Virus record (IMG/VR): IMGVR_UViG_3300028558_000791
Span: 416,839-480,838 of that record
DNA length: 64,000 bases
Source: a virus
Reading direction: 5' to 3' (one strand)
The notes beneath the pieces are model-generated. The model was not told the DNA's origin, searched no databases, and was given only the letters and a program-made list of their open reading frames with translations. This document shows positions 1 through 64,000 of the stretch, piece by piece; within the stretch, counting starts at the first letter, position 1, and every line of letters begins with the position of its first letter. Made by a program: the position numbers and the translations under genes.

Positions 1-24
1 CGTTATTGCAATCAACCATGTCGC

Positions 25-258
25 CTAATCACAAAAGGCTCTTTGCCCGATGGACTGGCAGAAAACAGAATCGCCCACTGCGACCCATGCAATGTCAAAT
101 ACTTCGATAGATTCCATGTCCTGGTCTGCAATATCAAAGATACCGAATACTCCGTCTCCTATATGGATGACCACCCAAACCACTGGACTTCTATCTACCA
201 ATACAACAAAAAGGAAAGGCCCAGGGTGCATGATATCGCCCTGAGCTTCCAATTCCAT
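25..258 (-). CDS. hypothetical protein, 77 aa
   Basis: Uncharacterised small protein at the end of the leftward block. An in-frame stop lies 33 nt before the ATG at 258 and a purine-rich GGGGTG sits about 9 nt upstream, so this start is preferred. It is hydrophobic and acidic with no signal peptide or known motif. A competing rightward ORF (43-318) overlaps it; the leftward frame is favoured only because it continues the direction of the three genes beside it. Confidence 0.5.
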   Translation of the reverse strand: MELEAQGDIMHPGPFLFVVLVDRSPVVWVVIHIGDGVFGIFDIADQDMESIEVFDIAWVAVGDSVFCQSIGQRAFCD

Positions 259-314
259 GTTAGGTTCACCCCAGCTAACTTCAAAGAAAAGCTAAAGATA
301 TACCTGCTGTTCAG

Positions 315-1013
315 TTAGTTAGGACAGTTAGTCAACACAGGTCCACCATCAGGTACCTGACTGCTATTAACTGGCTCCCCATCCACACAATAGTTCAAGT
401 TCCTAAGCTCCAAATCAAAGAAAGCAGATACCTTAACCATGGTATCATAATCAATGCACTGAAACCTGGCTCGACTATAATGCGGATACATCAACCTCTG
501 ACCCACATGACCCGATCCCATCAAATGACCAATCTCATGTAATGTCACACCATAAACATCATCATTCCCAAGTCTATCACGTACTAAGTACATGTGATGT
601 CCACCAACTTGCTCGCAAAAACCAATGGTCCAATAACCCTTGTCGTTAATCGGTACCATCTTGTTCTTACTGTCAACCTTCAAGAATAACCACCCGCCAC
701 TATTCACCTGAGTAACTATCTTATCAATCTCCATATCAAACTTAGTATCAACTACCTTCAATTTAACATAGCCATTCATAGCAAAGTTCCAAGCGTTAAT
801 AGCATCGTCAATAGCTAACTTGTCAGCTTCCCCAAAATTAATATCAATCCATATCGGTATCTCCCTAATAGGAGCCTCCTCAAAGACCGGTACATGTGTG
901 TAATGATACAAACCTAGCTTAGGATTACTAGGATTTAATGTAACACCAGCGCAACCAACTATAATAGCCGCAATAATAACAACTATTAATAAGACAATAG
1001 CAGTCATCTTCAT
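315..1013 (-). CDS. matrixin-like zinc metalloprotease lipoprotein
   Basis: Predicted secreted, lipid-anchored zinc endopeptidase. A hydrophobic signal segment (residues 4-19) ends in a lipobox with Cys21. The zinc site is HEIGHLMGSGH at residues 159-169, the HExxHxxGxxH signature of matrixins, followed at 174-177 by LMYP, a Met-turn. AGGTG lies 7 nt before the ATG. At 232 residues it is a bare catalytic domain without hemopexin or other additions. It lies 23 nt downstream of the trypsin-like gene, so the two proteases are probably cotranscribed. Possible roles are attacking host envelope proteins or modifying the surface of infected cells; neither is shown by the sequence. Confidence 0.82.
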   Translation of the reverse strand: MKMTAIVLLIVVIIAAIIVGCAGVTLNPSNPKLGLYHYTHVPVFEEAPIREIPIWIDINFGEADKLAIDDAINAWNFAMNGYVKLKVVDTKFDMEIDKIVTQVNSGGWLFLKVDSKNKMVPINDKGYWTIGFCEQVGGHHMYLVRDRLGNDDVYGVTLHEIGHLMGSGHVGQRLMYPHYSRARFQCIDYDTMVKVSAFFDLELRNLNYCVDGEPVNSSQVPDGGPVLTNCPN

Positions 1014-1036
1014 GATAACACCTAAAATAAGGTTAC

Positions 1037-1939
1037 TTACTTCTTGACCGATTTGTTGTTGTTGCTGTCCAAAAAACTTGCAATCGTGTCACGGTGTACA
1101 AAGAATCCAACCTCTGGAGCACGAGTAATACGAACCGCAATGCCAATTAACTCGCCATAATCATTGAAACATCCACCACCAGAGTTACCATAGAAAATTG
1201 GTGACTGTACCTGCATGTATGGTCCCCTAGCATCATCCTTGCCAGCACTCAAACGCTTGTAATGATCAGCATCACGGTAAGCAGCAACCTGACCACCCAT
1301 GTACGTCCAGTATAATCCAGTCTGATGACCAACTACATTAACATGCTCGCCAAGTGCCGGTGTCTCACTAGCAATACGAGCTACCTTGTGTGCCGGTACT
1401 AAATCTCCCTGCGCCTCAAGTAACGCTAAATCATGCGCTTCATCAAATGCAACCGCCTTGCTCAAATGCCAGCCAGATGGCTCGGCCGCAACTCCCATAA
1501 CTTCCTTCTCTACAATGTAGTGAATCTTAAGACCCTTCTTCTCTACCTTGTCAGCCTCTTGTGGTCCTCCACTGCCACCACCAAATAGCTTCTGAAGCAT
1601 CTCTTGAAGACTCTTAGGCTCATCATTGCTGCCTTCCTTGCGCTTGTCAAGCCTCTCCTGCTGCCATTCAAGCTCTCCCTCAATACAATGATTAGCTGTG
1701 AGAATGTGAGTCTCATCAACCCAAACTCCAGTACAAAATGGACGATAACCAGTAGTAATAGTGGTCTCCTTATCGTCGTGGTATCCCATCAATGCAACAG
1801 TGGCTCCACCTTCCTGTATGATTAAATCGTGTGCGCTCAGCTTCGACTTAGGTATTACCCCAGAGTCTTTTAAACTAGCACAGCCGCCTAAAGTAACACT
1901 CAAAATAACTAATAGTAGCAAACTGAAATAACGTTTCAT
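1037..1939 (-). CDS. trypsin-like serine protease lipoprotein (S1 family)
   Basis: Predicted lipoprotein: hydrophobic signal with lipobox Cys20. The chymotrypsin-fold triad is visible as His84 in LTANHC, Asp170 in HDLALL and Ser253 in GNSGGG, all in the expected order. A Gly/Glu/Lys-rich insertion (about residues 100-140) separates the His and Asp regions. A GGGG run precedes the ATG. It would act outside the cytoplasmic membrane. It is the middle member of a leftward protease cluster, downstream of a C39-like peptidase and upstream of a matrixin. Overall base composition is lower in GC than the rightward genes. Confidence 0.82.
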   Translation of the reverse strand: MKRYFSLLLLVILSVTLGGCASLKDSGVIPKSKLSAHDLIIQEGGATVALMGYHDDKETTITTGYRPFCTGVWVDETHILTANHCIEGELEWQQERLDKRKEGSNDEPKSLQEMLQKLFGGGSGGPQEADKVEKKGLKIHYIVEKEVMGVAAEPSGWHLSKAVAFDEAHDLALLEAQGDLVPAHKVARIASETPALGEHVNVVGHQTGLYWTYMGGQVAAYRDADHYKRLSAGKDDARGPYMQVQSPIFYGNSGGGCFNDYGELIGIAVRITRAPEVGFFVHRDTIASFLDSNNNKSVKK

Positions 1940-2047
1940 GAAACCCCGACGAGGTTCAGTAGGCTACCGTACTTGGCAACCCAAGATTACAAAGATACAA
2001 GAATACATACCAAACCGTTACTCAAATGTTTCTTATACATTGTATAA

Positions 2048-2617
2048 TCAGTAATTTATATTACTATCTTTATAACCTATTGCGTCAATTAACAATGGCT
2101 GAGTTGCATCAATTACCTTCTCACCTCTTAAGAGTATAGCCGTATGATACTCCCTACTACAACCATCATCCGACCAGTCATGCCAGCGAGCCTCAAATTG
2201 GCTGCTAGAGAGACGTGCATACCGCCCAGCCACGCTGGGGTCCATTAGGTCCACAAAACCATTTATAAGGTTAACCAGGACCACGTAATGACCGTCTTCC
2301 CAGACCTCCGAGAAGTCCGTATCAGGCCCGTAATTACCCCAAGCTTGAATATTAAGAATACATGTGTATCCAGAATCTAAATACTCTTTAAGATCAGTTA
2401 TCTTTAGGTTATTACGATACAACACTTCTAACCCATAAGATACTGCTAGTTCTATAATGCTATAGCCAGAAGTACCATCGCAGTTTGTTCCAAGTAATGG
2501 GTATAACTCTGGTTCGCGCCCTGACCAAACTCCCCAATAGTATAAACAACTAGCTAAAGATGCTGCCCCACAACTGTAATCATAGGCTTGTCTAACTAGA
2601 GGAACATAGGTTGGCAT
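2048..2617 (-). CDS. C39-like (papain-fold) cysteine peptidase
   Basis: The start is placed at 2617 because AGGAGA lies 7 nt upstream; the longer frame to 2689 has a low-complexity N-terminus. The 189-residue protein has the bacteriocin-leader-peptidase-like order QAYDYSCGAAS (Cys16), GHYVVL (His110) and MDPS (Asp126). No signal peptide or ABC-transporter domain is present, so this is a free-standing C39-like domain; such domains are common in uncharacterised bacterial and phage proteins. It is the first gene of the leftward block. Substrate unknown; a pseudo-enzyme cannot be excluded. Confidence 0.72.
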   Translation of the reverse strand: MPTYVPLVRQAYDYSCGAASLASCLYYWGVWSGREPELYPLLGTNCDGTSGYSIIELAVSYGLEVLYRNNLKITDLKEYLDSGYTCILNIQAWGNYGPDTDFSEVWEDGHYVVLVNLINGFVDLMDPSVAGRYARLSSSQFEARWHDWSDDGCSREYHTAILLRGEKVIDATQPLLIDAIGYKDSNINY

Positions 2618-2972
2618 GTTGAATCTCCTGCTATTGAGAAAGTGAGAGAGTAAAAGAGAGAGAGAGGGTACAATCTGCCTGTATGCCATTATAGCCCAAG
2701 CGTATGCCTAACTGCAAAAACATATGTTTATAATGCGATAAGATGCTTTGAGAAATACCTAATTTATATTTGCTAGTTTTGTCGTACCTATATCCTGAAT
2801 AGACGCTAATAGGACACCCATATCGTCCATATGGGATACCAGAGCACACTCTAACTGCCCCAGATAGTCACTTGATGGTCACTTGATAGCTGTTAGACCC
2901 CTATTTGGGAGGCGAACTGCCACCGCGCACGACAATGGCCCACACTTTTCCAGTAGGGGTATAATGGGGCTT

Positions 2973-3005
2973 TGGCATAGCCTTTGCAATATGCAATCTA
3001 TGCCA
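2973..3005 (+). promoter_or_regulatory. dyad sigma-54-like promoter element, copy 1
   Basis: TGGCA-N6-TTGCA-N3-TGCAA-N4-TGCCA. The left half has GG (2974-2975) and GC (2986-2987) separated by exactly 10 nt, as in sigma-54 -24/-12 promoters; the mirrored right half has a shortened outer spacer (4 instead of 6). TTGGCATA and TATGCCAA form a perfect 8-bp outer inverted repeat. Confidence 0.6.
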
Positions 3006-3079
3006 ACTACATGTAGTATGATCTCTTTCCTTTCGATCACATCACATTATGTGTAGTATATTTCAATACATAGCAGAGA

Positions 3080-3114
3080 TGGCATGAGTATTGCAAAAAG
3101 CAATCAATATGCCA
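3080..3114 (+). promoter_or_regulatory. dyad sigma-54-like promoter element, copy 2
   Basis: TGGCA-N6-TTGCA-N3-AGCAA-N6-TGCCA with full 35-bp symmetry. GG (3081-3082) and GC (3093-3094) are 10 nt apart. It lies about 30 nt upstream of the 11-mer motif at 3141 and 70 nt upstream of the gene at 3184, so a transcript starting near 3106 would carry the motif in its leader. Confidence 0.6.
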
Positions 3115-3183
3115 GGTGGGATAAGGTGAGAGGTCTTTGGCTCCCATTCACTGTCTGATCTTACCCAAGATCGAGGTGATTCG

Positions 3184-3558
3184 ATGAACAAGAGCCAGGT
3201 TTCCGCCATCCTCGCAAGCAATCCTCGTGCCGTCACCAAGGCCGTTGTCCTACTCTTCGGCTTGCAGACCCACCAGGAGCGTGGGACACATCGCACCATC
3301 GACGACAACGGGGTCGGGTTCAGCGCGGCCGACGCTGACTTCGGCACCTACTGCGCGATGTGGGTGCTCAACATCCACAAGACCACTCCGCCTCACATCG
3401 TGGCCGACCGACTGGCCCACTACTTGCAGGGCGACAACCACCGCAGGTATCGCACCCTGTCGGGGAAGTTCCTCCAACGTGCGCTGGAGATGACACCGCG
3501 CTACTGGCGGCAGCTCTCACATGCTGCGAAGGTGAAGGCGGAGTCGGTTCCCTTCTGA
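3184..3558 (+). CDS. hypothetical protein, 124 aa
   Basis: First rightward gene, 32 nt after a motif copy and with GAGGTG 7 nt before the ATG. Soluble, basic, no signal peptide. The 70-100 region (HIVADRLAHYLQG) looks helical. No family recognised. It forms a single-gene cassette bounded upstream by dyad element 2 and downstream by a strong terminator at 3576-3609, so it is probably transcribed alone. Confidence 0.75.
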   Translation: MNKSQVSAILASNPRAVTKAVVLLFGLQTHQERGTHRTIDDNGVGFSAADADFGTYCAMWVLNIHKTTPPHIVADRLAHYLQGDNHRRYRTLSGKFLQRALEMTPRYWRQLSHAAKVKAESVPF

Positions 3559-3575
3559 CATCAGGCGACTCGTCG

Positions 3576-3609
3576 GGAGAGGTAGGACATCCTACCTCTC
3601 CTTTCTTTT
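3576..3609 (+). terminator. rho-independent terminator
   Basis: An 11-bp perfect stem (GGAGAGGTAGG, 3576-3586, with its complement at 3591-3601), 4-nt loop, then TTTCTTTT. It closes the 3184-3558 cassette. Confidence 0.9.
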
Positions 3610-3623
3610 GTCTACAGTGTGGT

Positions 3624-3659
3624 TGGTATAGTCGTTGCAATATGCAAGGTGCCATGCCA
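3624..3659 (+). promoter_or_regulatory. dyad sigma-54-like promoter element, copy 3
   Basis: TGGTA-N6-TTGCA-N3-TGCAA followed by two overlapping right arms TGCCA (3650-3654, 3655-3659). GG (3625-3626) and GC (3637-3638) are 10 nt apart. It lies between the terminator at 3576-3609 and the motif at 3690, the expected place for the promoter of the gene at 3761. Confidence 0.6.
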
Positions 3660-3760
3660 GGTAAGTGCGAGCCAGGTAAAAGGGCGCGGCTCCCATTCAC
3701 TGACTACCCAGGCCGGAAGGTGCGACGCCAACCCAAACCGAACGAAAGAGAGATACCGCC

Positions 3761-4456
3761 ATGTCCGACCTTTCCCTCTCGCCCGACAACATCATCGCTC
3801 TCCTCCTCTCGCAGCACACGTCGCACCAGGTCGCACACGAGGCGACCAAGGTGACCACCACCATCATCCGCAACGCGGAGCCCAGCAAGAAGCAGGCCAA
3901 GCAGGCCGAGGCCCGCAAGGGCGAGGTGAAGGCTCCCATTCACAACGGCCCCAAGGTGTTCGGTGTGGCGATGCCCGACCGCAACACGCTGGATGCCAAA
4001 GGCTTCCTGATGGCTTGCCGCGATGCCGGCAAGCGCTCCTTCCAGACGGTCAACGAAGTGACCGGCGAAGTTACCTCGGTCGTCAAGCGTGACGAGCGAG
4101 AGGTGCGCAACGATCTCATCAAGGCGATTCACGCCTACTGCGGTTACGACAACGGCCGTGACTTCGGCTCGCAAGACACGGCGGCCAGGGCGAAGGCCAG
4201 TCGCGAGCTGAGCGGCAAGCCCATCGTCCTCGGTCCCTCGCGAGAGGAGCAGAAGGCGGCCGAGCGGTCAATGACCGGCTACGTTCACGGCATGCCGAAC
4301 TACATGGCGTCCAAGGTGGCCGAGCTGACGGCACGTGAGACGGCCACGGCAGAGGAGCTGATCGATGCCCGCAAGGAGGGCAACGAGGTGGAGGTGGCAC
4401 GCTTGACCGCACTGCTCTCCAACGTGCGAGGCGAGCTGAGCCGCCTCGGTCTCTGA
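3761..4456 (+). CDS. hypothetical protein, 231 aa
   Basis: Soluble, strongly charged protein; a Lys/Ala-rich helix near residues 45-60 and Glu/Arg-rich C-terminal helices (about 180-225). A GAGAGA Shine-Dalgarno precedes the ATG. A copy of the 11-mer falls inside the gene (3933-3943), read in frame as APIH. It is a single-gene cassette: motif at 3690, terminator at 4481-4517. No family recognised; abundant lysine and alanine could fit nucleic-acid binding, but no motif proves it. Confidence 0.75.
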   Translation: MSDLSLSPDNIIALLLSQHTSHQVAHEATKVTTTIIRNAEPSKKQAKQAEARKGEVKAPIHNGPKVFGVAMPDRNTLDAKGFLMACRDAGKRSFQTVNEVTGEVTSVVKRDEREVRNDLIKAIHAYCGYDNGRDFGSQDTAARAKASRELSGKPIVLGPSREEQKAAERSMTGYVHGMPNYMASKVAELTARETATAEELIDARKEGNEVEVARLTALLSNVRGELSRLGL

Positions 4457-4480
4457 CACACACACGGACTTACATCAGAG

Positions 4481-4517
4481 AGGGCTGCACCTGGCGGGGT
4501 GTGGCCCTTTCGTTTTT
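4481..4517 (+). terminator. rho-independent terminator
   Basis: An 11-bp stem with two G-U pairs (4481-4491 with 4498-4508), loop TGGCGG, then TTCGTTTTT. It directly follows the 3761-4456 gene and precedes dyad element 4. Confidence 0.9.
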
Positions 4518-4529
4518 CCGCAATCGGCT

Positions 4530-4564
4530 TGGCACGGACGTTGCAGAGTGCAAACGATGTGCCA
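4530..4564 (+). promoter_or_regulatory. dyad sigma-54-like promoter element, copy 4 (best consensus match)
   Basis: TTGGCACG-N4-TTGCA matches the sigma-54 consensus exactly, GG (4531-4532) and GC (4543-4544) 10 nt apart. The mirror half is TGCAA-N6-TGCCA, giving a complete 35-bp dyad. It starts 12 nt after a terminator and lies 37 nt before a motif copy (4602). Confidence 0.68.
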
Positions 4565-4612
4565 CGGAGATCCGCCTCTCCACACAAGAAAGAGAGTGCC
4601 GCTCCCATTCAC

Positions 4613-4778
4613 TGACAGTCGAGAGCGAGAAGCGCAGCAACGAACGGACGGCAGCAAGCGCAAGCAAGCGCAGCGCATGTAGGATGCGTGACTAGGAGAC
4701 CCCGAAGACGTGCCCGAATGTGAGGGCATGTAAGTCACCCTACCCGATGACCATAGCGCAAGTCGTCCAGCCGAGCTG
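4613..4778 (+). other. non-coding leader with two hairpins
   Basis: Segment between two motif copies (4602, 4779) with no gene that I can support. It holds small hairpins CGCAT/ATGCG (around 4676-4690) and TGCCC/GGGCA (around 4712-4729). It may be a long 5' leader of the gene at 4811 or a small RNA; nothing more can be said. Confidence 0.35.
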
Positions 4779-4810
4779 CTCCCATTCACCGCTCGCTGAA
4801 AGGAGTGAGC

Positions 4811-5050
4811 ATGAGACGCCGCAACGAAGTCGATACCAACGCACTTCCGGATCTGATGCCACGTGTGGCACGCATGTTGGAAGTGACGGGCGTGAGCATC
4901 GAAGACGTGGTGGCAGAATTGCGCACTACGGATCTGACGGAGTACAACATCTTCCTCACCATCAAAGGTGCGGCCATGTGTTACCCTCACGTCAAGCAAG
5001 CGCTCGCTGATGCCTGCCCCGACACTCTGCCCTCTCCCATTCACGACTGA
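4811..5050 (+). CDS. hypothetical protein, 79 aa
   Basis: ATG at 4811 is preferred over GTG at 4805 because AAAGGAG sits about 5-11 nt upstream and the motif-to-start spacing is then exactly 21 nt. Mostly helical, acidic. The C-terminus PSPIHD is encoded by the next motif copy (5034-5044), so the 3' end of this gene doubles as the leader element for the gene at 5107. Confidence 0.65.
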   Translation: MRRRNEVDTNALPDLMPRVARMLEVTGVSIEDVVAELRTTDLTEYNIFLTIKGAAMCYPHVKQALADACPDTLPSPIHD

Positions 5051-5106
5051 CTCGAAACGATAAACGCCGCAAGGCAATCACCGCAACGAACGAAAGAGAG
5101 ACCATC

Positions 5107-5295
5107 ATGGAAAACGTCAAGTTCACCCGCAACGGCGACAAGCTCACCATCGAAGTCGACCTCGCCTACCGTGGGCAGGTGTCCGCCACCGGCAAGACCC
5201 TTCGGGTCGCCAGCACCGAAGGCAACGTCCCCTGCGACGGTTCCCCCGAGATCAAGATCGGTCTCAACATCTTCGCCCCTGTTCCCAAGAAGTAA
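5107..5295 (+). CDS. hypothetical MENVK-family protein, 62 aa
   Basis: A small beta-rich protein that is a clear paralogue of the protein at 11486-11662. Both begin MENVK, share LTIEVDLA, STGKT/ATGKT and VASTEGN, and end in an IGLNIF/VGLNIF segment. The length (62 versus 58) and motif-led context are the same. Such small single-domain proteins are common in phages of many hosts, but no function is assigned. GAGAGA precedes the ATG. Confidence 0.78.
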   Translation: MENVKFTRNGDKLTIEVDLAYRGQVSATGKTLRVASTEGNVPCDGSPEIKIGLNIFAPVPKK

Positions 5296-5311
5296 TTCGC
5301 CTACATCGGCG

Positions 5312-5359
5312 AGCCCCCTGCAATCCCGATACCAACAGGTACGCAAGGGACAGGGGGCT
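5312..5359 (+). ncRNA. long-loop hairpin upstream of tRNA-like element
   Basis: AGCCCCCTG (5312-5320) pairs perfectly with CAGGGGGCT (5351-5359) across a 30-nt loop, between the gene at 5107 and the tRNA-like element at 5367. No U-tract follows, so it is not a classical terminator. It may be part of the same structured transcript as the next element. Confidence 0.45.
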
Positions 5360-5366
5360 GACTCTT

Positions 5367-5450
5367 CGCCAGTGCTACACGAAAAACGGGGCGGGACGCC
5401 TCGGCCTTCCAAGGTGGTGTAGCGTAAGGGTTCGATTCCCTGACTGGCGA
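5367..5450 (+). ncRNA. tRNA-like structured RNA
   Basis: A perfect 7-bp acceptor-like stem (CGCCAGT 5367-5373 with ACTGGCG 5443-5449), discriminator A, and a T-arm with loop TTCGATT. Instead of D and anticodon arms there is a second perfect 7-bp helix, GCTACAC/GTGTAGC, closing a 35-nt loop that holds GGCG-GGA-CGCC. No CCA is encoded and no anticodon arm can be built, so a canonical tRNA is unlikely. Candidates are a tRNA mimic, a minimal tmRNA-like domain or a decayed tRNA. A motif copy follows 6 nt later. Confidence 0.55.
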
Positions 5451-5500
5451 CCCTGGCTCCCATTCATGAGCCAGTAGATTCCAACATCGGAGGTTCCAAC

Positions 5501-5788
5501 ATGAAGTCACTCGACATGGCAGACAAGTATCCCCCGGCCGAAGACTTCGATGATGAGGACACCACCGTCCGCATGCATGTGCCTACCTTCCTCCCCAAGG
5601 TCATCGTCGAGGATGAGGGTGAGGACGAGTACGACCTCTGGGGAGCTAGGGATACCATCCCCTGCCCACCTCCCTACCCTCATCCCCACATGAAGCGAGA
5701 AGTCAATTGGGGTGCAGTCGGCATCCTTGCCTTCACCATCGTCTTCTGGTGGACCGTCGGCTACATGCTCTACTGCTGGATCTACTGA
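5501..5788 (+). CDS. acidic tail-anchored membrane protein, 95 aa
   Basis: Residues 1-60 are soluble, acidic and Pro-rich; a single hydrophobic helix (about 73-94, VGILAFTIVFWW onwards) forms the C-terminus, giving a cytoplasmic domain with a C-terminal anchor. CGGAGG precedes the ATG. It is preceded by motif copy 5457 (T variant). No family recognised. Confidence 0.72.
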   Translation: MKSLDMADKYPPAEDFDDEDTTVRMHVPTFLPKVIVEDEGEDEYDLWGARDTIPCPPPYPHPHMKREVNWGAVGILAFTIVFWWTVGYMLYCWIY

Positions 5789-5800
5789 CCAGCTCCCTGG

Positions 5801-5828
5801 CCCGACCTCCCATTCACTGGGAGGCGGG
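5801..5828 (+). terminator. hairpin with embedded 11-mer motif
   Basis: CCCG-a-CCTCCC (5801-5811) pairs with GGGAGG-CGGG (5819-5828) around the loop ATTCACT. The motif CTCCCATTCAC (5807-5817) supplies the left arm and loop. The downstream U-run is weak (CTTTA), so termination is possible but uncertain. Confidence 0.5.
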
Positions 5829-5843
5829 CTTTAGGCATTATCA

Positions 5844-6004
5844 GGGGGCATGGGCAATGTCCCCATCTGTGTAGGAGGAATGCCGAGTAGTCGCTCAAGC
5901 CTGGAACATGGCGACACGAGCGTAAAAAGACTAGCAGGTGTCACACACCGTTTGGGCTAACTAGCTCCCGAGTGTGTGAAACTGTAATCTAGTGTAGCTA
6001 CTCG
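5844..6004 (+). ncRNA. structured non-coding region
   Basis: Between a hairpin and a motif copy (6023), without an ORF. Helices: GGGGCAT with ATG-t-CCCC (5845-5864); CGAGTAG (5884-5890) with CTACTCG (5998-6004) closing about 120 nt; GTCGC/GCGAC (5890-5894, 5911-5915); and an 8-bp perfect TCACACAC/GTGTGTGA (5941-5948, 5972-5979). The nested perfect helices argue for a real RNA or a structured leader of the gene at 6055. Confidence 0.5.
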
Positions 6005-6054
6005 TAACTCTCCTTGTGTTCTCTCCCATTCACAACTCACCCTGAGGTGCAGCC

Positions 6055-6303
6055 ATGGCGTACGGTCTTTGGAATGTGAGCGGTAAGGTCATCATCCCCG
6101 GCACGCGCAAGAGCGCCAGCTTCGGTCCCGTTCGCATCGGCGATAAGGATCGTCAGACCGCCAGCAAGTGGCTGGCCTGCATGCTGAACGACAAGTTCAA
6201 GCGTGACCTGCGCGGAGGTGCGAAGTTCTCCGACCACTTCGCCCTCATGAACCTGAAGTGGGAAGATGTCGGCAAAGCTGCGCCGGCTCCCGCACAGACG
6301 TGA
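6055..6303 (+). CDS. hypothetical protein, 82 aa
   Basis: Exactly 21 nt after a motif copy, with GAGG as Shine-Dalgarno. Basic N-terminal half with a beta-rich opening (YGLWNVSGKVIIPG) and a helical middle; Ala/Pro-rich tail. No family recognised. Confidence 0.72.
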   Translation: MAYGLWNVSGKVIIPGTRKSASFGPVRIGDKDRQTASKWLACMLNDKFKRDLRGGAKFSDHFALMNLKWEDVGKAAPAPAQT

Positions 6304-6350
6304 GGTGGATGGCTCCAGGGTAATACCTGGGGCCGTTCTTCAAAAGGCGG

Positions 6351-6385
6351 TGGCACGCCCGTTGCACTCTGCATCCCGCATGCCA
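6351..6385 (+). promoter_or_regulatory. dyad sigma-54-like promoter element, copy 5
   Basis: TGGCACG-N4-TTGCA (canonical, GG 6352-6353 and GC 6364-6365, 10 nt apart), then CTC, TGCAT, N6, TGCCA. It is 12 nt upstream of the motif at 6398 and 45 nt upstream of the gene at 6431. Confidence 0.65.
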
Positions 6386-6430
6386 TCGCCGCTTCGGCTC
6401 CCATTCACAACCCCCTGGAGAGCAACGAAC

Positions 6431-6577
6431 ATGGCAACGTCATTCGTCATCAAGCTCCCCAAGCAGAAAGCGCGTAACCCCCTGGGTCACATGCAAGAGC
6501 GGAAGCAGATCATGCGTGACCGTCGCAACCGGCGTCCCAAGGATGCCCGCAAGCAACGCGAACCCTTCGAGTCCTGA
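6431..6577 (+). CDS. very basic small protein, 48 aa
   Basis: Highly positively charged (Arg/Lys about one third) with a short N-terminal beta-like segment. CTGGAG lies upstream and the motif ends 22 nt before the ATG. It may bind nucleic acid through charge; no motif recognised. First gene of a run (6431-7043) closed by a hairpin at 7046. Confidence 0.6.
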   Translation: MATSFVIKLPKQKARNPLGHMQERKQIMRDRRNRRPKDARKQREPFES

Positions 6578-6612
6578 ACCCTCCCATTCACCGCCAACAA
6601 GTGGAGATGCAC

Positions 6613-6795
6613 ATGAGCAAGCAAACGTTCCGAGTGGTCGAGATGACGATTGTCCCTGGCCAGGAGCCGGCGACCAAACTCGTGCAGGGCAACCTCCCCA
6701 AGGGCAAGGCTCAGTCTCTCCAGGAGAAGCTGGAAGAGAAGCTCGGCGACTTCGACCCGCAGAAGGTGGTCTCCTACCTGGTCCAACCAGCATGA
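6613..6795 (+). CDS. hypothetical protein, 60 aa
   Basis: ATG at 6613 (21 nt after the motif) is chosen over ATG 6607; GTGGAG is the ribosome site. The first half resembles a beta-hairpin (FRVVEMTIVPG), the second an amphipathic helix (KAQSLQEKLEEKL). Translationally coupled to the next gene (ATGA overlap). Confidence 0.7.
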   Translation: MSKQTFRVVEMTIVPGQEPATKLVQGNLPKGKAQSLQEKLEEKLGDFDPQKVVSYLVQPA

Positions 6796-7043
6796 CTGTA
6801 GCACCGAACCTTGCCAGCATCCAAAGCGTAGGATGCTGGTACGAGGACCAGGAACGTACGCAACCCATGCGGTACCAGGTGTGTGTACGCCAGTTCCGTA
6901 GAGGTGAGTGGGAAGTCATGATGGGTAGCATCGTAACCTACCTGTCACCCGAAGACTACTGCGACATGCATCAGCTACTACTGGTGGAGATGTATCGTGG
7001 CACGCGCCATGCACTCTCACACGAACGCACGGAGTTGATCTAA
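6792..7043 (+). CDS. hypothetical protein, 83 aa
   Basis: ATG overlaps the stop of the preceding gene, the usual sign of coupling. The protein alternates beta-like segments with a helical centre (SPEDYCDMHQLLLVEMY). No family recognised; last gene before a terminator-like hairpin. Confidence 0.65.
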   Translation: MTVAPNLASIQSVGCWYEDQERTQPMRYQVCVRQFRRGEWEVMMGSIVTYLSPEDYCDMHQLLLVEMYRGTRHALSHERTELI

Positions 7044-7045
7044 CG

Positions 7046-7078
7046 ATCCTCCTACAAGTCAGCAGAGCTGGGGAGGAT
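7046..7078 (+). terminator. terminator-like hairpin
   Basis: ATCCTCC (7046-7052) pairs with GGAGGAT (7072-7078) across a 19-nt loop just after the stop of the 6792 gene. No U-run follows, so it may be a 3'-end stabiliser rather than an intrinsic terminator. Confidence 0.5.
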
Positions 7079-7183
7079 GTCATGTAACATCACACGGTTG
7101 ATGACCGTTGTTTACTTGCGCCGACAACCAGAGAGATAGTAGCGACTCCCATTCATCGACACCCTCAAACCAAAGGAATCGAG

Positions 7184-7210
7184 ATGCTGGGTTTAGTCGG
7201 GCGGGAGTGA
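7184..7210 (+). CDS. possible 8-codon leader peptide
   Basis: ATG at 7184 with AAGGA about 8 nt upstream encodes MLGLVGRE and stops inside the loop of the hairpin at 7199-7219. The arrangement, a short translated ORF ending within a stable hairpin, is attenuator-like, but the ORF could be chance. Confidence 0.25.
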   Translation: MLGLVGRE

Positions 7211-7378
7211 GTCCCGCCCATCCTTGGCTACAGTGCTGCCCACGCGACTCTATGGGCTCTAGCTGCAAGGTAATTAGGTAACGTAGTCTGCAACGTTCTC
7301 ACATAAGCGTTCCGGGTTTAGGAACCAGTGAGTCATATCCTTCTAGGATGTGGGGATACGTCAGCTACCTACCGTTGG

Positions 7379-7405
7379 ATTGGGGCCTGGCGAGGCCCCA
7401 ATTTT
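7379..7405 (+). terminator. rho-independent terminator
   Basis: A 9-bp perfect stem ATTGGGGCC/GGCCCCAAT (7379-7387, 7394-7402) with loop TGGCGA and a following TTT. It ends the non-coding segment that begins at 7146. Confidence 0.88.
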
Positions 7406-7447
7406 AATACGAACGCACCTACCCCGCACCACAGCACAGCACACACG

Positions 7448-7467
7448 GCGCCATCAGGGCGCTTTTT
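7448..7467 (+). terminator. short rho-independent terminator
   Basis: GCGCC (7448-7452), loop ATCAG, GGCGC (7458-7462), then TTTTT. The stem is short; it may back up the terminator at 7379-7405. Confidence 0.55.
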
Positions 7468-7494
7468 GTTAGCGTACATGTAGGGAAAGGTAGT

Positions 7495-7529
7495 TGGCAT
7501 GGGCAGTGCATATTGCAAACGATATGCCA
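7495..7529 (+). promoter_or_regulatory. dyad sigma-54-like promoter element, copy 6
   Basis: TGGCA-N6-GTGCA-N3-TGCAA-N6-TGCCA, complete 35-bp dyad. The reverse complement also reads TGGCAT-N5-TTGCA, so both strands show the GG-N10-GC pattern. GG 7496-7497, GC 7508-7509. Confidence 0.6.
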
Positions 7530-7579
7530 GCAGGTTCCGCCCGCACAATCAAGCGACCGAAGGTGTGGGATAAGGTGGT

Positions 7580-7614
7580 TGGCATGGCCGTTGCATATTG
7601 CGAAGGCTATGCCG
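7580..7614 (+). promoter_or_regulatory. dyad sigma-54-like promoter element, copy 7
   Basis: TGGCA-N6-TTGCA-N3-TGCGA-N6-TGCCG. GG 7581-7582 and GC 7593-7594 are 10 nt apart. It is a tandem partner of copy 6, 85 nt downstream and 30 nt before the motif at 7644. Confidence 0.62.
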
Positions 7615-7794
7615 GGCTGGGCGCGAGGGTGCAAGGGAAGCGGCTCCCATTCACGGATAGCCGGCGACCGAAAGCGCCGCAACCAACCACGAACAAGCAA
7701 ACGAGTCACACACTCACAATGACTCACAAGGTACGGAACGGCAGCTCCCATTCACGGCGCATCGAACGCCAAGGTCACGACGGAGGAAACGAAC

Positions 7795-7995
7795 ATGGGT
7801 AAAGTCATCGTCATCATTCTGGCCACGTGTGCGGCACTGGGTATCCTGGTGCACTTCCTGGGCCATGCGACTATGGGGTCAACGGCCGTCACTGTCCCCA
7901 ACACGGAACACACTCCCGCATTCGGACTTACATGGTTCGTGATCGGTGGTCTGTTCATCGGCGGTCTCTTCTACAAGCTCGTCAAGGGCAAGTAG
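7795..7995 (+). CDS. small membrane protein, 66 aa
   Basis: Two hydrophobic helices (about residues 3-23 and 45-62) separated by a polar loop, ending in KLVKGK. GGAGG lies 9 nt before the ATG. No family recognised; holin-like topology is possible but nothing else supports it. Followed by the conserved 51-nt element at 8021. Confidence 0.7.
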   Translation: MGKVIVIILATCAALGILVHFLGHATMGSTAVTVPNTEHTPAFGLTWFVIGGLFIGGLFYKLVKGK

Positions 7996-8020
7996 GAGGG
8001 CCTGTAGGAATCTGGGTATA

Positions 8021-8071
8021 CCCCCTACCCCTAAAAAAGTTTTACCTGTTTTCCCAAAAACGGTAATCGGG
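8021..8071 (+). repeat. 51-nt conserved non-coding element, copy 1
   Basis: Shares with 10690-10740 a CCCC(C/T)ACCCC block, TAAAAAAG, TTTT, then after exactly 17 variable nt the 11-mer CGGTAATCGGG. Both copies have the same total length and both lie between the end of one gene and the next motif copy. Here GTATACC upstream can pair with GGTATAC just after the element, suggesting a folded RNA. Confidence 0.65.
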
Positions 8072-8202
8072 GTTCGGTATACGCATACCATTCCTGTAGG
8101 TTTTCATGGGTGGGGTGTCAAGCCCCCAGCAAGTCTAGCTAGGAGCCTACCTTGGTTGCCAACTAGCTAGCTCCCATTCACTGCACGTCGAGAGGTGAAA
8201 GC

Positions 8203-8457
8203 ATGGCACACTCAATCGGTCTCGGCGATATCGTCTCTCTCCAGTGGAGTGATGGGTACGACAACGGTACTGTCTGTCAGGTCCACAAGGACGGAACGGT
8301 AGACGTCTTTCGTCCCTACGTCCACAATGCTGACTTCTCATGTGCAGGTAGTCACGAGGGTTCACTGTCGGTCATCTGCTACATTGGAGTCGAGACTAGC
8401 AAGGGTATCAATCCCGAGCGTCTCAAGGTACTCCGCAAGGGCGGCACGATTCGATAG
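8203..8457 (+). CDS. hypothetical SH3/Tudor-like protein, 84 aa
   Basis: Begins 21 nt after a motif copy with GAGAGG as ribosome site. The opening GDIVSLQWSDGYDNGTVCQVHKDGTVDVF has the alternating pattern of a small beta-barrel (SH3/KOW/Tudor-like), similar in style to proteins at 43177 and 51362. Fold assignment is from pattern only. Confidence 0.65.
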   Translation: MAHSIGLGDIVSLQWSDGYDNGTVCQVHKDGTVDVFRPYVHNADFSCAGSHEGSLSVICYIGVETSKGINPERLKVLRKGGTIR

Positions 8458-8498
8458 CCTCCCATTCACGGCGGCAGGAAAGCGACAATAGCAACGGC

Positions 8499-8690
8499 GG
8501 GCTAGACTCTGGGTACATGGCATACTTGGTCGCTACCCAAGTAGGTCCCAACTGAGACAGTATCTTGTAGCGAGGGAATGTCTTGGGGGCCACAAGCTCC
8601 CCACATAGGGGTTCGACTCCCCACTACTATCCAAGTGGTAGGAGACCAGGTTGGCTGGGTGTGTGTTGGCATGAACCTAGAGTCTAGCCC
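8499..8690 (+). ncRNA. 192-nt pseudoknotted structured RNA
   Basis: Closed by a 16-bp helix with one G-U pair (8499-8514 with 8675-8690), extended by CATG/CATG after one mismatch. Inside, hairpin TACTTGG/CCAAGTA (8523-8529, 8537-8543) presents a 7-nt loop TCGCTAC that is perfectly complementary to GTAGCGA at 8567-8573, a kissing/pseudoknot interaction. Further stems: GGTCCCAA with TTGGGGGCC, a T-arm-like GGGG-TTCGACT-CCCC (about 8608-8622), and CCACT/AGTGG. It fills the whole interval between motif copies 8459 and 8700 with no ORF. Confidence 0.68.
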
Positions 8691-8731
8691 ATCGTCGGGC
8701 TCCCATTCACGGCCCATCAGCGGAGGATGAC

Positions 8732-8962
8732 ATGAGCAACAACAACGCAACGGCGCAGCAAGTCACGGCAGGCATCAGAGCAGCGGCGGCCATTGGTGAG
8801 GTAATTCGAGACTTGGGCTCTGTCCCCTCGGGGCACCTGTATGCCCGACTCATGGGACGTATGAGCCTGGACACCTACAACAGTCTCATCGGACTACTCA
8901 AGCAAGCCAATCTGGTGGAGGAGTCTAACCACCTTCTCACCTGGGTCGGCCCCAAAGAGTAA
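8732..8962 (+). CDS. hypothetical winged-helix-like protein, 76 aa
   Basis: Starts 21 nt after a motif copy; CGGAGG is the ribosome site. The helical pattern (VIRDLGSVPSGHLYARLMG then SLDTYNSLIGLLKQANLV) followed by a short wing-like end resembles a small winged helix-turn-helix. No catalytic features. DNA binding is inferred only from this pattern. Confidence 0.65.
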   Translation: MSNNNATAQQVTAGIRAAAAIGEVIRDLGSVPSGHLYARLMGRMSLDTYNSLIGLLKQANLVEESNHLLTWVGPKE

Positions 8963-8971
8963 CCATCTCAC

Positions 8972-9229
8972 ATGAAAAAACATCTCATCATCCTACTCAC
9001 GCTTACCCTGATGGTGGCGGCAGGTGTTCACTGCGGGGAGCGTGAGTTGGAGTCAGAGTGTGACTCTTTCGGTCCCACATCCACACACTGTCAGTGGAAG
9101 ATCGAAAACAGGTATGCGGGACTCTGCTGTCCTGGCACACATCCCTACTGCGGTAGAGAGGGTACTACCTGTCCAGTTGGTAGTTGCTGCGAGTCGGCAC
9201 CTCTGTACACACATCTACACACCAACTAG
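8972..9229 (+). CDS. Cys-rich secreted lipoprotein, 85 aa
   Basis: Hydrophobic signal (residues 4-18) with a VHC lipobox at Cys21, then a mature domain with eight further cysteines in paired spacing (including CCPGTHPYC and CPVGSCC), implying disulphides and an extracytoplasmic location. The GREGTTCPVG part resembles Cys-rich repeats common in myxobacterial surface proteins. It lies 9 nt after the previous stop, so probably cotranscribed. Confidence 0.68.
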   Translation: MKKHLIILLTLTLMVAAGVHCGERELESECDSFGPTSTHCQWKIENRYAGLCCPGTHPYCGREGTTCPVGSCCESAPLYTHLHTN

Positions 9230-9261
9230 CTCCCATTCACGGCAGACCGGAGAGCAAGGTC

Positions 9262-9483
9262 ATGAAGACCGCAATCGAGGTTCCCAAGGCCATTGTCATC
9301 CAGGTGGCTACGTGGTACGATGGTGAGCTGGTACTGGAGACGGTGTGTCGAGACTACGACCACTACACCACACTACCCAACGTGGTAGTCTACGAAGGGG
9401 TGGAGTGTGGTAAGACGGGTTGGAGTAGTGATAACCACTATGCCTGCTACAAGTCAGGAGCCAGTATCGCACATGGGCGCTGA
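9262..9483 (+). CDS. hypothetical protein, 73 aa
   Basis: The start at 9262 gives the exact 21-nt motif spacing and begins MKTAIEVPKAIVIQ. Beta-rich, with three cysteines. No family recognised. Its 3' end overlaps the next gene by 11 nt. Confidence 0.68.
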   Translation: MKTAIEVPKAIVIQVATWYDGELVLETVCRDYDHYTTLPNVVVYEGVECGKTGWSSDNHYACYKSGASIAHGR

Positions 9484-9622
9484 TTCCAAGAGCAAGCGTG
9501 AGCGTTGGGGCGAGGTAGTTAGCAAGACGGGGAAGTGTCCCTTCTGCCCACCTCACAACGGGGAGAACGCCAAGAGGCGTACTCGTACGGACAAGTACAA
9601 GAGCAAGCGCAAGGGCCGCTGA
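9473..9622 (+). CDS. basic zinc-knuckle-like protein, 49 aa
   Basis: Lys/Arg-rich, with CPFCPPH (residues 23-29) that could bind zinc together with neighbouring residues. Start ATG 9473 overlaps the preceding gene. It resembles small basic phage proteins that bind nucleic acid, by composition only. Confidence 0.6.
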   Translation: MGADSKSKRERWGEVVSKTGKCPFCPPHNGENAKRRTRTDKYKSKRKGR

Positions 9623-9670
9623 GGGCTCCCATTCACGGTCGAACGAAACCCAAGGTCGGAGGCAACGAAC

Positions 9671-10300
9671 ATGGCTGACACGAAAGAGCGCAAGATGACC
9701 CCCAAGGGATTCTTGCACAAGACCACGACCAAGGCCGCAAACTCGGCCATCGCGTTTCTGACTCAGTACCGGGAGTATCTGACCACGGGTGAGGTGAAGG
9801 AAGCCTGCGCCCCCATCATCGCCAAGGTGGACTCTGGTGAGCTTCTGCCCACCCCTGCCCTCAAGGAGATTCAGTATGCGGTGATGACGCACATCATCGT
9901 CTCTGACTCCACCAAGGCCGACAAGTCAGCGGTGGAGCCCAAGGTCAAGGGGCAGACACGCAAGGCATGGCGGTCAACCATCTACGATGCGGCTGGTGTA
10001 GTCCAGACTCGCACCAACGGCAAGGGTGAGGAGGAGGATCTCATTCAGGGGTTCGATCTCTCACAACGTGCCAACGAGTGGGCAGACCGGCGCTTGTTCG
10101 AGGGGACGCATGGCTGGTATGCCATCGTGGAGCACACTGTCATCCCCAACATCTCCAGTCGAATCGAGCGAGGGGATTCCATGGCACGAATCCTGAAGCA
10201 GCCCAAGGGGCCGGCCATTCAGCAGAAGGGCAAGAGCACCAAGACTCTCGGGTTCGGGGTCAAGGCCAAACAGACACGAGTGACTTTCTCGGGTAGCTGA
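9671..10300 (+). CDS. hypothetical protein, 209 aa
   Basis: Soluble; helical N-terminal half (about residues 10-80), Lys-rich C-terminus ending in a short beta-like tail. A GGTCGGAGG ribosome site precedes the ATG, and a motif copy lies 34 nt upstream. Single-gene cassette closed by the long hairpin at 10306-10348. No family recognised. Confidence 0.75.
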   Translation: MADTKERKMTPKGFLHKTTTKAANSAIAFLTQYREYLTTGEVKEACAPIIAKVDSGELLPTPALKEIQYAVMTHIIVSDSTKADKSAVEPKVKGQTRKAWRSTIYDAAGVVQTRTNGKGEEEDLIQGFDLSQRANEWADRRLFEGTHGWYAIVEHTVIPNISSRIERGDSMARILKQPKGPAIQQKGKSTKTLGFGVKAKQTRVTFSGS

Positions 10301-10305
10301 GACAA

Positions 10306-10348
10306 GGGAGGGGCAGGTAGGTTGTCGTGGGCCTGACCTGCCCCTCCC
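10306..10348 (+). terminator. 13-bp hairpin whose right arm is the 11-mer motif
   Basis: A 13-bp perfect stem (10306-10318 with 10336-10348) around a 17-nt loop. The last CTCCC of the right arm belongs to motif copy 10344-10354. No U-run follows. The structure would sequester the motif if transcription reads through from the upstream gene. Confidence 0.65.
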
Positions 10349-10369
10349 ATTCACGGAAGGACGAGTGAC

Positions 10370-10663
10370 ATGGCTATGACGTTGACCGAAGCAATGAAGG
10401 CACTGGGTACGACAACCGAGTCAGTCACGGCCAAGCTGAGGGAGAAAGGTATCAAAGGGTACCGTCGTCTGGCACACTCGTGTCCCCTCGCCAAGTATCT
10501 CAAGCAAGAGTGTCAGGTCCAGGATGTGACTGTCGGCACCACGGCTAACATCTACCAGGGTGAGAGTCAGACACCGGATGAGAGTTACATGCTCCCCGAT
10601 GGTGTCAAGGTGTGGGTGCAGAACTTCGATGATGGGATGTATCCGGAGTTCTGGTTGGACTGA
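10370..10663 (+). CDS. hypothetical protein, 97 aa
   Basis: Starts only 15 nt after a motif copy, AAGGACGAG upstream. The N-terminus (LTEAMKALGTTTESVTAKLREKGIKGYRR) resembles a helix-turn-helix; the C-terminal part is acidic and aromatic. No family recognised. Confidence 0.68.
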   Translation: MAMTLTEAMKALGTTTESVTAKLREKGIKGYRRLAHSCPLAKYLKQECQVQDVTVGTTANIYQGESQTPDESYMLPDGVKVWVQNFDDGMYPEFWLD

Positions 10664-10689
10664 AGGTCCCTTGCTGGAGTAGGTGTAGA

Positions 10690-10740
10690 CCCCCCACCCC
10701 TAAAAAAGTTTTCGGTCAATTCTCAGAATCGGTAATCGGG
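10690..10740 (+). repeat. 51-nt conserved non-coding element, copy 2
   Basis: Second copy of the element at 8021-8071: CCCCCCACCCC, TAAAAAAG, TTTT, 17 variable nt, CGGTAATCGGG. The variable 17 nt differ at most positions between the copies, while both flanks are nearly identical, which points to function in the flanks. A motif copy follows at 10778. Confidence 0.65.
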
Positions 10741-10829
10741 CCTTGGAATCCACATAGTTTTTTCCAGGGTTTTTTGGCTCCCATTCACTGAGCGAATCTA
10801 GCGGCGGATCGGAAAGGGTGTATGTCGCC

Positions 10830-10895
10830 ATGAGAACCTGGGAAGAGTACGAGGAAGAGACCAGCAAGTTTCCCTGGTGGTACACGGGGGACTAG
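10830..10895 (+). CDS. possible 21-residue peptide
   Basis: MRTWEEYEEETSKF and so on, acidic and aromatic, with GGAAAGGG upstream (long spacing). Its stop is immediately followed by the GTG start of the next gene, suggesting translational coupling. Short, so tentative. Confidence 0.4.
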   Translation: MRTWEEYEEETSKFPWWYTGD

Positions 10896-11156
10896 GTGGA
10901 CACCGACGAATTCGAGATAACTGCAACACATCCACACATGGAGGCACGTGTGTGGACTAGGAGTCGCTACGAAGTAGCCAAGGCAATTGCTGATGGGGCG
11001 GTTACCAAGCTAGGGTATAGCAAGGTAGTAGTCATCAACACCTTCGGTGGCCATAGGAGCGATACCTTGTACGAGGTAGTGTCGGGCTCCCATTCACGGG
11101 ACTACGTGGAGGAGGAACGCAATGCAAGTCACCAAGCGTTCAATGCTCAGCGGTAA
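10896..11156 (+). CDS. hypothetical protein, 86 aa, GTG start
   Basis: The reading frame opens directly after the stop of the 21-codon ORF, with GGGGG upstream of the GTG. A helical segment (SRYEVAKAIADGAV) is followed by beta strands. The C-terminal 30 codons contain motif copy 11087 and overlap the next gene by 35 nt, so the last residues may be a by-product of the control signals. Confidence 0.55.
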   Translation: MDTDEFEITATHPHMEARVWTRSRYEVAKAIADGAVTKLGYSKVVVINTFGGHRSDTLYEVVSGSHSRDYVEEERNASHQAFNAQR

Positions 11157-11319
11157 AGAGCACACTCTGGAGATTGACATCACCTGGGAACAGATGCATC
11201 GTTGGAAGATGGGTGGAGAGCTACTACAGAACGTGTGTCCCCACTTGTCGGTGGATGACCGAGAGTTTCTCATCAGTGGTTCCACCAAGGAAGAGTGGGA
11301 TAACTTCTTCAAGCGATAA
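11122..11319 (+). CDS. hypothetical protein, 65 aa
   Basis: GGAGGA ribosome site; motif copy 24 nt upstream. The first half is beta-like (HTLEIDITWEQM), the second helical. No family recognised. Confidence 0.65.
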   Translation: MQVTKRSMLSGKEHTLEIDITWEQMHRWKMGGELLQNVCPHLSVDDREFLISGSTKEEWDNFFKR

Positions 11320-11485
11320 GGGGCCTGCGAGTCTGGGTAGAACCAGTAAGGATCCCTTCACGTAAACCTGTAATAGTAACCTAAACCCTTGGCCCGTACC
11401 TATCGAAAGATGGGGCGGGCATAAGGCATTGAAACAACTTGGGAGATGCAATGCTCCCATTCACCAACGCAACGGAGCAATGCAC

Positions 11486-11662
11486 ATGGAAAACGTCAAG
11501 ATGTCGGTCAACGGAACGAAGCTCACCATCGAGGTGGATCTCGCCCATCGTGGTGCGAAGTCCAGCACGGGGAAGACGGTGCGAGTCGCTTCCACCGAGG
11601 GGAACATCGAGTGTCCCGAGAATCCGGCCATCAAGGTTGGCCTGAATATCTTTACGAAGTAA
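11486..11662 (+). CDS. hypothetical MENVK-family protein, 58 aa
   Basis: Paralogue of the protein at 5107-5295 (shared MENVK, LTIEVDLA, VASTEGN, GLNIF). The ATG at 11486, not the upstream 11429, is chosen because it matches the paralogue's start and gives the exact 21-nt motif spacing with CGGAG between. Retention of two diverged copies suggests a dosage or specificity need. Confidence 0.75.
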   Translation: MENVKMSVNGTKLTIEVDLAHRGAKSSTGKTVRVASTEGNIECPENPAIKVGLNIFTK

Positions 11663-11723
11663 TTCGTAAGGGTAGGATCAACTCCCATTCACCAAACAAC
11701 CAAACGAGAGACACAACATCAAC

Positions 11724-11921
11724 ATGTGCGGCAACAAGCGGGATGCAGTCGAGAACGTCCAGATCAACCTCAACTACATGAAGGAGGACGTCAGCAGCGC
11801 ACTCTCCTACGCCAGTGATGTGGGCGACCCGGAGCTGACCAAGCAGCTCACGGAGCTGAAGGACAAGACCCAGGGCGTCAAGGACTACATCAAGTCCAAG
11901 GCCGACCCCAAGAAGGGCTGA
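11724..11921 (+). CDS. coiled-coil protein, 65 aa
   Basis: After a short MCGNK start the sequence is one long helix with heptad character (AVENVQINLNYMKEDVSSAL, then QLTELKDKTQGVKDYI). Probably oligomeric. No family recognised. Followed by a structured non-coding segment. Confidence 0.65.
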   Translation: MCGNKRDAVENVQINLNYMKEDVSSALSYASDVGDPELTKQLTELKDKTQGVKDYIKSKADPKKG

Positions 11922-11936
11922 AGCACAAGACGGGCA

Positions 11937-12103
11937 TTGGACCGATAGCTATCTAACCATACCTCCCTCTGGCGGTAGCTATCCGAGGTCCGAAACAAGG
12001 TAAGTGAAAGTATATAGGTAGGGTCCCTGTCACACTAGCGGTGGTGATGTCAGCCGTCCCGACCATGCGAGTAACTACCTTGTCCCCAGCGTAGGGCGCT
12101 GGG
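11937..12103 (+). ncRNA. structured non-coding region
   Basis: A 15-bp helix with a 3-nt bulge (TTGGACC + GATAGCTA at 11937-11951 with TAGCTATC + GGTCC at 11976-11993), AGGTAG/CTACCT (12016-12021, 12075-12080) enclosing 53 nt, and a perfect 7-bp hairpin CCCAGCG/CGCTGGG (12085-12091, 12097-12103). No ORF. It ends 14 nt before a lipoprotein gene and could be that gene's leader or an independent RNA. Confidence 0.5.
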
Positions 12104-12117
12104 CTGATGAGCCAACC

Positions 12118-12285
12118 ATGAAGTATCTCCTCCCATTCATAGTAGTAGTGATGATAGGTTGCAGGACGGTACTACCCAAGGAAGACTACAGCATAGTCAT
12201 TACCTCTCATGTCTGCGATGTAGACGGAGGTGCGTGTCACAAGGAGACGAAGGTTCTCCCATTCACGGCGGAGGGTTCAAAGTGA
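12118..12285 (+). CDS. small lipoprotein, 55 aa
   Basis: Starts MKYLLPFIVVVMIGC: a short signal peptide with a lipobox ending at Cys15. The mature part has two more cysteines. Motif copy 12130 (T variant) is read in frame as LPFI inside the signal, as in the lipoprotein at 18005. A second motif (12256) lies near its end and serves the next gene, whose ATG overlaps this stop (TGATG). Confidence 0.62.
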   Translation: MKYLLPFIVVVMIGCRTVLPKEDYSIVITSHVCDVDGGACHKETKVLPFTAEGSK

Positions 12286-12533
12286 TGGCAATCGGTACAA
12301 CGCTGACGGTTCAAGGAATCACTTGGGCATCCATGAAGTACAATGGCAAGCTAGCCCTGGGATACAGGAAGCATGCCATCGCTTGGGATTGTGGTAGTGG
12401 CAAGTATCACATCTTGGAAGAGGGTCGCAGTATCTTCTCTGACTCAAGTGTGACTGCCTGCTTGGAGAACGCGGCAGCACTGGTGTGGGACTACTACGCC
12501 AGCAAGATCATTCCCTCTTGGGAAGTGGCATAG
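12285..12533 (+). CDS. hypothetical protein, 82 aa
   Basis: The start at 12285 follows GGAGGG and a motif copy 18 nt upstream. A beta-rich N-terminus (GTTLTVQGITWASM) is followed by a helical C-terminal part. No family recognised; coupled to the lipoprotein gene before it. Confidence 0.68.
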   Translation: MAIGTTLTVQGITWASMKYNGKLALGYRKHAIAWDCGSGKYHILEEGRSIFSDSSVTACLENAAALVWDYYASKIIPSWEVA

Positions 12534-12616
12534 GGACGAAGGCGCTCCCATTCACGGGACGCCGGCACGAACGAACAACCGAGCAATCACGCTCAACTGA
12601 AAAGGACGAATCAATC

Positions 12617-13069
12617 ATGGCTTGGGACAAGACCCCCTCTCAGAAGGAAGCCGTCAAGGCGTTTCTCGTGACCACGGATGGCAAGACGGATCTGGAGGCT
12701 TCGGTGGAGAAGTACCGCCAGGTGTGTCTCGGATACATCGCTGGTCAGACGGCAGAGCAGGATCTCGTTGCATCCTGCATGACGGAGCTGTTCAACTTCC
12801 GCAAGGGAGCCACGCTCAACCTGGACTACATCAAGAGCCAGACGGTGGCTCTGATGGTCAAGCGTGAGCCCAGCCTCAGCGACCCCACGCTGTTCGCCAT
12901 GCTGAGTGGTCGGGTGGAGGACTACCTCCATGCCAACTGCAACCAGCCGGCGCAGGAAGCCAAGGGCAAGCGTCCTGCCAAGGAAGCTGTCACTGGCCAG
13001 ACCTACTCGGTCCGTCGTGGTCTGGGTGGCGGGTTCTACCGCGACACCGACCAGGCGCCTACCAAGTGA
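12617..13069 (+). CDS. hypothetical ELF/GGG-family protein, 150 aa
   Basis: The start MAWDKTPSQ at 12617 has AAAGGACG upstream. The C-terminal two thirds share an arrangement with proteins at 19708 and 29579: ELFNF, a helical stretch ending RVEDYLHAN, and a Gly-rich RRGLGGGFYR. The helix pattern followed by a Gly-rich hairpin suggests a winged-helix DNA-binding domain, inferred. Confidence 0.7.
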   Translation: MAWDKTPSQKEAVKAFLVTTDGKTDLEASVEKYRQVCLGYIAGQTAEQDLVASCMTELFNFRKGATLNLDYIKSQTVALMVKREPSLSDPTLFAMLSGRVEDYLHANCNQPAQEAKGKRPAKEAVTGQTYSVRRGLGGGFYRDTDQAPTK

Positions 13070-13143
13070 GGTTCATTCGCCGACAGTGGGCCAAGGTGGT
13101 TCACTGGATCAACGACGGAACGCACGGTCCCTGCGACTGGTAG
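13066..13143 (+). CDS. possible 25-residue basic peptide
   Basis: GTG at 13066 overlaps the preceding stop (GTGA) and reads MRFIRRQWAKVV and so on to a TAG at 13141. The same GTGA coupling is used by better-supported genes here, which is the main argument for it. Confidence 0.4.
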   Translation: MRFIRRQWAKVVHWINDGTHGPCDW

Positions 13144-13167
13144 GGTTACCATTCACGGAGAGTCAGC

Positions 13168-13791
13168 ATGCGTAATTCAATTGCGGTGATGTTGTGCTGC
13201 TTGGTTTGCGCATGCGGCTCTTTTGCTTCAGAGGATGAGGCGAGTGATACTGTTGCTGCTACCACTGATTATGGTAGTAGCAGCAACAGTGATAGTGGGA
13301 ATGACAACATTGTTGTCATCATTCACAAGGGAGTTTTCACTTTCTACAACGACAGTGATTCTCAGGTGAGTGACTCTGGTGTCGAGACCAGTGTGGATGT
13401 GTCGGATGCTGGAGTGGATTCCAGTGACGATGATGCATCGGCTGGTGATGATGCCGGCCTGAGCGAACCGACTTGCGAGACAGGAACCTACGTTGTCGGG
13501 CATTGCCTATACAACATGGCTACTGTTTGTCAGGAATACTTTTCTGACCATGAAGCTGACTGCAAGAGTCTGACGGTTCATCCTATGGGAGGGTCTTGGT
13601 GGCCTGGACCATGTGGTGGTGAGCCTGGCACTGACCTTCACCGTTCATCTGGTGGCTGTATGAACGAGTGTGGGAGCATTACTTGGAGTTACCGCCTGGG
13701 TGGTGGTCCTCCTGACGAGGTATCGATTCAGGGCGAGAAGGATCTTTGCGAAGCCTTCCCTGGTTATACCTACATCATGACTGGATTCTGA
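13168..13791 (+). CDS. secreted lipoprotein with Ser/Asp-rich linker, 207 aa
   Basis: A signal peptide with a CACG lipobox (about Cys16), a long Asp/Ser/Thr/Val-rich linker (residues 22-105), then a Cys-rich domain (about 106-207, at least nine cysteines, CKSLTVHPMGG and CMNECGS). This layout, lipobox plus Asp/Ser linker plus disulphide domain, is typical of Myxococcota surface lipoproteins. It is preceded by a diverged motif copy (13146) only 11 nt from the start. Function unknown. Confidence 0.75.
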   Translation: MRNSIAVMLCCLVCACGSFASEDEASDTVAATTDYGSSSNSDSGNDNIVVIIHKGVFTFYNDSDSQVSDSGVETSVDVSDAGVDSSDDDASAGDDAGLSEPTCETGTYVVGHCLYNMATVCQEYFSDHEADCKSLTVHPMGGSWWPGPCGGEPGTDLHRSSGGCMNECGSITWSYRLGGGPPDEVSIQGEKDLCEAFPGYTYIMTGF

Positions 13792-13841
13792 CACGAGGTT
13801 TCCTAGACAGAGTGACGGTTGCCTCCCTGAATAAGACAGAG

Positions 13842-13905
13842 GGTTACTATGCAATGGTCAAGCGCCAGTAACCGGGACGCAGCTTGATAGGACTGACCAA
13901 CTAAC
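13842..13905 (+). ncRNA. H-type pseudoknot candidate
   Basis: GGTTACT and AGTAACC form a perfect 7-bp stem whose loop contains TCAAGC, complementary to GCTTGA downstream of the stem; overlapping TGGTCA/TGACCA offers a longer alternative. The crossing order makes an H-type pseudoknot in the gap between the genes at 13168 and 13991. No ORF here. Confidence 0.45.
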
Positions 13906-13990
13906 AAGTCAGTGGGTTTCGACTCCCATTCACGGCAGAGAACGTCGTGAGCTATATGAGGCAGGCGTCACCCTGTTTAGGAGATACATC

Positions 13991-14350
13991 ATGTGCAATC
14001 CCGATGTGGATACTAAGGTCGAGTTGGCGAGACTGCCACAACTCCTACGGGAGAGGGGATGGTCAAGCTCAGAAGTCAAGAAGGACTATCCTGGTTCTTC
14101 TGGTCCTGGCGACTGGATCCAAGGTTCCTCGGGGCCAACCGAAACCCACCAGGGGATCACTTTCTTCTCTGGCACACCATTCCAGGTGATTGCCCGTGAG
14201 GATGACCTAAAGGTACGAGTAGGTTGGCCGGCACAAGGAACGACTACCTATACTTGCTTCTCAGCAGAGCAGGTGGAATGGTGGTTGGGTAAGATACTGG
14301 AGATGGCCGACAAGGACATTGCTGATAGACGACGGGCCTTACTAGTCTGA
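13991..14350 (+). CDS. hypothetical protein, 119 aa
   Basis: ATG 13991 follows TTAGGAG; a motif copy lies 57 nt upstream. Regions: helical N-terminus (ELARLPQLLRERG), Gly/Ser-rich loop (60-70), beta-rich middle, C-terminal helices. No family recognised. Immediately followed by a tRNA-like element. Confidence 0.7.
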   Translation: MCNPDVDTKVELARLPQLLRERGWSSSEVKKDYPGSSGPGDWIQGSSGPTETHQGITFFSGTPFQVIAREDDLKVRVGWPAQGTTTYTCFSAEQVEWWLGKILEMADKDIADRRRALLV

Positions 14351-14353
14351 GAT

Positions 14354-14434
14354 GTAGCTAAGAGAGCGTAGGTTCGCTCAAGGGTGTTGTAACCCTGGCC
14401 TGATCAACCGTGGTTCGAGTCCACCTAGCTACCC
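14354..14434 (+). ncRNA. tRNA-like element (degenerate tRNA?)
   Basis: Acceptor stem GTAGCTA/TAGCTAC (perfect 7 bp), D-like arm GAGC/GCTC with GG in its loop, an anticodon-like arm AGGGT/ACCCT with only 6 loop nt, a 13-nt variable region, and a T-arm GTGG-TTCGAGT-CCAC. The anticodon loop is one nt short and position 8 is not U, so it is not a regular tRNA. It could be a decayed tRNA or a tRNA mimic. It starts 3 nt after a gene's stop. Confidence 0.55.
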
Positions 14435-14566
14435 GAGCTGACTGTCACACCGAAGGATACGACCCTCTCCAAAGAACCCCCAGGGAGGCTACGGAGGATC
14501 TTTTCGTCCCTCGATGGACTAGGTGGCACATCCCCGAAGGTGGTTGGGGAAGTGTGCAACGACAGT

Positions 14567-14595
14567 CGGCTCTCTAATTGCACTCTGCAAAACAG
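14567..14595 (+). promoter_or_regulatory. partial dyad sigma-54-like element, copy 8
   Basis: CGGCT-N6-TTGCA-CTC-TGCAA. GG (14568-14569) and GC (14580-14581) are 10 nt apart, but the outer arms are weak. It is 12 nt upstream of motif copy 14608. The inner 13 nt match copy 9 exactly. Confidence 0.45.
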
Positions 14596-14643
14596 GAGCC
14601 ATCGGTGCTCCCATTCACGGCACGACGAAAGCCGAGGGAGTCG

Positions 14644-14832
14644 ATGTATCCTATCGTTTGCAAACATCACAAGGAACATTGCGAGGACTGCGCTATGTGT
14701 CGTAACTTCGACCAGGCTGTCCAACAGAGCTTAGTGAGTTTCAAGCCTCATCCTAGCCAACACTCCACGGTCATGATGCCGAGAATCAAGGCTTGGATTG
14801 ACTCAGTGTTTCCGGTTCCCATCAAGTCATAG
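14644..14832 (+). CDS. Cys/His-rich protein, 62 aa
   Basis: The N-terminus CKHHKEHCEDCAMC (residues 6-19) has the spacing of a zinc-binding knuckle; the rest is helical. GGGAG lies upstream of the ATG. First gene of a long coupled run. No family recognised. Confidence 0.68.
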   Translation: MYPIVCKHHKEHCEDCAMCRNFDQAVQQSLVSFKPHPSQHSTVMMPRIKAWIDSVFPVPIKS

Positions 14833-14838
14833 GGCCAC

Positions 14839-15207
14839 ATGAAACTCCTACTCAACGCCATTCAATGTCTGTCATGTGATGAAGTGATTGTCTCTCGGGA
14901 CCGTCATGACTTCAAGACATGCAAGTGTGGTAAGGTTAGCGTGGATGGTGGGTTGGACTACAAACGGCGTGCCTTCCAGGGAGTACATAGTTACTTGGAG
15001 CGTTGTGCCTGGACCTATTCCAAGAACACCAATCCCAGCGATGTGGTAGACAAGTTCATTGTCTGGAGTCCTGGCGGCAAGACCAATCCTGGAGTCATCT
15101 TCGACTATCAGGGCGATGCCGAAGCATCGGCCAAGGAACTATCGGCCAGGGTTCCAGAGAGTGATTGGTACGTGGCACAACTGTATCACGTGCCCACTAA
15201 GCCATGA
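14839..15207 (+). CDS. zinc-ribbon phage protein, 122 aa
   Basis: CLSCDEVI at residues 10-17 and CKCGKVSVDGGLDY at about 32-45 form a CxxC...CxCG zinc site followed by a conserved SVDGGLDY; the same arrangement recurs in a family of small uncharacterised bacterial and phage proteins. The C-terminal half is beta-rich. It lies 6 nt after the previous stop and overlaps the next start. Confidence 0.68.
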   Translation: MKLLLNAIQCLSCDEVIVSRDRHDFKTCKCGKVSVDGGLDYKRRAFQGVHSYLERCAWTYSKNTNPSDVVDKFIVWSPGGKTNPGVIFDYQGDAEASAKELSARVPESDWYVAQLYHVPTKP

Positions 15208-15911
15208 TTCGCTGGCTACTTGCCAAGCTCTGGGAGAAGGTCAATCTACCTGCTGTCTATCGAGAGATGAAAGCTCTTGGTAAGAAGCATGGTCGAAGAT
15301 TCTTCTGGGCGGCTATCATCTGGGAAGCCATCGAAGACATCGTGCTCCCATTCATCGCCTGGTTGTGCGGAGTGCCAGAGTTGATTCCGGTCTTCCTGGT
15401 CCTGCACTTCGAGCCCATCGTTTACCCTGCCTTCTTCTGGGGATTCAAAACCTGGGACCGGCTACATGGTAGGGAACCTTGGGAGCCTAATCGAGAAGCT
15501 CAGTCTACACACTGGCGTTCTATCCTGAAAGGACTCACACTTCATCTGACTGTCTCTGGCTGGTTGTTACAGGTTGTTGCCTGGAAGCCACTAGCTATCC
15601 TGATGGTACTGATGAGTCTCTTTGGATTCATTCACGAGCGTATCTGGCATGATACTAACTATGGTATCATTGGAGATGATGTAGTTCAGTATCGGCGAAG
15701 CCTCGCTAAAGCTGGCACCTACTTGCTCATCTCCAGCATGACACTGTATCCTCTCCTGAAGGTTACTGGCTCGGTGCATATTCTGCATTCGTTGCTACTG
15801 GCTCAAGGTATAACGGGTTTCTTGTACCTGTTGTTGGAGAGTGTGTGGGCCAAGTCTAAGTGGGGTGTGACTCCCATTCACCCGCCTGATGACCCCGAGG
15901 AACATCGATAA
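15204..15911 (+). CDS. polytopic membrane protein, 235 aa
   Basis: About six hydrophobic helices (roughly residues 34-57, 60-82, 110-135, 137-150, 170-190, 195-215). The N-terminus is amphipathic and basic. Motif copies fall in frame at 15345 (LPFI) and 15871 (TPIH), the latter just upstream of the next gene. ATG overlaps the previous stop. No family recognised. Confidence 0.72.
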   Translation: MIRWLLAKLWEKVNLPAVYREMKALGKKHGRRFFWAAIIWEAIEDIVLPFIAWLCGVPELIPVFLVLHFEPIVYPAFFWGFKTWDRLHGREPWEPNREAQSTHWRSILKGLTLHLTVSGWLLQVVAWKPLAILMVLMSLFGFIHERIWHDTNYGIIGDDVVQYRRSLAKAGTYLLISSMTLYPLLKVTGSVHILHSLLLAQGITGFLYLLLESVWAKSKWGVTPIHPPDDPEEHR

Positions 15912-15916
15912 AACAT

Positions 15917-16108
15917 ATGCTGACTCCCGAGGAAGCTGTTGCCTATCACTTCATCAAGGCTTGGTTGGCGTGGGAAGAGGCCCATGACATTCAAGAATGG
16001 ATGGAGCGAGGTTTCAAGTTCAACGACGCTGATAGCCATCTCTATCAGGCCATTGGGCTTGCTGGATTGAAGTGGCCTTGGGAGTATCGCCTTCCCCGCA
16101 AGAGGTAG
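15917..16108 (+). CDS. hypothetical protein, 63 aa
   Basis: Helical, Trp-rich (HFIKAWLAWEEAHDIQEWMERG), basic end. It starts 5 nt after the previous stop and 35 nt after a motif copy. No family recognised. Confidence 0.65.
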   Translation: MLTPEEAVAYHFIKAWLAWEEAHDIQEWMERGFKFNDADSHLYQAIGLAGLKWPWEYRLPRKR

Positions 16109-16112
16109 CAAC

Positions 16113-16718
16113 GTGGCCTACACTGGACAACAACGGTTCCTACTCAGAGACGCTGACAAGTATCTCGAATTGGGATATCGAGTTGGCCTAGCTAAGGACA
16201 AGAAGTTCCTCAAGGAATACAAGAACACAACGACCATGACCTTCTGGGGTCCAATGCAGACTACTCCAGAAGTGAACGTTGACTTCAATGGCATCTCAAT
16301 CATCCCCGATGAGATTGTCTGCGTGGACATTGACATACCAGACTTCAGTGTTGTGTACGAGGAACTACCTCCTACCTTCAAGGAGAAGACGCCACGTGGT
16401 TGGCATCTCTGGTATCGTCTACCACAAGTGATTGGCGCACCCTGGTCACCGCAGATCAAGTGGCGCCCGCATGTTGACTTACTGACAACAGAGAAGATTG
16501 TCACACTCAGTCTTGGTTCTCCCTTCAAACGGCGGTCTCGCTATGACACTGGGGATGACGATGATGGGCAAGACGAACCGGCCATCGTCTCACACTGGGG
16601 TGAGCATGTGCTAAGCAGTGGAACTACAGGCTATCAACGAATGTGGCCTGATGAGACTCCTGCAAAAGCTGATCTTCCGATGGCGCCTCAATGGCTCCAA
16701 GACGCGCTGCTCAAGTAA
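16113..16718 (+). CDS. prim-pol (AEP-like) domain protein, 201 aa
   Basis: GTG start with AGAGG 9 nt upstream. It shows the archaeo-eukaryotic primase order: VDID at residues 71-74 (metal-binding DxD), RGWHLWY around His98 (the sxH motif II), then a beta-strand and a Ser/Arg region. The length fits a stand-alone bifunctional DNA primase/polymerase N-terminal domain. No helicase or C-terminal primase domain is attached. Catalysis is plausible but the third acidic residue is not clear. Confidence 0.62.
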   Translation: MAYTGQQRFLLRDADKYLELGYRVGLAKDKKFLKEYKNTTTMTFWGPMQTTPEVNVDFNGISIIPDEIVCVDIDIPDFSVVYEELPPTFKEKTPRGWHLWYRLPQVIGAPWSPQIKWRPHVDLLTTEKIVTLSLGSPFKRRSRYDTGDDDDGQDEPAIVSHWGEHVLSSGTTGYQRMWPDETPAKADLPMAPQWLQDALLK

Positions 16719-16730
16719 GGGCTCCCATTC

Positions 16731-17042
16731 ATGGAACCGGCTAAGCTGACTCATGTGGCGGTTCGAGTAAGAGGAGTCCTCTACTCACTACCGTCTCCCA
16801 ACAGACACCATCATATCCTCTGGATTCTTGCCAAGAGAAAAGGCGATGAGGGTGCGCCAGAGGTGGCTGACGAGCACCTGCTAACGGAGACCTTGAATGC
16901 TGGCGATAACAGTCAAGGTTTCTTGGATGCCGATGGTCAGTACCTAAACAGGGCTGACGGTCTAATCAGGGCGCAAGCTACTGGACAGATCAAGAACGGG
17001 AAGACTATCGGAAGTGTTCTCACTTCGGAGGACTTGTGGTAA
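16731..17042 (+). CDS. hypothetical protein, 103 aa
   Basis: Unusual start: motif copy 16722 (T variant) runs into the ATG at 16731, so its terminal ...ATTCAT overlaps the start codon. No clear Shine-Dalgarno except AAGGG in front of the motif. Protein features: basic N-terminal beta-hairpin, His cluster RHHHIL, Gly/Asn-rich end. Confidence 0.6.
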   Translation: MEPAKLTHVAVRVRGVLYSLPSPNRHHHILWILAKRKGDEGAPEVADEHLLTETLNAGDNSQGFLDADGQYLNRADGLIRAQATGQIKNGKTIGSVLTSEDLW

Positions 17043-17221
17043 TGGCCAACGAACAATCGGTTGCGGTCAACATCGAGAAGCTGGGTGAGTTTCATACTCG
17101 CCAAGACAAGTGCCCGAGCTGCAAGAGCAAGGACATCAAACAGACTGACCCACCGGAGAACGGTACGCACTCCAAGGAGTGCAACATCTGTGACTATCAC
17201 TGGATGGAAACGCTTTCGTAG
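17042..17221 (+). CDS. zinc-ribbon protein, 59 aa
   Basis: CPSCKSKD (residues 23-30) and CNICDYHW (about 47-54) form a C4 zinc ribbon of the small phage/archaeal type. ATG overlaps the stop of the previous gene. Likely a nucleic-acid or protein adaptor; function unassigned. Confidence 0.7.
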   Translation: MANEQSVAVNIEKLGEFHTRQDKCPSCKSKDIKQTDPPENGTHSKECNICDYHWMETLS

Positions 17222-17256
17222 CGCCTCCCATTCACGGCACATCGGGGGCCGAAGCC

Positions 17257-17655
17257 ATGAGCAAGCAGAACGAAATCGTACTCAAGCTGTATGACGAAGA
17301 GGGAGACGAGGTGGAGCACACCTTCCCTTCCAAGAACGAAGTGTGTCCGACCTGTGAAGGATTCGGTACTCACCTCAACCCCAGCATCGGCAACCATGCT
17401 TACACCATGGAAGAATTCAACGAGTCCTTCGATGAAGAAGGTAAGGAAGAATACTTCCGTCGGGGCGGCATCTACGATGTCACCTGCGAAGAGTGCAAGG
17501 GCAACAAGGTCATCCAGGTAGTGGATGAGGACCATCTTAGCGATGAGCAGAAGAAGCTTTACGCAGAGTGGGAAGAGCAAGAGGAAGAACGAATCAGTGA
17601 TGAGAGGGCTGATGCTCGCACTCGCTACTACGAATCTGGAGGCTACGATTACTGA
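17257..17655 (+). CDS. DnaJ-like zinc-finger protein, 132 aa
   Basis: CPTCEGFG (residues 30-37) and CEECKGNK (about 77-84) are CxxCxGxG-type repeats as in the DnaJ Cys-rich domain; no J-domain is present. The C-terminus is a Glu-rich helix. The 21-nt motif spacing is exact. Proteins of this plan are frequent in phages; role unknown. Confidence 0.75.
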   Translation: MSKQNEIVLKLYDEEGDEVEHTFPSKNEVCPTCEGFGTHLNPSIGNHAYTMEEFNESFDEEGKEEYFRRGGIYDVTCEECKGNKVIQVVDEDHLSDEQKKLYAEWEEQEEERISDERADARTRYYESGGYDY

Positions 17656-18008
17656 TGCCATCTCCCATTCACAATCCGTCGTTCGTCCAACGTAATCCAG
17701 CCACCAAGGAAATTGATGTGCAAGCCAGCCTGCGTATCATTGCCAAGGACTTGATTACTCAGAGGGACGAAGAGAAGCGGGTTCGCTCCAGTCGTCGGTA
17801 TCGCAATGCGGTCCGGGCTGTCCTTCTCGCCAATAACAACATCCCCATGACCAGGGCAGAGTTGGTCCGTGGTGCCATCACCAAGCTCAGAGTCAAGGAT
17901 TCCGAACGGACCAAGACGCTGGATGACTTGTGGAACCATGTCACCGCCAACCGCGAATTCGGCTACCTGTATATGGCAGGCCGAGGAATGAATCTCAAGC
18001 AACCATGA
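17655..18008 (+). CDS. hypothetical protein, 117 aa
   Basis: ATG overlaps the preceding stop. Motif copy 17662 is translated at the N-terminus as PSPIH. The rest is basic and helical (RSSRRYRNAVRAVLLANNN, then MTRAELVRGAITKLRV), resembling a small helix-turn-helix domain. No family recognised. Confidence 0.68.
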   Translation: MPSPIHNPSFVQRNPATKEIDVQASLRIIAKDLITQRDEEKRVRSSRRYRNAVRAVLLANNNIPMTRAELVRGAITKLRVKDSERTKTLDDLWNHVTANREFGYLYMAGRGMNLKQP

Positions 18009-18334
18009 AGCTCCCATTCATCGCCTCACTCATCGCTCTCGTCAGTGTCGTGGGTTGTGCAGCAGCCCCGCCCCCTGCACCGTTGCCTCCAGTGGTGGTG
18101 ACCATCAGGGACATCCCGACTCCTCCCGTCAGGGGTGAAGTTGTGGAGGACTCGGTTGTGGTGGTGGAGTCTGTCCAAGAGGAGACTCACGAGGCCATGA
18201 ATCCCGAGGACTACCAGAGGTTGTCTGGTCTTATTCACCGTGAGACGGCCAGCATCAAGTGTGTCTGCACTGCGGGTGACCCGCACTGCTTCTGCCGACT
18301 GCCCAACGGCCCCAAGATTCTTCCCAAGGAGTGA
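18005..18334 (+). CDS. lipoprotein, 109 aa
   Basis: MKLPFIASLIALVSVVGC is a standard lipoprotein signal (lipobox Cys18), followed by a Pro/Val-rich stretch and a C-terminal Cys-rich segment (CVCTAGDPHCFC). Motif copy 18011 (T variant) encodes LPFI within the signal. ATG overlaps the previous stop. Confidence 0.74.
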   Translation: MKLPFIASLIALVSVVGCAAAPPPAPLPPVVVTIRDIPTPPVRGEVVEDSVVVVESVQEETHEAMNPEDYQRLSGLIHRETASIKCVCTAGDPHCFCRLPNGPKILPKE

Positions 18335-18337
18335 GTC

Positions 18338-18649
18338 ATGAGTGAGTATCTCAATAAGAACGGACTAGTGCAGGGTCTCATTCCTGCCAATACCGCTTGT
18401 CCGTTCTTGGAGAACTGCAAGCTCAAGGTTCACACCTGTCCTGGTGTGGATGGCAAGATGAAGCCAAACCACTTCTCTTGTGCCGCTGCCAGACTACACT
18501 CCGCAATCGCTCAAGCGGCTGATGCTCCCGCCTTTCAAGCTAAGGCTAGGAGTATCGTGGAGAAAGAGCCAACTCTCTTCGAGATTAGGCGCGGCAAAGC
18601 TTACATTACTTTTGGTAGTATGCCTGCCGTCAAGGATCCCAACAAGTGA
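18338..18649 (+). CDS. hypothetical Cys-containing protein, 103 aa
   Basis: Four cysteines in the first half (CPFLENCKLKVHTCPG, SCAAAR) suggest a small zinc site; the C-terminus is beta-like (FEIRRGKAYITFGSM). AAGGAG overlaps the previous stop. No family recognised. Confidence 0.68.
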   Translation: MSEYLNKNGLVQGLIPANTACPFLENCKLKVHTCPGVDGKMKPNHFSCAAARLHSAIAQAADAPAFQAKARSIVEKEPTLFEIRRGKAYITFGSMPAVKDPNK

Positions 18650-18777
18650 AACCGTCTCCCATTCACTGCAAGGTCTGTCAACACAACATGGGACGGTCCA
18701 GGGTCAAGGGTGGCCGAGTGCGGTGTAATAACTGCAAGACGGTTTATATCGTTACCATAGTCCCCAAGAAAGACTGA
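18646..18777 (+). CDS. zinc-ribbon protein, 43 aa
   Basis: A short gene starting with GTG that overlaps the previous stop (GTGA). It reads MKPSPIHCKVCQHN...CNNCKTVY, a complete CxxC...CxxC zinc ribbon; motif copy 18656 encodes its PSPIH. The motif-encoded start mirrors the gene at 17655. Confidence 0.66.
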   Translation: MKPSPIHCKVCQHNMGRSRVKGGRVRCNNCKTVYIVTIVPKKD

Positions 18778-18778
18778 C

Positions 18779-19105
18779 ATGGCTACCTACAAAGTCGAGC
18801 TGGATGCTGATGGACGTACTCACTATGTGATGGACTTGAAGTCTGGTCACGGCAAGGAGAAGTATGCTCACACCATGCTCATCTACTACTACCCGGCAGG
18901 TGACATCGACACTCGTATGAAAGACGCTCATATGATGTATGGCGCCCTTTACGATCTCTTCCAGACTCACGATGACTTGAAGGAAGGCGACATCTTCGAG
19001 ACTGAGTTTGGTCACTACCGATGTGAAGGGGTTCACGTTCTACCCAACTTCGAGTTGGGGCCGCAGCCCGAGTACATGACTCGTCAACACAACTTGGAGT
19101 GGTAA
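18779..19105 (+). CDS. hypothetical protein, 108 aa
   Basis: Starts 1 nt after the previous stop. Mixed alpha/beta with aromatic-rich core (MLIYYYPAGD, MMYGALYDLFQTHDDL). No signal peptide, no recognised family. Confidence 0.68.
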   Translation: MATYKVELDADGRTHYVMDLKSGHGKEKYAHTMLIYYYPAGDIDTRMKDAHMMYGALYDLFQTHDDLKEGDIFETEFGHYRCEGVHVLPNFELGPQPEYMTRQHNLEW

Positions 19106-19142
19106 ACCCGCTCCCATTCACGAACCGCAAACGAGGAAGACC

Positions 19143-19343
19143 ATGGACAACACCACACCGCCCCGTGATCGTCGAGTGACTGTCTCCGACCTGAAGCGTC
19201 AGAAGAAGGCGCTGACCAAGGCTCTCCGCAAGGAGCGCAAGCGTCAGGATGAGATCGCCAAGCTCCGTAAGGAGAACGAGGATCTCTACATCCAAGTCTC
19301 TCGTGTCAGAGACGCGAGGAACAACACTGGTGAGTGCTGCTAA
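19143..19343 (+). CDS. basic coiled-coil protein, 66 aa
   Basis: 21 nt after a motif copy; ACGAGG ribosome site. A long Lys/Arg/Glu-rich helix (KRQKKALTKALRKERKRQDEI) with leucines in heptad register, ending GECC. Probably dimeric; may bind nucleic acid by charge. Confidence 0.65.
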   Translation: MDNTTPPRDRRVTVSDLKRQKKALTKALRKERKRQDEIAKLRKENEDLYIQVSRVRDARNNTGECC

Positions 19344-19344
19344 C

Positions 19345-19473
19345 ATGAAGCGTCACCTGCAACGTGGTTACACGTTGGTCGAGCTGGTCACCATCCTTGG
19401 ATTGTTTGGTCTCTTCCTGGGGAGTCTTGCTCTCCTTGGAGTCATCATTCACTTCATCATCAAGCTATGGTGA
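19345..19473 (+). CDS. prepilin-like membrane peptide, 42 aa
   Basis: MKRHLQRGYTLVELVTILGLF: a short basic leader, Gly, then an aromatic residue and Glu at position +5, as in type IV prepilin signals (cleavage after Gly8 expected). The protein is little more than this helix, ending IHFIIKLW. The 52-residue protein at 20184 ends with the related IHFLAKFW. It could dock on the host type IV pilus or secretion machinery; mimicry by chance is possible. Confidence 0.58.
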   Translation: MKRHLQRGYTLVELVTILGLFGLFLGSLALLGVIIHFIIKLW

Positions 19474-19480
19474 GTGTGAC

Positions 19481-19711
19481 ATGATCGAGATTCGAGAGGG
19501 CATGCGGATCAGGTTCAAGTCCATCGACGGAACTGGGCCAATTCACAATAAGACTGGTATTGTCCAGCCTGGAGTTGGATTGCCCAATCACCCTCACAAA
19601 GTCATCTTCGATGGAGAAGTAGATGTCTCTTATTGTGGTAGGGCCTACTTGGTTCCTATCGACGATAAAGGGCATCCGCTGGAAGATTCTGAAGGAGAAA
19701 CATTCCAATGA
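19481..19711 (+). CDS. hypothetical beta-barrel-like protein, 76 aa
   Basis: IEIREGMRIRFKSIDGT...KTGIVQPGV...HKVIFDGEVDVSY has the strand/turn pattern of SH3/KOW-like domains, similar to several others in the window. It starts 7 nt after the previous stop and overlaps the next start (ATGA). Confidence 0.65.
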   Translation: MIEIREGMRIRFKSIDGTGPIHNKTGIVQPGVGLPNHPHKVIFDGEVDVSYCGRAYLVPIDDKGHPLEDSEGETFQ

Positions 19712-20187
19712 GCTGCGGACCGTGTAACTGTAGTGACTGTCGCATCGACCGATTGGAAGAGGACGAGAAGCCGCCTCCCATTCGCAGGATGACGTGGGAC
19801 GAAGCTGCGCCGGCCAACGAGACTCAGGCCAAAGCGTGGATGGGTTACATCAACGAGGTGTATGCCCAGTATCCGACCAATACCATCCCGATGCAAGCGA
19901 TGCTCAGCATGGTCTGTCAGAAGATTCCCGGTCTCAAAGCCGAGAACTATCTGGGAGTCATGGCTTCAGTGGAGCGATTCATTCGTGAGTCGCCTAGCTT
20001 GGAGCTTCGCAAGGGCAAGAATGGTGGAGTCTTTCGCAAGACTCTCTACATGGATCTACATCCCATGACGGGTGTGCCGGACATGATTACCGGCAAGTTG
20101 ACAGACAACTACACATGTGGTTGCGGCAACACCAAGCTCAACAGGACTGAGAAGTCTTGCTGGAAGTGTGGCGCGGCAATCACATGA
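19708..20187 (+). CDS. zinc-containing ELF/GGG-family protein, 159 aa
   Basis: N-terminal CGPCNCSDC and C-terminal CGCGN...CWKCG are zinc-binding segments. The middle (NEVYAQYPTNTIPMQAMLSMV to RFIRES...RKGKNGGVFRK) aligns with proteins at 12617 and 29579: same helix order, then a Gly-rich turn. It looks like a winged-helix domain bracketed by zinc sites. ATG overlaps the previous stop. Confidence 0.7.
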   Translation: MSCGPCNCSDCRIDRLEEDEKPPPIRRMTWDEAAPANETQAKAWMGYINEVYAQYPTNTIPMQAMLSMVCQKIPGLKAENYLGVMASVERFIRESPSLELRKGKNGGVFRKTLYMDLHPMTGVPDMITGKLTDNYTCGCGNTKLNRTEKSCWKCGAAIT

Positions 20188-20342
20188 ACGACTTCGACAA
20201 GCGCTTCAAGGCTCATCAGAGTCTCATGGCCAAGGGCATCACTGTCTTCTGGTTCATCTGGTTCTTGGCGGCATGCGCAGGATTGGCCGGTTCGATCGCC
20301 CTGGTGTATGTCGCCATTCACTTCCTCGCCAAGTTCTGGTAA
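20184..20342 (+). CDS. small membrane protein, 52 aa
   Basis: Polar N-terminus (DFDKRFKAHQ), then one long hydrophobic segment (about 18-48) ending IHFLAKFW, like the end of the prepilin-like peptide at 19345. ATG overlaps the previous stop. Confidence 0.62.
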   Translation: MNDFDKRFKAHQSLMAKGITVFWFIWFLAACAGLAGSIALVYVAIHFLAKFW

Positions 20343-20356
20343 TTGTATAAATTACC

Positions 20357-20659
20357 ATGAGCGAGAAGGCCCTACAACTCTTCAAGGAACATCAAAGGAG
20401 ACGAATGGAAACTGGAACCTTCACCATCGAGTTGGACTGTCCGCCCGGTGGTATTCGCCCTGGTGACCTCATCGCTGATGTCATCGAGGGAACGGGTCTT
20501 CCCGAAAGAGATCCGGTCAGTAAGGTCTTTGGTCAGTGGACTTGGGAGTATGGTGATGTCGAAGGCATCGCTGCTCTCTGGCCCAACATCAAACCAAAGC
20601 TCAAAGAGCGCATCGAAAAGCTCTACCATCGTGGAGTGATTCGGTTCGGAAGCTGGTGA
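20357..20659 (+). CDS. hypothetical protein, 100 aa
   Basis: Helical N-terminus, central PPGGIRPGDLIADVIEGTG, C-terminal helix KPKLKERIEKLY. No family recognised. Coupled to the next gene through GTGA. Confidence 0.68.
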   Translation: MSEKALQLFKEHQRRRMETGTFTIELDCPPGGIRPGDLIADVIEGTGLPERDPVSKVFGQWTWEYGDVEGIAALWPNIKPKLKERIEKLYHRGVIRFGSW

Positions 20660-20913
20660 GTAGGCCGGTGGCGGTGATGGGTTTGGATGCTGACGATGGC
20701 AAGCACATTGCTGTCGTGGTATGTCTAGACCCACCCGAAGCCTACGCCAACAAGGATCAGAAACATCTCGGGTTCATCGTTGCTGCCAAGCTAGTTCCTG
20801 CTCCCAAAGCAGAAGTAGTTAGCGAACGAGAACATGCTCTCATCATTCGGGCTCACTTCGCATTGCGAGGAGCCCTTGACAATCTCCGAACGATTCAAAA
20901 GGACTGGCCATGA
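20656..20913 (+). CDS. hypothetical protein, 85 aa, GTG start
   Basis: GTG overlaps the preceding stop. Alternating hydrophobic strands (AVMGLDADDGKHIAVVVCLD) and a C-terminal helix. No family recognised; overlaps the next ATG. Confidence 0.65.
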   Translation: MSRPVAVMGLDADDGKHIAVVVCLDPPEAYANKDQKHLGFIVAAKLVPAPKAEVVSEREHALIIRAHFALRGALDNLRTIQKDWP

Positions 20914-21308
20914 AGATCAACAGGCTCTTTCTCGCACTGATTCTTCTGACTGGCTGTGCCGGTTGGGAACGTGACTGCAACTCCAGTGTTGCCAGTTCAT
21001 TCGGTGCTGACTGGATCGTTCTCCAGTATGGGTTCGATGGTACGCCCATCAACTGCTGGAAGCTGACCAACACCGGCATCACCAACGAGCAGGGAACTGA
21101 TGGTATCTACTGGCAGAACCCTGGTGGTCACCTGGTTCACATCTCTGGCTGGTACAACCGAGTCCAGGTCAGCGGTGGTGACTTCGCTGGTGCTGCCAAG
21201 TCGATTGGTGTCGAGGTGGAGCGCTGCACTGGTGGCAAGTATGTCACCGACAAGAAGACCGGCTACTACAACTCCTATCCCACGCCTTGGGCATTCGCTC
21301 AGAACTGA
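20910..21308 (+). CDS. lipoprotein, 132 aa
   Basis: A signal with TGC lipobox (Cys16). The mature domain (SSFGADWIVLQYGFDGTPINCWKL and following) is beta-rich with conserved-looking aromatic and glycine residues. This pattern resembles phage lipoproteins found near superinfection-exclusion or lysis genes, but the resemblance is loose. ATG overlaps the previous stop. Confidence 0.72.
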   Translation: MKINRLFLALILLTGCAGWERDCNSSVASSFGADWIVLQYGFDGTPINCWKLTNTGITNEQGTDGIYWQNPGGHLVHISGWYNRVQVSGGDFAGAAKSIGVEVERCTGGKYVTDKKTGYYNSYPTPWAFAQN

Positions 21309-21318
21309 AAGGTCGAAC

Positions 21319-21618
21319 ATGAAAATCGGACTCATCGCTCTTGCAACCGTGGCTGTTCTCTCCGTGACTGGCTGCGGCGTCACCGCCGAGAACAACCGCC
21401 TTCGTTCCCAGGTGGATGCTCAGCAGCAGCACATCCGAGAGCAGGACTACAAGCTCGCAGAACTTCAGAAGGCCAAGGATGCTGGAGCATCCACCTTCGA
21501 CCAGGCATGGGATTGGGTCAAGGTCCATTCTGCGGAAGCCTGGAACAGCGACACTTCGGTGGATGCACGGGAACGATTCCGTCGCTGCTGGATCGACCTG
21601 AAGACGGCCACCAAGTAA
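21319..21618 (+). CDS. coiled-coil lipoprotein, 99 aa
   Basis: Signal peptide with lipobox TGC (Cys19), then a coiled coil (NNRLRSQVDAQQQHIREQDYKLAELQ) and a Trp-containing C-terminal helix. It is the second consecutive lipoprotein gene, 10 nt after the first. Two adjacent short lipoproteins can suggest spanin-like partners, but no inner-membrane partner is evident. Confidence 0.7.
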   Translation: MKIGLIALATVAVLSVTGCGVTAENNRLRSQVDAQQQHIREQDYKLAELQKAKDAGASTFDQAWDWVKVHSAEAWNSDTSVDARERFRRCWIDLKTATK

Positions 21619-21638
21619 GTCTCCCATTCACGGGTGAG

Positions 21639-21788
21639 ATGGGCAAGCGCAAAGAAGAGAAGAAGAGACTCAAGAAAAAAGCTCAGTTCTTTTACATTGA
21701 GGGACACATACTCAATGAGAAGACGGGCATACTGGAACCGTACAAGAAGAAAGTATATTGGTATCCAGTAGGGCGCTGCGGAACGTAG
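21639..21788 (+). CDS. Lys-rich small protein, 49 aa
   Basis: MGKRKEEKKRLKKKAQFF, then a short beta-like segment. The motif ends only 7 nt before the ATG. Not recognised. Confidence 0.58.
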   Translation: MGKRKEEKKRLKKKAQFFYIEGHILNEKTGILEPYKKKVYWYPVGRCGT

Positions 21789-21808
21789 CTCCCATTCACG
21801 GTGAAGCA

Positions 21809-22201
21809 ATGTATTGGTTCAAACTAGTAACGTGGTTCAAGCGTACATGTTTGACCATTATCTGTAACATGGTGGGCGGAGGCTCGATAGTAGGTCTGGC
21901 CTATGTGATGCGTGACAATGACGCACCATGTGGTAACGCCGCAACGCATATGGAGAGAGGGCAAGACGCCCCAGTATGTGTGGCTAATGCAGAGGTTGCC
22001 TCTGCAATACAAGCGGGATACACGCACGCTTATGTTCATCATCCAGTTGCCGAGATCGTTGCGACTACCGTAATTGGTATTGCTTACGCAACGATCTCGA
22101 TAGCTATCACAATCACGTTGTGGTTTCTTTTTCTACACATGGTATGGCAATTCTTCAATGCAGTTCGAGGGAAGCCTACATCATGGGGAAAAGATACATA
22201 G
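21809..22201 (+). CDS. membrane protein, 130 aa
   Basis: Two to three hydrophobic segments (about residues 13-33, 83-115) with a Cys- and His-containing extramembrane part between. The start MYWFKL is 9 nt after a motif copy. No family recognised. Confidence 0.66.
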   Translation: MYWFKLVTWFKRTCLTIICNMVGGGSIVGLAYVMRDNDAPCGNAATHMERGQDAPVCVANAEVASAIQAGYTHAYVHHPVAEIVATTVIGIAYATISIAITITLWFLFLHMVWQFFNAVRGKPTSWGKDT

Positions 22202-22238
22202 GGCAGCTCCCATTCACGGCTCACCGAGGGCGTTGAAC

Positions 22239-22433
22239 ATGCCGAAGCAAAGCAAAGCGGACAAGGCGCTGGACCGCGAGATCGACGAACTGTACCGAGA
22301 GAACTGCGCCAACATTCAAGTGTCCATCATGGACATCCCACGTATCTTCTCCGAGGCCAAGAAGGCTAGGTCAGAAGGTCGGGACATGAAGGACGCAATC
22401 ATCTCATTCGTCAACAGCATCCGAAAGAACTGA
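22239..22433 (+). CDS. hypothetical helical protein, 64 aa
   Basis: 21 nt after a motif copy. Entirely helical and charged (ADKALDREIDELYRENC...FSEAKKARSEGRDMKDAI). No family recognised. Confidence 0.66.
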   Translation: MPKQSKADKALDREIDELYRENCANIQVSIMDIPRIFSEAKKARSEGRDMKDAIISFVNSIRKN

Positions 22434-22435
22434 AC

Positions 22436-22588
22436 GTGAACCAGGATAACAAGATGACGGTCCCCGCTATGCCGGCGGCCATCAAGAAGCTGCATCGTCC
22501 CACCCTCGTCATGAAAACGGCTGTCGAGACCAAAGAGGAGCGAGAGCCTGGGCGCTACAGCGTCATCGTTCCGAGGGCTCAACAGTGA
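22436..22588 (+). CDS. hypothetical protein, 50 aa, GTG start
   Basis: A short frame between two genes: GTG at 22436 starts 2 nt after the previous stop, and its TGA overlaps the GTG of the next gene. Basic, no motif. Supported by tight spacing on both sides. Confidence 0.52.
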   Translation: MNQDNKMTVPAMPAAIKKLHRPTLVMKTAVETKEEREPGRYSVIVPRAQQ

Positions 22589-22956
22589 GTCAGAAACGTA
22601 AGGAACGTATTCGAGAACTGCGACAGCAAGTCGACCAACTCAACAAGAAGAAGAATGAGTTGTTTGATGAGATCGTAAGGCTTGACCTGGAAGAACGCAA
22701 GGAAGAATACTCCTGTCTTTGCGTCAGGCTGAACAGAGACATCGATGTGTTCGATATGGCGGAGCAGGAGCACAAGCACCGAAACCCTTTGAGTGTTGGC
22801 GGTTTCGTTGCTGACACGCTGTCAGCTCGCAAGGACTGCACAACCTGTCAAGGCACTGGCAAGCCCAAGACACAACCTCAGCACAATCACTTCGGTGAAG
22901 TCTTCATGCCTGATACGTGTCCAGCGTGCCGGTTACTTCAACGCAACATCGATTAG
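22585..22956 (+). CDS. coiled-coil zinc protein, 123 aa
   Basis: N-terminal coiled coil (RIRELRQQVDQLNKKKNELF), C-terminal CTTCQGTG and CPACRLL, a DnaJ-type zinc pair. GTG start overlapping the previous stop. The plan resembles the proteins at 17257 and 24227. Confidence 0.7.
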   Translation: MSQKRKERIRELRQQVDQLNKKKNELFDEIVRLDLEERKEEYSCLCVRLNRDIDVFDMAEQEHKHRNPLSVGGFVADTLSARKDCTTCQGTGKPKTQPQHNHFGEVFMPDTCPACRLLQRNID

Positions 22957-22962
22957 GATAAC

Positions 22963-23556
22963 ATGGATACATGGTTCATCAGTGACACTCACTGGGGTCA
23001 CGCCAACATCATCAAGTATTCCAACCGTCCCTTCAAGGACGTGGATGAGATGAACGAGAAGATGTTGATCGAGTGGAACAAGGTTGTCAAACCTGGTGAC
23101 AAGGTGTACCACAATGGGGACGTGGCCTTCATGCCATACCCCAAGCTCAAGAACTATCTCTGGCGCCTCAATGGTGACATCGAGTTGGTCTTAGGGAACC
23201 ATGACAAGGCCATCATTCAGAACGAACACGACCTTCTCAAGCAAGGGAAGATCAAAAGCATCGCTCACTACAATGAGCTGAAGCTTCCTGGCACTCCGAT
23301 GATTGTTCTGTTCCACTATGGACAACGTGTGTGGAACAAGTCGCATCATGGAAGCATTCATCTGTATGGACACTCGCACGGCTCACTGCCGCCGCATGGT
23401 CTGTCAGTGGATGTCGGAGTAGATAGCAAAGAGATCACTACCGAGTACCGTCCTATTCACTTGGATGAGGTACTCTCGTACATGAGTAAGCGACAGAAGG
23501 CTGTCGTGGATCACCATGGAATGACCGAGGAACAGGGGACCGACGAGTCACCCTGA
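22963..23556 (+). CDS. calcineurin-like metallophosphoesterase, 197 aa
   Basis: All core motifs are visible: SDTHWGH (Asp8, His10), HNGDV (around 51-54), GNHD (around 78-81), FHYG and GHSHG. This set defines the metallophosphatase fold with a two-metal centre. Stand-alone phage members act as nucleic-acid or nucleotide phosphatases or 2',3'-cyclic phosphodiesterases; which applies here is not clear. An end-healing role beside the RNA ligase is possible. Confidence 0.88.
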   Translation: MDTWFISDTHWGHANIIKYSNRPFKDVDEMNEKMLIEWNKVVKPGDKVYHNGDVAFMPYPKLKNYLWRLNGDIELVLGNHDKAIIQNEHDLLKQGKIKSIAHYNELKLPGTPMIVLFHYGQRVWNKSHHGSIHLYGHSHGSLPPHGLSVDVGVDSKEITTEYRPIHLDEVLSYMSKRQKAVVDHHGMTEEQGTDESP

Positions 23557-23566
23557 CGAGGCAATC

Positions 23567-24016
23567 ATGATTCGGGCTCCGAAACTTTTCAACGGGACCT
23601 TCATCAATCGTCACCTCTTCCCCAGCTTCTTCAAGTATAACAGGCTCAGCGTCATCAATAGTGGGCGCTGCTACGATTGGGCGTACTTCGCTCACCGTTT
23701 GTTTGGCGCGAAGCTTTGGTCAACGGACTATCATGCCTGGGTTCAATACGGCAAGAAGTTCTACGATTCAGAAGCGGGCCTGCACGGGGTCTCAAACTTC
23801 TTGGCGCTGAAGTGCAACAAGAGGAATTGTTTCCCTCTTCCTTGGGATGAGATGCCGCCTGCCACTATGGATCTCAAGCAATTCAAATCCTTTTGGGACA
23901 GTAATGGTGGGGGACATCGAAGGCATTGGGATTCCATGTTGGAACCTCAGTTGCAAGAGGTGTTGGGTAAGCGGTACAGTGAACTGACTCCCATCTTTCA
24001 TCCAAGGAAAATGTAA
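23567..24016 (+). CDS. papain-like cysteine-peptidase-fold protein, paralogue A, 149 aa
   Basis: Shares with the protein at 39678 the sequence plan G-x-C-x-x-WAY-x-A-x-RL, then H-A-(W/F)-V and KFYDSE. Cys, His and Asp in this order and context recall transglutaminase/NlpC-like papain folds. No signal peptide, so cytoplasmic. Activity is inferred from residue pattern only. Confidence 0.62.
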   Translation: MIRAPKLFNGTFINRHLFPSFFKYNRLSVINSGRCYDWAYFAHRLFGAKLWSTDYHAWVQYGKKFYDSEAGLHGVSNFLALKCNKRNCFPLPWDEMPPATMDLKQFKSFWDSNGGGHRRHWDSMLEPQLQEVLGKRYSELTPIFHPRKM

Positions 24017-24192
24017 TGAAGTGTCCCCGCTGTAACGAGCGGTTCAAGCCCGAAGAGAATGAGGGCAAGACTGGCCGAGTGGCCACTGGTGACGGCAAGC
24101 TGGATTACATTCTAGCTTGCTACACCTGTCACTGGCAGGTACACATCAGAGAGCTGGAAGTCTGGCTCAAGAGATACGGGTATCGCAAGTAG
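24016..24192 (+). CDS. zinc-ribbon protein, 58 aa
   Basis: Starts MKCPRCNERF, with a second pair CYTCHW, a classic short zinc ribbon. ATG overlaps the preceding TAA (TAATG). The stop is 2 nt before the next motif copy. Confidence 0.68.
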   Translation: MKCPRCNERFKPEENEGKTGRVATGDGKLDYILACYTCHWQVHIRELEVWLKRYGYRK

Positions 24193-24226
24193 GGCTCCCA
24201 TTCACGGCGGGCAAACGAGGACGACC

Positions 24227-25048
24227 ATGAGCAAGTTTCTGTTGACGGACTGGGAAATCAACGGGTACGACGACTCTGACTTCATGTGTTCGTACTACGA
24301 TGATGTGACCAACACCATCGGGTTCAACTGCTACGGCAGCACTCGGTATCCTTCCGCCTCTGTCATTGGCATTGGTGGAGGCATCAGTTCAGTTGTGGTG
24401 GATGGAGACAATCTCCTGATGCCCGACGCTATGGTAGTGGAGAAAGCACGACTGGTTCTGGAGGAAAGTATCTTTCAGAAGCTGGTGTCCTCTGACAAGC
24501 GGCTGGTAGATACTCCAGATGTGGAAGACCTCAAGGAAGGTCTGGCCATTCGGTTGACTGCCAAGGCAAAGATGCAGATTCGTGAGTCGGCTCCCTGTCA
24601 GAAATGCAGTGGTTCTGGCAAGTGGATCAATCCTCGCAATGCCAACGACAAGCGAGACTGCTTTGCATGCAATGGCAGTGGTCAGCATGTTGGGGCTAAG
24701 CGCAAGAACGAGCAAGGCAAGCAGGTATATGAAGAGTTACCTGCTGGCCTCTCGGGTAAGGTTGTGGACTGGACCAGTTTTGGTCAGTTCTATGCCGGCG
24801 GGTACAACAAACCCAACCGAGAGAACACGACGGTTCAATTCCGTTTGGCTGATGGCAAGGTTGTTCGAGCCAGTCTATCCAAGATGAGATTGGATCGTGA
24901 CTATCGCCCGGCTGAGGAGTTGAGAGATAGGGCTCGTGACCTTTCATTCAACTACAGCTTCAGTGCATTGTATCCCAGGTTCGCTTGGGACACTCACAAC
25001 TTCGCTGTTCAAGTAGCTAAGGCTGCCGCTCCCATTCACGCCGCATAG
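24227..25048 (+). CDS. DnaJ-type zinc-finger protein, 273 aa
   Basis: The centre holds CQKCSGSG and CFACNGSG (about residues 124-150), two CxxCxGxG units. N-terminal 110 residues are mixed alpha/beta; the C-terminal part is beta-rich (TTVQFRLADGKVVRASL) and ends APIHAA, encoded by the next motif copy. Start 21 nt after motif 24195. Possibly a chaperone-like or nucleic-acid-binding protein. Confidence 0.75.
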   Translation: MSKFLLTDWEINGYDDSDFMCSYYDDVTNTIGFNCYGSTRYPSASVIGIGGGISSVVVDGDNLLMPDAMVVEKARLVLEESIFQKLVSSDKRLVDTPDVEDLKEGLAIRLTAKAKMQIRESAPCQKCSGSGKWINPRNANDKRDCFACNGSGQHVGAKRKNEQGKQVYEELPAGLSGKVVDWTSFGQFYAGGYNKPNRENTTVQFRLADGKVVRASLSKMRLDRDYRPAEELRDRARDLSFNYSFSALYPRFAWDTHNFAVQVAKAAAPIHAA

Positions 25049-25060
25049 GCCGAGGGTGTC

Positions 25061-25807
25061 ATGACGGTCGATTACAAGTCTCTCGCTGATAACGGACTCA
25101 GCATCATCATTGGTGCGGTGCAAGTCAACAAGTCTTTCACCTACCACAACAACCACTTCGAGACTGCTGCGTGGTGGGAAGACCAGGAAGCACAGGTAGG
25201 AGTCCACCCAGTTTATCTGGGGCGACAGTACAACTACCCGAAACACCTGACTCTCACCGCTCAAATCAAGGCCAAGGTGACTGACGATTGGTTCCCTGGT
25301 CTTTGGGGTGGCGTTCGCATCAGCAACGAGCCCTACGTTCCCAAGCACATTGGGGAAGAGCGCACCATTCGACAGAGCATCGAGGTGGTGGAAGCCATCG
25401 AGCGCACTGGTAACTCGCCAGGTAGTGATCTCGATTGGTTCATTCACCCTTCATGGTGGCGTATCTTCACGGAAGAAGCTATCACAAACCTTCGTGAGGA
25501 CTATCGCAGACTCCCGGAATTCTGGGAGCCGTGGGATAAGCTGGACCAAGTTGGTGCTGCTTCTTTCAAACCCAACAAGAACCAAAAGGATCTTCGTTGG
25601 GACTTCGATGATGAGTATCGTTCCAAGGTTGGAATGATTGCTCACTTCGGTTCCAACCTGGAGACGTGGGCCAGGCGCATCGAGAAGATCAATTGGCGTT
25701 CTCAGTATCACAAGGTGGGCAGTCATTACGACACCGCTTACCAGCGTGACAACTTCGCCAAGAACACCGAGTGGACCAAGGGGATTCAGATTCAGGTGAT
25801 CGATTGA
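25061..25807 (+). CDS. hypothetical protein, 248 aa
   Basis: Soluble, Trp-rich (many W in 120-200), mixed alpha/beta. 21 nt after a motif copy, with CGAGGG upstream. No catalytic signature or family recognised despite a good length. Confidence 0.75.
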   Translation: MTVDYKSLADNGLSIIIGAVQVNKSFTYHNNHFETAAWWEDQEAQVGVHPVYLGRQYNYPKHLTLTAQIKAKVTDDWFPGLWGGVRISNEPYVPKHIGEERTIRQSIEVVEAIERTGNSPGSDLDWFIHPSWWRIFTEEAITNLREDYRRLPEFWEPWDKLDQVGAASFKPNKNQKDLRWDFDDEYRSKVGMIAHFGSNLETWARRIEKINWRSQYHKVGSHYDTAYQRDNFAKNTEWTKGIQIQVID

Positions 25808-26013
25808 GCAATAGAAAGTACGCCAGGATCTTCCACGATGCTGGCAACTTCTTCGTGTGGGCCGTCATGTCGGATGAAGAGCAAGTCATTCGGCGTTCCG
25901 GTATCTCTGACCGGAACATCAACGAATTCGTCAAGGTGTTTACCGACCAGAATTACCACGTCAGTCTTTACACCGTGAGTAATCCACAATACTTTGCGGA
26001 GACTAAGACATGA
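25804..26013 (+). CDS. hypothetical protein, 69 aa, TTG start
   Basis: The best start is TTG 25804, which overlaps the previous stop (TTGA) and gives MSNRKYARIFHDAG; an upstream ATG would overlap the previous gene by 37 nt. Beta-rich with an aromatic core. Overlaps the next ATG. Confidence 0.6.
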   Translation: MSNRKYARIFHDAGNFFVWAVMSDEEQVIRRSGISDRNINEFVKVFTDQNYHVSLYTVSNPQYFAETKT

Positions 26014-26228
26014 GAGCCCATCTGTTCATCATGGAGAACAACGAGAAGAAACTCCTTGCCAAAGTAGATGGGGTTGAGGTTGTTCCCCGTGGACTTTATG
26101 TGGTGGATGGAGCGGTTTACCAGTACACTGGACAGCCGACCTTCATCATCGAGAAGGTCCCATACCTTCATGGTGGTAACCACATGATGACTCACGTGGA
26201 GCTAACAGTAGAAAAAGTCGAGCAATGA
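26010..26228 (+). CDS. hypothetical protein, 72 aa
   Basis: ATGA-coupled on both sides. Beta-rich (KKLLAKVDGVEVVPRGLYVVDGAVYQY). No family recognised. Confidence 0.65.
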   Translation: MRAHLFIMENNEKKLLAKVDGVEVVPRGLYVVDGAVYQYTGQPTFIIEKVPYLHGGNHMMTHVELTVEKVEQ

Positions 26229-26941
26229 CTACTCAACCAAGGGTCATCATCCTTGCTGACGGAGCTGGGACTCGGTGGACTGCCGATACTCCCAAGCATC
26301 TAGCGATTGTGGATGGTGAGCCCATCCTTCTTCGCACTGTACGTCAGTTGACAGAGCGGGGAATGACTGACCTTTGGTTGACTTCTCGACTAGAGCGATA
26401 TGACTCGCTTCAGCCGACCGTAAAACGTTACGTACCGATTGACAATCGTTTCAAACTTGACCAGTTTTATGCTTGTCGTGAGATATGGTCAGGTCATGAC
26501 GATGTAGTTTTTATCTACGGTGACGTTCGCTTCAGCGATGCAGCGATGGATACGATTCTCAAAACAATTCCACAAGACTTCGTTTACTTCCAACGGACAC
26601 GTGGTAGCACAATCACTGGTAAAGGTTGGAAAGAAGGTTTCGCTATGCGGGTTTGTGATACCCACATGTTCGAGACCTCTCTCAAGTATCTGCGTACAGG
26701 GATTGAGAACGGAAGCATCGCTCAGATGCACCATCAAGTTCAAGGTTACCTAGAAGGTAAAGGTGTAGGAGAGTTCAAGGGCATCGGATCTCATGGCGTT
26801 GAGATTGATGATGAGACCGATGACTTCGATTACCCAACAGATGTTAGGGTCTGGACTCAAAACGTGGCTATGTGGCGAACTGGCTATTCAGCCACTAAGA
26901 ATCTTTCGCCGCTACGTAAGAAAGATGACAAAAAAGAGTAG
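26225..26941 (+). CDS. sugar-nucleotidyltransferase-like (GT-A fold) protein, 238 aa
   Basis: The N-terminus VIILADGAGTRW...PKHLAIVDGEPILLRTVRQL matches the nucleotide-binding signature of NDP-sugar pyrophosphorylases and MobA-like NTP transferases. YGDVRFS (about 98-104) provides the metal-binding Asp, and IDDETDDFDYPTD near the end resembles the usual (E/D)IDTPED-type closing motif. It probably activates a sugar or sugar-phosphate by transfer from an NTP. ATGA-coupled to the gene before. Confidence 0.78.
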   Translation: MTTQPRVIILADGAGTRWTADTPKHLAIVDGEPILLRTVRQLTERGMTDLWLTSRLERYDSLQPTVKRYVPIDNRFKLDQFYACREIWSGHDDVVFIYGDVRFSDAAMDTILKTIPQDFVYFQRTRGSTITGKGWKEGFAMRVCDTHMFETSLKYLRTGIENGSIAQMHHQVQGYLEGKGVGEFKGIGSHGVEIDDETDDFDYPTDVRVWTQNVAMWRTGYSATKNLSPLRKKDDKKE

Positions 26942-26944
26942 GTA

Positions 26945-27172
26945 ATGTACGGACTCTTCATCGTAATCAGTTTGGCAGTAACCAGCTTCACGTTGTGGTG
27001 TGTTTACACACAGCAACCAAGTGAAACCTGTGGACTCAACCTGCTGAATATGCTGTTGAGTTTTGAGTTGGTTAGGCTTCACGGAAAGAAAAGAACATGG
27101 GCGACAAAATCAAGCCGTGGCACGACCGGAAACCCAAGCACGGCAACAAAGAACACAAGCGAAAGCGAGTAG
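26945..27172 (+). CDS. small membrane protein, 75 aa
   Basis: A hydrophobic N-terminal helix (residues 3-21) and a Ser/Thr-rich end that overlaps the next gene by 76 nt. The overlap makes the C-terminal part uncertain. No family recognised. Confidence 0.45.
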   Translation: MYGLFIVISLAVTSFTLWCVYTQQPSETCGLNLLNMLLSFELVRLHGKKRTWATKSSRGTTGNPSTATKNTSESE

Positions 27173-27288
27173 TTCCACTTCAGCCTGGCAACGAACGAGT
27201 CTCTCCCCTTCGTACTGGTGATGACGGGGTGTCTCCCCTGACTAATGACAGCTACGATGACTGGGATGATGAGCGTTGGGAAACTTGA
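27097..27288 (+). CDS. hypothetical charged protein, 63 aa
   Basis: Lys/His-rich first half (KIKPWHDRKPKHGNKEHKRKR), acidic second half. AAGAAAAGAAC precedes the ATG. It overlaps the end of the gene at 26945. Confidence 0.52.
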   Translation: MGDKIKPWHDRKPKHGNKEHKRKRVVPLQPGNERVSPLRTGDDGVSPLTNDSYDDWDDERWET

Positions 27289-27289
27289 C

Positions 27290-27403
27290 ATGCATTCAGA
27301 ACACAAGCTTCTGGCTGTCCTTTTCGTTTCCATTGCTGTAGCAGTCAGTTGCATTGCTATCACAGTGGCGTACACGGAAACGCACAAGCAGCAGTGCAAG
27401 TGA
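27290..27403 (+). CDS. single-pass membrane peptide, 37 aa
   Basis: A short frame: MHSEHKLLAVLFVSIAVAVSC and so on, one transmembrane helix with a polar tail. It starts 1 nt after the previous stop and ends 4 nt before the next start, a typical packed arrangement. Confidence 0.55.
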   Translation: MHSEHKLLAVLFVSIAVAVSCIAITVAYTETHKQQCK

Positions 27404-27407
27404 CGTC

Positions 27408-27650
27408 ATGAAAGATGCTATCTGGGTCTTTCGTTCCTTCGGTTTCAAAGCCGGAATCCTTTTCGTGGTAGGAGTAATCTCCACGGGAATCAAACGACTC
27501 TTCGGTCGGGCCAAAAAGCCCAAGAGATTCGAGGAGTTATCTGACGAAGAAGCCCAACAAGTTGCCAGGGCTTTTGGAATCTTCACGTGGCAGGATCGTC
27601 AAGACCTGAACGAGAAGATTGGCAACAACGATGAAAGAGTTCTGCACTAA
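27408..27650 (+). CDS. small membrane protein, 80 aa
   Basis: Hydrophobic helix at about residues 12-29 (FKAGILFVVGVISTGI), then a basic stretch and an acidic, helical C-terminus. No family recognised. Confidence 0.62.
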   Translation: MKDAIWVFRSFGFKAGILFVVGVISTGIKRLFGRAKKPKRFEELSDEEAQQVARAFGIFTWQDRQDLNEKIGNNDERVLH

Positions 27651-27651
27651 C

Positions 27652-27792
27652 ATGCGGTTCACAGATGATGATTCTCCGGATTCTAGTGAAGAAATTTCGG
27701 AACCAACTCTTCCACCTGAGAAGTTGGAAGAGCAGAAAAAGCAAGAAGAGTTCTGGTCTGACCCTTGTTGGACGGAACCTCTCAACAAGTAG
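27652..27792 (+). CDS. acidic small protein, 46 aa
   Basis: ATG 27652 starts 1 nt after the previous stop (a longer start at 27631 would overlap it). Asp/Glu/Ser/Pro-rich, no motif. Last gene before dyad element 9. Confidence 0.5.
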   Translation: MRFTDDDSPDSSEEISEPTLPPEKLEEQKKQEEFWSDPCWTEPLNK

Positions 27793-27807
27793 CAACAAGA
27801 TGTCGCA

Positions 27808-27843
27808 TGGCATCCTGATTGCACTCTGCAATTGAGAGGCCGT
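27808..27843 (+). promoter_or_regulatory. dyad sigma-54-like promoter element, copy 9
   Basis: TGGCA-N6-TTGCA-CTC-TGCAA. GG (27809-27810) and GC (27821-27822) are 10 nt apart; the right outer arm is degenerate. It lies 27 nt before motif copy 27870 and drives, by position, the winged-helix gene at 27909. Confidence 0.58.
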
Positions 27844-27908
27844 GTTGCAAACGCAGTGAAACCAACAAGCTCCCATTCACCATGATGGGATTACAAGGAC
27901 AGAGTCAC

Positions 27909-28262
27909 ATGAAGTTCTCGAAGGGCCGTACGTACAACACACACGACACCAGCGTGGAAAAAGGACCGGACGGTCGCATCGCCATCAACCAGGAACGAGG
28001 CGTCAAGTCTCGTTGTGACCTGGTGCTCCACGCTCTGCTTCGCTTCGGCCCCAAGGGAGCCACTGCGGACATCACTGCCGACCATCTCAATCGGCGTCTC
28101 AAGGCGAACTACACCCCCAGTGACATTCGGACGGCTCTGAACCGTCTGGTCAACGAGGGCGTCATCCGTGTCAACCGTGGTGGTCGTGGTGAGCACACCA
28201 TCTACCGTGCCACCAAGAGCGCCGAGGCTCACTGGCGGCGCATCCCGAAGGACGTTCTCTAA
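27909..28262 (+). CDS. winged-helix-like protein, 117 aa
   Basis: CDLVLHALLRFGPKGATADITADHL, then TPSDIRTALNRLVNEGVIRVNRGGRGEHTIYR: helix, helix, recognition helix and beta-wing in the order of an MarR/ArsR-type winged helix. Start ATG 27909 is chosen; ATG 27882 lies directly behind the motif and would add nine residues. A candidate regulator, as it has its own promoter-like element. Confidence 0.7.
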   Translation: MKFSKGRTYNTHDTSVEKGPDGRIAINQERGVKSRCDLVLHALLRFGPKGATADITADHLNRRLKANYTPSDIRTALNRLVNEGVIRVNRGGRGEHTIYRATKSAEAHWRRIPKDVL

Positions 28263-28455
28263 AGAACTTACGGAGTTTCCGATAAAGGCTCTCCATAAAA
28301 AGCCTCATCAACATGGTTATGTGTTATGAAGACCCCTGACTCAACAAACCCGACTAGTAGTGGTTGAGAGTAGCGGCCATCACCTAAACACTTCCTACGC
28401 CCATGATGGTAATTGGGCTTCATTCCTCATGCCAACGAAAGAAGGATCGTTCGAC

Positions 28456-28992
28456 ATGGCTTTGCAAGTTCTCGTAACGTTTCCAGGAACCATGACTCTC
28501 GGTGCATTCGAGGATCGTGTCAAGCTCCTGAAGAAGATGGGTTGCGCTATCCATCTTGGAACCGACCTGGCTCAACCTCTTGGTGAGATGAAGATCGCCA
28601 ACGTCTTCAAAACCAAGAAGACCACAAGCGATGTGATGACCGAGGAGCTTTCGCCCCAGGAGATCAGTCTCTTGGACCAGGGACTCCAGGCCATCTATGA
28701 CAGTAAGTCCTCTCCACTGCTGGATGCAATGGAGATGTCTGGCTCACTGCGTACCAGGCCCAACATGACCCAGGAAATCAAGAAGTTCTTCAAGGAGAAT
28801 CCTGGTCAAAGTTCCAATGTGGCGGCGGCAGCGCTAGCCAACAAGTTCGAGGCGAACTATCGGGACATCAACGATGCTTACAAGCGAATCAAATCGCTTA
28901 TCAGCTCCATGTCTTCTCCCAATAGTCCCCAGCATGCGCTCGATAAGCGTGGTGGATGGGGTGCACAAGCTCAAATCTTCCTCCTCGCTTGA
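28456..28992 (+). CDS. hypothetical protein with C-terminal helical domain, 178 aa
   Basis: ATG 28456 has GAAGGA upstream; the longer frame from 28360 includes an unlikely N-terminus. The C-terminal half (TQEIKKFFKENPGQSSNVAAAALANKFEANYRDINDAYKRIKSL) resembles a winged-helix-type fold used in other proteins of this window. N-terminal half mixed alpha/beta. Confidence 0.68.
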   Translation: MALQVLVTFPGTMTLGAFEDRVKLLKKMGCAIHLGTDLAQPLGEMKIANVFKTKKTTSDVMTEELSPQEISLLDQGLQAIYDSKSSPLLDAMEMSGSLRTRPNMTQEIKKFFKENPGQSSNVAAAALANKFEANYRDINDAYKRIKSLISSMSSPNSPQHALDKRGGWGAQAQIFLLA

Positions 28993-29055
28993 GTAATAAA
29001 GTCCCATAAGGGATAAGGAAGGTCTATAGTGTTCATGGTTCGGCAACAAGGAAAA

Positions 29056-29199
29056 GTGATTGGGTCATTCGACCTATTCGTCGATGCCTGGTTGTACGTG
29101 TACCTAGAATGCGAATGCTTCGCGCTCATCTTGGAGCGGGGTTCCAATGCAGTTTGGATAATCAATCCTGCATACATCACTTCTCACCCCATAAACTAA
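29056..29199 (+). CDS. possible small protein, 47 aa, GTG start
   Basis: GTG 29056 has AGGA 4 nt upstream; product MIGSFDLFVDAWLYVYLECECF and so on, hydrophobic and aromatic, perhaps membrane-associated. It stands alone between two larger genes. Confidence 0.42.
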   Translation: MIGSFDLFVDAWLYVYLECECFALILERGSNAVWIINPAYITSHPIN

Positions 29200-29262
29200 A
29201 CAAACTTAGCTGTTACTGTAGTCACCGGGTATGAATAGCAAATTCCGTTGACACTGGAACGG

Positions 29263-29535
29263 CTCCCATTCACGGCCCGCCGAACGGCGGAACCGCGAAA
29301 CGCAACGTAAGTAACATAAACGGGGCAGACCTGAGCCCCATTGAATGACGGAGCTAAACTCTCTTACTTAGCAGTCTTGATAGAGCGGATAATCCGAGTT
29401 ACATACTGACTGCTTCGTCATAGAGCGGATGCAACGGCAAACGATGCCGGCTCCTAACCTGTCTCGTCATCAGGACGAGACGCAACTTCTCTTAGTTCGT
29501 CGCTACAAGCTAATAGCTTCCCGGTTACCGGGGCT
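29263..29535 (+). ncRNA. structured non-coding region before the 29579 gene
   Basis: No ORF. Contents after motif copy 29263: GGGGC/GCCCC hairpin (29322-29339); GCAGTC/GACTGC (29371-29376, 29408-29413); a 10-nt repeat TAGAGCGGAT at 29381 and 29421; a perfect 8-bp hairpin GTCTCGTC/GACGAGAC (29461-29481); AAGCT/AGCTT; and CCCGG/CCGGG (29520-29532). Either a long structured leader or independent RNAs. Confidence 0.48.
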
Positions 29536-29578
29536 AGGATAGTGAGTAGTATGTCTCGTCAAAAAGGATTCACACATC

Positions 29579-29995
29579 ATGTCCAATCTCTCTATCACGG
29601 TCGATCTCGTCACCACGGACGGAGCCATCGACATCGATGCTTCGGCCCAGGCGTTCCGCACGGCGGCTCTCAAGCGCCAGGCGGAGCTGGAAACGGAGGG
29701 CGCGGAGATCGCTCTCGCTTGCAGCGAGCTGTTCGACCAGTACCGCGGCAAGGCCATCCCGATGCCGACCGTCGGCAGCATGGTGGCGCAGAAGCTCAAT
29801 GCGCAGCCCGAGAACTTCAAGGTCCTCAGCGACCGTGTTCTCGACTACGTTCGAGCCAACTCGCAGACCACGGGGTCGGAGGAGGACGGCAACCTGGAGC
29901 AGCACCCGGATTCGCTGTTCGTCATCGGCAAGGGCAAGGGCGGCGGTTGCAGCCGTCGTGCTGACGTGCCGGCCAAGCCCGCCAAGAAGGCGTGA
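29579..29995 (+). CDS. hypothetical ELF/GGG-family protein, 138 aa
   Basis: SELFDQYRGKAIPMPTVGSMVAQKL, RVLDYVRAN and GKGKGGGCSRR align with the proteins at 12617 and 19708. Probably a winged-helix DNA-binding domain with a Gly-rich wing, by pattern. Located immediately upstream of the TerD-related gene. Codon use is more GC-rich than its neighbours. Confidence 0.7.
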   Translation: MSNLSITVDLVTTDGAIDIDASAQAFRTAALKRQAELETEGAEIALACSELFDQYRGKAIPMPTVGSMVAQKLNAQPENFKVLSDRVLDYVRANSQTTGSEEDGNLEQHPDSLFVIGKGKGGGCSRRADVPAKPAKKA

Positions 29996-30052
29996 GGCCG
30001 AGGTGAACAGGAGCTAATCTCAATCGTCGAGGCTAGCTCCCATTCACCAACA

Positions 30053-30087
30053 AGCTACGAGTGAGATTACCTATCAATCTCGTAGCT
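30053..30087 (+). promoter_or_regulatory. GAGT-bulge hairpin, copy 1 (leader of TerD-related gene)
   Basis: AGCTAC-GAGT-GAGATT-ACCTATC-AATCTC-GTAGCT: two helices separated by a one-sided GAGT bulge, 36 nt before the start at 30124. The core recurs at 32743-32771 with a different but still complementary outer stem, so the structure is conserved. A protein-binding or processing site in the mRNA leader is likely. Confidence 0.65.
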
Positions 30088-30123
30088 CCAATGACTTCCA
30101 ACTCAACCGCCACGGAGATTTTC

Positions 30124-32208
30124 ATGACTCTCAACGCCACCAACATCCTTCTTCGTCACAACCTCATCGACATCACTCCGACCTCGGGTGAGGATATCCA
30201 GCTTGCTGGTGACGAAGCGCGGGCTACCGTGCTGATGAATCTCGCCTACTACGGCAGGGGACTCAGTACGGAAGGTTACAAGGCGTTCCTCCAGCTTGGC
30301 AAGGGATCCATCGTCGACTTCTGGGCTCGCATCGAACCCGAGTTGAAAGACATTACGGGAGCCGATCGTAAGATGGGCGACTTCGTTGTCTACAAGAACT
30401 TCCCCAAGGAGGTTCTCGACAAGGACGCAGCGGCCTACTGGATTCCCCAGCTCCTCATGTACTGGGGATTCCCCAAGGACTACTTCACTGACCCGGTTGT
30501 TGCTCGTCCCAAGATGGATAAGCAGCCTGCCGTCACGGTTCTCAAGCTGTCCAAGAAGGATACGCTCAAGAGCATCCTCGATTCTCACGTGCAGTCTCCT
30601 GCTCGTTGGAAGGATCAGGAGTTTCAGGAAGTGGTTTTCCTTTCGGAAACCCTGCCTGTCAACTTCGCCAAGCTGGTGTTCAAGGAGAACCTCGTCAAGC
30701 TGGCGACTCACTTCATGACCAGTGGCCGCAAGGTCAACATCACCACGGCAACCGACGTTCTTCGTCTGGCTGCTGGCCTGAGTGATGGTGACGTGTCGCT
30801 CCGAACCAAGTTCAAGTTCAAGTCTTTCAAGAAGCCGATGCGTCGGTTCCTCCTTTCCATCCTGGAAGGGTGTGCCAACTTGGAAGAGGACGTGGCACGC
30901 CGACCGGAACTGTTCAAGCGCCTGTTGCACAACCTGCATGCAGGTGACTTCAAGCGTTCCTACCCCCGAGTCATCAAGGTGGCCGATGATCTCTACAAGG
31001 ATCGTCTCGTCACTTTCAATGGCAAGGTGGAGAGCATGCTTCTCGCCAAGAACTCCGAGGTTCTCGACGTGCTCTCGACTCGCCCTGGTGACTTCCGAAG
31101 GCGCCTGGTTCACACCTTGGACCTTTTCGGCAAGCAAGCAGCCCAGGCTTTCACGTCTGCTGACGTGTTGAGCAAGTTGACGGTCAATCAGCTCGTTGCA
31201 ACCCGTTCCTTTCTGGGAATGGCCAACGAGAGGAAGGCTCGCATCTTCCCGCCCAAGGGGAATTGGAGTCTTGCCAAGTTTGGTGAGCCCAGGCCGGTCA
31301 CCAAGTCCAGTCTAAAGATCATCGACAAGGCTCTTGCTGCTGCTCTTCGTGAGCGAGTGCCTGCTGTTGGTGTGCTCGACCCTGCCACCAGCAAGGTCAA
31401 GTTGCCGAACAACGGTGAGGAGGGACCGTACACTCGTGGTACTGTCTTCCCGATTCCGGAAGGAACGGACTTCATCCGTACGGCTTCCTACTGGAACGTC
31501 AACGCCAAGGGCTACACCTGGTTCGACAATGGCTGGAACTTCTTCAGCGATGATTGGAAGCCGGTGGGCGCTTGCTGTTGGAGCAGCCCCAAGTTCCCCG
31601 GTCATCGTTGGGACATGAAGGCCAACGACCAGAACACTGGAGCGGTCTTCTCTGGAGACCCGACCATTGCCAAGGGCAAGGCGTGTCAGATGATCGACCT
31701 GTATCCCGAGCAGCTTCGTGCTGCTGGTGTCAGGTACGCTGTCTGGAGCGTTCTCTGCTACTCGGGAATGACCTTCAACGATGCAGAGGAAGTCTTCGCT
31801 GCATTCCAGTGGGGCAAGGATGCCAATAAGGGTAGGCTTTTCGAGCCGGCCCGTTGTCAGCTTGCCATCCCTCTCAAGGGTCAGCAGTTGACCAAGTACG
31901 TCGTTCTCATCGACCTCGATAAGAACGAGATGATCTATCTGGATGCAGGACTCAAGAGCAGCGTTCGTAGCGCTGAGTCGAATGGTCCTCTTCTCCAGAA
32001 GAATCTTCCGGCCTTCATGGAATACATCAAGGCACTTCCCTCTGTCCATGACCTCTTCCGAGAGTCTGTGGATGCAGGTAGCAACACTAAGATCCTCTAC
32101 TCCGATAAGGATGCGAGCCTTCGAGGTGAGTCTGCCTACGTCTTCAAGCAGGAGAACAAGGACAGCAAGTACAAGTCGGTGGACCTGAACGGTCTATTGG
32201 CGAAGTGA
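30124..32208 (+). CDS. large TerD-related cytosolic protein, 694 aa
   Basis: ATG 30124 has GGAG 6 nt upstream; upstream in-frame starts fall in the hairpin leader. The N-terminal half is helical (DFVVYKNFPKEVL, the LRLAAGLSDGDVSL region, RSFKKP-like FKSFKKPMRRFLL, LEEDVARRPELFKRL, STRPGDFRRRLVHTLDLF). The C-terminal third (PIPEGTDFIRTASYWN, WKPVGACCWSS, LRAAGVRYAVWSVLCYSGMTF, VVLIDLDKNEMIYLDAGL) follows the strand order of TerD-like domains. This plan matches large bacterial cytosolic proteins encoded near tellurite-resistance/stress genes; their activity is unknown. It is flanked by two homologous hairpins and followed by a structured-RNA cluster. Confidence 0.68.
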   Translation: MTLNATNILLRHNLIDITPTSGEDIQLAGDEARATVLMNLAYYGRGLSTEGYKAFLQLGKGSIVDFWARIEPELKDITGADRKMGDFVVYKNFPKEVLDKDAAAYWIPQLLMYWGFPKDYFTDPVVARPKMDKQPAVTVLKLSKKDTLKSILDSHVQSPARWKDQEFQEVVFLSETLPVNFAKLVFKENLVKLATHFMTSGRKVNITTATDVLRLAAGLSDGDVSLRTKFKFKSFKKPMRRFLLSILEGCANLEEDVARRPELFKRLLHNLHAGDFKRSYPRVIKVADDLYKDRLVTFNGKVESMLLAKNSEVLDVLSTRPGDFRRRLVHTLDLFGKQAAQAFTSADVLSKLTVNQLVATRSFLGMANERKARIFPPKGNWSLAKFGEPRPVTKSSLKIIDKALAAALRERVPAVGVLDPATSKVKLPNNGEEGPYTRGTVFPIPEGTDFIRTASYWNVNAKGYTWFDNGWNFFSDDWKPVGACCWSSPKFPGHRWDMKANDQNTGAVFSGDPTIAKGKACQMIDLYPEQLRAAGVRYAVWSVLCYSGMTFNDAEEVFAAFQWGKDANKGRLFEPARCQLAIPLKGQQLTKYVVLIDLDKNEMIYLDAGLKSSVRSAESNGPLLQKNLPAFMEYIKALPSVHDLFRESVDAGSNTKILYSDKDASLRGESAYVFKQENKDSKYKSVDLNGLLAK

Positions 32209-32369
32209 ATGAGCAGCAATACTGGAAGGCTAGGACATACTTGTCCTTCCAGTACGCTAAAACTCCTGTCAAAGACAGGAACAACAAACCACCAACTCCT
32301 TCCGAGTGCCTCTTGTATGAGATGGTATTCGAGTATCAACGGGGAGTTGAAAAGTTAGTCGGGCCATGA
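32205..32369 (+). CDS. possible 54-aa protein, or hairpin-rich RNA
   Basis: GTG 32205 overlaps the previous stop and opens a 54-codon frame (MNEQQYWKARTYLSFQYAKT and so on). The same DNA forms strong hairpins: ACTGGAA + GGACA with TGTCC + TTCCAGT (32221-32253) and CCTGTC-AAA-GACAGG (32265-32279). Coding and structural signals conflict; both may be real. Confidence 0.4.
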   Translation: MNEQQYWKARTYLSFQYAKTPVKDRNNKPPTPSECLLYEMVFEYQRGVEKLVGP

Positions 32370-32427
32370 AGATCCTTCCTTCTACAAAAAAATGGAAAAA
32401 CAGGGTCTACGCTTTCCCGACGCTAAC
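32354..32427 (+). ncRNA. tandem structured RNA, unit A
   Basis: P1 GTTAG+TCGGG with CCCGA+CTAAC; single-stranded CCAT; P2 GAAGATCC/GGGTCTAC (one A-A mismatch, one G-U); loop TTCCTTCT ... AAAACA; 3' linker GCTTT. First of four units with the same plan and different stem sequences. Confidence 0.75.
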
Positions 32428-32523
32428 TACCTTCTAGGAATGCTAGCCAGTGTAAGGCTTTCCCTTGGTCCACCTATAAGCGACATGATGCATAGGCGTG
32501 TCGGGGAACCTAGCTAGAAGGTA
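32428..32523 (+). ncRNA. pseudoknot RNA between units A and B
   Basis: A 10-bp perfect closing stem TACCTTCTAG/CTAGAAGGTA (32428-32437, 32514-32523) encloses an H-type pseudoknot: CCTAT (32473-32477) with ATAGG (32492-32496), crossed by CGACA (32481-32485) with TGTCG (32499-32503). It is unlike the four units around it. Confidence 0.65.
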
Positions 32524-32530
32524 CAATGTC

Positions 32531-32604
32531 ATGGGCTATAAGGAGTCTTCCTTCTACTCACAGGCCAAAAGCCTGTATCAAAAATAGACTCCTTGCTTTC
32601 CCAT
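32531..32604 (+). ncRNA. tandem structured RNA, unit B
   Basis: P1 ATGGG/CCCAT; CTAT; P2 AAGGAGTC/GACTCCTT (perfect 8 bp); loop TTCCTTCT containing an extra hairpin ACAGGC-CAAAA-GCCTGT; AAAATA; linker GCTTT. The extra hairpin is an insertion in the variable part of the loop. Confidence 0.78.
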
Positions 32605-32606
32605 AC

Positions 32607-32669
32607 TGATGAGCCATGAGAATCCTTCCTTCTAAAAACGGATAAAACAGGGTTCTTGCCTACTCATCA
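32607..32669 (+). ncRNA. tandem structured RNA, unit C
   Basis: P1 TGATGAG/CTCATCA; CCAT; P2 GAGAATCC/GGGTTCTT (8 bp with two G-U); loop TTCCTTCT ... AAAACA; linker GCCTA. Confidence 0.78.
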
Positions 32670-32671
32670 TT

Positions 32672-32736
32672 GACGAGCCATGTAAGGTCTTCCTTCTAAT
32701 ACATGCTAAATAAAACAGACCTTACGCCTTCTCGTC
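32672..32736 (+). ncRNA. tandem structured RNA, unit D
   Basis: P1 GACGAG/CTCGTC; CCAT; P2 GTAAGGTC/GACCTTAC (perfect 8 bp); loop TTCCTTCT ... AAAACA; linker GCCTT. P1 differs from unit C by a compensatory base-pair change. Confidence 0.8.
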
Positions 32737-32742
32737 TCTAGT

Positions 32743-32771
32743 CCTGAGTGAGATTACTTATCAATCTCAGG
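32743..32771 (+). promoter_or_regulatory. GAGT-bulge hairpin, copy 2 (end of RNA cluster)
   Basis: CCT-GAGT-GAGATT-ACTTATC-AATCTC-AGG, the same core as 30053-30087 with a different outer stem. It closes the RNA cluster 6 nt after unit D. It might be a processing or binding site shared by the TerD-related mRNA and the cluster. Confidence 0.65.
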
Positions 32772-32852
32772 GCACCGGCGCCACGAACACAAGTAAGTCC
32801 TTTCCTTCCAGGCAATGTAGTTTGATGGCGCCTCTAATTGTAATAGAGGAAT

Positions 32853-33116
32853 ATGGAACACATCGAAGACCCTCCTCCTTGTCGTCATTGCGGGCGCTGT
32901 GTTTTCTGTGGTCCTCCATGCTGTGATGGTATGGCTGCTGACCAAGAAGCTTGGTACAAATCTCCAGAGTATCTGGAATTAGTTCGCAAGCAAAAGGAAG
33001 AGAGCATACGTGCCAAGGCAGAAAGAAAAGCTGCCAAGAAATTGAGGCGAGCCAAGCAGCTTGCCGAACGAAACGGCCCTCCCATTCACGGCAACCCGCA
33101 ACCACAAGAAAAATGA
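32853..33116 (+). CDS. Cys-rich protein with basic helix, 87 aa
   Basis: CRHCGRCVFCGPPCC (residues 10-24) could hold one or two zinc ions; a long Lys/Arg/Glu helix follows (ESIRAKAERKAAKKLRRAKQL). AGAGGA just upstream. The end carries motif copy 33079 (PPIHG). Nucleic-acid binding is plausible. Confidence 0.68.
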   Translation: MEHIEDPPPCRHCGRCVFCGPPCCDGMAADQEAWYKSPEYLELVRKQKEESIRAKAERKAAKKLRRAKQLAERNGPPIHGNPQPQEK

Positions 33117-33709
33117 ACAAGCCCTACATCCAACTGAATCAGGACTTTCCCGGAATCGTCAGCCTCTTCATGTACGACAAGGAGACGGCCAAGAACATCT
33201 CTGCATTGGCAGAGACTATCATGCGGCGGGCTCGGCCTCAGGGTCTTTCGGTTGGTCAACGAGAGCTGATTGCTTCGTTCGTCAGCAAGGTGAACGAGTG
33301 CAACTTCTGCTGCGACTCCCATTCAGCGTGCACCGCCGAGTATCTCGGGCAGGACGTGGTGGATGAGGTGATTCGCAATCAGAACGCGGAGTATCTTCCG
33401 CCCCGGATGCAGTCACTTCTCAGTGTGGCGGCATGCGTAGCACTGTTGGATCGTGAGCAGCTCTCGAAACAGATCGCCATTGCCAAAGAGCAAGGGGCGA
33501 ATGACGAGGAGATTCACGATACGGTCCTGGTGGCTGCCATGTTCTGCATGTGCAATCGCTACGTGGATGGTCTCGGCACTACGTTCAAGGCTGGAGAGCC
33601 TGAAGAGGGTGGTCGTGGTCTTGCCAAGTATGGGTACAACTTCGGTATCCGACGCTTCTTCGGTGAAGTCTTTCCGAAGATGTGGTCCAAGTTTTGGAAT
33701 AGACCATGA
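33113..33709 (+). CDS. AhpD-like (carboxymuconolactone decarboxylase family) protein, 198 aa
   Basis: VNECNFCCDSH (Glu62, Cys63, Cys66, His70) is the AhpD-type ExxCxxC...H redox centre within the usual all-helical fold, preceded by LSVGQRELIASFVS. Family members are peroxidase-related enzymes that reduce hydroperoxides. The ATG overlaps the previous stop. In a phage this would counter oxidative stress; relation to the nearby TerD-related protein is speculative. Confidence 0.8.
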   Translation: MNKPYIQLNQDFPGIVSLFMYDKETAKNISALAETIMRRARPQGLSVGQRELIASFVSKVNECNFCCDSHSACTAEYLGQDVVDEVIRNQNAEYLPPRMQSLLSVAACVALLDREQLSKQIAIAKEQGANDEEIHDTVLVAAMFCMCNRYVDGLGTTFKAGEPEEGGRGLAKYGYNFGIRRFFGEVFPKMWSKFWNRP

Positions 33710-33885
33710 AATTCCTAATCACATTCAAAACTCCTGATGTAATCGAATATGCTGCCGATAACTATCCCGAAGAAAATCGGGAAGAAATCAGAGAAGCGGC
33801 TAAAAAGTTCGTTACGTATGGTGAATACATAACCGTCTTGTTCGACTCCCAAAAGAAAACAGCTACTGTCCTACCTTCTCGGTAG
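33706..33885 (+). CDS. hypothetical protein, 59 aa
   Basis: Short frame with ATGA coupling to the previous gene: MKFLITFKTPDVIEYAADNYP and so on, a beta strand, an acidic helix and a beta end. Its packing between genes supports it. Confidence 0.6.
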   Translation: MKFLITFKTPDVIEYAADNYPEENREEIREAAKKFVTYGEYITVLFDSQKKTATVLPSR

Positions 33886-33905
33886 GCCACCAAAGAAGAT
33901 GAAAG

Positions 33906-34283
33906 ATGCCTAAGTTCCAGAAGCTTCTGACCATGAATCGTCAGGGCGAGTTCACGATTCTCACGACAGGGGATAGCCATTGTGGCACCTTGACCAACCA
34001 GTTCCTTCCGGTCAAGTATCACATGGTATGTGAATGCGAGAACGTTCTGGACAGTCGTGGCTTCCTGTTCGAGCAAGTCAACGTGGACAGGTTCTTCAAG
34101 AACCTGAAGCGGACGACTCTCTCGTGTGAGAGGCTGACAATCTCTTGCTGTAAGAAGCTGGTCACGCTCATCAAGAAGGACAACCCAGTGTGTCGAGTGC
34201 GAAGCATCAAGCTGACGCTCTCGCCTCATCCCTTCCAGGCAAGCATGACCTACTCAGTCGAACCCATTCTCCTGAACGCTTGA
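33906..34283 (+). CDS. hypothetical protein, 125 aa
   Basis: Mixed alpha/beta with six cysteines (CECENV, SCERLTISCCKK); basic centre. No zinc pattern is regular enough to assign. No family recognised. Confidence 0.7.
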   Translation: MPKFQKLLTMNRQGEFTILTTGDSHCGTLTNQFLPVKYHMVCECENVLDSRGFLFEQVNVDRFFKNLKRTTLSCERLTISCCKKLVTLIKKDNPVCRVRSIKLTLSPHPFQASMTYSVEPILLNA

Positions 34284-34325
34284 AGAAGCGCAGGACCAAT
34301 CTTCCTAACCCCAACGAGGCATATC

Positions 34326-34661
34326 ATGGCTGACAATCGCAAGTACGAAAACAAGAACCGCAACGATCGCAATGGTCCCCGACAGGATCATCGCAACGAG
34401 CAGGTGGAGTTGGAGGAAGAGGACAAGTGGAATCCGACTCCCGAACAGTTCGCTGCTTACCAGGCCAATGACGCCAAGCTGGCCAGCAACAATCTCAAGT
34501 TGCTTCTCGCCGGGCGGAGCGGTCAGACGCTCAAGGACCTGAAAGACTCGGCGCTTCACACGTCGAGCACCATCGAAGCTCAGTTGAGCGAGTGGGTCAA
34601 GTCCGGCTTTGTGGTGGAAGTCAAGGGGCGCTACTCTTTGGCCTCTACTCAGGCTCGCTGA
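34326..34661 (+). CDS. winged-helix-like protein with charged N-terminus, 111 aa
   Basis: Residues 1-35 are a disordered Asn/Arg/Lys/Glu tail; the rest (NLKLLLAGRSGQTLKDLKDSALHTSSTIEAQLSEWVKSGFVVEVKGRYSL) has helix-turn-helix and wing order. GAGGCATATC precedes the ATG. Coupled to the next gene (TGATG). Confidence 0.68.
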   Translation: MADNRKYENKNRNDRNGPRQDHRNEQVELEEEDKWNPTPEQFAAYQANDAKLASNNLKLLLAGRSGQTLKDLKDSALHTSSTIEAQLSEWVKSGFVVEVKGRYSLASTQAR

Positions 34662-34933
34662 TGTTCCCGTCTCCGAAAGAGTTGGATGCCCAATCAGAAA
34701 TCCAAGTGGACGACTGGTTGGACATCGACTCGGAAAGATGGCGAGAGACGGATCCTGATCCTGGTCTAACCAAAAAATGGTTGGCCATGCTGATGAAGGA
34801 GCCTGCTTACCTCTTTACCGATTCAATGGGTAGAGTCTGGGGTAAAGGTGAGAACGGAAAATACTATCCGTATCACTACGACTACGGCAAGAAGCTGTAC
34901 GGCATTCGTATCTCTAAGAAGGCGGCCAACTAA
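34661..34933 (+). CDS. hypothetical protein, 90 aa
   Basis: Starts MFPSPKELDAQ at 34661, overlapping the preceding TGA. Acidic N-terminal half, C-terminal Tyr/Lys/Gly-rich (GKGENGKYYPYHYDYGKK). No family recognised. Confidence 0.66.
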   Translation: MFPSPKELDAQSEIQVDDWLDIDSERWRETDPDPGLTKKWLAMLMKEPAYLFTDSMGRVWGKGENGKYYPYHYDYGKKLYGIRISKKAAN

Positions 34934-34966
34934 GCTCCCATTCACGGAGCATCGAGGAGCACGGTC

Positions 34967-35683
34967 ATGGAACGCGAAAACATCATCGACAAAATCCGCA
35001 AACTCCGTGCTCTGGCAGACAACGCTGCCGCCACTGTTGACGAAGCTGCGGCTGCTGCAAGGGCAGCCGAGCTTCTCATTCAGAAACATGCCTTGCAAGA
35101 GGCTGAGTTGGGAGCTGTCTCTCAGGAAGTCTTGGAAAGTATCATCGATGATGATACTCCTCTGACCGACTGGGCCAAACGACAGAAGGTTTGGCAGAAC
35201 GTTCTTCTCCATGCAATGGCAGAGAACTACAACTGCTCCAACGTGATGAAGCGTGTTGGTGGTATCTCTAACATCTACACCATCGGCCGAGCATCTGACA
35301 TCGCTGTTCTGCGATATCAGTTCGCTTACTTCGTGGTGGAGTTGACTCGTCTGGCTCATCTCCTCGCTCCGTCTGACCTCAAGCGAGGCAGTGGTAAGAC
35401 GTGGCACAACTCGTTCTATCATGGAGCGACGGATGCCATCATCGCTTCCATGAAGTCGGCCAAGAAGGAAGTCATCAAGGACGCATCCTCAACTGCATTG
35501 GTGTTCATCAGCGAACACATGCGCAAGGTGGAGGAACTCAAAGCTCAGAAGTATCCTTGGAGTCGAACCAGTCACTCTGCACGACGGTTGGATCCCGAGG
35601 CATACGAGATGGGCAAGATGGCTGGTGCAGGGCTTCAAGCAAAGCCCGCCTTGGCTCCAGGTGTTCGCGGTCTTCTCAAGTAA
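34967..35683 (+). CDS. DUF2786-like phage protein, 238 aa
   Basis: The N-terminus ENIIDKIRKLRALADN...AAARAAELLIQKHAL fits DUF2786 (two helices with Glu-Ala repeats), followed by the usual alpha/beta domain (LLHAMAENYNCSNVMKRV, YTIGRASDIAVLRYQFAYFVVELTRLA). Found in many phages and prophages, function unknown. Last gene with the exact 21-nt motif spacing. Confidence 0.75.
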   Translation: MERENIIDKIRKLRALADNAAATVDEAAAAARAAELLIQKHALQEAELGAVSQEVLESIIDDDTPLTDWAKRQKVWQNVLLHAMAENYNCSNVMKRVGGISNIYTIGRASDIAVLRYQFAYFVVELTRLAHLLAPSDLKRGSGKTWHNSFYHGATDAIIASMKSAKKEVIKDASSTALVFISEHMRKVEELKAQKYPWSRTSHSARRLDPEAYEMGKMAGAGLQAKPALAPGVRGLLK

Positions 35684-35694
35684 AGGAAAAGAAA

Positions 35695-36243
35695 ATGGCT
35701 AAGCAATTCATGGTTCCTCTTTATCACCTGGAACTGGTGCGTGAGAGGGACATTCCCTACCGCTCTGTCGTCAAGAAAGAGGCGGCGGTGGAAGTGTTTC
35801 ATGAGATGCTAGACTCGGCTCATGTCGAGAAGTTGGCAATGATTCACTGCAACTCCGGTCTCGATATGATTGGAGCAGAGATTGTGGCCATGGGCAGCCT
35901 GGAAATGGTTGGCACCACCATGAGCGAACTGTTCAAGGGAGCACTGCGTAGCAATGCTGCTGCGGTGTACCTGTCTCACAATCATGTGGATGGTCGGGTG
36001 AAGGCTTCTCTGCCCGATTACAAGTTCACGTTGCGTGCTCTCCAGGCTGCTCAGATTCTGGAGATTCCGCTCATCGACCACATCGTGGTTGGTCCTGGGG
36101 CACACTACTCCATCATCGAGCACCAATACGAATTGGAGAATGACTTGCTTCGTTGGGAGCAGAAGCAGCGTCTCAAGATGCTGAAGGGAATGATTCCCGT
36201 GCCCCATGGAACCAAGGGTCTCAAGGGTTTGTTCGGAGGATAA
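35695..36243 (+). CDS. RadC/JAMM (MPN+) domain protein, 182 aa
   Basis: SHNHVDG...SLPDY gives His95, His97 and Asp108, the HxH-x10-D zinc site of JAMM/MPN+ proteins, in the context of the RadC form (AVYLSHNH, TLRALQAAQILEIPLIDHIVVG). An upstream Glu is required and could be in the 60-70 region. JAMM domains cleave isopeptide bonds in other settings; bacterial RadC has no proven activity. AAAGGAAAAGAAA precedes the ATG. Confidence 0.82.
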   Translation: MAKQFMVPLYHLELVRERDIPYRSVVKKEAAVEVFHEMLDSAHVEKLAMIHCNSGLDMIGAEIVAMGSLEMVGTTMSELFKGALRSNAAAVYLSHNHVDGRVKASLPDYKFTLRALQAAQILEIPLIDHIVVGPGAHYSIIEHQYELENDLLRWEQKQRLKMLKGMIPVPHGTKGLKGLFGG

Positions 36244-36253
36244 AAGGAATACC

Positions 36254-36478
36254 ATGTCTAGTCGAGAGGTCACTGTCAAACTGGGAGGGTCGGGAGTTAG
36301 CTTCACGGCTCTCTTGGGCCTTCTCTTCATCGGGCTCAAGCTGGCTGGAGTCATTACCTGGTCTTGGTTCTGGGTTCTCTGCCCGTTCTGGATTGGGCTG
36401 GCGATCTTCAGCGTCTTCGTGTTGATCGCTCTCATCTGCTTTGTGGTCGGAGCTATCATCCACATCTGTCTTCGATAG
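36254..36478 (+). CDS. membrane protein, 74 aa
   Basis: Two long hydrophobic helices (about 15-37 and 40-72) after a basic start (SSREVTVKLGGSG). AAAGGAAT upstream. No family recognised; tightly packed between RadC-like and C39-like genes. Confidence 0.68.
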   Translation: MSSREVTVKLGGSGVSFTALLGLLFIGLKLAGVITWSWFWVLCPFWIGLAIFSVFVLIALICFVVGAIIHICLR

Positions 36479-36484
36479 AGTGTC

Positions 36485-36976
36485 ATGGCACTCCATCCTG
36501 TTTCCCAGAGTAACCACACGGGTTGTTTCATTGCTTGTGTGGCAATGCTTCTAGGGAAAAGTTACAGCGAAGCTTTCAAACTACTGCATCCTGGTAAGGA
36601 CGAATTCATTACGTACCCTCATGGGTTTAGTGATGTCTCCATGGAGAATGTAGCTCACAAGCATCTCCGAGGTTTGGGATTCGAGACACATACCGGAAGG
36701 TATAAGAAGTTCCAAACCTATCGGAACCGCTCCAGCAAGCACGCTATCATGATCGTCAGGTGGGAATTCGATCCCATCATGTGTCACTGTATCATGTTTG
36801 ATGGTGAGACCAAACGATTCATCGAGCCTGATGGTGGTTACATTGTGGAGAGTAAGTACAAGCTCAAGAGTTTGCAACGTCAGCTTGATTGCTCCATTGT
36901 GATCGATAAGATTCCTAACCTGGTAACCGCCCATGACGTTCATCGAAGTCCTGATCCTCTTGGACTCGCGTGGTGA
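36485..36976 (+). CDS. C39-like papain-fold cysteine peptidase, 163 aa
   Basis: QSNHTGCFIACVAMLLG (Cys14), HCIMFDG (His101) and RFIEPDGG (Asp116) are in the order of C39-like peptidases, with the preceding Gln8 as oxyanion helper. No signal peptide. A second such protein is encoded at 2048-2617, from the opposite strand, with little sequence identity. Activity inferred. Confidence 0.68.
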   Translation: MALHPVSQSNHTGCFIACVAMLLGKSYSEAFKLLHPGKDEFITYPHGFSDVSMENVAHKHLRGLGFETHTGRYKKFQTYRNRSSKHAIMIVRWEFDPIMCHCIMFDGETKRFIEPDGGYIVESKYKLKSLQRQLDCSIVIDKIPNLVTAHDVHRSPDPLGLAW

Positions 36977-37148
36977 GAAAATTGTCTCTGACAAAACTCA
37001 CACTATCATGACAGACAAGTTTACTTATTCCCGTGAGCCGAATGGTGACTGGATTCAGAAAGACCTGCCTGTCACAACCATCGTAGTGGACAAGTTCCCT
37101 CCACTGGAATCTGTTCTTCCTCCAGCGCTCAAGAAGAAAAAGAAATGA
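36933..37148 (+). CDS. hypothetical protein, 71 aa
   Basis: Overlaps the preceding gene by 44 nt. Beta-rich (TFIEVLILLDSRGEKI) with a KKKKK end. Start could be later, since no in-frame alternative with a good ribosome site is seen. No family recognised. Confidence 0.5.
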   Translation: MTFIEVLILLDSRGEKIVSDKTHTIMTDKFTYSREPNGDWIQKDLPVTTIVVDKFPPLESVLPPALKKKKK

Positions 37149-37363
37149 AAGCTCGTGATGTTTCCGTTTCAGTAGTGGACTTTGGTAACGATGGGCTTCA
37201 CGTGATGGTCACGCTCAAGTTGTCGGGCCATCATCTTTCGAGAGAGGCTACCCACCCAAGCGGTGATATGTACAAGGGAGTACGTGTCAGCGAAGCTTCT
37301 CGACGACAGAAAGCTAAGGAGCTTCAGAGACTTCTGGAGTCAGTGGAGTTTCCTAATGGCTAG
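37145..37363 (+). CDS. hypothetical protein, 72 aa
   Basis: ATGA-coupled. Beta-hairpin start (DVSVSVVDFGNDGLHVMVTLKL), C-terminal helix (SRRQKAKELQRLLES). No family recognised. Confidence 0.64.
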   Translation: MKARDVSVSVVDFGNDGLHVMVTLKLSGHHLSREATHPSGDMYKGVRVSEASRRQKAKELQRLLESVEFPNG

Positions 37364-37691
37364 AACTAAATTTGAACTGAGCAATCTCCAGCAGGAACGC
37401 ATGGATGCCTGGTTCAAGCATCATTGGGATGTTGTCCATAAGGGATGGCGTCCGCCGGATATGTCTGGCTTCGCTGGTCACTTTCGTTTCGGGCCAACTG
37501 GAGATGGGTGCAACGTTGATTACGAATGCGCCTGGTGTCTGGATGGTTCCCCTCATCAGAAGGTGATCCTCACTGATGACGATGATGGTGACTTCATCTA
37601 CGAATACGATGAGAACTGGAATCGTCTTCCAGCACCTTGGGAGAAAACCAATGACACGGCTGGAAGCGATCCAAAAGATTCGTCGGGGTGA
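37356..37691 (+). CDS. hypothetical protein, 111 aa
   Basis: Start MARTKFELSN overlaps the previous gene by 8 nt. Trp/His/Asp-rich; CAWCLDG suggests a small metal site; acidic DDDDGD loop near residue 77. No family recognised. Confidence 0.62.
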   Translation: MARTKFELSNLQQERMDAWFKHHWDVVHKGWRPPDMSGFAGHFRFGPTGDGCNVDYECAWCLDGSPHQKVILTDDDDGDFIYEYDENWNRLPAPWEKTNDTAGSDPKDSSG

Positions 37692-37920
37692 ACGACTGAT
37701 AGTTGTAATCTCGGCCGAGACCAATGGTATCGAGCGAGACATCGAAGTTTGGATAAACTATGAGGAATCTTGTAGTGGTTTCCAAGCACGAAGAAGACAC
37801 GAGCATCAATCAATCGGTCCACTTCATCTTCGGTTCTGGGCAGTTTCTATGCCCGACTGGCTTCACATCAATCCTAAACAACTTCTCGGGTTCATTCGTA
37901 GGAACTACCCAAGAAAGTGA
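37651..37920 (+). CDS. hypothetical protein, 89 aa
   Basis: ATG 37651 overlaps the previous gene by 41 nt. MTRLEAIQKIRRGERLIVVISAETN, then basic middle (ARRRHEHQS), aromatic end. No family recognised. Confidence 0.55.
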   Translation: MTRLEAIQKIRRGERLIVVISAETNGIERDIEVWINYEESCSGFQARRRHEHQSIGPLHLRFWAVSMPDWLHINPKQLLGFIRRNYPRK

Positions 37921-38445
37921 ATGGTTATGTTTACTTACGGATTCTGGTTCTACGAAGAACTGGCTGAGCGTGTAGGTGTGGGACCTGGCAAACACCGTGG
38001 AGACAAGGTGGATGCCTACATAGACCTGGAGACGCCTACTGGTGGCAACTTCATGGTCAAGGTGTCAAGCCTGCGCTTGGAGTTGTTCCGCCAGAATCCG
38101 AAGTGTGTTGCGTGTGAACGCATCGGGGCTCTTTGGATTCTCGAATCGCATCATCGCAACGAACCGCCTCACCTCAATCTCTATCACGTTGGTGACGAGA
38201 TCGAAGAGTGGAAGAAGCTTTCCAAAGACGGGTTGGTCATGATGACAAAGGACCACATCATTCCTCGCTCTAAAGGTGGACCGACTACTTTAGAGAACCT
38301 TCAAACCATGTGCGCCATCTGTAATGGTAAGAAGGGTAATCAGATGCACAGCCAACTGAGTAGACTGCGGCGGTCACAAGATCCGCTCATCGTTGTCCCA
38401 GAAGGTTCGATGCAAAACATGAACGGTAAAGTTCAATTCCTATAA
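37921..38445 (+). CDS. HNH endonuclease, 174 aa
   Basis: CVACERIG (about 62-69), KDHIIPRSKGGPTTLENLQTMCAICNGKKGN (about 113-143) form a zinc-stabilised HNH nuclease with the catalytic His in DHIIP and the Asn in LENLQ. N-terminal 60 residues are family-specific. Free-standing HNH proteins in phages act as homing or packaging nucleases. Confidence 0.85.
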   Translation: MVMFTYGFWFYEELAERVGVGPGKHRGDKVDAYIDLETPTGGNFMVKVSSLRLELFRQNPKCVACERIGALWILESHHRNEPPHLNLYHVGDEIEEWKKLSKDGLVMMTKDHIIPRSKGGPTTLENLQTMCAICNGKKGNQMHSQLSRLRRSQDPLIVVPEGSMQNMNGKVQFL

Positions 38446-38454
38446 GGTGTAGTC

Positions 38455-38916
38455 ATGGAAATTTGGACGCTAGAGTGGTCGTGTCCCTCTGATGGTGAAA
38501 CTGAGATCACTCTCTGGGAAAATGAGATTGATGCTCTCAAGAGGGGAGTCAAAGAAGTCGGGGACTACATTCAAAGAACCTTCGATTTCGATAACTCTAA
38601 TGATGAATCATGTGCCACCGATGTCAATGATATGATTGGTCGCGGGCAATACAAAGAAGCCATCCGTCGCTTCAATGATCATCAGGACGATCACAACCCA
38701 GACTACGCACAGTATTGGTTTGTCGTCAAAAAGCCTGTTCATGGTTCGGAAGGAATCAAAAAACAGGTTGCTGCATCGACATACCATTCAAACGGTGCAA
38801 CGTGTCGTGGACCTTGCAAGCAGCATAACCCATACGCCAACGCAGATCAATCTGATGGGACGTATGTGTGTCGGCAGTGCTCTACCTTCCAACACATCTT
38901 CGGAACCAAGTCATGA
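38455..38916 (+). CDS. hypothetical zinc-containing protein, 153 aa
   Basis: C-terminal CRGPCKQHNPYANADQSDGTYVCRQCSTF has a CxxxC...CxxC pattern consistent with zinc binding. N-terminal acidic helical region (IDALKRGVKEVGDYI). No family recognised. Confidence 0.68.
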   Translation: MEIWTLEWSCPSDGETEITLWENEIDALKRGVKEVGDYIQRTFDFDNSNDESCATDVNDMIGRGQYKEAIRRFNDHQDDHNPDYAQYWFVVKKPVHGSEGIKKQVAASTYHSNGATCRGPCKQHNPYANADQSDGTYVCRQCSTFQHIFGTKS

Positions 38917-39245
38917 GTGAGGAATTCAATTCAGTCACATGCAACTCTTGTGGCTTGGAATTCAAGTTCCCCAAGAAGGTTGAGGAATTGTGGAGGAACT
39001 CTGAAAAGACCTTCTACTGTCCCAACGGTCATGGGCTTGTCTGGAACAAGCCGAAAGAATCTCCAGAACAAAAGGAGCTAGTCAAGCTCCGAGCAGAAGT
39101 CAAGTCTTTGAAAGATAAGCTTGACGAAGCTATTACCAAGGCGGCAGAGTATAGGGTGAAAGTTCAGGAGCTTACCTCTGAACTGGAAATCTGGCGGCCG
39201 TCCACACCACTCGAAGAGAAGGTTGAACAAACCAATGGCAGCTAG
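38913..39245 (+). CDS. zinc-ribbon coiled-coil protein, 110 aa
   Basis: CNSCGLEF (10-17) and YCPNGHG (about 36-42) form a zinc site; a coiled coil follows (ELVKLRAEVKSLKDKLDEAI). This plan, zinc head plus coiled coil, recurs in phage small proteins. ATGA coupling to the previous gene. Confidence 0.7.
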   Translation: MSEEFNSVTCNSCGLEFKFPKKVEELWRNSEKTFYCPNGHGLVWNKPKESPEQKELVKLRAEVKSLKDKLDEAITKAAEYRVKVQELTSELEIWRPSTPLEEKVEQTNGS

Positions 39246-39420
39246 TAAGCTGGTTCTGGAAATCGAATTGGGCAATGATGCCATGAAGTTGCCTGCTCAC
39301 GTAGCAGAAGCGCTGGCAGCCGTTGCCAAGCAGGTTCCCCACGTCATCATGTCGAAGGGAATCTCCACGAAGATCAAGGATGTCAATGGCAACACCATTG
39401 GTCACTGGTCATACAAGTGA
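39235..39420 (+). CDS. hypothetical protein, 61 aa
   Basis: Overlaps the previous gene by 11 nt. ASKLVLEIELGNDAMK...HVAEALAAVAKQVPHV: strand then helix. No family recognised; next ATG overlaps its stop. Confidence 0.62.
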   Translation: MAASKLVLEIELGNDAMKLPAHVAEALAAVAKQVPHVIMSKGISTKIKDVNGNTIGHWSYK

Positions 39421-39653
39421 TGTTTCGTATCAAAACAAAACCTCCAACGATGGACCTTCTCAATTCCGATTGGCAGGGTATCTTGGAGCAGCTTCATAAG
39501 TCTGACCCTAGAACTGATGAGTTCTTTTTGATCGTCATCAATAAGGGACAGTCGGATGAATACCGAACCAAGTTCATGACGTACCAGGAGACAGCAGAAC
39601 TAATCATTCTGGCCCTGGAAAAGAAAAGGCTACGAATTCCGTTGTCGTTGTAA
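39420..39653 (+). CDS. hypothetical protein, 77 aa
   Basis: TGATG coupling. Basic beginning, central strand FFLIVINKG, C-terminal helix. No family recognised. Followed 3 nt later by a motif copy. Confidence 0.62.
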   Translation: MFRIKTKPPTMDLLNSDWQGILEQLHKSDPRTDEFFLIVINKGQSDEYRTKFMTYQETAELIILALEKKRLRIPLSL

Positions 39654-39677
39654 TTCCTCCCATTCACGGAACGCCGA

Positions 39678-40091
39678 ATGAAACGGTTGAACGGCCCGCT
39701 TGACGTACAGTTCATCAACAACAACTTCTTCTCCCACCATGCCAGACCTTCTGACATCAATAAGGGCGAGTGTTTTCTCTGGGCATACTACGCTTATCGC
39801 CTGTATCCAAATGTAGAACTTTGGGACATGGGTGCTCACGCCTTCGTACGGGACAAGGTCACTGGTAAATTCTACGATTCCGAGAGGCCCAATGGCGAGG
39901 AAGACTGGCAGGACCTGCCTGCCACTAACTTCGGCAAGGGGTGTGGTTGCCCTATCTGTAGGCGGCCTGCTCGTAAGTTTGGAGTGGCTCGCAAGTTTCG
40001 TAAAGCATGGCGTGGTATGACTAAGAAGTTCAATGTGAAGTGGAATATCATTCACCTCAAAGTCAAACACACTATCGAGAACTACGCATGA
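39678..40091 (+). CDS. papain-like cysteine-peptidase-fold protein, paralogue B, 137 aa
   Basis: Shares GxCxxWAYYAYRL, HAFV and KFYDSE with the protein at 23567. It adds a zinc-like CGCPICRRPARK segment (about 93-104) and a basic C-terminus. The Cys, His and Asp order suggests a transglutaminase/NlpC-type fold. It begins 10 nt after a motif copy. Confidence 0.62.
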   Translation: MKRLNGPLDVQFINNNFFSHHARPSDINKGECFLWAYYAYRLYPNVELWDMGAHAFVRDKVTGKFYDSERPNGEEDWQDLPATNFGKGCGCPICRRPARKFGVARKFRKAWRGMTKKFNVKWNIIHLKVKHTIENYA

Positions 40092-40279
40092 AAGCGAATT
40101 GGGAAACGATCTCTGTTGGATTGGACCAGCTTTGGTTCACGCCATTCGGTGACTGCGAATCCCCTCAAGACCGGGCTGATGCAATCGAAACCTTCCTTCA
40201 GTCCAATGGTTGGACTTGGGATGAGGTTCTCAATGAGATTGGAAAAGATTCCTATGGACAACCAGACGTTCGTAACTGA
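40088..40279 (+). CDS. hypothetical GWT-domain protein, 63 aa
   Basis: ATGA-coupled. AIETFLQSNGWTWDEVLNEI matches IEAFIESCGWTTEEYLAEYI in the protein at 41322, and the two proteins have similar length and layout: a paralogous pair. Function unknown. Confidence 0.64.
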   Translation: MKANWETISVGLDQLWFTPFGDCESPQDRADAIETFLQSNGWTWDEVLNEIGKDSYGQPDVRN

Positions 40280-40805
40280 ACTGAGCAAGCTTCGCCCCGG
40301 TTCAACCTTCCTGACTGTCAGGGGTTACCGAAATGAGGCCAGCGAGATTGCTGACTACAGCATCGCCTTCCACTTCTCCTACGAGAATGCTCTCAAGAAG
40401 AGCATCGAGACTCTGGCGAAGTTGGATCTCAAGGAAGCCCTGGAGATTCAGGCGAGGGATGAGCTGATCAGCAGCTTCAAGACTTCGCTGGCTCGTGGTG
40501 CGGCATCTCCCGAGTTGGAGGAACGTGACCCGACGTTCTCTTACTTCAAGGACAACAACGGCAACTACGTCAAGGGCGTCAAGCTTCACGAGGCAACCAA
40601 CACGCTGCATCTCTACGGCCTGGTGGTTCACAAGAAGGTTCTGATGCCTGGTTTGTATGCTCCCAAGAACTCTCGTCCTCTGACGGTTGCCAAGGGCAAG
40701 CTCCGGTATCTCACGCCGGTTGGCAAGTTCCGGTCCTTCAAGATGACCCCGTTCCAGGTCGACTACATCGCAGTGGAGAACATCTCCCTTCTGCCCCCGG
40801 AGTAA
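40254..40805 (+). CDS. hypothetical protein, 183 aa
   Basis: ATG 40254 overlaps the previous gene by 26 nt. Helical centre with acidic and Leu-rich segments (SIETLAKLDLKEALEIQARDEL), beta-rich C-terminal third. Codon use is more GC-rich than its neighbours. No family recognised. Confidence 0.7.
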   Translation: MDNQTFVTELSKLRPGSTFLTVRGYRNEASEIADYSIAFHFSYENALKKSIETLAKLDLKEALEIQARDELISSFKTSLARGAASPELEERDPTFSYFKDNNGNYVKGVKLHEATNTLHLYGLVVHKKVLMPGLYAPKNSRPLTVAKGKLRYLTPVGKFRSFKMTPFQVDYIAVENISLLPPE

Positions 40806-40806
40806 C

Positions 40807-41121
40807 ATGGAACTCTATACTGCTGAAGGCGTACGTCAGTCACTCGCTCCTATGTGGGATACTTACTACGCCAAGTTGGCAGTAGGCCAGCCTCCGAACT
40901 GGAAGTGTGACGAGCGCACCAAACTGAATTTCTGTCTGACTCAATGGATGATGGATGAATGCCCTAAGATAGGGTGCAGTCCCGAAGACACACGAGTCTT
41001 ACTGCGGGGATTCAATCGCTGGGCCAGAGCCGACTCTGATCTGTATGAAGTGGCTGCTCACTTCATGAACTCGTGGTTGAACAACGACATCCAAAGATAC
41101 GATGGAATGAGAAGGCACTGA
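40807..41121 (+). CDS. hypothetical protein, 104 aa
   Basis: Starts 1 nt after the previous stop. Helical, Trp- and Tyr-rich; three cysteines. No family recognised. Confidence 0.68.
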   Translation: MELYTAEGVRQSLAPMWDTYYAKLAVGQPPNWKCDERTKLNFCLTQWMMDECPKIGCSPEDTRVLLRGFNRWARADSDLYEVAAHFMNSWLNNDIQRYDGMRRH

Positions 41122-41125
41122 AGTC

Positions 41126-41314
41126 ATGAGCAAACAACCCATTGCATACTACCTGATTGCCCTGGTAATTTGCGTGTGTGCTTTGGGCAACGCTCAGTAC
41201 CATAGAGCCGATGCTCTCAGAGAGTCTCGGGTGAATGGTTCTCTCAACTTCCAGAATGAAATTCTTCAAAGGCAAGTCAAGGAGCTAGAGCACAAGCTCG
41301 AAACGTGTAGGTAG
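41126..41314 (+). CDS. membrane-anchored coiled-coil protein, 62 aa
   Basis: N-terminal hydrophobic helix (residues 6-22, IAYYLIALVICVCALG) and a C-terminal coiled coil (NEILQRQVKELEHKLE). The topology matches small inner-membrane spanin-type proteins, but no lysis cassette is present. Confidence 0.66.
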   Translation: MSKQPIAYYLIALVICVCALGNAQYHRADALRESRVNGSLNFQNEILQRQVKELEHKLETCR

Positions 41315-41321
41315 GGGTAAG

Positions 41322-41543
41322 ATGAAAGACGACCTCAAAGTTCCGTACGAAGTCATGGCGTTGGAGGTTGACAAGCTCTACCCGCCGCACTACGTTCTCA
41401 AAGCCGGCGAGACCATCGAGCAACACTTGATGGACATCGAAGCGTTCATCGAGTCATGTGGATGGACAACCGAGGAATATCTTGCGGAGTACATCCATCG
41501 TGCTGTGCATGAATTCTTCCCTAACCCCAAAGACATGAACTGA
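41322..41543 (+). CDS. hypothetical GWT-domain protein, 73 aa
   Basis: Paralogue of the protein at 40088 (IEAFIESCGWTTEEYL). Acidic, helical. Function unknown. Confidence 0.64.
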   Translation: MKDDLKVPYEVMALEVDKLYPPHYVLKAGETIEQHLMDIEAFIESCGWTTEEYLAEYIHRAVHEFFPNPKDMN

Positions 41544-41547
41544 AGTC

Positions 41548-42039
41548 ATGAGTTTCACATTCGAGAATGTCAGGGAGTTTCTAACATCGTGGGGACTTCA
41601 CTTCGATACTCCTAACGGGGAGTCCAACGACATTCCATACCCTCAAGTGTATGAGCGCATGAAGGAAGACGCAGGTGATGTGGGTGGTGACAAGCTTCAG
41701 AAGTTTGTCTCATCCATTACGAACACAACGGATAGTCGCACCTATCTTTCTGCCGATGACTGGGAAGAAATGGAGCAGGCTTGGGATGCCTTGGACACTC
41801 CTGAAGTCAAGAAGATGCGTGAGCATCCGATTCAGTTTGAGTATTGCGAATGTGGCTGTCATTGCCATGCCGCCTATTCCAAAGGGATTGGTTACACCAT
41901 CTACAATAGTCTTCAAGGAAAGAAATCTCTTTCTTTGAGGCGAGGTCATGGGATTCTTGGAACACAGATTGGACCTCTTCGAGATTCTTTCGAGGAGTGT
42001 GTCAAGGCTGCCCAAGATGACTTCGATAAAATTCCATGA
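41548..42039 (+). CDS. hypothetical protein, 163 aa
   Basis: Helical and acidic first half; CECGCHCH (about 100-107) may bind metal. No family recognised. Overlaps the next ATG. Confidence 0.68.
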   Translation: MSFTFENVREFLTSWGLHFDTPNGESNDIPYPQVYERMKEDAGDVGGDKLQKFVSSITNTTDSRTYLSADDWEEMEQAWDALDTPEVKKMREHPIQFEYCECGCHCHAAYSKGIGYTIYNSLQGKKSLSLRRGHGILGTQIGPLRDSFEECVKAAQDDFDKIP

Positions 42040-42188
42040 AGGAGGAAAGGAAACTCCATCTGGTTGGCAGTAAATACGAAGTAAGGGAATTGTATACTGC
42101 CAAATCTTGGGAGAACGATAAGCTACTTGCATCTTGCACTTCATTGGAAGCTATGTATGCAGCAGCAAGGTTACTCTCAATTCCCTAA
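42036..42188 (+). CDS. hypothetical protein, 50 aa
   Basis: Short frame, ATGA-coupled: MKEERKLHLVGSKYEVRELYT and so on, ending AARLLSIP. Spacing on both sides supports it. Confidence 0.56.
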   Translation: MKEERKLHLVGSKYEVRELYTAKSWENDKLLASCTSLEAMYAAARLLSIP

Positions 42189-42236
42189 ACAACAAACCTG
42201 AATCGCATTAGCGAGTACCATAAGGAACAGGACAAC

Positions 42237-42692
42237 ATGGCTGACGACAAGAAGACTGAGAAGACGGACAAGAAGACCAAGGCGGAGAAGGCTGCGGAGG
42301 CAGAGCAGTCTGCACGTGGTGACCGTGGTGAGTTGGGGACGGCTACGCCCAAGCTGACCATCACGCAGCTCTGGCATGCGGCGCACTTCACTCGCAAGGA
42401 TGCCAACGACAAGGGCAACTTCCGAAAGCGCCTCTACGTCCCCAACCACGGCGCCCCATCGCTGAAGAAGTTCGCCCGTGAGCTTCTCAAGGCTGGTGAC
42501 CCGGTGGCCAAGGCTTGGTTCGCCAACAAGGTTGGAGCCAAGAACGAGAAGCGCAACGACAAGAACACGGCCCGCATCTCGGCGGAGAAGATTGCCAGCA
42601 AGGCGGCTCGTCGTAAGAAGAGCCAAGGCAAGCAGGGCAAGGCTGCAACCGACACGGCAGCTCCGGCTGCTGCGGCGGCTGGAAAGAAGTAA
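42237..42692 (+). CDS. Lys/Ala-rich basic protein, 151 aa
   Basis: A charged N-terminal tail (DDKKTEKTDKKTKAEKAAEAEQ), a central domain (about 45-100) and a histone-like Lys/Ala C-terminal tail ending AAAAAGKK. Likely binds nucleic acid. Higher GC and different codon use from neighbours. AGGAACAGGACAAC upstream. Confidence 0.68.
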   Translation: MADDKKTEKTDKKTKAEKAAEAEQSARGDRGELGTATPKLTITQLWHAAHFTRKDANDKGNFRKRLYVPNHGAPSLKKFARELLKAGDPVAKAWFANKVGAKNEKRNDKNTARISAEKIASKAARRKKSQGKQGKAATDTAAPAAAAAGKK

Positions 42693-42695
42693 ACC

Positions 42696-42917
42696 ATGGA
42701 AACCATCGCATCTCTCATTCGAGAGTTTCCATTCGGTAGCTTCCTGATCATCACTGCATTCATTGCTGGTGGTGTCAAAGTAGCTACGGCCTTTGTCAAT
42801 CGCAACAAGCCCGAGTGCAACTGCGAACGGGACTGTGAGTGCGAGGATGATGATGACGACTGTGATGATGACGAGGGCGAAGGTCCGGCCATCATGGGCG
42901 GTTCGGAAGAGGATTGA
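42696..42917 (+). CDS. membrane protein with acidic Cys-rich tail, 73 aa
   Basis: One hydrophobic helix (about 12-34) then CNCERDCECEDDDDDCDDDEGEG, a strongly acidic tail with five cysteines, which could chelate metal. No family recognised. Confidence 0.64.
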   Translation: METIASLIREFPFGSFLIITAFIAGGVKVATAFVNRNKPECNCERDCECEDDDDDCDDDEGEGPAIMGGSEED

Positions 42918-42942
42918 AAGACTAAGGGAGAAATCCCGAGGA

Positions 42943-43141
42943 CCATCTCATACGGCAGGCGGTATGAGAGGTGACACAAACAGCTTGATGCAACCATGTT
43001 CTCGCTGGTCGGCACGTGGTGAAGTAATTTATAATAAAAGCCCAGCAAGCGTAGTCGGGTTGCGCTTGATATTCCGACAAAAAATCCTGGTCCCATGTAT
43101 ATCTGGAGGCGGTCTCTGAACTACCGACATTCATGGGGCCA
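42943..43141 (+). ncRNA. structured non-coding region
   Basis: A perfect 8-bp hairpin TCTCATAC/GTATGAGA (42946-42953, 42962-42969) with a 2-bp extension, GTCGG/CCGAC around 43054-43079, and TGGTCCCATG/CATGGGGCCA (10 bp, one G-U) closing about 32 nt near 43090-43141. No gene between 42917 and 43177. Possibly an RNA or the leader of the 43177 gene. Confidence 0.45.
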
Positions 43142-43176
43142 GGTAACTTTCTAAACAATTCCAAAAGGAAAAACGA

Positions 43177-43476
43177 ATGAGTAACCACGGTCCGATCTTC
43201 ATGGCAGGCGATGCAGTTTACTACAATGGTGAGAAGCACAAGCAAGCTCTTTCTAACAAGGAAGGTAAGCCTTTCAAGGGTTGGATTCATGCGGCGGTAC
43301 AGAACGAACCGGGTGCATTCGTGGTCTGGTTTCCGGATACGAAGGAATCCGACTCGTACGTTCTCAGTGCGCAGAACCTGACCAAGGCTCGGCCCATCGT
43401 GGAGAAGGTTACGAAGACCCATGATGGTCCAGTGGTGGAGCACATGCCGAGCCGCCGCAAGCACTCGGAAGACTGA
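43177..43476 (+). CDS. hypothetical SH3-like protein, 99 aa
   Basis: FMAGDAVYYNGEKHKQALSN...GWIHAAVQNEPGAFVVWFPDTKESDSYVLSAQNL has the strand order of a small SH3/Tudor barrel. Basic C-terminal tail. AAAAGGAAAAACGA upstream. Similar in style to 8203 and 51362. Confidence 0.68.
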   Translation: MSNHGPIFMAGDAVYYNGEKHKQALSNKEGKPFKGWIHAAVQNEPGAFVVWFPDTKESDSYVLSAQNLTKARPIVEKVTKTHDGPVVEHMPSRRKHSED

Positions 43477-43487
43477 GGAGAGACGTC

Positions 43488-43694
43488 ATGATTGGGTGGA
43501 TGATGGGTTGGTTATGGTGGTTTGCTTGGAGGCTAGTAGTATCAATCGCCTGCTTGTGGACCATCCAAAACGTCATCCACCAAGAAGGCTATTACATAGA
43601 GTTTCGTATTCTAGTAATAGCCGCTGTCTGTGCAGTTGTAGGCATTCGCGTTTGGATGCCTTCGGCTAAAGAAAATACCTCACATAAAGATTGA
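43488..43694 (+). CDS. membrane protein, 68 aa
   Basis: Very Trp-rich first helix (MIGWMMGWLWWFAWRLVVSIACLW) and a second hydrophobic helix (about 40-57). GAGGAGAGACGTC upstream. No family recognised. Confidence 0.64.
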   Translation: MIGWMMGWLWWFAWRLVVSIACLWTIQNVIHQEGYYIEFRILVIAAVCAVVGIRVWMPSAKENTSHKD

Positions 43695-43699
43695 CACCA

Positions 43700-45199
43700 A
43701 TGTCCCGCTACGAAGAAGAAGAGAACCGCATTCTCCGCAAAGCAATCGATGATGCCAAGAAGAAGTTGGCAGAGCAGGACGCTGTCCTCAAGCAACTTCT
43801 TGCCCTACCAACTGTTCAGGGTGTCGCCATCAACGTTCGAGGGACGAGAGTCCTGGTGTCAGCGCCCCAGGGTCTGGTAGAGGTAGAGTTTCCGTCCAAA
43901 CCTGTGGATGGAAAATACCTGAGCGTTCGTGCGGGTTCTCCCGTTCGTATGATCACACATCCCGAAACTGGACTTCTCTCCATCATCGATGTTCTCTCAT
44001 CTGATGATTGGTTTGGTGACCTGGTGGTTGCCAGCAAAGAAGCCAAGAACGGTGAAGTCGAAGTGGAATGGAACGGTAACACCCGTGTCATTCGCATCGG
44101 CGCAGGGATCAAGGTTCCAGAAGCAGGCGACCGCCTGATGATGGATGACAAGGTCACGGTCGCTCTCAAGAACTTCGGTCCCGATGAGTCCAAGTTCTCT
44201 TTTCAGGGAACCTCCACGGTTTCTTGGGATGACATCGGTGGCTTGGCATTGGCCAAGCAGACTCTGGTGGAAAGCATCGAGCTTCCCCACCAGTACCCGG
44301 ATCTGTTCAAGCTCTACAACAAGAAGCAAGTCAAGGGCGTTCTGCTCTATGGCCCTCCGGGATGTGGTAAGACCATGCTTGGCAAGGCTACGGCTTCCTC
44401 TCTTGCGAAGAGCCACGGCAAGCAGGCGACCAACACCGGATTCATCTATGTCAAGGGGCCGGAGCTTCTCGATAAGTTCGTTGGAAACTCGGAAGCTCAC
44501 ATCCGAGGCTTGTTTGCACGAGCACGCAAGCATCAGAAGAAGTTCGGCTATCCGGCTGTCCTCTTCATCGATGAGGGTGATGCCGTTCTCGGCAAGCGTG
44601 ATGGTCGACCTGGCATGGGCATCGAGGCAACTACGGTTCCTCAATTCCTGGCAGAGATGGATGGCCTGGATGAAACCGGACCCATCGTTCTCATCGCCAC
44701 CAATCGTCCTGACTCGCTCGACTCGGCCGTCACTCGTGATGGTCGTGTGGACCAGAAGGTTCAGGTCACTCGGCCTGATAAGTCTGGGGCCAAGGATATC
44801 TTCAAGCTCTACTTGAGCAAGATTCCTTTGGCTAAGGGCCTGGACGTGAATGAGGCGGCAGAGTTTTCTGCGGCACTCATGTACGACAACAAGTTCGAGT
44901 TCTACAATCTGTTCAACTCGAATGGAACCAAGGTCAACTTCACGTTGGCCGGGCTGGCAAACGGTGCAATGATTGCTGGTGTGGTCGATAAGGCCACCAT
45001 GCAGGCAATGCAGCGTGACATCGCAGCAGCTCAGCGCAAGCTGCACAACGATCGTGGTGTGACTCTGGAAGACATTCGTCTCTCCATCGAATCCACCTAT
45101 CACCAGAACAAGCATCTCAATCATGAGGTCGAGGTGAAAGAGTTCGTCGAGAACAATCAACTGTCGGTCGACAGAATCATCAAGGCTCAGGCGGCCTGA
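43700..45199 (+). CDS. Mpa/ARC-like AAA ATPase, 499 aa
   Basis: N-terminal coiled coil (residues 1-36), OB-like beta domains (about 40-155), then an AAA module: WDDIGGL, Walker A GPPGCGKT (218-225), KGPELLDKFVGNSE, Walker B FIDEGD (289-294), ATN sensor and RDGR in place of the usual RPGR. This domain order is that of proteasomal ATPases (Mpa/ARC/PAN). No HbYX tail is present (ends IKAQAA), so docking to a 20S proteasome is not indicated. Likely a protein unfoldase. No partner protease is visible in the window. Confidence 0.85.
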   Translation: MSRYEEEENRILRKAIDDAKKKLAEQDAVLKQLLALPTVQGVAINVRGTRVLVSAPQGLVEVEFPSKPVDGKYLSVRAGSPVRMITHPETGLLSIIDVLSSDDWFGDLVVASKEAKNGEVEVEWNGNTRVIRIGAGIKVPEAGDRLMMDDKVTVALKNFGPDESKFSFQGTSTVSWDDIGGLALAKQTLVESIELPHQYPDLFKLYNKKQVKGVLLYGPPGCGKTMLGKATASSLAKSHGKQATNTGFIYVKGPELLDKFVGNSEAHIRGLFARARKHQKKFGYPAVLFIDEGDAVLGKRDGRPGMGIEATTVPQFLAEMDGLDETGPIVLIATNRPDSLDSAVTRDGRVDQKVQVTRPDKSGAKDIFKLYLSKIPLAKGLDVNEAAEFSAALMYDNKFEFYNLFNSNGTKVNFTLAGLANGAMIAGVVDKATMQAMQRDIAAAQRKLHNDRGVTLEDIRLSIESTYHQNKHLNHEVEVKEFVENNQLSVDRIIKAQAA

Positions 45200-45210
45200 A
45201 AGGAAACGTC

Positions 45211-45462
45211 ATGTTCGAGTTCATCAAGAAGAAGAAGGTCATCGGTGGTGGTGGTGGTAACGGTCCCGAGAAGGGCAACAGTGACGAGGAAGCCATCGAA
45301 GCCCCGGAAGTCGATGACACTCTGAGTGACCTGGACGCAGCTCTTGCTGCGGCCGATAAGGTCAAGGATCAGAGGGCCAAGGACGAGAAGCGAGCGCAAG
45401 AGCGTGAGGCTGCACTGGAGCGCGAGCGCCGTAGCTACGGTAGCCGTTGCGGTTGCGGCTGA
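45211..45462 (+). CDS. small acidic helical protein beside the AAA ATPase, 83 aa
   Basis: Gly-rich linker (VIGGGGGNGPEKG), acidic segment, coiled coil (DQRAKDEKRAQEREAALERERRS) and end GSRCGCG. AAAGGAAACGTC upstream; 11 nt after the ATPase gene. Size and composition recall tags or adaptors of Mpa/ARC ATPases, but it has no Pup-like GGQ/GGE end, so this is only a thought. Confidence 0.62.
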   Translation: MFEFIKKKKVIGGGGGNGPEKGNSDEEAIEAPEVDDTLSDLDAALAAADKVKDQRAKDEKRAQEREAALERERRSYGSRCGCG

Positions 45463-45463
45463 G

Positions 45464-45772
45464 ATGAGCCTGCTTTCGTTTCTCTTCCTTGGTTTGTGCT
45501 GCGGCACAATCTCCTACACAATTACAAAGGGGTCCATCTTCGGACCCCTGCGTGTGTGGATGATTGAGCGCACCTACTGGCTAGGGAAGTTGATGCAGTG
45601 TCCTTACTGCATGTCTCATTGGGTTGCGGCTCTGGCTATGCTGGCGCTTCAACCCAAGATGATCGGTGGCAATGTTGTTGCCGATTATGTTGTAACCGGA
45701 TTCGCATTGACTGGACTGTCTGCGCTGACTGCTGGTTGCATCTTCAAACTCTTCTACGTCAAAGAAGACTGA
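45464..45772 (+). CDS. DUF1360-like membrane protein, 102 aa
   Basis: Three hydrophobic segments and the characteristic MQCPYCMSHWVAAL (about residues 45-58) as in DUF1360 proteins (CxxC followed by HW/FW). Found in phages and Gram-positive genomes; function unknown. Starts 1 nt after the previous stop. Confidence 0.72.
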   Translation: MSLLSFLFLGLCCGTISYTITKGSIFGPLRVWMIERTYWLGKLMQCPYCMSHWVAALAMLALQPKMIGGNVVADYVVTGFALTGLSALTAGCIFKLFYVKED

Positions 45773-45773
45773 T

Positions 45774-46031
45774 ATGAAAATCAAGGATCTTTTCGACAGT
45801 GCCAAGGGCGGATGCCAAATGCCTGGTTGCGATCATGCTCATGATAACGAGCCACTGATCTTGACTTCACGTTGTCATCCCGCTTCTGGCACTACGTTCT
45901 CAATCAACGTGGTTCAGAAAACTATGCAAGTGGTATGTGCCACTTGCAGCAAACCAATTATCATCATCAACTGTGCTGATCAATTGGAAACAAACAATCG
46001 GCTGTTGCCGAGCAACAAGGATACAAACTGA
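45774..46031 (+). CDS. zinc-binding protein, 85 aa
   Basis: CQMPGCDHAH (14-23) and CATCSKP (about 55-61) form a probable C3H/C4 zinc site. Start 1 nt after the previous stop. No family recognised. Confidence 0.68.
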   Translation: MKIKDLFDSAKGGCQMPGCDHAHDNEPLILTSRCHPASGTTFSINVVQKTMQVVCATCSKPIIIINCADQLETNNRLLPSNKDTN

Positions 46032-46349
46032 ATGTTCGTCTGTCAAGTTACTGGTAAGCTGAGCCGTCGTGGTGACCCGCGTATCGGGGAACTGCAATAC
46101 ATTCATGAGACCAAGGGTGATGACGTTCGTGGGAGCGAGAAGCTCAATCGAATCGTGGTCGCTACTCGTGAGCGCATCTACACTCGGTGGGTCAAAAACG
46201 AGGAGACTCACAAGTACGAAGAGGTCGAGGCCGGTCGTGGCTGGGAAATCGTTCGTGAGATCAATGCCAGCGATGAGGGCCTTGCTCTCTGGAATGGCTG
46301 GAACGAAGATGAGCGGGCGGCTTTCCTCAAGCACCTGGACGCTCGCTGA
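46032..46349 (+). CDS. hypothetical protein, 105 aa
   Basis: Immediately follows the previous stop. MFVCQVTGKLSRRGDPR opens like a small zinc/beta protein; the rest is charged with a C-terminal helix. The first residues FVCQVTGK are common to a phage protein family I cannot name. No function. Confidence 0.68.
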   Translation: MFVCQVTGKLSRRGDPRIGELQYIHETKGDDVRGSEKLNRIVVATRERIYTRWVKNEETHKYEEVEAGRGWEIVREINASDEGLALWNGWNEDERAAFLKHLDAR

Positions 46350-46409
46350 ACAAGGATTGATATTCTGTCTTTCCTTTTGAAACCGAAAAAGAAAACAAGG
46401 AATACTACA

Positions 46410-46748
46410 ATGGCTATGACACGCGAACAGGTTCTGGCAGAGATGGAAGCGAGCTTCAACGAGATGACCGAGGAGGAGCAGACGTCTGTTCTCTTCACGG
46501 ATGGAGGTGTCGACTGGACGCCTACGCTTCTCTTGGCGGAGGTTCGTCATGACACGGAGACCGGCCAGAAGTACGTCAAGAGCTGGGATGATAACAAGCA
46601 GAGCAATGCTCTTCTGGAAAGCCTTCTGGCTTCCCTCCTCGGTGGCGGCATGACCTGCGGTGACCCGGACTGTCCGAACTGCCATGGCGAGGTTCGGCCC
46701 TTCGGTGAGCTTCCGGCCACTGGCACCGACGACCCCACGATTCACTGA
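46410..46748 (+). CDS. hypothetical protein, 112 aa
   Basis: Acidic helical N-terminus (EQVLAEMEASFNEMTEEEQ) and C-terminal CGDPDCPNCHGE, a plausible zinc site. AACAAGGAATACTACA upstream. No family recognised. Confidence 0.68.
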   Translation: MAMTREQVLAEMEASFNEMTEEEQTSVLFTDGGVDWTPTLLLAEVRHDTETGQKYVKSWDDNKQSNALLESLLASLLGGGMTCGDPDCPNCHGEVRPFGELPATGTDDPTIH

Positions 46749-46821
46749 GACGATAGAGTTTCCAGCTTCTCTTTCAAAAAGCTGGTGGAGCGGGACGACA
46801 ATTTTTTACGAGGATAATACA

Positions 46822-47052
46822 ATGGCAAGTTCACAAACATGGGAAATCTGGCACAATCCCAAGATTCTCAACAAGGGTGAGGATGAGGACATCCTTTCCA
46901 TGATTAGTGATGTGGTCGAAACCATTCACAACCTGGAACGGATGTACGGCAACACGGTTGCACGTCTGACTGTGCGCAGTCTTCTACAAGAGTATCACGC
47001 TCTTACTAGCATTGCTGAGGCGAGAAACATTCGTAATTACGTGCGACCATGA
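46822..47052 (+). CDS. hypothetical helical protein, 76 aa
   Basis: Start MASSQTWEIWHN with ACGAGGATAATACA upstream. Two helices (DILSMISDVVETIHNLERMY, ARLTVRSLLQEYHAL). Overlaps the next ATG. Confidence 0.64.
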   Translation: MASSQTWEIWHNPKILNKGEDEDILSMISDVVETIHNLERMYGNTVARLTVRSLLQEYHALTSIAEARNIRNYVRP

Positions 47053-47537
47053 ACTGGTTGTTACGACTGTTTGGGTTGGGGCCGAAGGCACTTCCGCCCG
47101 CTCCCATTCACGAGCCCGGCCCAGCAGCATACATCGAGCCACCCACTGCCCCTCTTCTCAGCGATATCTTTAGAGAGGCTATCCAAGAGACTCATGATGA
47201 GATCAATCAGCTTGAGAGGGAACTGTTGGATGATGTCAAACTTCGACAGTATATCAAGAATACTGTCAGAGCAATGACTCTTGGACTCAACAAAGATTCA
47301 TACGACTTCATTCTCATTCATCCTTCTGATGCCAAAATCTCTGACAAGATATGGCGTCCCTTTGCCCAGATCATGGTTCAGCTCTGCGCTGAAATTGGAA
47401 TCAAAGCGAAGGATGAGACAACCTATCTGAACGTAGACAAGAAAGAAGTTCGGAAGGCTTTCGCCAACCTCAAGAAACAAGTCGTTGATATCGACGAACG
47501 AACGCGAGCAATGCTGAGTCAAGGAATCTATCGATGA
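47049..47537 (+). CDS. hypothetical protein, 162 aa
   Basis: Amphipathic N-terminal helix (NWLLRLFGLG), Pro-rich stretch that includes motif copy 47101 in frame (APIHEPG), then a helical domain (EINQLERELLDDVKL). ATGA coupling on both sides. No family recognised. Confidence 0.68.
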   Translation: MNWLLRLFGLGPKALPPAPIHEPGPAAYIEPPTAPLLSDIFREAIQETHDEINQLERELLDDVKLRQYIKNTVRAMTLGLNKDSYDFILIHPSDAKISDKIWRPFAQIMVQLCAEIGIKAKDETTYLNVDKKEVRKAFANLKKQVVDIDERTRAMLSQGIYR

Positions 47538-48136
47538 ACTTCGATCGTATTGAGCGTTCAATTACGAAGGACACTCAAGCTGTTTTGCAAAAGAAATTGC
47601 AGTGGCTTGTTTTGGAGTTAGGTGTCAGAGAAGATAACTACCATATTGGTACTGGACTTGGAGGTAACAATGCTCAGTTGTTTGCACTCATGAGTTTCTA
47701 CCATGAAGTGGTTGTCAAGGATGACCTTACCATTCAAATTGATGATGGCGTTATGCGATGGGGATATGCCTGGTTCGAAAGGGCCAGTAAGAAAGATATT
47801 CGACGTGAGTTGGATATCAAACTTCCTGTCGTGAAAGGCGCCTCGTTGGACGATGTTCGGAAAGATCCGAGATTCTCTCTCGGCCCCAATGTCTCCAATT
47901 GGAGTGTACTCAGCTTTGCTGATATTCTATGTCAGAAGCTTGCTTCTGAACTAGATAACGGCGATGAATCCAATGTCGGCCCGACTGCTTTTGCATTGGC
48001 AGGCTTCCCAATGGAAGTGGTGCTAATGACTGTCAGAAGGCAGATTCAAATCGATAGACTCATTCGTCACAATCTGGACGAACATCCTCACTTCGGTAAA
48101 ATTCTCCACTCAATCAACAAGACCGTTGATTCATAA
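47534..48136 (+). CDS. hypothetical protein, 200 aa
   Basis: Mixed alpha/beta, soluble; aromatic helix LQWLVLELGVREDNYHIG near the start. No family recognised. The preceding gene shares a DxYDFILIHP/DNYHIG-type segment, so the two may be related domains, weakly. Confidence 0.7.
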   Translation: MNFDRIERSITKDTQAVLQKKLQWLVLELGVREDNYHIGTGLGGNNAQLFALMSFYHEVVVKDDLTIQIDDGVMRWGYAWFERASKKDIRRELDIKLPVVKGASLDDVRKDPRFSLGPNVSNWSVLSFADILCQKLASELDNGDESNVGPTAFALAGFPMEVVLMTVRRQIQIDRLIRHNLDEHPHFGKILHSINKTVDS

Positions 48137-48150
48137 AAAGGAACACTATC

Positions 48151-48324
48151 ATGGCCCGTCGCAATCATTCTACCGGAACGAAGTCCTGCACCTGCAACAA
48201 GTGTCTCGCTACTGCCGTGGCCCCTGCTGGGACCACGCACCGACGCTGCCCCGGTCAGCCCGAGCAGCCCCTTCGCCCCAAGGGCCAGGGCATCGAGCCG
48301 GCCCAGCGCGGCAAGTGGGAATGA
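48151..48324 (+). CDS. basic Cys-containing protein, 57 aa
   Basis: A short gene with AAAAAGGAA upstream: MARRNHSTGTKSCTCNKCLATAV and so on, CxCxxC plus a later Cys, Pro/Arg-rich. Much higher GC than its neighbours. Confidence 0.6.
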   Translation: MARRNHSTGTKSCTCNKCLATAVAPAGTTHRRCPGQPEQPLRPKGQGIEPAQRGKWE

Positions 48325-48327
48325 TAG

Positions 48328-48936
48328 ATGAAGGTCAATCTCAAGGAAGGTGAGATGGTCGTCAAGATGAACGACTTTGGATTCTTAGTTGAGTCCTACG
48401 TTCAGAAGCTTCTCAAGTACAATCCGTACGTGGCCGACGGCCCTCATGGTACGGATGCAAGGTTGCGTGAGTGGTGGCCTCTCCTAGAGGATTACTACAA
48501 GCGCCATATCCAAACGGCAATCGAAGTTGCGATTGCTTTGGATGACCCGCCCCGTTACAATCGGGAACCACTTCAGAACAAAGAGCTTTGGGTTCAGTTT
48601 CTCAAAGACTTCCGACCTGGAAAGTCTGCCTTCACTGTGAAGTATCATTGTCACAAGTGCAAAGCGAAGAACGTCAAACTCTGGCGAGGCGTACACGGGA
48701 GTGCAGATGAGAACGGACATGAGTTGCTTTGCGCAGCCTGTCTAGCACCCGGTGTCAAAGTAAGTGACCAAGGTAAAGCCAACTGGAAATATGATGGGAT
48801 GTCCGACATGGACTCTGATCAAATCAATGGCTGGTTACCAGCAATCCCTGTGGATAATACCTACTGGGGATATAGCAGCGTTCCCTCACAAGACGTGGAG
48901 TGGTGGGTAGGTCTACCAACCTATCCGTCAAAGTAA
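48328..48936 (+). CDS. hypothetical zinc-containing protein, 202 aa
   Basis: YHCHKCKAKN (about 110-119) and LCAACLAPG (about 138-146) make a C4-type zinc site in the middle of a mixed alpha/beta protein; Trp-rich ends. No family recognised. Confidence 0.7.
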   Translation: MKVNLKEGEMVVKMNDFGFLVESYVQKLLKYNPYVADGPHGTDARLREWWPLLEDYYKRHIQTAIEVAIALDDPPRYNREPLQNKELWVQFLKDFRPGKSAFTVKYHCHKCKAKNVKLWRGVHGSADENGHELLCAACLAPGVKVSDQGKANWKYDGMSDMDSDQINGWLPAIPVDNTYWGYSSVPSQDVEWWVGLPTYPSK

Positions 48937-48938
48937 AA

Positions 48939-49232
48939 ATGTTCGACGAAAACGGACTTCTCAGTAAGCTGGCAGAGGCAGAGAAGAGTTTGCACGAAGC
49001 AAGGAATGCTTTGGCAGATGCAAAAAGGAAATGGACCGCGGCAGAAACCGAAGTCATCTCTGCTAAGATTCATCGAGACCGTGTCAAGGAAGAACTGCGA
49101 GTATATCGCATCACAACGCCTCGATACGAACAATCTCCCCAAGACGTGGACTTGGAAAGATTCCGCAAAGAAAATCCCGAACTAATGGAGTGGGTTCGGG
49201 AAAGAGACTCTAAAAAGGATGATGAGGAATGA
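48939..49232 (+). CDS. coiled-coil protein, 97 aa
   Basis: Start MFDENGLLSKLAEAEKSLHEARNAL; residues 6-55 form a heptad coiled coil; C-terminal half charged. Overlaps the next ATG. Confidence 0.66.
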   Translation: MFDENGLLSKLAEAEKSLHEARNALADAKRKWTAAETEVISAKIHRDRVKEELRVYRITTPRYEQSPQDVDLERFRKENPELMEWVRERDSKKDDEE

Positions 49233-49477
49233 GGTTCTCCACTGGTGGCATCAGGTTATATCCCTGGCATTCAATCAATCTCATTCCTCAGGCGGCAATC
49301 GTTTCAATCGTGGATGACAGTGAGCCATACAAATACTACTCCATGGTGGAGTTAGTTGTTCTGGGTCACGTACTCCACGTGGACATGCCGTTCAAAGTCT
49401 CTCGTGGTTGGAGTACCCCGCTTCTGGGACCACTCTGGAGCAAACGTAAGAAGAAGTGGTACAGAGCCCCGAAATAA
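49229..49477 (+). CDS. hypothetical protein, 82 aa
   Basis: ATGA-coupled. Beta-rich (INLIPQAAIVSIVDD...MVELVVLGHVLHVDM), basic end RKKKWYRAPK. No family recognised. Confidence 0.64.
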   Translation: MRFSTGGIRLYPWHSINLIPQAAIVSIVDDSEPYKYYSMVELVVLGHVLHVDMPFKVSRGWSTPLLGPLWSKRKKKWYRAPK

Positions 49478-49504
49478 AAACCGAAGTGATATATTAGGCA
49501 AACA

Positions 49505-49678
49505 ATGTTTGGAACAATAATTCTTGTGGGTGGTGGTATTGTATACGTAGTCGGAAGCGTGTTTACGTTTGCCGTGCTGGCTACGACATTTCCACTTAGC
49601 AAATCACAAGAATTAATCTTACCCAGCCTAGCCTGGCCAGTAGTTCTGCCTATCATAGTAATTGGATTAGGTGGGTAA
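49505..49678 (+). CDS. membrane protein, 57 aa
   Basis: Short frame with two hydrophobic helices (MFGTIILVGGGIVYVVGSVF..., PVVLPIIVIGLGG). It starts 27 nt after the previous stop and ends 1 nt before the next gene. Confidence 0.58.
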   Translation: MFGTIILVGGGIVYVVGSVFTFAVLATTFPLSKSQELILPSLAWPVVLPIIVIGLGG

Positions 49679-49679
49679 C

Positions 49680-49844
49680 GTGAGCACAATAGAACAGGTA
49701 GATTACCTACTAAGTATCATCGACATCATCTTATGTTTGATTGATATCGGTTTGATCATCTACCTGTTCTTCTACCGCTTCCCACCAGAGAAGAAAAACA
49801 AGTTCGACAAGTTTGGTTACTATCGCAAAAGAAAACGTCGATGA
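49680..49844 (+). CDS. membrane protein with basic tail, 54 aa, GTG start
   Basis: One hydrophobic helix (SIIDIILCLIDIGLIIYLFFY) then a Lys/Arg-rich tail. Its stop overlaps the next ATG (ATGA). Confidence 0.58.
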   Translation: MSTIEQVDYLLSIIDIILCLIDIGLIIYLFFYRFPPEKKNKFDKFGYYRKRKRR

Positions 49845-50269
49845 AGACCCCTGTTACCATAGAAGTTTCTGTAGAGATTGTGGATTGGGATCCCGCTTTT
49901 GTAAAAGAAGGTGCAGTCTCTTTCGCCTCTGAAAAGGAAGCTGCCTTCTTTTGGTTCCGTCGGTCTGACTTCAATAGTCACTGCACCATCTCACAAAACC
50001 CACACACTAAACGATGGGTAATGGTGACAGAGATTTATGTTCCCAAATCCAAAGCAGAAGAGGTTGCTCTTTTTTGGAAAGAGGGTTGGGATACGCAGAG
50101 GGATGCGTATGGCCAAGCATGCTGGGACGAATACTACCGTGGTGTTCGTGATGCAGAACTGAATACAGTTTTTGATCGAGAGGGCTTTGGTGAGAAGATC
50201 ATTCAACGCCTGGCCAAAGCGATGCCTAAGTGGATGTTCGCAAATAAACAGTTGAAGGAAAACAAATGA
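49841..50269 (+). CDS. hypothetical protein, 142 aa
   Basis: Beta-rich first half (PVTIEVSVEIVDWDP), Trp-rich helical second half. No family recognised. ATGA-coupled to the RNA ligase gene, so the two may be made together. Confidence 0.7.
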   Translation: MKTPVTIEVSVEIVDWDPAFVKEGAVSFASEKEAAFFWFRRSDFNSHCTISQNPHTKRWVMVTEIYVPKSKAEEVALFWKEGWDTQRDAYGQACWDEYYRGVRDAELNTVFDREGFGEKIIQRLAKAMPKWMFANKQLKENK

Positions 50270-51360
50270 AGTTCATGGCATGGCCGGAGATTGAATCGTT
50301 CCACAATATTAGGAAGTTCATCCGTGTTGATCCGGGTGAGTGGTGGCACAAGAAAGAACTTCTTGCCGGCACGAGTGTTGTGTCCTACAAGGCCAAGGTC
50401 AAGCTGCACGGAACCAATGCGGCTGTACGAATTGATTCTAGTGGTAACGTCACGGCTCAAAGCCGAACCAACATCATCACTCCCGAGAATGACAACGCAG
50501 GCTTCGCCCGCTGGGTGAAGGCCAATGAGAATGAGTGGAAGAAGACGGCAGCCGTTCCTACTAAGGATAATCCTGCCGACCACTATCTCAATGTGGTTTA
50601 CTACGGTGAGTGGATTGGCCCTGGCATTCAAAAGAATGTTGCCGTATCTGAGATTCCCAAGAAATGTTTCGCCGTCTTCGCCATGAAAATTCTTGGCAAG
50701 GATGAAGAGGAAGTTCTTTTCGAGGTTGAACCTAAACGTATCGAGATGTATCTCGGCAAGAGTGGAATCAAGTTTGCTTTTTCAGAAGAAGCCAACCTTC
50801 CTGATGTCTATGTTCTTCCCTGGTATGAGCAGTCAATCGACATCGACTGGAAGCAGAACGATGAAGAACTGAGCAAGACCATTGCACCCATCAACGATTG
50901 GGTAATGGCTATCGAAGCCAATGACCCGTGGGTTGAGAAGACCTTTGGCGTCAAGGGAACTGGTGAAGGTTTAGTCTTCTATCCAGCTTCCGTTGCACAT
51001 AAGAACAGCTTCGAGCACTTCACCAACCTTTGCTTCAAGGCTAAAGGAGAGAAGCATAAGAACATTGCTACTGCCAAGCCCGTCCAGGTAAGTGCAGAAG
51101 CGGCTGCCAGCATCGATGCCTTCGTTGCCATGGTCCTCACTGAAGCTCGACTGGAGCAAGGGGCGACTAAGGTTTCTCCAGGTGGTGCACTTACCTATGA
51201 CATGAAGAATACGGGTAAGTTCGTCACATGGGTAAGTGCGGATGTGGAAAAAGAAACTCAGGACGAGTTGGCTGCAAGCAGTCTGACTTGGAAGGAAGTT
51301 CAGAAACCCATCAGTGACAAGGCCCGCTCCTGGTATCTCACTAAGGCTAAGGGATTTTGA
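50266..51360 (+). CDS. RNA ligase, Rnl2-like, 364 aa
   Basis: Nucleotidyltransferase motifs are clear: motif I KLHGTN (Lys46, the adenylated residue), SRTN, motif III VVYYGEWIGPGIQ, motif IV GEGLVF (about 228-233) and motif V FKAKGEKHK. This is the ATP-dependent Rnl2 family, which seals nicks in RNA with 3'-OH/5'-phosphate ends. The extra C-terminal 110 residues are helical. Probable roles: repair of tRNAs cut by host defence, or processing of the phage's own RNAs. The metallophosphoesterase at 22963 could heal ends. Confidence 0.86.
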   Translation: MKFMAWPEIESFHNIRKFIRVDPGEWWHKKELLAGTSVVSYKAKVKLHGTNAAVRIDSSGNVTAQSRTNIITPENDNAGFARWVKANENEWKKTAAVPTKDNPADHYLNVVYYGEWIGPGIQKNVAVSEIPKKCFAVFAMKILGKDEEEVLFEVEPKRIEMYLGKSGIKFAFSEEANLPDVYVLPWYEQSIDIDWKQNDEELSKTIAPINDWVMAIEANDPWVEKTFGVKGTGEGLVFYPASVAHKNSFEHFTNLCFKAKGEKHKNIATAKPVQVSAEAAASIDAFVAMVLTEARLEQGATKVSPGGALTYDMKNTGKFVTWVSADVEKETQDELAASSLTWKEVQKPISDKARSWYLTKAKGF

Positions 51361-51361
51361 T

Positions 51362-51967
51362 ATGAGCGATGCAGTTAGAGGCATGATTGTCTACCATCGC
51401 GTAGCTCATTCCCGTGGTACGGTCACGGCAGGCAATCAATCCAACGGAATGATTGCTGTTCAGTGGGATGATGGTGGTAGGCAAATCATCCACGTAAGCA
51501 ATCTGATGAGCGAGAAGCTCTACAACGAATTCAAAGAAGAAGAAAGAGTAAATCAAATGGCACTCAAGCCAGCAGAAGTAATTCTGGATGCAGTTGTATT
51601 CCAGGTAGGGAAGACTCCGCCGCTCAACAAGGGCAAGATTGTTGGACCATTGAATGGTTCACTTGCTATTGTCGAGTGGGAAGGCGGCCACATCAGCAAA
51701 GTGGATATCAAGAATCTGCTTGCCGAAGTGGCTGGCATCGCTGAGAACCAGCGCTTGCAAGATGAGAAGGATCGTTTGGAACGAGAGTTCGCTACGGTCG
51801 AGGTTGCTGTCAAAGACAAGTTGGCTGATGCAGCCAAGCTGGTCAATGAAGCGGCGGCCATTGCCAACAAGGGCAACGTGGACATCCAGGATATGTATGA
51901 TGCAACTCGTGACCTGGAACGTGCCATGGAGAACGCCGGCTGGAACACTTCGTCCTGGCATTGTTAG
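51362..51967 (+). CDS. double Tudor/KOW-like protein with GWxxSS..C tail, 201 aa
   Basis: Two beta-barrel-like repeats (VRGMIVYHRVAHSRGTVTAG...IAVQWDDGGRQIIHVSNL and VILDAVVFQVGKTPPLNKG...AIVEWEGGHISKVDIKNL), a coiled coil, and the C-terminus NAGWNTSSWHC. The same ending type occurs in the proteins at 54020, 54268 and 55846. It starts 1 nt after the RNA ligase stop. Confidence 0.72.
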   Translation: MSDAVRGMIVYHRVAHSRGTVTAGNQSNGMIAVQWDDGGRQIIHVSNLMSEKLYNEFKEEERVNQMALKPAEVILDAVVFQVGKTPPLNKGKIVGPLNGSLAIVEWEGGHISKVDIKNLLAEVAGIAENQRLQDEKDRLEREFATVEVAVKDKLADAAKLVNEAAAIANKGNVDIQDMYDATRDLERAMENAGWNTSSWHC

Positions 51968-51974
51968 AGGCAAC

Positions 51975-53465
51975 ATGTATAAGAGAATCATTGTTTGTAG
52001 CCTAATTGTCTTGGTAGGGGCAGCCTGCAATGGATTAGACTCTCATACCTCTAATAAAAATACACCATCTACTCTGCCGTCTTTTGAAGATGATGCATCC
52101 ACATCCACATCCACATCCAATGACGCCGATTCTGGTGTAACATCTAACGATGCATCATCAGAACCTGATACTAGTGCTCCTCCAGTGCCCCATTGTGGTG
52201 ATAGCTCTCAACCTCAATGCCTTTTAGGAGAAGGGTGTAGAAGGAATGATGACTGTGCAAGCGGAGCCTGTGATTACCATAGTAAATGTATCAACGAAAA
52301 AAGTTGTACCGTCCACTTTGGTGGTGATACCTGTGGACAAGGAGAAGTAGGAGACCCTACTGCCGTTCACGAGTCTTGCTGTAAGTCTAATCTTGTTAAT
52401 GGTTACTCTGATCAAACCCATCCGGGCAAGGACGTTTACCTTGACAAGTACGAGATTACGGCTGGCCGTATTAGGGCTTTCGTTCAAGCAATCAATTCTA
52501 TTCCTGGCGGGATAAGGGCGTCTCTTACTACTAACCCTCCAACAATCTGGGATTCTTCTTGGAATAAGTTTCTCCCTGCACGAGAAAACGATCAGATTGT
52601 CATTGCCAGGTTACTACTTGGCGACCCTCGGCATGATGGTCAGACTCAAGCCCAAGCAGGGCCTGGAGTTGTTCTTCCTCCTACCACTGACCAAGCAGTA
52701 AGCCTTGGAATTACCCATCAGTTTGGTGGGCAAGTCTTTGCTGATGTTCATGGTAATAACTGCGGCACGTATGCAGGTGCGTATGGGTTCCCAACCTATT
52801 ACTATCCTGCTGATGTCATGGTTACGAATGGGGAGGTTCCCCGTTCCCTTAGTCAAGATGTTCTTGATACCAAATCAATGAACTGTATTACCAATGCGAT
52901 GCTTCAAGCATTCTGCACTTGGGATGGCGGGCAGCTTGCCACATCTGAAGTGATGGACTATGTAACAGATAGTTCAAGCGGGTCTAACGATGTCTCTGGT
53001 TGTGGTACTCAACATGATTCTCATGGGGAGTTACTCGGTAACATCTTTACTAACACGGTTCAGTCAGGTGGTACGTGCCCTCCTGTTAGCGTAGTCAATG
53101 CTACCTTCGATGCCGGCGATGCTTTGCCGGTTCCCGGTAGCTTTCTCAATACACACAACTACAGCTTCCCTGATGTGGGACCAACAACTTCCGATAAAGT
53201 CTGGGAGATTGCTGCGCCTGGTAGGATAGCGGCTGACAACATTAAGGGCTGGATGGATCTAGCCGGCAACCTTAGTGAGTCGGTGTTAGTAACGAATAAT
53301 GGTTCTTTTACAGGTCGTTTTGGATTGAAGTATCGTGGCATTGGTTATGGTAGTTCTCGTTCAGACTTGAACGTTACCTACATGCCAGGAGAATCAATCC
53401 TGCGAGTGGAGCGTCCCGAAGTCAAAACTGCTTTGGCTGGTGGTAGATGCATGCGATTCAAGTGA
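51975..53465 (+). CDS. FGE/SUMF1-like secreted lipoprotein, 496 aa
   Basis: Signal with lipobox AAC (Cys16), an Asp/Ser/Thr-rich linker to about 75, an EGF-like Cys cluster (CGDSSQPQCLLGEGCRRNDDCASGACDYHSKC), then a domain that opens VYLDKYEITAGRIRAFV and ends GNLSES...GGRCMRF. Those edges match the formylglycine-generating-enzyme-like (SUMF1) domain. Catalytic cysteines of true FGE are not certain here. The build is characteristic of Myxococcota; it may be a host-derived gene. It would be outside the inner membrane. Confidence 0.72.
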   Translation: MYKRIIVCSLIVLVGAACNGLDSHTSNKNTPSTLPSFEDDASTSTSTSNDADSGVTSNDASSEPDTSAPPVPHCGDSSQPQCLLGEGCRRNDDCASGACDYHSKCINEKSCTVHFGGDTCGQGEVGDPTAVHESCCKSNLVNGYSDQTHPGKDVYLDKYEITAGRIRAFVQAINSIPGGIRASLTTNPPTIWDSSWNKFLPARENDQIVIARLLLGDPRHDGQTQAQAGPGVVLPPTTDQAVSLGITHQFGGQVFADVHGNNCGTYAGAYGFPTYYYPADVMVTNGEVPRSLSQDVLDTKSMNCITNAMLQAFCTWDGGQLATSEVMDYVTDSSSGSNDVSGCGTQHDSHGELLGNIFTNTVQSGGTCPPVSVVNATFDAGDALPVPGSFLNTHNYSFPDVGPTTSDKVWEIAAPGRIAADNIKGWMDLAGNLSESVLVTNNGSFTGRFGLKYRGIGYGSSRSDLNVTYMPGESILRVERPEVKTALAGGRCMRFK

Positions 53466-53509
53466 AGTGGGGTGGGGTGAAACTTTTAAACGTATCGGAA
53501 TAAAAATCA

Positions 53510-54016
53510 ATGAAGAATCTTCTGCTGTGTTGTTTTGCGGTAGTGGTATCGGCCTGTGGAATCAAGGCAGTTACGGATCATAAAGACGCTGTAACGACTA
53601 GCGAGGCAGATAGTGGCAGTGGTAATTCTGTCGTAGCAGAAGATGGAAGCGTTACTCCTACCGATGATGCTTCTGTTCCCGTCACTGATTCGTCACTACC
53701 TCCTGTTGTTCAAAGCTGTTTGGACACATGCACATCTAAGCACCCGGTTGGTGTGAAGCTGGCCGCAGACATTGACACCTGCTGGAATGCACACTGCAAG
53801 AATCAGTGCGAGCTTGCCGGTGATCCTTCTGGCAAGGTGTATGGTCCTGATGCAAGCGTCAATGATGGTGGTACCTGTCAGACTCAGGTGCTTACTCCAT
53901 TCGAGAGTTGCTCTGAGTGTACTGTTACTTTCTGCTGCACTCCTTGGGATAAGGCATTCACCAATGATGATGCACTTGCACTGAATGAATGCACTAATGC
54001 TTGTTGGGGTAAGTAA
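53510..54016 (+). CDS. Cys-rich lipoprotein, 168 aa
   Basis: MKNLLLCCFAVVVSAC signal (lipobox Cys16), a Ser/Asp/Thr/Val linker (25-70), then CLDTCTSKHPVG...CWNAHCKNQCELA...CSECTVTFCCTPWD...CTNAC, at least twelve cysteines. Such Cys patterns are frequent in Polyangia/Myxococcia surface proteins. It follows the FGE-like lipoprotein and may act with it. Confidence 0.72.
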   Translation: MKNLLLCCFAVVVSACGIKAVTDHKDAVTTSEADSGSGNSVVAEDGSVTPTDDASVPVTDSSLPPVVQSCLDTCTSKHPVGVKLAADIDTCWNAHCKNQCELAGDPSGKVYGPDASVNDGGTCQTQVLTPFESCSECTVTFCCTPWDKAFTNDDALALNECTNACWGK

Positions 54017-54019
54017 ATC

Positions 54020-54271
54020 ATGGACTTGGAAGAAGAGTTTCAAAAGCTGATGCAAGGTGTGGTGGATCAAATCCAAGACAAGGTTACTGCTGGTACCTTA
54101 TCCGCGATTGATGGCGCCGACCTTGTTCGTATGGTTAGGGAGCGTAGTGCTCCGACCGAAGAAGCTTGGTCTTCTTCCACGCAGTCATGCATGGACTCAT
54201 ATCAGTATGCCGAGCCTGATGAAGATTCACGTGGATGGCAGCGTTCATCCTGGTGCGGAGATAACGGATGA
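54020..54271 (+). CDS. hypothetical protein with GWQRSSWC tail, 83 aa
   Basis: Helical, acidic body (EEFQKLMQGVVDQIQDKV) and C-terminal DSRGWQRSSWCGDNG, one of four proteins here with a GWxxSS-type ending. Starts 3 nt after the previous stop. Confidence 0.64.
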   Translation: MDLEEEFQKLMQGVVDQIQDKVTAGTLSAIDGADLVRMVRERSAPTEEAWSSSTQSCMDSYQYAEPDEDSRGWQRSSWCGDNG

Positions 54272-54693
54272 GTCTATTTACATATGAATCTGGCATGCGG
54301 ATTCGCAACCGTGAAGGTAGCGATACTGGAGAAATTGTTGATGTCGATCGGGGCGCTGAAGAGATGCGTGTTCATTGGGATTCCAATGATACTATTTCTT
54401 GGACCGAAGCTCGTTTCATCATGCCAGATACACCCGAAGCGGCTCAACAGCTCGCCGAATTGAATCGAAAGATTCAGGCCAATATTGATGAGGCTACCTC
54501 TCTTTTGGAGCAAGCCTTCAAGAAGTGGCGGCTGGCCAACGCCATGGAGATGGAAGGGGTAGACAATCCCGGTCCTGATAGTGGTTACTTCGAGGGAGCA
54601 TATGCCCTTCGTAATAATGAAGAGCTGGACCTTTCCAAGTTCGAGGAAGTGGTAGAAAGCAATGGCTGGAGCACTTCATCTCTCTACTGTTGA
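54268..54693 (+). CDS. Tudor-like protein with GWSTSSLYC tail, 141 aa
   Basis: N-terminal small barrel (SGMRIRNREGSDTGEIVDVDRGAEEMRVHWDSND), helical centre, C-terminus SNGWSTSSLYC. It has the same plan as the proteins at 51362 and 55846. ATGA-coupled. Confidence 0.7.
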   Translation: MSLFTYESGMRIRNREGSDTGEIVDVDRGAEEMRVHWDSNDTISWTEARFIMPDTPEAAQQLAELNRKIQANIDEATSLLEQAFKKWRLANAMEMEGVDNPGPDSGYFEGAYALRNNEELDLSKFEEVVESNGWSTSSLYC

Positions 54694-54988
54694 TGTAATT
54701 ATCAAGGGACTCAAAAAGTCTAAACGAGAGTTACGTCAACTACTGAATACCATTCCTGATGAGGATGCGTATGCCACACCATACTCAATCATCGTTGATG
54801 GTATCAACGAACTTGATAATCTAATCAACGAAATCAAACCATCTATCAAAGATGCTAAAGAGCATCGTAAACAAAACCCTGACCAATTCCCTAACCGGGC
54901 TAAGAAATGGTGTGTGATAAATGATTCTCGTAGGAAGTCGAGCGCTAGCTCTGAGGAAACCGGCAGCTCTCATGAGGAAACCGCTTGA
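54662..54988 (+). CDS. hypothetical protein, 108 aa
   Basis: Overlaps the previous gene by 32 nt and the next by 68 nt, so both ends are uncertain; GTT/GTA codons near 54689 offer no better start. Body helical (VIIKGLKKSKRELRQLLNTI). Ser-rich end may be an overlap product. Confidence 0.48.
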   Translation: MAGALHLSTVDVIIKGLKKSKRELRQLLNTIPDEDAYATPYSIIVDGINELDNLINEIKPSIKDAKEHRKQNPDQFPNRAKKWCVINDSRRKSSASSEETGSSHEETA

Positions 54989-55844
54989 CTTCGATTGGGT
55001 TTGTACCTTTTCTGAGTATGAAGCTTGGATGGAGAAGAACTCATCTAAAGTCAAGCCGACCAAAGTGTACTCGGAGACTGGCCACAACTTCCACAAGATG
55101 ATTGTGGAAGGAACTACCAACTGCGAATTCGAGATCATTCAAGAGGGGCAAAGTTCGGAAATTCTCCAGAAATTTGTGGAAGGTAATTCCGAAAGTTTGG
55201 AGACGCCCTTCGGTTGGGTTCCGACTTTCGACATGTTGTTCACCATCAAGCAGTCTCATCGCTACTTGAGAAACAGCCCGCACTTCTGGAAGACATTGGT
55301 CGATTGGCATACCATGAAGCACATGGGCGCGGTGGTTCGTCCAGAGTACAAAGACTTCCTCAAGATGCGAGAGAAGGAAACCTATTGGTACAAGCATCCT
55401 AAGCTCAATACCACTAAGGAAAACTTCTTCAAGGATGATATGATCGACTACGTGTGGGACCATGATGATATCCATAAGTCGGTGGCTATCTATGACCGCC
55501 CTGCTTACACCTATTACCTGAAGGATGGAGCCCAGGTAGATTGTGATAAGGATAAGTTCTTTGCAATCTCTCAAGAGCTTCGTCTAGCCGGTGTAGTGGA
55601 AGAGGCCGCTGTCTTGGCAGTCGAGCGTAGTTTGGTTCCACACCCGAACGTATGGACTCCCGAGTACGCTTGGAAGTTTGCTCTAGCTAAGGTCTGCTCC
55701 AGCATTACGTCTGGATGGTTTCGTCAGTTCGCATACGAGAATGCGCCCAAGGTTCTCAAGCTTTACCCAACAGGGTATTGGGAGAAGTTCCAAACGGATT
55801 GCGCAAGCGGTCTGGTCAAACCTTTCACCGGAAGCAAATACTGA
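54921..55844 (+). CDS. nucleotidyltransferase-like phage protein, 307 aa
   Basis: ILVGSRALALR...RKPLDFDWVCTFSEYEAW: a GS-R/A motif and DxD-type DFDW as in the beta-barrel-free nucleotidyltransferases used by phages. FDMLFTIKQSHRYLRNSPHFWKTLVDWHTMK follows, then helical parts. The target is unknown; tRNA- or protein-nucleotidylation are options. Related phage proteins are common but uncharacterised. Confidence 0.68.
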   Translation: MILVGSRALALRKPAALMRKPLDFDWVCTFSEYEAWMEKNSSKVKPTKVYSETGHNFHKMIVEGTTNCEFEIIQEGQSSEILQKFVEGNSESLETPFGWVPTFDMLFTIKQSHRYLRNSPHFWKTLVDWHTMKHMGAVVRPEYKDFLKMREKETYWYKHPKLNTTKENFFKDDMIDYVWDHDDIHKSVAIYDRPAYTYYLKDGAQVDCDKDKFFAISQELRLAGVVEEAAVLAVERSLVPHPNVWTPEYAWKFALAKVCSSITSGWFRQFAYENAPKVLKLYPTGYWEKFQTDCASGLVKPFTGSKY

Positions 55845-55845
55845 A

Positions 55846-56322
55846 ATGAAGTTTCAAATCAAAGACAAGGTCATTCCCAAGGATACCATCAGGGCTCATA
55901 CCAACTACCTCGTCTCAGAGGTAGTTGCGTACCTGGATGGACACGTACTCACTATGATGTGGGGCGATGGTTTTGGTGATGAGATTCATCACTACGACTT
56001 TTTGGAAGACACTAAACCCGGTGACCGAAGCTGGGGTACCGCTATCCATCGATATCAGGAGAGCGATCTCTTTACTCCTGAAGAAGCTCTTGTTGAGCTT
56101 CGTAGGCTGGAAGCAATCAAAGACAATCTAGATGAAGAGTTCGAGGGTGTACGTGCAAGCATCCGAGCGAAACTAGATGCGGCTGCCGTCCTTGTTCAAG
56201 AGGCGGCAGATATTGCCAAGCCGTTCAACAAAGAGTTGGATGACCTGAGCCGAGATGAATGCAGGAAGCTGTTTGATGCTCAGGAAAAGAATGGCTGGCG
56301 AGCTTCACACGTCAGGTGCTAA
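55846..56322 (+). CDS. Tudor-like protein with GWRASHVRC tail, 158 aa
   Basis: N-terminal small barrel (FQIKDKVIPKDTIRAHTNYLVSEVVAYLDGHVLTMMWGDG), coiled coil (EALVELRRLEAIKDNLDEEF...), C-terminus KNGWRASHVRC. Third member of the barrel plus coiled coil plus tail family. It starts 1 nt after the previous stop. Confidence 0.7.
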   Translation: MKFQIKDKVIPKDTIRAHTNYLVSEVVAYLDGHVLTMMWGDGFGDEIHHYDFLEDTKPGDRSWGTAIHRYQESDLFTPEEALVELRRLEAIKDNLDEEFEGVRASIRAKLDAAAVLVQEAADIAKPFNKELDDLSRDECRKLFDAQEKNGWRASHVRC

Positions 56323-56324
56323 AA

Positions 56325-56837
56325 ATGAAATACGATGATAATGTAGAATCACGATATGGAATCAAGTTGGTCGATGACCGGACGATCCGAAAGGAAGCGG
56401 AGTTTTCTCAGCGCGAAAACTTCGAGTGGATTCGTAAGCTGGTTCTCCACCTGATTGCCAACCCTGATCCGATGGTTGTCCCTATCTATCGCTTCGAGGT
56501 AATCACGGAGACTTCGGATAGAGACGATCGTAGGTGGGGTCACTACAAGTACGCCTACGAGATGATGCGTCTGCCCATGCTCACGCATGATGAGAAAGAA
56601 CTCATCACTGCTATGATTCAGAGGCGATGGACATCCAACAATCCACCTCCCGATGCTACCATCGAAGAGGGTCGAAGGAACTTCCCTGACCTAGTTGCAT
56701 TCATGACTCGTGTATTGGCTGAAGGCAACTACACTGACCTCCATGACAACAACTTCCTCAAGGATGAGCAGGGCAACTATCGCATCATCGACCTGGAAGG
56801 CTTCTCTCGATACCCTTCAATCGGTAATCGGCAATGA
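56325..56837 (+). CDS. kinase-like-fold protein, 170 aa
   Basis: YTDLHDNNFLKDEQGNYRIIDLEGF (about residues 137-161) has the catalytic-loop plan H/L-H-D-x-N-N and the D-x-E-G metal motif of protein-kinase-like/aminoglycoside-phosphotransferase-like folds. The N-terminal lobe is reduced (VVPIYRFEVI...YKYAYEMM), and no glycine loop is visible. Could be a small Rio/lipopolysaccharide-kinase-like enzyme or a pseudokinase. Start ATG 56325; GTG 56316 is the alternative. Confidence 0.6.
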   Translation: MKYDDNVESRYGIKLVDDRTIRKEAEFSQRENFEWIRKLVLHLIANPDPMVVPIYRFEVITETSDRDDRRWGHYKYAYEMMRLPMLTHDEKELITAMIQRRWTSNNPPPDATIEEGRRNFPDLVAFMTRVLAEGNYTDLHDNNFLKDEQGNYRIIDLEGFSRYPSIGNRQ

Positions 56838-57025
56838 AAGCTTCAGTAATGATTAGGTTTGGCTATGTAATGACAGCCGTTTACTTAGTCATAGCTCTGT
56901 GGTTCTGGCTTGCAGGAGGAGAAGACTCCCGAGAGCACACACTCATGTTCCTGGCCGGAGCGGCCGCCTGGGTCATTGGGCTGTTAGTCTGGTACAAAGT
57001 CTTAGAGCAAGAGCAAGAGGAGTGA
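56834..57025 (+). CDS. membrane protein, 63 aa
   Basis: Two hydrophobic helices (about 7-28, 37-56) with a charged turn and Gln/Glu end. ATGA-coupled. No family recognised. Confidence 0.66.
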   Translation: MKASVMIRFGYVMTAVYLVIALWFWLAGGEDSREHTLMFLAGAAAWVIGLLVWYKVLEQEQEE

Positions 57026-57027
57026 AC

Positions 57028-57420
57028 GTGAAAGAGTGGATGGAAATAGATGAGGATAAATGTCGGTGTCGCGGTCTGGGGTGGGCCGAGGTACCGAGTG
57101 ACAAGTACATCGAATGCCCCATCCATTATGAAGGTCAACTTCATCCTGACACTCGGGCTCTTCTGTTTGATGAGCCCAATCGTTTGGCCGAAGAGGAACG
57201 TAAAAGCCGACTTCACTATCAAATTAGAGAGGGGCGAGCTAGGATTACTGAGTTCCAAAAACAAATCAAGCTGGAGCAAGAGAAGCTTGTCAAGCTGGAA
57301 TTGGAACTAATCAACCGAACGCCTACCGTCAAAGCTATGCCGGCCTTTCAGTATGAGTCGATTGAGGCTCATGAGCTTAGTGATGATGATATTACTTACT
57401 TGGAGGGAGATTCTATATGA
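57028..57420 (+). CDS. hypothetical coiled-coil protein, 130 aa, GTG start
   Basis: GTG 57028 is 6 nt after GAGGAG; GTG 57022 is the alternative. CRCRGLGWAEVPSDKYIECPIH may be a zinc site as in small phage proteins; a coiled coil follows (IREGRARITEFQKQIKLEQEKL). ATGA with the next gene. Confidence 0.64.
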   Translation: MKEWMEIDEDKCRCRGLGWAEVPSDKYIECPIHYEGQLHPDTRALLFDEPNRLAEEERKSRLHYQIREGRARITEFQKQIKLEQEKLVKLELELINRTPTVKAMPAFQYESIEAHELSDDDITYLEGDSI

Positions 57421-57620
57421 ATACCAGCGAATACATGATTCAAGTTGCTGATGCTATGCGTAAGGGCGCGGCAGAAAATATCGTGCGCCTAGCCATGCAT
57501 GCAGACGGATACCCCTCCTATCGAATTGAAACCATCATTCGGTGGTGCAAACTCTACAACGAAAGAACCGCTGATGAGTACCGAGAAGAAAATTTTTCCC
57601 TATCTCAAACTGAAAGATAA
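57417..57620 (+). CDS. hypothetical protein, 67 aa
   Basis: Helical (MIQVADAMRKGAAENIVRLAMHADGYP). Its end overlaps the next gene by 47 nt. No family recognised. Confidence 0.58.
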   Translation: MNTSEYMIQVADAMRKGAAENIVRLAMHADGYPSYRIETIIRWCKLYNERTADEYREENFSLSQTER

Positions 57621-58011
57621 CCATCCCACCATGGTCAAACTCTACAAGTTGTATGAGTTTGCTGAGGGGCTTGGAATCCATATCAGCTTCGCTCCACATC
57701 GGACTATTATTCAAGACAGCGATCGTGACAGCAATCTTCCTCCTCTCTTCTTGGAAGACATCGACAATGGTGAGGCCATTCAAGAATGGCCGCCTGTCTT
57801 TGAGTTCAAGGTTATCTATGATAACCCGGAGCATCTTGCTAAACAAAAAGCAGAGCAGGATGAGCGAGAGAAGGCTCGTGAATCTGAAAGGGTTCAACGA
57901 GAAGAGAAGCGTAAGGCACAAGAGTTAGCTGAAAGGGAAGCGCGTAAGCGTGCTGAAGAACAAAGGGAGCGAGCCGAATTGGCTCGTCTAAAGGCAAAGT
58001 ACAATGACTAA
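57574..58011 (+). CDS. hypothetical protein with long coiled coil, 145 aa
   Basis: Start MSTEKKIFPYLKL at 57574. N-terminal 85 residues alpha/beta; C-terminal 55 residues a Glu/Arg/Lys single helix (DEREKARESERVQREEKRKAQ). Overlaps the next ATG. Confidence 0.68.
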   Translation: MSTEKKIFPYLKLKDNHPTMVKLYKLYEFAEGLGIHISFAPHRTIIQDSDRDSNLPPLFLEDIDNGEAIQEWPPVFEFKVIYDNPEHLAKQKAEQDEREKARESERVQREEKRKAQELAEREARKRAEEQRERAELARLKAKYND

Positions 58012-58210
58012 GAAGGACTACATCAAAGCTGCTAAGATGGTAAAGCAGATGCGCATGGATGCGCACTCTACTTCACGTTCCATTGGTCCTAAGCAGCGTC
58101 TCTACGAAGAGAACGTCTCTGTTGAGATGGAGGATTCTTTCGTTAAACTTTTCCAGGACAACAACCCCCGCTTTGACGAGAAACGTTTTCGTCAGGCATG
58201 TAAGGAATGA
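58004..58210 (+). CDS. hypothetical phage protein, 68 aa
   Basis: MTKKDYIKAAKMV...FVKLFQDNNPRFDEKRFRQACKE: the ending FDxxRFxxAC is typical of a small protein family widespread in phages of diverse hosts, function unknown. ATGA with the next gene. Confidence 0.75.
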   Translation: MTKKDYIKAAKMVKQMRMDAHSTSRSIGPKQRLYEENVSVEMEDSFVKLFQDNNPRFDEKRFRQACKE

Positions 58211-58560
58211 TAAACATGGATACGATTACGTATGACGATTTCGTCAAGGTGGATATTCGAGTTGGTACCATTACCAGCGCGGAGCTTGTTCCCAAGAGCA
58301 AGAAGCTGGTCAAGCTGGAAGTCTCTTTTGGAACAGAGACTCGTACCATCCTGGCTGGCATTGCATCCATGATTCCTTTCCTCTTGGATAGCAAAGTAGA
58401 GAACTTCGCAGGGCGGCAGGTTGTGGCGGTTCTCAACCTGGCACCTCGTGAAATGATGGGGATTCAAAGTCATGGAATGCTACTGGCCGCGCATGGCGCA
58501 GATGGTAATCTCTCACTTGCTTCCTGTCCAGGAGCCCCTGACGGAGCAGCTCTCGGCTGA
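58207..58560 (+). CDS. tRNA-binding (EMAP/CsaA-like) domain protein, 117 aa
   Basis: FVKVDIRVGTITSAELVPKSKKLVKLEVSFGTETRTILAGIA...GRQVVAVLNLAPREMMGIQSHGMLLAA carries all hallmark segments of the OB-fold tRNA-binding domain (VDIRVG, KLxxLxVDxG-like, NLxPRxMxGxxSxGMLLAA). Stand-alone versions (CsaA) or MetRS C-terminal domains bind tRNA as dimers. In a phage it could protect or recruit tRNAs or the tRNA-like RNAs seen in this window. Start 58207 or ATG 58216. Confidence 0.85.
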   Translation: MINMDTITYDDFVKVDIRVGTITSAELVPKSKKLVKLEVSFGTETRTILAGIASMIPFLLDSKVENFAGRQVVAVLNLAPREMMGIQSHGMLLAAHGADGNLSLASCPGAPDGAALG

Positions 58561-58573
58561 ACCAGAGGAACCA

Positions 58574-58795
58574 ATGGAAAAGATTCCTGCGACCTACAAG
58601 CTGGACGAAGACGATCTCCGTGAAGCCATTACCGAATGGTTGAACGAACATCACTGTGATGATGGTTACTCATATGACTTCGTCATCACATTCAATACTA
58701 CTGAGAAACGATCTCCTGGTAGGGGATTGCCTGGTGGGATGAATGACGACATTGTAACCACTGTTATCTCAGCGGTGGCTACCAAGGACGAGTAA
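58574..58795 (+). CDS. hypothetical protein, 73 aa
   Basis: ATG 58574 has AGAGGAACCA upstream and avoids overlap with the previous gene. MEKIPATYKLDEDDLREAITEWL, then a beta-rich end. No family recognised. Last gene before motif copy 58804. Confidence 0.62.
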   Translation: MEKIPATYKLDEDDLREAITEWLNEHHCDDGYSYDFVITFNTTEKRSPGRGLPGGMNDDIVTTVISAVATKDE

Positions 58796-58842
58796 GCGGC
58801 CGGCTCCCATTCACGGGCCGTCCGCACCGAAGGGTGCGCTCC

Positions 58843-59208
58843 ATGCTCAGAATCAGAACCAAGATAGGAGAGGGTAGAGTATTCACTCTCTACTTCCAAG
58901 GCGAGTGGGTAACCATTATGTCTGGTATGGGCAAGACTCAATCAACTGAAGCTGACACTCTGGTGGGTGCCGGTATCAACCATCTAGCATACTGCCAAAA
59001 ACTGAAGGAGATCACCAATGAAAGAGGAAGACTTGCTGAAAAGCTACTTCACGGAGCAGGACATTCACGGCTTGACTCAAACAGAATTTCAGTTGGCAAT
59101 GATGGGTCTCATCGAGAAGGGCTTGATGGAAATGATCGAGAAGGACGGTATTCAGTTCTATCGACCGACTCCCCTGGCTCGGAAGATGAAGAGCCACCTC
59201 AACTCTAA
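58843..59208 (+). CDS. hypothetical protein, 121 aa (C-terminal half doubtful)
   Basis: The first about 58 codons (MLRIRTKIGEGRVFTLYFQGEWVTIMSG ... LAYCQKLKEITNERG) look coding. The remainder overlaps the next gene by 191 nt and is Ser/Gly/Glu/Arg-rich, so the true end may be earlier (for example after a frameshift). Confidence 0.42.
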   Translation: MLRIRTKIGEGRVFTLYFQGEWVTIMSGMGKTQSTEADTLVGAGINHLAYCQKLKEITNERGRLAEKLLHGAGHSRLDSNRISVGNDGSHREGLDGNDREGRYSVLSTDSPGSEDEEPPQL

Positions 59209-59227
59209 TCCCAAGAATCAGAACTAG
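59018..59227 (+). CDS. winged-helix-like protein, 69 aa
   Basis: KEEDLLKSYFTEQDIHGLTQTEFQLAMMGLIEKGLMEMIEKDGIQFYRPT: helices and a wing in the usual order. ACCAATGAAAG context; GGAGATC upstream. Clearly more protein-like than the overlapping frame. Confidence 0.66.
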   Translation: MKEEDLLKSYFTEQDIHGLTQTEFQLAMMGLIEKGLMEMIEKDGIQFYRPTPLARKMKSHLNSNPKNQN

Positions 59228-59230
59228 ATC

Positions 59231-59647
59231 ATGGAACAGAAAGAATTCGAAGCTAAACTAGTCAAGGAGTTTCCCAATCTATACAGGAACATGCGCGGAG
59301 ACCCGCGTGTGACCTGTATGGCCTGGGGGATTGCCGTCGGAGCTGGCTGGTGGGATATCATCTACGACCTCTCCCAGAAGTTGGAGACGATGATTCAGAA
59401 TATTCCCGAAGACAAGAGGCCAGAATACATGGCTGCGCAAGTCAAAGAGAAGTTCGGCGGGCTTCGTTTCTACATGGAGGCATCTACTCCAGAGATGAAT
59501 GCGTTCATCAATGAGGCTGAGGCTAAGTGTTGGCATACCTGCGAACAGTGTGGCCGGCCTGGCAAGCTGGTCAAGGCTGGATGGCTCTATGTATCCTGCA
59601 AAGAGCATGCGAAGAAAGAACATCAAACCCAATTCGAGGACACATGA
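59231..59647 (+). CDS. conserved hypothetical protein, 138 aa
   Basis: KFGGLRFYMEASTPEMNAFINEAEAKCWHTCEQCGRPGKLVKAGWLYVSCKEH is a pattern shared by many small phage and plasmid proteins: a KFGxLRFY segment, two helices, and a CxxCGxxG...C-x-x-H zinc site. Role unknown. Confidence 0.74.
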   Translation: MEQKEFEAKLVKEFPNLYRNMRGDPRVTCMAWGIAVGAGWWDIIYDLSQKLETMIQNIPEDKRPEYMAAQVKEKFGGLRFYMEASTPEMNAFINEAEAKCWHTCEQCGRPGKLVKAGWLYVSCKEHAKKEHQTQFEDT

Positions 59648-59940
59648 GCAACGAAAAAGTCGAAACCCTGGACAACCAAATCTTCACTGCCGATGCGTGG
59701 CGCCCTGACCAAGGACTCAATGCTCAGTACAAGGATGTGACTCTCAAGATTCAGGTGGGTGAGTTCCCGGTTGGTAGCAAGTTCCCCTTCGCTATCCTAC
59801 TTGGAGACGCATCCATGCTCGTGCTCGTGGATGAGGCCCATAAGGAACATGGGTTCCGTTTGGCCCTGAACGTTGGTGAGTCTGTGGATCTGTCCGAGCT
59901 TCAATGCCAGGACGAGAACTGCACCCATCATCACGGATAA
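59644..59940 (+). CDS. hypothetical protein, 98 aa
   Basis: ATGA-coupled. Beta-rich (VTLKIQVGEFPVGSKFPFAILLGDASMLVLV), C-terminal CQDENCTHHHG likely binds metal. No family recognised. Its stop is at the edge of the large non-coding region. Confidence 0.66.
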   Translation: MSNEKVETLDNQIFTADAWRPDQGLNAQYKDVTLKIQVGEFPVGSKFPFAILLGDASMLVLVDEAHKEHGFRLALNVGESVDLSELQCQDENCTHHHG

Positions 59941-59942
59941 GA

Positions 59943-60479
59943 CTTAGACTTACCAAACCAAAAGGACGCTGATGGTGAGGTAGGGCTGACAAGTACAGTC
60001 AGCTTTCGGTTCAACGACCTGCGCAACAGGTAGTTGGTTCGAGTCAAGGGGTTGCTAGCTGCACCTGTCCATCAATGGATTAAATTAGCTAGGGTATCAA
60101 CTTCCATAAGTTGAAGCGTAGGCGGTCAAGTCTTATACATAGCCCCGGTTCTTGTTCAATATTGCCGGTCTCAATATTGGTCTTAGGTCAACATCTCAAA
60201 CACCGAATGAAATTCGAGATCAGTGTTGCTGACTTCTGAAGTAGTAGAAGGTTAGGGGCACTCCTGCCCATACCCGTGAGCGTCAGTTTTCGCTTCCGTT
60301 TTGAGTACGAAAACATAAGCACATGCTTAGTAACCAACTTGCAAGGGTTACGGTGTAGGTGCCTATAAAACGGAGGATCAATCTTATAGGAGAGTGTACT
60401 GTGGCAACTTGAGCGCCACCATAACGAATGGAGATAGTTATGACACCCGCTGTTTGACCGTGGCGTTCAACGGTCTAAG
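59943..60479 (+). ncRNA. ~540-nt ornate structured RNA region
   Basis: No ORF, but a chain of hairpins: GCTGAC/GTCAGC (59985-60003), CAAC+ACCTG/CAGGT+GTTG (60012-60036), CTAGCT/AGCTAG (60055-60092), CAACTT/AAGTTG (60098-60113), CAATATTG twice (60157-60179), CTTCT/AGAAG, GGGCA/TGCCC (60256-60269), GTTTTCG/CGAAAAC (60286-60314), TAAGC/GCTTA (60316-60329), GTAACC/GGTTAC (60330-60351), CCTATAA/TTATAGG (60362-60390), GTGGC/GCCAC (60401-60419), ATAAC/GTTAT (60421-60441), GACCGT/ACGGTC (60456-60475). CTTAGAC (59943-59949) pairs with GTCTAAG (60473-60479), closing the whole. Size and tRNA neighbourhood recall GOLLD/ROOL-type phage RNAs; family identity is not established. Confidence 0.72.
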
Positions 60480-60481
60480 CC

Positions 60482-60556
60482 GGCCCCATCTTCTAGCGGC
60501 TAGGATGCGAGACCTTCACTCTCGTCACACGGGTTCGAGTCCCGTTGGGGTCACCA
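60482..60556 (+). tRNA. tRNA-Glu (anticodon TTC)
   Basis: Acceptor GGCCCCA/TGGGGTC, anticodon stem CGAGA/TCTCG with 7-nt loop CCTTCAC (anticodon TTC, Glu), T-arm CGGG-TTCGAGT-CCCG, discriminator A and encoded CCA. Position 33 is C instead of the near-universal U, which is unusual for a working tRNA. It follows the ornate RNA region directly. The ribosome site of the next gene overlaps its 3' end. Confidence 0.9.
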
Positions 60557-60568
60557 GGAGAATACACA

Positions 60569-60838
60569 ATGGATTCAGTACCGCTCAAAAAGATTCGAGA
60601 AAAAGCCGAGGCATACGATAAGAAACTCCTGGCCACTGACCCTCGATTCCGAAGGGCAGTTACCATCCAACATGAAGATGGATCAGTTCTATATTTCAAT
60701 CACGCTTTCTTAGCAAGGATTGATGATTGGGTTGTGTGTTTCACTGAGCACCATGGCGTACACGTTTATCACTCTGGGGATTTATATTCCTATGAGGAAC
60801 ACACTCGAAGGCACGAGGCTATTGAGGAACTACCATGA
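60569..60838 (+). CDS. hypothetical protein, 89 aa
   Basis: AGGAG 4 nt after the CCA of tRNA-Glu serves as ribosome site, so the gene is probably on the same transcript and released by tRNA processing. Basic helix (KKIREKAEAYDKKLLA), beta-rich end. No family recognised. Confidence 0.68.
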   Translation: MDSVPLKKIREKAEAYDKKLLATDPRFRRAVTIQHEDGSVLYFNHAFLARIDDWVVCFTEHHGVHVYHSGDLYSYEEHTRRHEAIEELP

Positions 60839-61113
60839 TTGATGTGGATGCGACATTCAAAACGATTCGCAACATCTACCAGACTGTCACTGGTAAATCG
60901 GACAGTGATGTGACTCTCTCTTTCGAGACAAGTCTTGGTGTTACGAAGCCTTGGAAGGCTAAGATTGAGGCCAGGGAAGTGAAGCACGAGCAGTATGACG
61001 GGGCCTTGACTGGCCTTCTCGCCATGCTCAAGAAAGAATTGGCAGACAAAGTAAAGTCTGCCGAGAACGAAGCCAAACGATTGCAGCAGGCTTTCAACCA
61101 GCTAGGTAATTGA
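60835..61113 (+). CDS. hypothetical protein, 92 aa
   Basis: ATGA-coupled. Beta-rich start, C-terminal coiled coil (LLAMLKKELADKVKSAENEAKRLQQAF). No family recognised. Confidence 0.66.
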   Translation: MIDVDATFKTIRNIYQTVTGKSDSDVTLSFETSLGVTKPWKAKIEAREVKHEQYDGALTGLLAMLKKELADKVKSAENEAKRLQQAFNQLGN

Positions 61114-61115
61114 AC

Positions 61116-61328
61116 ATGATTCGAGTACGATATTCAAACTTAGAGGTGGTAGAGTACAGTGATGTTGAGCTGGCCAACTTCATGGCCATCAATACCTTGT
61201 TCGCTACTCACGGATACATCGAACCTATCGAAGCGGTAGAGGTGATGGGTCATACTTCTGGTGGAGTATCAGTGGAGCGAGTGCTTTCAATCAAGCTTGG
61301 ATTCATTCAGTCCGGCTGGGATGCCTGA
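61116..61328 (+). CDS. hypothetical protein, 70 aa
   Basis: ATG 61116 (TTG 61110 overlapping the previous stop is the alternative). MIRVRYSNLEVVEYSDVELANFM: strand, acidic loop, helix. No family recognised. Followed by about 100 nt of GC-rich, repeat-containing leader (CGCCAGG twice) before the next gene. Confidence 0.62.
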   Translation: MIRVRYSNLEVVEYSDVELANFMAINTLFATHGYIEPIEAVEVMGHTSGGVSVERVLSIKLGFIQSGWDA

Positions 61329-61431
61329 ACGCGAATTTAATGGGGCCGCACTTGCCCGCCAGGTAGGGCCGCCAGGGAGCCGGGGCAACCATACGCCCAC
61401 ATACACACACACGAATAGTAGGTAATCAATC

Positions 61432-62304
61432 ATGACTCTTGGTGGATACAGCGATCACGCTACAGTAAGCGCCATTCGATATGAACAACCCAAGCTCTCT
61501 GCTGAGAACCCTATTGAGTTTAATCCTAAAGGACTCTGGACTCCTACCATTGACTCTGATAACATTGCTTATCAGTCATTGTTCAAGCCATTCAATCTGA
61601 ATCAATACTTGTACCCACGCCCACCTATTGATATGGGGCTGACGGCTCCCATTCACGGTGGCTGCCCGAACGTGTTACGGATGCCGCTCAAGTTTCCTGG
61701 GACAATCTACAAGATTCCCCGTCAATTGGAAGCGTTGGAACCATTGATTCAGAGAGTTGCGGAGTACGAGAAGTTCATTAACAAGGACCACGACTCCTGT
61801 TTTAGCCATATTACCTGTGATTTCTCCAACGTTTCGTCTGGTGAGTATCATCGCTTCCCAGGTTTCCATGGTGATGGCATTCAAGGAACTAAGCTTTCAC
61901 CGAAGGTGAATGTGGAACACTCTTACATTCTCACGTGGGATCCTCCTACGGAGTTTTGTTTGCAGCCGTTCTTTCTCAAGCACTTGGATGAGGCTAAGCA
62001 CAACTACTTCTTGGAGTTTGATCGTCAAGCCAAGGAGGTCAATCTGTACGGAACGATTCCATATCACCTGTATCTGATTGACCCTTACATGGTGCATCGC
62101 ACTCCTAAAATCAAACAGAGAACTAGCCGATTGTTCCTGCGTATCACTTACGCATTCACGGAGCTACAGCATCCCAAGAACACAATCAACCCACTCTTTG
62201 ATGGACAGGAATATCATAAGCGGATAGACATCCGTGAGAACCTGTGTGCCAATGAGTTTGAAGTACCGTGGCATCTGTACGGACTAACCAGGAATGACCA
62301 ATGA
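61432..62304 (+). CDS. 2-oxoglutarate/Fe(II) oxygenase-like protein, 290 aa
   Basis: FHGDG (His146, Asp148), VHR (His222) and Arg near 230-233 (TPKIKQRTSRLFLRITY) give the HxD...H...R facial triad and cosubstrate arginine of 2OG dioxygenases, in a double-stranded beta-helix context (HSYILTWDPPT, YLIDPYMVHR). Motif copy 61646 is read in frame as TAPIHGG. Possible substrates are nucleobases, as for JBP/TET or phage hypermodification enzymes; no evidence selects one. Confidence 0.66.
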   Translation: MTLGGYSDHATVSAIRYEQPKLSAENPIEFNPKGLWTPTIDSDNIAYQSLFKPFNLNQYLYPRPPIDMGLTAPIHGGCPNVLRMPLKFPGTIYKIPRQLEALEPLIQRVAEYEKFINKDHDSCFSHITCDFSNVSSGEYHRFPGFHGDGIQGTKLSPKVNVEHSYILTWDPPTEFCLQPFFLKHLDEAKHNYFLEFDRQAKEVNLYGTIPYHLYLIDPYMVHRTPKIKQRTSRLFLRITYAFTELQHPKNTINPLFDGQEYHKRIDIRENLCANEFEVPWHLYGLTRNDQ

Positions 62305-62492
62305 GAAAGATTCAAGACACTGACATCGTCGGAAAGACTGTCAAATCAATCGAGAACAATGCAGTCAATGTTCTTAGACTGACATTCACGGATGGTACAA
62401 CCGTTGAGTTGTGGGCAGAAGATGCTGTTCATACTCAGTTTGGAAACATCCCTGGTATCTTCGTGGATGATCCTGCTGTACAAGTAGGATAA
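62301..62492 (+). CDS. hypothetical beta-sandwich-like protein, 63 aa
   Basis: ATGA-coupled. DIVGKTVKSIENNAVNVLRLTFTDGTTVELWAED is the opening of a small protein family seen in many phages and actinobacteria, with alternating strands. Function unknown. Confidence 0.7.
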   Translation: MRKIQDTDIVGKTVKSIENNAVNVLRLTFTDGTTVELWAEDAVHTQFGNIPGIFVDDPAVQVG

Positions 62493-62494
62493 CC

Positions 62495-62773
62495 ATGAGC
62501 ACAACTAACTGGATTCAAGTGCCGGAGCCTGGTGGCGTTCATGGTTATACCAGAAATGAAACCTACAAGCCTGGCACTTCCAAAGAAAGAAACTTCTATC
62601 TCTTCTTAGAGGAAGTGAAAGAAGCCCGCTTCAACTGGAAGCTAACTGTATCCGAGAATGATGGTATCCTTTTCACTAAGGAATTCTATCTCGGAGATGC
62701 CCTCAACACACCAGCCATTGCTAAACAAACGGCTGACTCGATTATGGCGAACTTCATAAAAGGACTACCATGA
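62495..62773 (+). CDS. hypothetical protein, 92 aa
   Basis: Starts 2 nt after the previous stop; overlaps the next ATG. NWIQVPEPGGVHGYTRNETYKPG, then amphipathic strands and a C-terminal helix. No family recognised. Confidence 0.66.
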   Translation: MSTTNWIQVPEPGGVHGYTRNETYKPGTSKERNFYLFLEEVKEARFNWKLTVSENDGILFTKEFYLGDALNTPAIAKQTADSIMANFIKGLP

Positions 62774-63483
62774 ACGGCGCAATCTACGTTTCTGATTCAG
62801 GCAACCGCAAGATCATGGGGTCTAAGAAAGCGGATGCCACCTACACCTCAATCAAGACGAGCTGCCCTAAGAGCTGCCCTCTGATGGGGGAAGGGTGCTA
62901 CGCTGAATTGGGATACGTAGGCATCACTTCTCATCGTCTAGATGATGAGGCCAAGGGCAACTCTCCTTTGGATACGGCTCGTGCGGAAGCGAAAGCTATC
63001 GACGAAAGCTACAAGGGTGGAGCAGTTCCCACTGGTCGGGATATGCGAATCCATGTGGCTGGAGACTCGCGTACCATTCTGGGTACAAGGCTTATCAACA
63101 AGGCTGTTGCTCGCTGGAAGCAGCGTGGTGGTGGTGATTGTTGGACCTATACCCATGCCTGGTCTCACGTCCCCCGTGAAGAGTGGAGCAACGTTTCTAT
63201 CCTTGCTTCTATCTCCGACACTTCGGAAGTGGAAGCTGCACGAGCGCAGGGATATGCGCCTGCAATCGTGGTTCCTGAGCACCCCAGTGAGAAGGCTTTC
63301 CAGTTGGATGGTTGCGATACCAAGTTCATTCCTTGCCCGGCTCAAACGAGGGGTATCGGTTGTACCGATTGTAGGTTGTGCTTCAACGCAAACAGGTTGC
63401 ATGATAACAATTTTGGTATTGCTTTTGCTGTTCATGGTGTCATGAAAGACAAAATGAAACGACACCTAAATGTCGTTAAGTGA
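62770..63483 (+). CDS. gp88-like phage protein, 237 aa
   Basis: [25 protein letters not shown] (about 25-49) and CTDCRLCFN (near the C-terminus) frame a central alpha/beta domain ([25 protein letters not shown]). This cysteine arrangement is that of mycobacteriophage gp88-like proteins, widespread and of unknown function; eight cysteines could bind metal. Its 3' end overlaps the convergent HNH gene by 8 nt. Confidence 0.72.
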
Positions 63484-64000
63484 ATGACATGGAGCTATAG
63501 GTCGCTATAATTTCATGAGCCCATTTGAGTAAATCAATTACTCTCTGGCCTCCTGGTTGATTAGTAGACCATAGCTCCAAGTTTTCAATTCGATTATCTA
63601 ATTTGTTTCCATTCTTGTGATGGACAGTTTCAGTAGATAGTAGTGGACGGCCAAGATGCCGCTCCATTACGAATCTATGTTCATAGAATTCTACTTTCTC
63701 ATCTCCAATTCGTTTGGAGAACTTCTTGTATCCGTTGGAGGCAATGCAACCTTCACCAGCTTTCCTAATCTTTTTGATCGGTGAAAGCGGTAGTCCTTTT
63801 AGTTTCTGCCTATCGTGGGGTTCACATAAACCATGACGGAAATTACGACGCCCACAACCTTTAAACGTACATACTTTGATTGCAATTCTAATCTCAGTTA
63901 GAGGGTGACCTCGTCGTATCTGTCTGATATGACTTGAACAGTAACCTTCTTTTGAGTCTCGTTTTCTTCCGCAGTCAATAAAAATACAAATTTTCGACAT
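63476..64000 (-). CDS. HNH endonuclease (possibly truncated by the window)
   Basis: KFYEH-type [40 protein letters not shown] is the NUMOD/HNH core: HRxVxE, HHKNGN and NRxENLE. Upstream are two CxxxxC...C..H zinc-like repeats (CIFIDCGRK..., CTFKGCGRR...). An ATG lies exactly at the last base of the window, so the true start may be further out. Leftward, convergent with the gp88-like gene. Free-standing homing-type nuclease. Confidence 0.82.

What the first reader, a model, noticed from the sequence alone, without database searches (positions are those of the whole stretch)
32354..32736. Four tandem homologous hairpin RNAs with covarying stems
Units A-D share one plan: P1, CYAT, 8-bp P2, TTCCTTCT..., AAAACA (AAAATA in B), P2', GCYTW, P1'. 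P2 has four unrelated sequences, all complementary, and P1 of C and D differ by a compensatory pair. That is strong internal covariation evidence for a structured RNA. Single-stranded parts are conserved, so they are likely the functional surface. I do not recognise it as a known riboswitch or ribozyme. The pyrimidine-rich loop recalls Y RNAs, but only loosely.
Basis: seen in the sequence. Interest (0 to 1): 0.92.

Follow-up and report, generated by a model that had tools for sequence, protein, structure and literature searches.

The report
New small RNA paired with TerD-type protein
The four hairpins are members of a previously undescribed small-RNA family, found in giant phages and in bacteria of several phyla, that almost always sits beside the gene of one particular large protein, pointing to an unknown RNA-protein machine probably involved in responses to RNA (tRNA) damage.

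Summary
The four units are real structured RNAs. A covariance model finds a fifth copy in the same 481-kb phage, inside a tRNA array, and about 250 further copies (some from overlapping records) in phages and bacteria. Stems covary strongly (92-98% paired, against 38-52% when slid), and the loop UUCCUUCU is nearly invariant. No Rfam family matches. RNA and gene go together: the same 7 of 194 cyanobacterial genomes have both; all 15 RNA-bearing genomes of 101 in one actinobacterial family have the gene; 9 of 9 held-out plasmid loci carry the RNA; in a motif-only viral scan 40 of 53 true RNAs against 0 of 22 decoys lie by the gene, with 120 of 120 units on its strand. RNA lies 5' or 3' of the gene, or in tRNA arrays 2-5 nt after a tRNA, so it probably acts in trans. 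In Variovorax the module has a perfect sigma-54 promoter beside rtcR, the sensor of broken tRNA. I infer an RNA-damage ribonucleoprotein, parallel to Ro60/Y RNA but unrelated by sequence. Binding and function are untested.

The parts
32355..32421 (+). RNA unit A: P1 32358-32363/32416-32421, P2 32368-32375/32403-32410, loop UUCCUUCU 32376-32383
   Evidence: R1 73.7 bits; fold z -3.4
32527..32604 (+). RNA unit B (loop UUCCUUCU 32548-32555; carries an extra 6-bp apical hairpin)
   Evidence: R1 66.1 bits; fold z -5.0
32605..32668 (+). RNA unit C (loop UUCCUUCU 32626-32633)
   Evidence: R1 62.1 bits; fold z -3.0
32669..32736 (+). RNA unit D (loop UUCCUUCU 32690-32697)
   Evidence: R1 70.0 bits; fold z -4.6
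30061..32208 (+). Partner protein gene (P0001, up to 715 aa): alpha-helical N-terminal part plus C-terminal TerD domain; MXAN_6230/SCO0854-like. The true start may be a few codons downstream.
   Evidence: NF041916 E 1.9e-53, below its equivalog cut-off; PHROG 33734 E 8e-123, unknown function; AlphaFold pLDDT 90.5; Foldseek TerD 2qz7/3ibz
32205..32369 (+). Small ORF (54 aa) between the gene and unit A; its 3' end overlaps the 5' arm of unit A; a similar ORF lies at the same place in phage contig L004
   Evidence: no NCBIfam match

Best explanation
The hairpins are trans-acting non-coding RNAs of a new family, matured from longer transcripts (often with tRNAs) and bound by the protein encoded beside them, a two-domain alpha-helical/TerD protein of the MXAN_6230/SCO0854 family. 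The conserved parts, the internal loop CYAU/(G/A)YUUU and the UUCCUUCU loop with its closing A, are the likely binding surface, while the helices vary freely. The ribonucleoprotein most likely works in the response to damaged or cleaved RNA (tRNA), in phages as an aid against host nucleases and in bacteria as a stress module, in parallel to Ro60/Y RNA. Shown: the RNA family, its covariation, its near-obligate genomic pairing with the gene, same-strand layout on either side of the gene, and abutment to tRNA 3' ends. Inferred: expression, processing, physical binding, RNA-damage role.
For: RNA family: 85-unit alignment with 13 of 15 pairs showing double compensatory changes; loop letters 80-85 of 85 at every position; pattern-selected viral set 92.1% paired against 38-52% slid. 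Partner: cyanobacteria, the same 7 of 194 genomes have RNA and gene (Fisher 5e-13); Micromonosporaceae, RNA in 15 and gene in 32 of 101, 15 of 15 overlap (2e-9); Actinomycetota, gene in 6 of 247, RNA in 5 of these by the genome scan and in the sixth by local search. Motif-only viral scan: 53 stretches score with the model, 40 of them hold the gene; 22 do not score, none holds it; 120 units on the gene's strand, 0 opposite. Held-out plasmid loci: 9 of 9. Trans action: units lie upstream, downstream, on both sides, or far away. tRNA link: 10 units (9 loci if one near-duplicate contig is counted once) start 2-5 nt after a tRNA 3' end, the next nearest being 29 nt away. RNA-damage link: the Variovorax module has a perfect sigma-54 site TGGCAC-N5-TTGCA 56 nt before the start codon, beside rtcR (710 bits, cut-off 650) and without annotated rtcA/rtcB within about 11 kb; RtcR senses 5' tRNA halves with 2',3'-cyclic phosphate (PMC7790460). 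RlaP near the XacN1 gene; tRNA nucleotidyltransferase next to it in RpAliso; RNA ligase near the Vibrio gene.
Against: No expression or binding data. The helical domain has no recognised RNA-binding fold. The RNA-repair neighbours are single cases; most bacterial loci have no shared neighbour. Co-occurrence counts are not corrected for phylogeny. Exceptions: Mycobacterium phage WXIN gene without RNA; 60.7-kb phage fragment G021 with RNAs but no gene; one unit 44 kb from the nearest gene; one unit on the opposite strand. Seventeen gene-bearing Micromonosporaceae genomes had no RNA hit with R1 under the stricter filter; at least one gained it with R2 (G028).
Confidence: 0.6

Rival explanations
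1. RNA antitoxin of a type III-like toxin-antitoxin pair: tandem RNA units neutralise the adjacent protein.
For: Tandem structured repeats (1-8 units per stretch) beside one gene on the same strand, patchy spread over phages, plasmids and chromosomes.
Against: The protein is about 700-900 aa with a TerD domain and no ribonuclease or toxin family match in Pfam. Units lie 3' of the gene as often as 5', or far away in tRNA arrays, instead of an RNA-terminator-toxin order. No PADLOC hit.
Confidence: 0.12
2. Cis-acting element of the gene's mRNA (leader, 3' UTR regulator or processing signal).
For: Usually within a few hundred nt of the gene and always on its strand in the viral set.
Against: Found 5' in some relatives and 3' in others, in several copies, and in tRNA arrays far from the gene; the fifth copy of this phage lies directly after a tRNA-Ile, about 404 kb away on the record.
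Confidence: 0.1
3. Base-pairing regulator or anti-Shine-Dalgarno mimic: the exposed UUCCUUCU pairs with purine-rich mRNA sites.
For: The loop is single-stranded in the model, nearly invariant and complementary to AGAAGGAA.
Against: AGAAGGAA occurs in the window 9 times, of which 4 are the units' own complements; the other 5 are near the expected 2.8. A fixed loop from actinobacteria to Vibrio fits protein recognition better.
Confidence: 0.1
4. Decoy RNA: tRNA-processed units draw off or inhibit host anticodon nucleases or other RNA-damaging enzymes, the protein delivering or protecting them.
For: Interleaved with tRNAs in phage tRNA arrays.
Against: Also in bacterial chromosomes without tRNAs nearby; not tRNA-shaped: ARAGORN and the Rfam tRNA model do not call the units.
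Confidence: 0.15

Closest known systems
Ro60 (Rsr/TROVE) with Y RNAs, including bacterial YrlA
   Same: A small structured RNA gene beside the gene of its presumed protein partner; pyrimidine-rich loop; a tRNA connection; in Variovorax next to rtcR, which in Salmonella controls rsr-yrlBA-rtcBA (PMC7790460).
   Different: Protein unrelated to TROVE by profile comparison (hhalign probability 0.3%) and by fold search, with TerD in place of vWA; RNA matches no Y RNA model; TROVE loci examined have no unit.
Type III toxin-antitoxin systems (ToxIN and kin)
   Same: Tandem structured RNA repeats adjacent to one protein gene, in phages, plasmids and chromosomes.
   Different: Large TerD protein without a toxin family match; RNA on either side of the gene or far away; fixed loop and variable stems.
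MXAN_6230/SCO0854 family RING domain protein (NCBIfam NF041916)
   Same: The partner protein's family: all 27 aligned members match it; two members over its cut-off also have the RNA just upstream.
   Different: Phage and several bacterial members fall below the cut-off; P0001 has no Pfam RING match whereas members over the cut-off have Prok-RING_4. No RNA partner is described in the library searched.

Membership tests
Y RNA / YrlA | Match to Rfam Y RNA models | tested here: not met
   Gathering scan finds only a tRNA in the window; permissive scans of the region and of relatives give no Y RNA.
Y RNA / YrlA | Partner protein is Ro60/TROVE | tested here: not met
   hhalign probability 0.3%; no TROVE match in Pfam for 27 members; no Ro60 among the listed PDB fold matches.
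Y RNA / YrlA | Binds its partner and regulates RNA access | not testable with these tools
   Needs biochemistry.
Type III toxin-antitoxin | RNA repeats upstream of a ToxN/CptN/TenpN-type endoribonuclease gene | tested here: not met
   Units on either side; no such domain found.
Type III toxin-antitoxin | Toxicity of the protein, neutralised by the RNA | not testable with these tools
   Needs expression tests.
Riboswitch or cis leader | Fixed position 5' of the regulated gene | tested here: not met
   5', 3', both, or in distant tRNA arrays.
Any Rfam 15 family | Gathering score reached | tested here: not met
MXAN_6230/SCO0854 protein family (P0001) | NF041916 equivalog score of 600 bits | tested here: not met
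   181.8 bits, E 1.9e-53: homologous, but outside the equivalog.
TerD domain fold (C-terminal part of P0001) | TerD fold | tested here: met
   Foldseek to TerD structures 2qz7 and 3ibz, probability 1.00, E 2.4e-4; Pfam TerD itself only E 0.008 in one member.

The most novel reading that the evidence does not exclude
A second, independently evolved Ro60/Y-RNA-like system: a TerD-family protein with a dedicated, tRNA-processed small RNA, switched on by RNA damage, used by bacteria of several phyla and carried by giant phages to survive host RNA-cleaving defences.
Probability: 0.4. Interest if true: 0.95.

Novelty: categorically new. Interest (0 to 1): 0.9.

Why it matters
TerD proteins have long been without a clear molecular role; a dedicated RNA partner would give a large unexplained protein family a testable biochemical function. 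It adds a widespread non-coding RNA family with an apparent protein partner, reaching from giant phages to Actinomycetota, Cyanobacteria, Pseudomonadota, Bacillota, Deinococcota and Bacteroidota, and its link to rtcR and tRNA arrays suggests a second route by which cells and viruses deal with broken tRNA.

Tried and rejected
(1) My first idea, that P0001 is a TROVE/Ro60 protein, failed: no Pfam match, hhalign probability 0.3%, no Ro60 in the fold search. A true TROVE-vWA gene is elsewhere in the same phage, but no unit lies in its fetched flanks. (2) Folding P0001 without an alignment gave a useless model. (3) Rfam scans down to permissive E-values: only chance hits. (4) Enrichment of the loop's complement as a target: none. 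(5) A conserved neighbour in bacteria: none in the neighbouring ORFs scanned. (6) PADLOC: no hit. (7) Papers on SCO0854, MXAN_6230 and neighbours, or TerD with non-coding RNA: none relevant in the library held, which lacks bioRxiv and most subscription journals. (8) The 103-nt element between A and B is no more stable than shuffled sequence (z -1.2).

Full report
1. What is there. The four units lie where stated: A 32355-32421, B 32527-32604, C 32605-32668, D 32669-32736. Each is P1 (about 6 bp, top pair G-C), an internal loop CYAU / (G/A)YUUU, P2 (8 bp ending C-G), a loop beginning UUCCUUCU and ending in A, P2', P1'. B to D abut; A stands about 105 nt apart. The 571-nt region folds far better than shuffled sequence (z -7.9). 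The 5' arm of A overlaps the end of a small ORF (32205-32369) that has a counterpart in phage contig L004; the rest is not in an ORF of 50 aa or more on the + strand.

2. It is a family. The window is the last 64 kb of a 480,838-bp virus record. Looking next to relatives of the upstream gene showed the same motif in other phage contigs. A MAFFT alignment of 15 units gave 98.0% paired cells, against 41-51% with partners slid, and 12 of 14 pairs with changes on both sides. Model R1 then found units in all nine relative loci, including four not seen by pattern, and in all nine viral stretches picked by a sequence pattern that says nothing about pairing. It also found a fifth copy in the same phage. 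The 85-unit alignment has 13 of 15 pairs with double compensatory changes, with UUCCUUCU conserved in 80-85 of 85 units at every position. A set of 150 matches from a second pattern scan is 92.1% paired against 38-52% slid. No Rfam 15 family fits.

3. The partner. The gene ending 146 nt before unit A encodes a protein related to NCBIfam NF041916, MXAN_6230/SCO0854 (E 1.9e-53), and to a PHROG of unknown function. AlphaFold with 27 relatives gives pLDDT 90.5: helical to about residue 432, then a beta-rich domain that Foldseek matches to TerD structures 2qz7 and 3ibz. Structural relatives of most of the chain exist in phages such as LpeD. It is not TROVE. Members over the family cut-off carry a Prok-RING_4 domain; P0001 has no RING match.

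4. How tight the pairing is. In 194 cyanobacterial genomes the RNA and the gene occur in exactly the same seven. In 101 Micromonosporaceae genomes all 15 with RNA have the gene, and 16 of 17 RNA loci lie beside it. In 247 Actinomycetota genomes all six with the gene have the RNA, the sixth by local search. One further weak RNA hit, G331, has no gene and may be false. Starting from the RNA pattern in viral contigs, 53 stretches score with the model and 22 do not; 40 of the 53 and none of the 22 hold the gene, and all 120 units there are on its strand. Nine loci from named bacterial plasmids, not used in building the models, all have the RNA (the Hymenobacter one only at E 7e-4). Isolated phages XacN1, Weasels2, RcXuper, RpAliso and, weakly, LpeD have it; WXIN does not. 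Counts are not corrected for phylogeny, and E-values from these models are rough.

5. Layout. Units lie 5' or 3' of the gene with similar frequency, on both sides, or in distant tRNA arrays, with 1-8 per stretch. That argues against a cis leader. Ten units begin 2-5 nt after the 3' end of a tRNA, the next nearest being 29 nt away; the fifth copy here follows a tRNA-Ile directly. Co-processing with tRNAs is the natural inference.

6. Function. In Variovorax sp. SRS16 the gene and two units are divergent from a short operon ending in rtcR (710 bits, cut-off 650), with a perfect sigma-54 site 56 nt before the start codon and no annotated rtcA or rtcB within about 11 kb. In Salmonella RtcR is activated by 5' tRNA halves with cyclic phosphate and controls rsr-yrlBA-rtcBA (PMC7790460). 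XacN1 has RlaP, an RNA-repair polymerase family, near the gene; RpAliso has a tRNA nucleotidyltransferase next to it; Vibrio vulnificus has an RNA ligase near it. These are single cases, but they point the same way. I therefore favour a ribonucleoprotein of the RNA-damage response, at about 0.4 for that specific role, about 0.75 for physical partnership, and near certainty for the RNA family itself.

7. Place among known systems. It works perhaps like Ro60/Y RNA, but it is not a member: the defining protein and the RNA models both fail. It resembles type III toxin-antitoxin loci only in having tandem RNA repeats next to a gene. I found no description in the library searched, which has gaps.

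Noticed in passing
G000:C1:35734-37419 (L052:1735-3420): The same phage encodes a TROVE plus vWA (Ro60-type) protein of 561 aa, followed by a 138-aa ORF that looks like a cytidine deaminase; no unit of the new RNA lies in the fetched flanks.
   Followed up: partly
G000:C1:42000-49000 (L051): Array of 13 ARAGORN tRNA calls, some odd (one without a clear anticodon), holding the fifth RNA unit and, just after it, a repeated element GCCTGCCCACATGGNTGGAAACTGTGG in two copies (L051 about 3700-3790).
   Followed up: no
window 32424-32526: Element between units A and B closed by a 10-bp stem (ACCTTCTAG/CTAGAAGGT); overall fold not better than shuffled (z -1.2).
   Followed up: partly
window 32205-32369: 54-aa ORF directly after the partner gene, with a counterpart at the same place in L004 (MTDQQYRAARLYL...); no family match.
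   Followed up: partly
L255 (NZ_LR594667.1:352000-380000): rtcR divergent from the RING-TerD gene with a perfect sigma-54 promoter and no annotated rtcAB nearby: a possible RtcR regulon without RtcB.
   Followed up: partly
window 32951-33706: Carboxymuconolactone decarboxylase-family protein downstream of the array, unusual cargo for a phage.
   Followed up: no
L079 and L073: Micromonosporaceae members in which the RNA lies 5' of a longer (900-1000 aa) version of the protein and the CYAU motif reads CUCCU.
   Followed up: no
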